From positions 1-11,357 of the forward strand of contig JAWOFN010000017.1 in NCBI GenBank assembly GCA_046497505.1: a DNA stretch of 11,357 nucleotides, in the 5' to 3' direction. Both the position numbers and the translations under genes were made by a program. The notes beneath the pieces are model-generated. The model was given only the letters and a program-made list of their open reading frames with translations, did no database searches and was not told the DNA's origin. The DNA comes from JAWOFN01 sp046497505 [NCBI: bacterium]. GTDB lineage: Bacteria > Blakebacterota > Blakebacteria > Blakebacterales. The stretch's first letter is position 1. Every line of letters begins with the position of its first letter. Below, piece by piece: positions 1 through 11,357 of the stretch.

Positions 1-593
1 AGGAACTCGAGGACCACCTCCGGGAACGGGTGACGGCCCGCAACGGCCCGGAGGCCACGCTCCTGGGAACCGGACCGTGGGCAGGCAGGACGCTGGCCCA
101 GGTGGCGGAGGAACTCGGACGGCGCTTCGAGGAGGTGCTCATCGACGAGATCGGACCCGGGGATGCGAGCGCCGCCTATTTCGTCATGGACCGAGGACTC
201 CAGGACCGCCTGCTGGCAGACCCTCACGTGATGATCGCCTCGGACGGGAGCCCCGCCATGCGTCATCCCCGGGGGCACGGGACCTTCGCCCGGGTCATAC
301 GGCGATACGTGGTGGAGGAGGGGCTTCTCAGCCTGGAGGAGGCGGTGCGCAAGATGACCGGCCTGCCCTCGGAGACCATCGGGCTGGACCGCCAGAAGCG
401 GGGACTGCTCCGGGAGGGCTGGTCTGCCGACATCCTGGTCTTCGACCCTTCCGGTGTATACGACCGGGCCACCTACGAGGAACCTCACCTCACGGCCCGG
501 GGGTTCGACGCGGTGATCGTGAACGGCCGCCCGGTGGTAAGGGGCGGCTCTCCCACCGGCCTGTTGCCGGGACGGCTCCTCCGTCGGGGATGA
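1..593 (+). CDS. N-acyl-D-amino-acid deacylase (D-aminoacylase family), C-terminal part, 5' truncated by window
   Basis: This is an amidohydrolase-superfamily enzyme that would remove the acyl group from N-acyl-D-amino acids. The reading frame is open from the left edge (first full codon at base 3), so the gene starts outside the window; 196 residues are visible. The signature is the stretch IASDGSPAMRHPRGHGTF (about bases 234-287), matching the D-aminoacylase pattern SDG-x-HPR-x-GTF. Its Asp (codon 243-245) corresponds to the metal-binding Asp of the family. It is followed by a LSLEEAVRKMTGLP helix, a DRQKRGLLREGWSADILVFDP segment, and the VNGRPVVRGG beta-strand that closes the small beta-sandwich domain. 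The catalytic barrel with the Cys and His ligands lies upstream and cannot be judged. An apparent GTG start at base 30 is internal. A hydrolase gene follows after only 4 bases. Other amidohydrolases, such as dihydropyrimidinases, fit the SDG/HPR motif less well. Confidence 0.88.
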   Translation, partial: ELEDHLRERVTARNGPEATLLGTGPWAGRTLAQVAEELGRRFEEVLIDEIGPGDASAAYFVMDRGLQDRLLADPHVMIASDGSPAMRHPRGHGTFARVIRRYVVEEGLLSLEEAVRKMTGLPSETIGLDRQKRGLLREGWSADILVFDPSGVYDRATYEEPHLTARGFDAVIVNGRPVVRGGSPTGLLPGRLLRRG

Positions 594-597
594 TCCG

Positions 598-1638
598 GTG
601 ATGGAAACTCCTGACCGGACACCCGATGCCCCCCATCGGACTTCGTATCGCCGTATCCTCCTCTCCCTGATCGGGCTCCTGGCCTGCCTGCTCCTTCTCT
701 GGTTCGTATGGGGCGTGCTGCTGCCGGCCTGGAAGGACCCGGCGGCCTTCTTCACGGCGCGCCGTTCCGTGAGGTGGGAGGCCCGGATCGACAGCACGTG
801 GCAGGAAGGCCCGCTGGTCCAGCAGTCCCTGAGGATCTCCGGCTTCCTGGAAGAGGATCCCCCGGCGGAGCACCGCCCCCCGGTCGCCTTCGACGCATAC
901 TACAGTCGACCTGCCGGGACCGAGGACCCCGTGGTCGCCATGGTCGTGCTGGGCGGGATCCGCACCGGGAGGGATGCTATCCGGATCATCGGGGATCGTC
1001 CCTCCGTAGGCCGGGTCGGGGCGTTCCTGACCATGGATTATCCCTACAGCGGCCCCCGTTCCTTCCGGGGCATCGAGATGCTCCCCTGGGTGCCCCGGGT
1101 CCGTGAGGCCCTCTTCGACGGGGTGGAAGCCGTGCGGCTGGCCCTCGATTTCCTCGAGGCACAGCCCGAGGTCGACCCGGCCAGGATGGTCCTCCTCGGA
1201 GGTTCCCTCGGAGCTTTCTATGTGGTCGACGCCGGTGCGCTGGACAGCCGGCCCGCGGCGATCGTCTCGTTCATGGGAGGCGGGGATCTCACCGCACTCC
1301 TGGAGAGCAACCTTCGCGCCGGCGGCCACGTACCCACCCGTCTGCTCTCGGTACCGCTGGCGGCCTATCTCGGTCTCCTCGTACGCCCCCTGGAACCCAC
1401 CCGCCTTGCCCACAGGATGTCTCCGACCCCTTACCTCCAGGTGAGCGCCACCGACGACGAGCGGATCCCCCGGGAGAACGCACGGCTCCTCTTCGAGGCC
1501 GCATCCGAACCGAAGCGGATCCACTGGATGGAGGGTGAACACGTACTGCCCCACCGGGACGAGATCATCGAGGAGATGGTTCGCATCGCCCTGGATGAGC
1601 TGCGGCGGCTCGGCCTCATCCAGACCTCCCTCGGCTGA
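598..1638 (+). CDS. Membrane-anchored alpha/beta hydrolase
   Basis: The predicted product is a 346-residue serine hydrolase of the alpha/beta-hydrolase fold. Residues about 19-43 form one long hydrophobic segment (LLSLIGLLACLLLLWFVWGV) after a basic N-terminus, so the catalytic domain is probably anchored facing outward. The nucleophile elbow is GGSLGA with Ser203. The acid is probably Asp286 or Asp287 in SATDDERIP, and the base is His315 in EGEHVLPH, in the order and spacing expected of the fold. FLTMDYPYSG near residue 143 fits the strand before the elbow. The substrate cannot be read from sequence; esterase, lipase or peptidase are all possible. The start could be GTG 598 or ATG 601. Both follow a GGGGA at 586-590, and the choice changes only one residue. 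The 4-base gap after the deacylase suggests co-transcription. Confidence 0.85.
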   Translation: MMETPDRTPDAPHRTSYRRILLSLIGLLACLLLLWFVWGVLLPAWKDPAAFFTARRSVRWEARIDSTWQEGPLVQQSLRISGFLEEDPPAEHRPPVAFDAYYSRPAGTEDPVVAMVVLGGIRTGRDAIRIIGDRPSVGRVGAFLTMDYPYSGPRSFRGIEMLPWVPRVREALFDGVEAVRLALDFLEAQPEVDPARMVLLGGSLGAFYVVDAGALDSRPAAIVSFMGGGDLTALLESNLRAGGHVPTRLLSVPLAAYLGLLVRPLEPTRLAHRMSPTPYLQVSATDDERIPRENARLLFEAASEPKRIHWMEGEHVLPHRDEIIEEMVRIALDELRRLGLIQTSLG

Positions 1639-1658
1639 TCGAGGTCCGAGACAGTCCT

Positions 1659-1675
1659 TGGAGCATGGCGCTCCA
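1659..1675. other. Small perfect hairpin downstream of the hydrolase gene
   Basis: TGGAGC (1659-1664) is the exact reverse complement of GCTCCA (1670-1675), with a 5-base loop. It begins 21 bases after the hydrolase stop codon. No T-run follows, so it is at best a weak terminator or a leader-RNA stem. The rest of the 180-base gap up to 1818 contains a further short inverted repeat (TGTCGG about 1759 pairing with CCGACA about 1790). I recognise no T-box or riboswitch and no convincing -35/-10 pair there. Confidence 0.3.
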
Positions 1676-1818
1676 CCATATTACCCTTTGGGCGTAGTCA
1701 GACTCTCCTGTGTCACGGTGAACCTGGAACGGATTCCTGCGGCTTATCTGACCGGCAGCGTGTCGGTCTCGTCGTAGACGTCCCCCCGCCGACAGCCCAC
1801 CCACCGGAAAGACCTAAC

Positions 1819-3471
1819 ATGTGCACCATATGCGGCCACTTCGCGCAAGGGTCCGAGATCGTCTCGACCGACATCTATGACATGCTCAAGAAGACCGAGC
1901 ACAGGGGTCCGGACACCCACGGACTCTTCCTGGACGGGGTGATCCACCGGGTATCGGAGGTGGACGAACTGCGGGCACCCTCCCTGGACGAGAGCCGGAT
2001 CGGGCTCGGGCACTCCCGCCTCAGCATCGTGGGTCGGGAGGCGTTCACCCAGCCCTACGAGTCGTGTGACGGTCAGCTCACCCTCATCCACAACGGCGAG
2101 ATCTACAACTACCAAGAGCTGCAGTCGATGCTGATGCGTCATCACGACCTGCAGACCTCCAGCGACAGCGAGATCATCATCCACCTGCTGGAGGAGACAT
2201 ACGAAGGGGACCTGCTGGACGCGATGAAGAAGGTGAGCGGCCTGCTGGACGGCATGTACGCCATCGCGGTCACAGACGGAAGGAGTATCGTCGTGGCCAG
2301 GGACCCCATCGGCAAGAAGCCGGTCTACTTCGTGGAGGACCAGGAGACCACCTACTTCGCCTCGGAACGCAAGGCCCTCTGGAACGGCACCGACGAACCG
2401 GAACGGCTGAAGCCGGGGGAGATCCTCGAGATCGACGAGGAGAGGACCCGGGTCCATGACGTTCATCCGCTCCCTTATCCCCAGATCGACATCGTGGATT
2501 TCCGGGAGGCGGTCGACCTTTACAAGGAGATGATCCTCAAGGCGGTCCGGAAGCGGCTGGTGGGGCTCCGGGAGAGTGCCGTCGGGGTGATCTTCTCGGG
2601 GGGGATCGACTCGGTCCTCATCGCCAAGCTGCTGCAGCAGGAGGGCCGCAACGTGCTCTGCTACTGCACCGGCACAGAGGACTCCGGCGACGTGGCTGCC
2701 GCACGGGAAGTGGCCGACGACCTGGGCCTCACCCTCCACACCACCATCATCGACGAGGAGATGGTGGAGGGACTGCTCCCCGAGGTGATCCGGGACGTCG
2801 AGGAGAGCGGCCTGCTCCAGGTCGAGGTGGCCATACCCATGTACCTGGCCGCTCGTCGTGCCGCCGAGGACGACATCCGGGTGATGTTCACCGGCCAGGC
2901 GGCGGACGAACTGTGGGCCGGCTACCCGTGGTACAACGCCGTGCTGGAGGAACACAGCTTCCTCCGGCTCCACGAGCGGCTCTGGGAGGACCTCAACTAC
3001 CTCTACGAGGACACCCTGGAGCGGGAGGACAAGCTCACCATGGCCCACTCCATCGAACTCCGGGCACCCTACCTGGACCGGGCGGTCATCCAGACCGCCA
3101 TGCGGACCTCCCCGAGGCTGAAGATCCAGGGCCCCGACGACGGCATGGGCAAGAGGGTGCACCGCCAGGCGGCGGAGGAACTGGGCGTCCCCGCCTATCT
3201 GGCCTTCCGGGAGAAAGACCCGGCCCAGTCCGGTTCGGGTATCCACGGCATCATCCAGAAGATCGCGGCCCGGAAGATCGCTGTGCACGACGAAGGCCTC
3301 GCGAGCCGCAACATCGAAGCGGACCGGGGCAGCCTCTACCGCTACGAGACGAAAGCGTACGGCGAGGACCTCACCCGCGCCTTCCTCCAGGAGATGGAGG
3401 AGGAGATCAAGGAACGCTTCATCCCCCCCTTCCTCGCACCCGACCCGGACACGGAGGCGCAGACCGTATGA
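1819..3471 (+). CDS. asnB: Asparagine synthetase, glutamine-hydrolysing (class B, AsnB-like)
   Basis: This enzyme transfers glutamine-derived ammonia to an ATP-activated carboxylate, normally aspartate. The N-terminal glutaminase (Ntn) domain spans about residues 1-210. It has the nucleophile Cys2, Arg67 in HSRLSIVG, Asn92 in HNGEIYN, and Asp116 in SSDSEII. The synthetase domain follows, with the PP-loop SGGIDS at 260-265, the DKLTMAHSIELRAPYLD segment at about 404-420, and GMGKRVHR at 442-449. The 550-residue length is normal for the family. Two deviations stand out. The N-terminus is MCTICG rather than MCGI. The loop that reads GEGSDE in E. coli AsnB reads GQAADE (359-364). The start ATG has GGAAAG 7 bases upstream (1806-1811). 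The stop overlaps the next gene's start as ATGA, implying translational coupling. The substrate may be aspartate or another acid, so an AsnB paralogue acting on a different carboxylate is possible. Confidence 0.93.
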   Translation: MCTICGHFAQGSEIVSTDIYDMLKKTEHRGPDTHGLFLDGVIHRVSEVDELRAPSLDESRIGLGHSRLSIVGREAFTQPYESCDGQLTLIHNGEIYNYQELQSMLMRHHDLQTSSDSEIIIHLLEETYEGDLLDAMKKVSGLLDGMYAIAVTDGRSIVVARDPIGKKPVYFVEDQETTYFASERKALWNGTDEPERLKPGEILEIDEERTRVHDVHPLPYPQIDIVDFREAVDLYKEMILKAVRKRLVGLRESAVGVIFSGGIDSVLIAKLLQQEGRNVLCYCTGTEDSGDVAAAREVADDLGLTLHTTIIDEEMVEGLLPEVIRDVEESGLLQVEVAIPMYLAARRAAEDDIRVMFTGQAADELWAGYPWYNAVLEEHSFLRLHERLWEDLNYLYEDTLEREDKLTMAHSIELRAPYLDRAVIQTAMRTSPRLKIQGPDDGMGKRVHRQAAEELGVPAYLAFREKDPAQSGSGIHGIIQKIAARKIAVHDEGLASRNIEADRGSLYRYETKAYGEDLTRAFLQEMEEEIKERFIPPFLAPDPDTEAQTV

Positions 3472-4310
3472 AGGAGACCTGTCAGATCGCCGTCGCCCAG
3501 GTGGGCTTCCTGGGGGAGGACCTGGACGAGCATGTGTCCGACCTGAAGCGGGTAATCTCGGAGCACGCCGACGCCGACCTGCTGGTCTTTCCCGAACTCA
3601 TCCTCCAGGGGCACCCCAGCATGGACCGGCCGGCCGGTTTCCTCTTCCGCCGGTCCCGTGCCCTCTACGGTCCCGTCTCCCGGGACATCCACACCTTCAT
3701 CCGGGAGCGCAGGGCCCGGGTGATCCTCGGGGAGATCCGCCGGAGGAAGGAACGCCTCTCCAACATCGCCAGCTACATCGACTCCAACGGCTCACAGCAT
3801 TACACGAAGACCCACGTCCATTGGACCGAGCAGTTCGTCAGGGGACGCAGGCTTCGGACCTTCGACACCCCACTGGGGAAGGTGGGCATCAACATCTGCT
3901 TCGATGCCGCTTTCCCCGAGGTCTGGCGGGTGCTGGCCCTGAGGGGCGCGGAGATCATGGTGAACATATCGGCCGTACCCTCCGACTTCCCCACCGCATA
4001 CATGCACCGGCGCATGCGGGGGGCCGCCCTCGACAACCAGGCCTTCGTGATCTACGCCAATCGGCCCGCACCGCAGTTCGCGGGCGGCAGCGGGGTCTTC
4101 GGACCCAGGGGAGAACGGATCGCAGCAGCAGAGGAGGCTCCCGGGGTGGTCCGTGCGGAGATCGACCTGGTCGATCTGAGGGCCTGGCGGGCGGAGGAAC
4201 AGATCTTCCCCAACCGCCGTCCCGGTCTCTACAAGGCCCTGGATAACGCGGCCCTGCCCTCCCAGGCCCGCCGGGCGACAGCGGAAACCGGGAAAGCCGT
4301 GGCACGATGA
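3468..4310 (+). CDS. Nitrilase-superfamily carbon-nitrogen hydrolase
   Basis: This is a 280-residue amidohydrolase of the nitrilase fold, which hydrolyses amide C-N bonds through a Cys thioester. The catalytic residues are intact: Glu43 in FPELIL, Lys114 in YTKTHVHWTE, and Cys144 in INICFDAAFPE. The second conserved Glu121 follows the Lys. VNISAVP (about 165-171) and the ALDNQAFVIYANR strand (about 187-199) complete the pattern. The length is typical of stand-alone omega-amidase or carbamoylase-type members. The start is ATG 3468, whose last two bases begin the asnB stop codon TGA. The same frame is open upstream inside asnB, but that part has no nitrilase features. A Shine-Dalgarno-like AGGCGC lies within the asnB end. 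The coupling suggests action on, or ammonia exchange with, the AsnB reaction. The substrate is unknown. The C-terminal 25 residues or so are Ala/Arg-rich and probably disordered. Confidence 0.9.
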   Translation: MKETCQIAVAQVGFLGEDLDEHVSDLKRVISEHADADLLVFPELILQGHPSMDRPAGFLFRRSRALYGPVSRDIHTFIRERRARVILGEIRRRKERLSNIASYIDSNGSQHYTKTHVHWTEQFVRGRRLRTFDTPLGKVGINICFDAAFPEVWRVLALRGAEIMVNISAVPSDFPTAYMHRRMRGAALDNQAFVIYANRPAPQFAGGSGVFGPRGERIAAAEEAPGVVRAEIDLVDLRAWRAEEQIFPNRRPGLYKALDNAALPSQARRATAETGKAVAR

Positions 4311-4395
4311 CGCCCCGGCGCGTTCCTTCCGATCCACGAGGACACCTGCCGAGCCTGACGACCTGTCTCACCGGCCAGCGAGAGGACACTGACGG

Positions 4396-4860
4396 ATGCC
4401 GAACCGGACCGCCACATTCCAGACCAGCAGGGGCGCCTTCTCCGTAGAACTCTTCGAGGAGCGCGCACCCGAGACCACCGGCAACTTCATCGAACTCGCT
4501 GAGGATGGGTTCTACGACGGACTGATCTTCCACCGGGTCATCGAGGGATTCATGATCCAGGGCGGGTGCCCGGAAGGGACGGGTCGGGGGGGGCCGGGCT
4601 ACACCATCGACGACGAGTTCCACCCCGAGCTCCGGCATGACGGGGCCGGCATCCTATCCATGGCGAACGCGGGCCCCGACACCGGCGGCTCCCAGTTCTT
4701 CATCACACTGGCCGCCGCACCGTGGCTGGACGACAAGCACGCGGTGTTCGGCAGGGTGACCGAGGGGATGGACACGGTGCGGGAGATCGGCGCGGTCGAG
4801 ACCGGCGTCATGGACCGCCCCGACGAGGACGTGGTCATCGAGAGCGTACGCATCGCGTAG
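4396..4860 (+). CDS. Peptidyl-prolyl cis-trans isomerase, cyclophilin type
   Basis: This enzyme catalyses cis-trans isomerisation of peptidyl-proline bonds during folding. No signal peptide is seen, so it is presumably cytoplasmic. The 154 residues form a minimal cyclophilin domain with the active-site set in place: FHRVI (Arg47), GFMIQGG (Phe52, Met53, Gln55), SMANAGPDTGGSQFFIT (Gln100, Phe101, Phe102), and WLDDKHAVFGRV (Trp110, His115). Trp110 aligns with the cyclosporin-contact Trp of human cyclophilin A. The TGRGGPGYTIDDEFH stretch and the short loops resemble, from memory, the short bacterial and haloarchaeal forms. GAGGA (4382-4386) sits 9 bases before the ATG. The gene follows the nitrilase by 85 bases on the same strand. 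It may share that transcript, although it is a housekeeping-type function and need not be related to it. Confidence 0.96.
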   Translation: MPNRTATFQTSRGAFSVELFEERAPETTGNFIELAEDGFYDGLIFHRVIEGFMIQGGCPEGTGRGGPGYTIDDEFHPELRHDGAGILSMANAGPDTGGSQFFITLAAAPWLDDKHAVFGRVTEGMDTVREIGAVETGVMDRPDEDVVIESVRIA

Positions 4861-4922
4861 AGCCCCGCCCGATCCTCCGGGACGCCGCTCCTGCCTCCTG
4901 CCCCGCAAAAGGGTACCGCTGC

Positions 4923-5513
4923 TCAGTGCATCCGGAACTCGGGCGTCTTCACGTGGTCCTCGATCACGCACCACATATCTTCGACGTCGAAACTCATGAT
5001 GACCAGGTCGCGACGATAGCCCTTCACGTCCGTAACATGCTTCTTCAGGGTGGCCTCCCGATGGAAACCCAGCTTCTCGAAGGCCGCGATAGCGGACTCC
5101 TGGCTATCCATCAGCTCGGCCTGGAGCTTGTAGAGTCTCTGCTTCAATGCCTGGAAGAAGATCTCCCGGGAGAAGATCGTGGCGAGTCCCTTCCGCTGGA
5201 AGTCCCGGCCCACCACGATCCGCACCTCCCCCAGGTTCCGGGTCCACCCGAAGGGAGCGCGCCAGATCGTGGCCATACCGATCAGGCGGTCCCCGACCCA
5301 GGCCAGCAGGGGGAAGAGACGGTCGTAGTCCAGCTCGCCGTACCGGCGACGGACGTTCTCCGGGACCGACGTGTCGGACCGGAGGTAGAGCCGGTCCTCT
5401 TCGGGCAGGGACTGGAAGAACTGGATGAGGGCGGGCAGATCGTCCTCGGTCATGATGCGGAACTCGACCTCGGTCCCGTCCTTCAGTTCGAACAGCTTCG
5501 GATAGGTCTCCAA
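4923..5513 (-). CDS. GNAT-family N-acetyltransferase
   Basis: This protein would transfer an acyl group from acyl-CoA to an amine. The GNAT core starts at ELKDGTEVEFRIMTEDDLPAL. It continues through GDRLIGMATI and the acetyl-CoA pyrophosphate loop RDFQRKGLATIF (Q/R-x-x-G-x-A type). It ends with SAIAAFEKLGFHREATLKKHV and YRRDLVIMSFD. The frame is open back to an ATG at 5678, but the extra 55 residues have no GNAT character. They would also cover the likely promoter, whose -10 TACAAT lies at 5556-5561 on the minus strand. I therefore favour TTG 5513 (196 residues), which has GAGG 8 bases upstream. GTG at 5519 or 5522 and ATG at 5633 are alternatives. The acceptor is unknown; related proteins include amino-acid and protein acetyltransferases. 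It converges with the cyclophilin gene and diverges from the iron-sulfur subunit gene. Confidence 0.87.
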   Translation of the reverse strand: METYPKLFELKDGTEVEFRIMTEDDLPALIQFFQSLPEEDRLYLRSDTSVPENVRRRYGELDYDRLFPLLAWVGDRLIGMATIWRAPFGWTRNLGEVRIVVGRDFQRKGLATIFSREIFFQALKQRLYKLQAELMDSQESAIAAFEKLGFHREATLKKHVTDVKGYRRDLVIMSFDVEDMWCVIEDHVKTPEFRMH

Positions 5514-5555
5514 CAGCACCACCTCGCTGCAGCAGGGGGATGCGCCCGCGGGGAG

Positions 5556-5561
5556 ATTGTA
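5556..5561 (-). promoter_or_regulatory. Candidate -10 element for the GNAT gene
   Basis: The minus strand reads TACAAT here, a 5/6 match to TATAAT, about 35-45 bases upstream of the favoured GNAT start. No good -35 hexamer was seen 16-18 bases further upstream, so it would have to rely on an activator or on an alternative element. Confidence 0.4.
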
Positions 5562-5658
5562 CCGTATATGCCGACCCGTTCCCACTATTACCCGGTCCCC
5601 GCATCCTCCTTCCCGGGACCAACCGATGGCCATGTGAACAGACCGTGCAGGATTCTCC

Positions 5659-5686
5659 CTGACAATCCGCCCGAGCATGCTAGAAT
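5659..5686 (+). promoter_or_regulatory. Candidate sigma70-type promoter for the iorA-iorB pair
   Basis: CTGACA (5659-5664, 5/6 to TTGACA) is followed after 16 bases by TAGAAT (5681-5686, 5/6 to TATAAT). The predicted transcription start near 5693 gives a leader of about 30 bases with a strong ribosome binding site before ATG 5723. It lies in the divergent gap with the GNAT gene, as expected. Confidence 0.6.
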
Positions 5687-5710
5687 CGACTATCGACCAT
5701 CCTGATCCTT

Positions 5711-5717
5711 GGAGGAG
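5711..5717 (+). promoter_or_regulatory. Ribosome binding site of the iron-sulfur subunit
   Basis: GGAGGAG ends 5 bases before ATG 5723. It decides against the in-frame GTG at 5717, which would overlap it. Confidence 0.7.
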
Positions 5718-5722
5718 TGTGC

Positions 5723-6199
5723 ATGCCTGCCTATTCCATCACCGTGAACGGGAAGCAGTGCACGGCCGACGTGGATGCCGACACCCCCCTGCTCTGGGTC
5801 CTTCGGGACACCCTGGGCCTGACCGGCACGAAGTACTCGTGCGGTGTGGGGGAATGCGGGTCGTGCGCGGTGTTCGTCGACGGAGCGCTGGAACGTTCCT
5901 GCATCCTGCCCATCAGCGCGGCCGAAGGCGCGGACATCCAGACCATCGAAGGCCTGTCGGAGGACCGCTCCCACCCGGTCCAGAAGGCATGGATCACCGA
6001 ACAGGTGCCCCAGTGCGGCTGGTGCCACTCCGGTCAGATCCTGGCTGCTGTGGACCTGCTGAGGAGGAACCCGGACCCCTCGGACGGGGAGATCGATGAG
6101 GCGATGTCCGGTTATCTCTGCCGGTGCGGCACCTACCAGCGGGTCCGCAAGGGGATCCACACCGCGGCGAAGGAGGTCCGTGATGGCGAGCGTGTCTAA
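5723..6199 (+). CDS. iorA: (2Fe-2S)2 iron-sulfur subunit of a molybdenum hydroxylase (IorA type)
   Basis: This is the electron-transfer subunit of the xanthine dehydrogenase/aldehyde oxidoreductase superfamily. It passes electrons from the molybdenum centre to an acceptor. The 158 residues contain both expected clusters. The plant-ferredoxin type has Cys40, Cys45, Cys48 and Cys60 (YSCGVGECGSC, then SC). The helical-domain type has Cys98, Cys101, Cys133 and Cys135 (CGWCHSGQ and CRCGTY). The length of about 150-160 residues is typical. No signal peptide is present, so it would reach the periplasm only as a folded complex carried by the Tat-signal partner encoded next. ATG 5723 is chosen from the GGAGGAG site just upstream. 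The gene overlaps the large subunit by 17 bases. CoxS-like or XdhC-type small subunits are close relatives, but the partner's lack of an FAD subunit favours the IorA group. Confidence 0.92.
   Translation: MPAYSITVNGKQCTADVDADTPLLWVLRDTLGLTGTKYSCGVGECGSCAVFVDGALERSCILPISAAEGADIQTIEGLSEDRSHPVQKAWITEQVPQCGWCHSGQILAAVDLLRRNPDPSDGEIDEAMSGYLCRCGTYQRVRKGIHTAAKEVRDGERV
6170..6176 (+). promoter_or_regulatory. Ribosome binding site of the molybdopterin subunit
   Basis: AAGGAGG ends 6 bases before ATG 6183. It fixes that ATG as the start, although the frame is open further upstream to 6096. Confidence 0.75.
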
Positions 6200-8303
6200 A
6201 GTCGATCGCAGGGACTTCCTGAAGGTCACCACGGCAGCCGCAGGCGGCTTGGTCGTGGGTGCACACCTGCCCCTGCCCGGGGAGGAACTCGCCGCCGGCG
6301 AGACCCTCGAACCCAACGTCTTCGTGGCCGTGGAGCCGGATGGACACATCATCTTCCACACACCCCGACCCGAGATGGGCCAGGGTTCCCGTACCGGTCT
6401 CGTCATGATCGTGGCCGACGAACTGGAAGTGGATATCGACGACATCGAGATCGTCATGGCCCTCGCCGGCCCGCGGGAGGTCTGGGGGAGCATGACGGCC
6501 GGCGGCTCGACGAGTATACGCCTCTTCTGGGAACCCCTGGGTGACGCCGCGGCGGCGGCCCGGGAGATGCTGGTCAGAGCCGCCGCCGACCGATGGGGGG
6601 TGGAGACGGGGGCCTGCAGCGCACGGCGGGGCAAGGTCGTACACACCTCCTCGGGCCGTTCCCTCACGTACGGGGAACTCACCGAGTACGCTGCGGCACT
6701 GCCCGTCCCGGAGGACCCGACCCGCAAGCAGACCCGGGAGTTCCGATACATCGGGGGGGAGAAGGACCGGGTGGACATTCCCGAGAAAGTGGACGGGAGC
6801 GCCGTCTTCGGTCTGGATTTCCGGGTGCCCGGCATGAAGTTCGCCGTCCTCAAGCGCCCGCCGGTCATCGGCGGGAGCCTCCGCGGATGGGACGACACGG
6901 AGACCATGAAGGTCCCCGGGGTGCGGCAGGTGGTGGAATTCCACGCCGGGGTCGCGGTGGTCGCCGACCACACCTGGGCCGCCCTCAAGGGGATGGATGA
7001 GCTGAAGATCGACTGGGATCCCGGCCCCCATGCGGACCTCTCAAGCGAGGGGATCGAACGCCAGCTCGAACGGGACGGACGGGAGGAACCCGTGGTGGCC
7101 GAGGACCTCAGGGGGGCCAGCGAGATCTTCGCCAGCGCTCCGAAGAGGATCTCCGCCGTCTACCACGCACCCTACATCAGCCACTCCCCCCTCGAGCCCA
7201 TCAACTGTACCGCCCATGTGAAGGAGAACGAGGTGGACGTGTGGGTGCCCACGCAGGCACCCCAGACCTGCTGGTCGGTGGCCGAGGAGACCTCCGGGAT
7301 CCCCCGGGAGGACATCCGCATCCACACCCTCTACAGCGGGGGTGCCTTCGGGCGCCGCCTCACCGCCGAGTGGGTGGCGGACGCGGTGGATATCTCGCGG
7401 ATCATCGGCGGGCCGGTCCAGATCTTCTGGGACCGGGCCGAGGACACCATGCACGGCAACTACCGTCCCATCAGCCGTCACCAGCTCGAAGCGGCCTTCG
7501 ATGAGGAGGGAAAGTGGACGGGCTGGCGTCACCGGGTCATCGCCCACTCCACCAGCCGGTCCGAGCGGTACGAGACCAACCCGAACTGGAGCGCCCTGGC
7601 CGGTGCGGCCCGCCTGGAGTACTGGTGGCCGTCGGCCCTCATCGAGTGGAAGATGTCCAACACCCCGCTGAACACCGGGGCCTGGCGCTCGGTCTACGAG
7701 TCCCAGAACCGCTTCGCCACCGAGGCCTTCATCGACGAGGTGGCCCACGAGCTGGGGAGGGACCCCCTCGACCTGCGGCTGGAACTCCTGGAGGGTCGGG
7801 ACGCCCGGATCCAGACGGTCCTGGAAACGGCCGCGAAGGCCATCGGGTGGGGGCGCTCCATGCCGGAGGGGCGCGGTCTGGGTATCGCATGCACCCACTG
7901 CTTCCGGGGCCGCCTGGCCCATGCCGTCGAGGTGGAGGTGGAAAGCGACGGCACCATCCGGGTCCACCGTGTCGAGAGCGCCATCGACCCCGGCTGGGCG
8001 GTCTATCCCGACGGGGTACGCCAGCAGGTCGAGGGCGGGGTGGCGCTGGCGCTCAGCGTGGCCCTGGGCGAGGAGATCACGGTCCAGGACGGTGTGGTGC
8101 AGCAGCGCACCTTCAGCGAATACCCCATCCTCACCTTCGATCAGCATCCCGAGGTGAACGTGCACATCATCGACGGCGGCGAGCCCATAGGGGGCGTGGG
8201 AGAACCCCCGATCCCGCCGCTGGCTCCCGCGGTGGCCAACGCGGTCTTCGCCGCTACCGGTGTGCGCCTTCGGCGGATGCCGTTCGGGAAGGTGGAGAGG
8301 TAG
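6183..8303 (+). CDS. iorB: Molybdopterin-binding subunit of an isoquinoline 1-oxidoreductase/aldehyde oxidoreductase-type enzyme, Tat-exported
   Basis: This is the catalytic subunit of a molybdenum hydroxylase, which oxidises aldehydes or N-heterocycles using water as the oxygen source. The 706 residues begin with a twin-arginine signal (DRRDFLK, Arg9-Arg10, then TTAAAGGLVVGA), placing the enzyme in the periplasm. Cofactor-binding segments are visible in order: PEMGQG (about 63-68), GGAFGRR (386-392), FWDRAEDTMHGNYRP (about 416-430), and WRSVYESQNRFATEAF (about 501-516). IGGVGEPP follows near the C-terminus with the likely catalytic Glu674. The split-domain layout and length of about 700 match IorB rather than the longer XdhB/CoxL proteins with a separate FAD subunit. 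Sequence alone does not distinguish a quinoline-type substrate from an aldehyde or nicotinate-type one. No cytochrome c or FAD subunit and no XdhC/MocA chaperone gene lies in the window. ATG 6183 was chosen from the AAGGAGG site; it overlaps iorA by 17 bases. Confidence 0.92.
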   Translation: MASVSKVDRRDFLKVTTAAAGGLVVGAHLPLPGEELAAGETLEPNVFVAVEPDGHIIFHTPRPEMGQGSRTGLVMIVADELEVDIDDIEIVMALAGPREVWGSMTAGGSTSIRLFWEPLGDAAAAAREMLVRAAADRWGVETGACSARRGKVVHTSSGRSLTYGELTEYAAALPVPEDPTRKQTREFRYIGGEKDRVDIPEKVDGSAVFGLDFRVPGMKFAVLKRPPVIGGSLRGWDDTETMKVPGVRQVVEFHAGVAVVADHTWAALKGMDELKIDWDPGPHADLSSEGIERQLERDGREEPVVAEDLRGASEIFASAPKRISAVYHAPYISHSPLEPINCTAHVKENEVDVWVPTQAPQTCWSVAEETSGIPREDIRIHTLYSGGAFGRRLTAEWVADAVDISRIIGGPVQIFWDRAEDTMHGNYRPISRHQLEAAFDEEGKWTGWRHRVIAHSTSRSERYETNPNWSALAGAARLEYWWPSALIEWKMSNTPLNTGAWRSVYESQNRFATEAFIDEVAHELGRDPLDLRLELLEGRDARIQTVLETAAKAIGWGRSMPEGRGLGIACTHCFRGRLAHAVEVEVESDGTIRVHRVESAIDPGWAVYPDGVRQQVEGGVALALSVALGEEITVQDGVVQQRTFSEYPILTFDQHPEVNVHIIDGGEPIGGVGEPPIPPLAPAVANAVFAATGVRLRRMPFGKVER

Positions 8304-8323
8304 GACGCGCGGATGAACCCGGG

Positions 8324-8689
8324 CTAGTCGTCCCCCTCATCCATGTACTCGCTGATCACGGCCCGGGCCTCGTCCTCCTCCGAGGCCCGGACCATGATCT
8401 TGATCTGACCCATGCCGTCCATCGTGAAGGGATGCACGCTCTGGGTGGCGTTCCCCCCTGTGAAGCTCTCGATCCCCGAGGCCCCCAGGACCGATCGAAC
8501 CAGCCCCGCCTCCACCTCCCCCTGGCAGGTGTAGACCTCCACGACCTTCATCCTGCGAAGGTCTTCTTCCTCCCTCTCCGCCAGGTCCTTCAGCTTCTCG
8601 TATTCGTCGGGCCGCATCAGCGTGACCCCGCAGTCCGCGCACTCCACGATCCCGGGACGGTAGCTGGTGCCGCAGTTGGGACAGATCAT
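8324..8689 (-). CDS. Small zinc-ribbon protein with a DUF2007-like domain
   Basis: This is a 121-residue cytoplasmic protein of unknown function. A four-Cys zinc ribbon lies at the N-terminus: Cys3, Cys6, Cys17 and Cys20 in CPNCG and CADCG. A charged linker (about residues 27-47, EYEKLKDLAEREEEDLRRM) probably forms a helix. The C-terminal part (about 48-115) has the pattern of DUF2007 putative signal-transducing domains: VVEVYTCQGEVEAGLVRSVL, then ASGIES, a variable loop, IKIMV, and a closing EEDEARAVI helix. DUF2007 proteins with a zinc ribbon are common but uncharacterised. The ATG at 8689 directly precedes the ribbon, and an AATATA/TATATT -10 candidate lies 48 bases upstream. The gene converges on iorB with 20 bases between stops and diverges from the radical SAM gene. 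Confidence 0.83.
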   Translation of the reverse strand: MICPNCGTSYRPGIVECADCGVTLMRPDEYEKLKDLAEREEEDLRRMKVVEVYTCQGEVEAGLVRSVLGASGIESFTGGNATQSVHPFTMDGMGQIKIMVRASEEDEARAVISEYMDEGDD

Positions 8690-8736
8690 GCAGGAGACCC
8701 CGCCAGGTGGATGTGAAGTGAGATGAGAACGGCCTC

Positions 8737-8742
8737 AATATA
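8737..8742 (-). promoter_or_regulatory. Candidate -10 element for the zinc-ribbon gene
   Basis: The minus strand reads TATATT (5/6 to TATAAT) in an AT-richer patch of an otherwise GC-rich gap, placing a start near 8730 and a leader of about 40 bases. No clear -35 hexamer is visible. Confidence 0.33.
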
Positions 8743-8783
8743 GCGCGCGGATCCCCTCCGCACACCCCCGCACCCGCTCGCGG

Positions 8784-8812
8784 TCGACATGGCCGTCCTT
8801 CTGCTCCATACT
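8784..8812 (+). promoter_or_regulatory. Candidate sigma70-type promoter for the radical SAM-phosphatase pair
   Basis: TCGACA (8784-8789, 5/6 to TTGACA), a 17-base spacer, and CATACT (8807-8812, 4/6 to TATAAT). The predicted transcription start near 8819 lies downstream of the in-frame TTG at 8814, so it supports ATG 8859 as the real start of the radical SAM gene. Confidence 0.45.
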
Positions 8813-8858
8813 CTTGGGCATCGGATATCCCCGTCCTGCCACTCATCGGGGGGCTCAC

Positions 8859-9770
8859 ATGATCGCTGCTTATCCATCCTATCTCGCCCACCTCGAATCG
8901 GGGGAGCTGGAACGCCGCAGCAGGGCTCTGCGTGCGGAACTGACCCGATGCACCCTCTGTCCCCGCCGATGCGGGGCGGACCGTTCCGACCCGCGTTCCG
9001 CCCACTGCGGTATCGGGCTCCGTGCCCGGGTGGCGGCGGCCCATCCCCACTTCGGGGAGGAACGGGTGATCAGCGGACGGCGCGGCAGCGGGACCATATT
9101 CTTCGCCGGCTGCAGCCTCCGCTGCTGGTTCTGTCAGAACGCTGATATCAGCCACCTCCGGTCGGGGAAGGAGGTCTCAGCGGAGTCCCTGGCGGGGACC
9201 ATGCTGGACCTCCAGGGTCAGGGGGTGCACAACATCAACCTGGTCACTCCCACCCATGTGGCCCCCCACATCCTCGAAGCCCTGGTCGTGGCCGCCCGGA
9301 AGGGCCTGCGGCTCCCCCTCGTGTACAACAGCGGGGGGTACGACAGTGTCCGCACCCTCCGCATGCTGGACGGGGTGGTGGACGTCTACATGCCCGACTT
9401 CAAGTACGCCCATCCCAAACCGGCCCGACGCCTCTCCGGAGCGGCCGACTATCCCCGCGCGGCACGGATGGCCCTCATCGAGATGCATCGCCAGGTCGGT
9501 CACCTGGTGACCGGTCCGGCGGGGATCGCCTACCGAGGCCTGCTGGTCCGCCACCTGGTGCTCCCCGACGATCAGGCGGGCACACGTTCCTGCATGCAGT
9601 TCCTGGCCGAGACGCTGGGATCCCGGACCCATGTGAACCTCATGGATCAATATCGTCCCGCCTATCTGTCCCACCGGAGGCCGGAGGTGGACCGCCCCCT
9701 GAAGCGTGCGGAATACCTCGACGCGCTGCGGGCCGCCGAGGAGGCGGGCGTCACCGTATTGTCGGGATGA
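8859..9770 (+). CDS. PflX-type radical SAM protein (COG1313-like, pyruvate formate-lyase activase homologue)
   Basis: This is a radical S-adenosylmethionine enzyme of 303 residues. The cluster-binding motif is C-x3-C-x2-C at Cys85, Cys89 and Cys92 (AGCSLRCWFCQN), preceded by the GSGTIFF strand typical of this family. An N-terminal block has four more cysteines: CTLCPRRCGADR with Cys31, Cys34 and Cys38, plus Cys50 in HCGIG. This block is the hallmark of the PflX group and may bind a second metal or Fe-S centre. VTPTHVAPHILEAL, LVYNSGGYD, VDVYMPDFKYA and the C-terminal MDQYRPAY segment follow family order. Relatives are annotated as activase homologues, but their substrate is not established. 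No glycyl-radical enzyme lies in the window. ATG 8859 follows GGGGGG (8848-8853) by 5 bases. The stop overlaps the next start as ATGA. Confidence 0.92.
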   Translation: MIAAYPSYLAHLESGELERRSRALRAELTRCTLCPRRCGADRSDPRSAHCGIGLRARVAAAHPHFGEERVISGRRGSGTIFFAGCSLRCWFCQNADISHLRSGKEVSAESLAGTMLDLQGQGVHNINLVTPTHVAPHILEALVVAARKGLRLPLVYNSGGYDSVRTLRMLDGVVDVYMPDFKYAHPKPARRLSGAADYPRAARMALIEMHRQVGHLVTGPAGIAYRGLLVRHLVLPDDQAGTRSCMQFLAETLGSRTHVNLMDQYRPAYLSHRRPEVDRPLKRAEYLDALRAAEEAGVTVLSG

Positions 9771-10591
9771 AGGGCCATCGGCGTCTGGTCTGTGTCCTCT
9801 TCCTCCTGCTGCTTCCCGGCGGCCTTTCCCGACCGGTCGCGGCCCAGTCCCCCTACCGTATCACGACCGCCGACGATCTGCCCCTGGTGATGGGTGTGGC
9901 TGCGGCAGGCGGGCTGGCCGCGGTCATGCGGAGCGGCACCGCCCCCCTGGACATCGCGGAGCTGTCCGGTCTCCGGAGGGAGGATGTGCCCTCCCTGGAC
10001 CGTTTCGCCCTGGACTGGAACTCCCCCTCCCTGGACGGGGCCAGCGACATCGGCCTGGGAGTGTGCCTGCTCTCCCCCGTCCTGCTGGGTCTCTCTCCGA
10101 GAGGAGGGTCGGACGCACTCGTCATCGGGACCCTGTACGCGGAGAGCCTGGGGCTGGCTCTCTCCACCGTGTACCTCCTGAAGGAGCTGACCCGCCGGGT
10201 CCGCCCCTTCGCCTACCAGGTGACCTTCCCCCGGGATGAGGGTCTGCCGCCGGACGCCCGGCGCTCCTTCCCGAGCGCACACGCCGCCGGCTCCTTCACC
10301 GCCGCCGCTTTCCTCACCACGGTGTACGCCGACTACCACCCGGGTTCCCGCTGGAAGACCGCTGTGGGGCTGGCATCCTTCGGGACCGCCGCGGTGGTGG
10401 GTCATCTGCGTGTCCGGAGCGGACAGCATTTCCCCACCGATACGGTCGCCGGGGCCCTCCTGGGTGCGGCCGCCGGATGGCTCGTACCCCGGCTGCACCG
10501 GGAGGGGGGCGGGAGCGGTGAGGGACCGACCCTCCACCTGGCCCCCGGACGGCTGGGAGTCACGGTGATCCTGGGAGGGGACACCCTCTGA
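9767..10591 (+). CDS. Secreted PAP2-family phosphatase
   Basis: This is a phosphatidic-acid-phosphatase/vanadium-haloperoxidase-type enzyme of 274 residues. It would remove phosphate from a lipid or other phosphoester outside the cytoplasm. Residues 1-26 form a Sec signal peptide ending VAA|Q. All three PAP2 motifs are present: K-x6-RP at Lys139-Arg146-Pro147, PSAH with Ser169-His172, and R-x5-H-x3-D at Arg215, His221 and Asp225 (HFPTDTVAG). Several hydrophobic segments (about 38-55, 95-110, 118-138, 176-190, 198-213 and 226-240) suggest a membrane-associated protein. The start ATG shares ATGA with the radical SAM stop, so translation is probably coupled. The substrate is unknown; undecaprenyl pyrophosphate, phosphatidate and lipid A phosphates are all candidates. 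Confidence 0.92.
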   Translation: MKGHRRLVCVLFLLLLPGGLSRPVAAQSPYRITTADDLPLVMGVAAAGGLAAVMRSGTAPLDIAELSGLRREDVPSLDRFALDWNSPSLDGASDIGLGVCLLSPVLLGLSPRGGSDALVIGTLYAESLGLALSTVYLLKELTRRVRPFAYQVTFPRDEGLPPDARRSFPSAHAAGSFTAAAFLTTVYADYHPGSRWKTAVGLASFGTAAVVGHLRVRSGQHFPTDTVAGALLGAAAGWLVPRLHREGGGSGEGPTLHLAPGRLGVTVILGGDTL

Positions 10592-10597
10592 GCGGGA

Positions 10598-10624
10598 CGT
10601 TCCGAGAAGGATGGACCTGGAACG
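10598..10624. other. Inverted repeat after the phosphatase gene
   Basis: CGTTCC (10598-10603) pairs with GGAACG (10619-10624) across a 15-base loop, starting 7 bases after the stop. It lacks a T-run and is short, so the role is uncertain; it may contribute to transcript ends in the 119-base gap. I see no other structure and no good promoter in that gap. Confidence 0.2.
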
Positions 10625-10710
10625 GGGGAGGAAAGCCCCTGCCTCTGCCGTCCACCCCATGGTACTATCCGCTCCCCGAGGTTGTGAACCCGTCAAGGAG
10701 CGAGACCTCC

Positions 10711-11357
10711 ATGCCGCAGACCCGACTCCGCACCGGCATCCTCTTCTTCTTCCTCCTCCCGCTGCTCTCCCTGTGGCCGACCGAACGGCCGGCCTGGGCC
10801 CAGGAGACCGCCCGCGGTCTGGAGGACCTCTTCGAACGGGGATATATCCTCCACGACCTGAACGGCGACGGCATCGTGGACCAGCTCCAGGTCCGGATCC
10901 TCCTCCCGGAGAGCGCGGACAGTCCGGAGCTGGCCGCCGCCGCCGACCTGGCGGCCCGTCTGGGCTGGGAGACCACCGCCATGGACCCCGGGCTCGCTCT
11001 CTCGACATCGGAGGCGGGCCTGCGGGTGAGCGCACCGGTGCTCCTGCTCCAGCCCGATGAGACCTCCCTCCGGGGGACGGACCTCACGGCCGCCGAAGCG
11101 TCCCGCGGTCTCGCCCCCGGCCAGGGGAGGGTGCTCCGGCTGCCGCCGGGGCAGCGCTATGCCGCCGGGGGGGCGGTGGTGACGGGCCGGGACGCCACGG
11201 GTCTCCTGGCCGCGGCTCACTGGCTCTCCGCCCGTTTCCCCTCGGTCTGGGCCCCCGACGCCGACAGTCTGCATTCGGTCCGCTCCCGCCTGAAGGGATG
11301 GCTGGGGGCCGGACAGACCGGCGTCACCGACCTCCTCCTCACATCCGCGGTCGTGGA
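10711..11357 (+). CDS. Exported protein of unknown family with an EF-hand-like calcium loop (N-terminal part, 3' truncated by window)
   Basis: The frame is open from ATG 10711 to the right edge (215 full codons). AAGGAG (10695-10700) lies 10 bases upstream of the ATG. Residues 1-30 form a Sec signal peptide (basic start, LFFFLLPLLSLW core, predicted cleavage AWA|Q). Just after it, DLNGDGIVD (49-57) matches the D-x-N/D-x-D-G-x-x-D calcium loop seen in EF-hand and dockerin-type repeats. It is followed by QVRILLPE. The section ELAAAADLAARLGWET (about 73-88) and the later VVTGRDATGLLAAAHWLSARFPSVW (about 155-179) read as alternating strand-helix units with a Gly-rich nucleotide-fold-like feel. 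I do not recognise a named family and the C-terminal part is missing, so no function is proposed. It is likely a large periplasmic or surface protein. Confidence 0.8.
   Translation, partial: MPQTRLRTGILFFFLLPLLSLWPTERPAWAQETARGLEDLFERGYILHDLNGDGIVDQLQVRILLPESADSPELAAAADLAARLGWETTAMDPGLALSTSEAGLRVSAPVLLLQPDETSLRGTDLTAAEASRGLAPGQGRVLRLPPGQRYAAGGAVVTGRDATGLLAAAHWLSARFPSVWAPDADSLHSVRSRLKGWLGAGQTGVTDLLLTSAVV

What the first reader, a model, noticed from the sequence alone, without database searches (positions are those of the whole stretch)
1819..4310. Translationally coupled asparagine synthetase and nitrilase: possible amide-processing or ammonia-sharing module
The two genes overlap as ATGA and both keep their catalytic residues (AsnB Cys2 and PP-loop; nitrilase Glu43-Lys114-Cys144). 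In glutamine-dependent NAD+ synthetase, a nitrilase-type glutaminase is fused to an ATP pyrophosphatase and feeds it ammonia (established knowledge). Here the ATP-pyrophosphatase partner is an AsnB that already has its own Ntn glutaminase. The pair could therefore be a synthetase with a second amidase that supplies ammonia, edits the product, or hydrolyses a made amide or peptide. This is inference from adjacency and intact sites.
Basis: partly seen in the sequence, partly recalled or inferred. Interest (0 to 1): 0.6.

Follow-up and report, generated by a model that had tools for sequence, protein, structure and literature searches.

The report
Conserved AsnB-like synthetase–nitrilase gene pair
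Two neighbouring bacterial genes, an amide-forming enzyme related to asparagine synthetase and a nitrilase-type amidase, travel together from genome to genome and look like an uncharacterised amide-making module in which the amidase may supply the ammonia.

Summary
The pair is real (AsnB-like 1819-3471, nitrilase 3468-4310, ATGA overlap) and is a conserved module. In 21 of 21 genomes where the nitrilase orthologue was found, an AsnB orthologue lies directly upstream on the same strand. Among 395 genomes of one phylum the two families occur in the same 14, with mostly different flanking genes.

In 22 of 22 AsnB copies the synthetase core is intact, but E. coli AsnB's aspartate-binding Arg is Glu and Glu348 is Gln. 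The acceptor is probably not aspartate. The nitrilase Glu-Lys-Glu-Cys set is invariant (22 of 22), whereas the AsnB's own glutaminase residues are altered in 6 of 22, by two events at least and three on the AsnB tree.

This fits, but does not prove, a nitrilase acting as second ammonia source, as in two-subunit NAD synthetase; product editing with free ammonia is a close rival. Glutaminase loss also occurs in 4 of 16 non-module relatives, so it is suggestive only. The acceptor is unknown. Four searches of an open paper library aimed at the pair found no description of it. New variant of a known kind.

The parts
1819..3471 (+). AsnB-family ATP-dependent amidotransferase (550 aa): N-terminal class II glutaminase domain and C-terminal synthetase domain with altered acceptor site
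   Evidence: Pfam PF00733, PF13537, PF13522 over cut-off; TIGR01536 331 bits against cut-off 267; orthologues; residues
3468..4310 (+). Nitrilase-superfamily amidase (280 aa) with Glu43, Lys114, Glu121, Cys144
   Evidence: PF00795 110 bits, cut-off 23; no named NCBIfam model over its cut-off; active-site residues invariant 22 of 22; one branch
3468..3471 (+). ATGA stop/start overlap, possible translational coupling
   Evidence: sequence; overlap also in G186, G333 and G246
1822..1824 (+). Cys2 codon of the AsnB glutaminase domain, intact in the window; replaced in G315, G568 and G162
2818..2844 (+). Acceptor-site motif QVEVAIPMY (residues 334-342): Gln334 and Glu336 stand where E. coli AsnB has Thr and the aspartate-binding Arg

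Best explanation
A self-contained two-gene amide-forming module. SHOWN: the two genes are linked in every genome found; both are under purifying selection in the pairs tested; the synthetase core and the nitrilase active site are invariant; the acceptor site differs from that of E. coli AsnB; the AsnB's own glutaminase site has been altered more than once. INFERRED: the AsnB-like enzyme activates a carboxylic acid other than aspartate with ATP as an acyl-adenylate and amidates it. The co-expressed nitrilase hydrolyses an amide donor (glutamine or another amide) and supplies ammonia to the synthetase, so that the system has two ammonia sources and several lineages could alter or lose the built-in one. 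It would work like two-subunit NAD synthetase (synthetase plus separate nitrilase subunit), with an AsnB-type synthetase.
For: Adjacency in 21 of 21 genomes; nitrilase and AsnB profiles each hit 14 of 395 genomes, the same 14. Synthetase residues Ser234, Gly235, Gly236, Asp238, Ser239, Asp351, Glu352, Arg387 and Lys449 invariant in 22 of 22, aspartate-binding Arg to Glu and Glu348 to Gln in 22 of 22. Nitrilase Glu43, Lys114, Glu121, Cys144 invariant in 22 of 22 while Cys1, Arg49, Asn74 or Asp98 of the AsnB glutaminase is changed in 6 of 22; the six are not one clade (p-AU 3e-77). Between the sisters G186 and G333, both with Arg49 to Thr, dN/dS is 0.11 (AsnB N-domain), 0.07 (C-domain) and 0.07 (nitrilase), so the altered pair is still selected. 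Precedent: T. thermophilus NAD synthetase, where adjacent synthetase and nitrilase genes give a co-purifying complex that uses glutamine, the synthetase alone only ammonia (PMC3376133, section 12).
Against: No test of glutaminase activity or complex formation. The glutaminase site is intact in 16 of 22 copies. Loss of Cys1 is not peculiar to the module: 4 of 16 non-module AsnB-family proteins in eight of these genomes lack it (all 4 below the TIGR01536 cut-off; the 12 above it keep Cys1, Arg49, Asn74 and Asp98). Altered copies could use free ammonia. The number of independent alterations is small: two forced, three on the AsnB tree. Arg49 to Thr with Cys1 intact may change rather than abolish donor use. 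The N-domain as a whole is not evolving faster in altered lineages. 14 of 16 paralogues also lack the aspartate-binding Arg, and B. subtilis AsnB paralogues restore asparagine prototrophy to E. coli although one of them amidates diaminopimelate (PMC8554201, passages), so replaced residues do not prove another acceptor.
Confidence: 0.38

Rival explanations
1. Synthetase plus editor or recycler: the AsnB-like enzyme amidates its acid with glutamine or free ammonia, and the nitrilase hydrolyses an unwanted or surplus amide (the product, a misamidated analogue or an omega-amide by-product), as Nit1/Nit2-type amidases do in metabolite repair.
For: Obligate pairing with one active site each. Solved fold relatives of the nitrilase include Nit2-type enzymes and amidases of small omega-amides. 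Altered glutaminase sites could simply reflect ammonia use.
Against: Scores to the deaminated-glutathione amidase models are far below cut-off (52 against 355 and 43 against 500 bits), and E. coli YafV (2-oxoglutaramate amidase) lies outside the module branch. An editor gives no reason for the glutaminase site to be altered.
Confidence: 0.3
2. Consecutive pathway steps: the nitrilase opens an amide or carbamoyl compound taken up or made by the cell and the AsnB-like enzyme amidates the resulting acid (or the reverse order), in a catabolic or exchange pathway.
For: An ABC importer with a solute-binding protein follows directly in G002, G331, G315 and G405, with a fragment of such an ATPase in G568. 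Best-scoring named model and fold match of the nitrilase is N-carbamoylputrescine amidase.
Against: In the other neighbourhoods examined no such transporter adjoins the pair; the N-carbamoylputrescine amidase score is 72 bits against a cut-off of 410.
Confidence: 0.2
3. Ordinary asparagine synthetase beside an unrelated amidase, kept together by descent.
For: The AsnB passes the TIGR01536 equivalog cut-off (331 against 267 bits).
Against: Same 14 of 395 genomes for both genes and 21 of 21 adjacency with mostly different flanks; acceptor-site residues replaced in 22 of 22; G275 and G333 carry a separate AsnB, 37-38% identical to E. coli AsnB, that keeps the Arg and the Glu (L052, L046).
Confidence: 0.06

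Closest known systems
Two-subunit glutamine-dependent NAD+ synthetase (T. thermophilus TTC1538-TTC1539; PMC3376133)
   Same: ATP-pyrophosphatase-type synthetase and a nitrilase encoded side by side; adenylation followed by amidation (paper passages; section 12).
   Different: The synthetase here is AsnB-type and already has a class II glutaminase domain; the paper's Table 1 (passage) gives AsnB as 100% fusion with class II and the nitrilase class only for NAD synthetase. The nitrilase here scores 52 bits on an NAD synthase model with cut-off 479.
Asparagine synthetase B, E. coli type (1ct9)
   Same: Domain order, SGG-DS loop, SDE-type motif, best fold and sequence match in the PDB.
   Different: Aspartate-binding Arg replaced by Glu and Glu348 by Gln in 22 of 22; E. 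coli-type model 294 bits against cut-off 499.
AsnB-family amidotransferases with other acceptors (diaminopimelate amidation, Listeria AsnB, PMC8554201)
   Same: AsnB-family proteins annotated as asparagine synthase that amidate another carboxylate (section 18).
   Different: No nitrilase partner is mentioned in the passages I saw; the module shows no steady link to cell-wall genes.
Nitrilase-superfamily amidases (N-carbamoylputrescine amidase, P. horikoshii amidase, Nit2)
   Same: Fold and Glu-Lys-Glu-Cys residues; best matches in sequence and fold.
   Different: 20-28% identity in the fold matches listed, below every named cut-off, separate branch.

Membership tests
Asparagine synthetase (glutamine-hydrolysing), AsnB | Class II glutaminase domain with Cys1 plus synthetase domain with SGG-DS loop | tested here: met
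   Pfam and TIGR01536; met in the window, Cys1 absent in 3 of 22 module copies
Asparagine synthetase (glutamine-hydrolysing), AsnB | Aspartate-binding Arg (R325) and Glu348 as in E. coli AsnB | tested here: not met
   Glu and Gln in 22 of 22; role of Arg325 from passages in PMC12018205 and PMC5775275; role of Glu348 is recalled, not from a call
Asparagine synthetase (glutamine-hydrolysing), AsnB | Makes asparagine from aspartate | not testable with these tools
   needs assay or complementation
Nitrilase superfamily (PF00795) | CN_hydrolase fold with Glu-Lys-Cys (and second Glu) | tested here: met
   PF00795 110 bits, residues 22 of 22, fold; Glu121 lies in a stretch of the model with pLDDT under 50
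N-carbamoylputrescine amidase / deaminated glutathione amidase | Score over curated NCBIfam cut-off | tested here: not met
   71.8 of 410 bits; 51.9 of 355 and 42.6 of 500 bits
Two-subunit amidotransferase with nitrilase glutaminase (as type C NAD synthetase) | Synthetase and nitrilase genes adjacent and co-occurring | tested here: met
   21 of 21 adjacent; same 14 of 395 genomes
Two-subunit amidotransferase with nitrilase glutaminase (as type C NAD synthetase) | Complex in which the nitrilase supplies ammonia from glutamine | not testable with these tools
   no complex prediction or assay available
N-acetylglutaminylglutamine amidotransferase (TIGR03104) | Score over curated cut-off | tested here: not met
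   166 of 570 bits
Diaminopimelate amidotransferase (AsnB/LtsA type) | Extra loop and clade described in PMC8554201 | not tested
   reference sequences were not fetched

The most novel reading that the evidence does not exclude
An amidotransferase with two unrelated glutaminases, caught in the act of exchange: an AsnB-type synthetase with its class II domain plus a nitrilase (class IV) subunit, in which several lineages have already disabled the class II site and run on the nitrilase, making an amide other than asparagine.
Probability: 0.27. Interest if true: 0.72.

Novelty: new variant of a known kind. Interest (0 to 1): 0.5.

Why it matters
If the nitrilase feeds the AsnB-like synthetase, it would be a further amidotransferase family with a nitrilase-type glutaminase (the one paper I saw lists that class only for NAD synthetase), and its intact and altered copies would let a glutaminase exchange be followed step by step. 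If it edits the product instead, the pair still points to an undescribed amide metabolite. Either way, a group of proteins that passes the asparagine-synthase model cut-off is probably misnamed.

Tried and rejected
Considered and dropped. Chance adjacency (21 of 21). Ordinary asparagine synthetase. Named nitrilase functions (no model over its cut-off). A larger conserved operon: apart from the pair, no gene family was shared by more than five of 16 neighbourhoods; the recurring pieces are an ABC importer (four genomes and a fragment in a fifth) and a deoxyhypusine-synthase-like gene (two). Faster evolution of the whole glutaminase domain in altered lineages: not seen. More glutaminase loss in the module than in all other AsnB paralogues: not seen, 6 of 22 against 4 of 16; the Fisher p of 0.07 compares 6 of 22 with 0 of 12 and leaves out the 4 paralogues below the family cut-off, so I give it no weight. 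An osmolyte reading, suggested by a betaine-type transporter beside the pair in G001 that I recognised by eye from ORF translations, was not pursued because it does not recur beside the pair in the neighbourhoods listed.

Led nowhere. Viral contigs: searches found no relative, one remote nitrilase stretch (27% identity). Plasmids: searches found only distant relatives (best listed rows 31% and 32% identity). Nine paper searches of an open-licence PMC library; others were aimed at the pair (4, 0, 0 and 0 papers listed; of the four, one was read in part and three seen only as listing). The AsnB model is of moderate quality (mean pLDDT 72.5) and was used only for fold matching.

Limits. No whole genome is held for the window and its phylum was not determined. 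The one genome-contig scan used exact peptides of the window protein and gave two loci, so the spread outside the one phylum searched is unknown. In one search only three candidates per genome were scored for many genomes, so distant copies may be missed. Genomes are related, so the co-occurrence p-value overstates independence. A notebook line calls a stop in the G162 nitrilase a sign of decay; I do not keep that: it only shortens the C-terminal end.

Full report
What is there. The window encodes an AsnB-family protein (1819-3471, 550 aa) and a nitrilase-superfamily protein (3468-4310, 280 aa) that overlap as ATGA. The first has both halves of AsnB in Pfam and passes TIGR01536 (331 against 267 bits) but not the E. 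coli-type AsnB model (294 against 499). The second passes PF00795 and no named nitrilase model. The best solved relatives by sequence are E. coli AsnB 1ct9 (122 bits) and P. horikoshii PH0642 (67 bits). Predicted models agree: AsnB to 1ct9, E 8e-24 (mean pLDDT 72.5), nitrilase to N-carbamoylputrescine amidase and other amidases, E about 2e-19 (mean pLDDT 79.2, residues 117-127 below 50).

The pair is a module. A scan of one genome for each of 84,980 species with exact peptides of the window nitrilase gave two orthologues, both next to an AsnB orthologue. A profile of three nitrilases hit 14 of 395 genomes of the phylum of G001 at E<=1e-40. Further searches gave 11 of 297 of the same phylum, one new (G002), 3 of 149 relatives of G331, one new (G405), 6 of 85, two new (G565, G568), and 8 of 63, three new (G635, G636, G638); 2 of 12 and again 2 of 12 added none. 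That makes 21 genomes. In all 21 the AsnB orthologue lies directly upstream on the same strand (16 of 16, 5 of 5; the G565 nitrilase is cut by a contig end). The reverse test, an AsnB profile of 17 rows at E<=1e-120, hit 14 of the 395 genomes, the same 14. If genomes were independent, which they are not, Fisher p would be 5e-26. The class lists of G275, G284 and G246 share no module genome and none contains G001, so at least four classes are involved.

Neighbours. In 15 neighbourhoods and the window no gene family other than the pair was shared by more than five of the 16. An ABC importer follows the pair in G002, G331, G315 and G405, and a fragment of such an ATPase in G568 (solute-binding proteins of G002, G315 and G405 by Pfam, the rest by clustering or by eye). 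A deoxyhypusine-synthase-like gene precedes the pair in G002 and G331. In the window the neighbours are a protein without Pfam match upstream (601-1638) and a cyclophilin downstream (4396-4860).

Trees and selection. With 21 module nitrilases, 25 other nitrilase-type rows from the same genomes and E. coli YafV, the module is one branch (100/100). The AsnB and nitrilase trees share the groups G002/G331/G405, G186/G333, and the seven rows G323, G284, G636, G635, G055, G198 and G638, each at 100; G275/G565 has 100 in the AsnB tree and 68 in the nitrilase tree. The window's AsnB groups with G246 and G125 (95/90). dN/dS is 0.06-0.27 in the five sister pairs tried for AsnB and the four for the nitrilase.

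Acceptor site. Residue numbers are those of E. coli AsnB without Met, except Arg325, the literature number of the TTIRAS arginine. In 22 module AsnBs Ser234, Gly235, Gly236, Asp238, Ser239, Asp351, Glu352, Arg387 and Lys449 are invariant, while the aspartate-binding Arg is Glu, Thr322 is Gln and Glu348 is Gln, each 22 of 22. A review says that Arg325 of E. coli AsnB has a role in aspartate binding and transition-state stabilisation (PMC12018205, passages); a wheat paper lists the corresponding Thr and Arg as aspartate/ATP-binding and names the glutamine-site residues (PMC5775275, passages). The role of Glu348 is recalled. A reversed charge at this position in every copy is why I think the acceptor is not aspartate. 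Against this, 14 of 16 non-module AsnB-family proteins in eight of these genomes also lack the Arg, and B. subtilis paralogues can restore asparagine prototrophy to E. coli (PMC8554201, passages).

Glutaminase site. Cys1 is Ser in G315 and G568 and Gly in G162; Arg49 is His in G331, Thr in G162, G186 and G333, Ser in G568; Asn74 is Ser in G331 and G568; Asp98 is Ser in G162. So 6 of 22 copies are altered, while nitrilase Glu43, Lys114, Glu121 and Cys144 are intact in 22 of 22. On the AsnB tree this takes three changes, at least two being forced; all six as one clade is rejected (p-AU 3e-77), the five without G331 as one clade is not (p-AU 0.22). The nitrilase tree instead puts G315 with G275 (97/93), which would raise the number. 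N-domain branch lengths of altered lineages are not raised against the C-domain, so the fold is kept while the site changes. Control: of the 16 non-module AsnB-family proteins, the 12 over the TIGR01536 cut-off keep Cys1, Arg49, Asn74 and Asp98 and the 4 below it lack Cys1. Loss of the glutaminase therefore happens elsewhere in the superfamily; it is suggestive here, not diagnostic.

Mechanism. The reading that uses most observations is a synthetase with a second, nitrilase-type ammonia source. The precedent is T. thermophilus NAD synthetase, whose adjacent synthetase and nitrilase genes give a complex that uses glutamine and ammonia, the synthetase alone having comparable activity only with ammonia (PMC3376133, section 12; passages). 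The rival, a nitrilase that edits or recycles an amide while ammonia is free, is nearly as good. AsnB-family proteins with other acceptors are established: Listeria AsnB amidates diaminopimelate although annotated as asparagine synthase (PMC8554201, section 18; passages).

Verdict. A new variant of a known kind, interest 0.5.

Noticed in passing
L097:1039-8642 (G275); related genes at L098:6440-14287 (G333): In G275 a same-strand stretch holds a second nitrilase, two MTTB-family (trimethylamine methyltransferase-like) proteins, a beta-lactamase-fold protein, a FAD oxidoreductase and an AsnB-like protein without Cys1 (Pfam). G333 has a similar nitrilase (Pfam) near MTTB-like genes (by eye) and a more E. 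coli-like AsnB. Another AsnB-nitrilase association.
   Followed up: partly
L021:6278-7336 and L022:12577-13635: A bacterial deoxyhypusine-synthase-like gene stands directly before the pair in G002 and G331, below the cut-offs of the named NCBIfam models in G002.
   Followed up: partly
L135:7917-9449: A distant AsnB relative (31% identity) on a Streptomyces cellulosae plasmid lies near amino-acid-adenylation genes, a halogenase and a penicillin-acylase-like gene, so probably in a natural-product cluster.
   Followed up: no
window 5717-8303: A 2Fe-2S subunit and a molybdopterin-binding subunit with a twin-arginine signal, of the xanthine dehydrogenase/aldehyde oxidase superfamily, adjacent and overlapping; no named NCBIfam equivalog over its cut-off.
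   Followed up: no
window 8814-9770: Radical SAM protein that resembles activating enzymes but is far below the named NCBIfam cut-offs.
   Followed up: no
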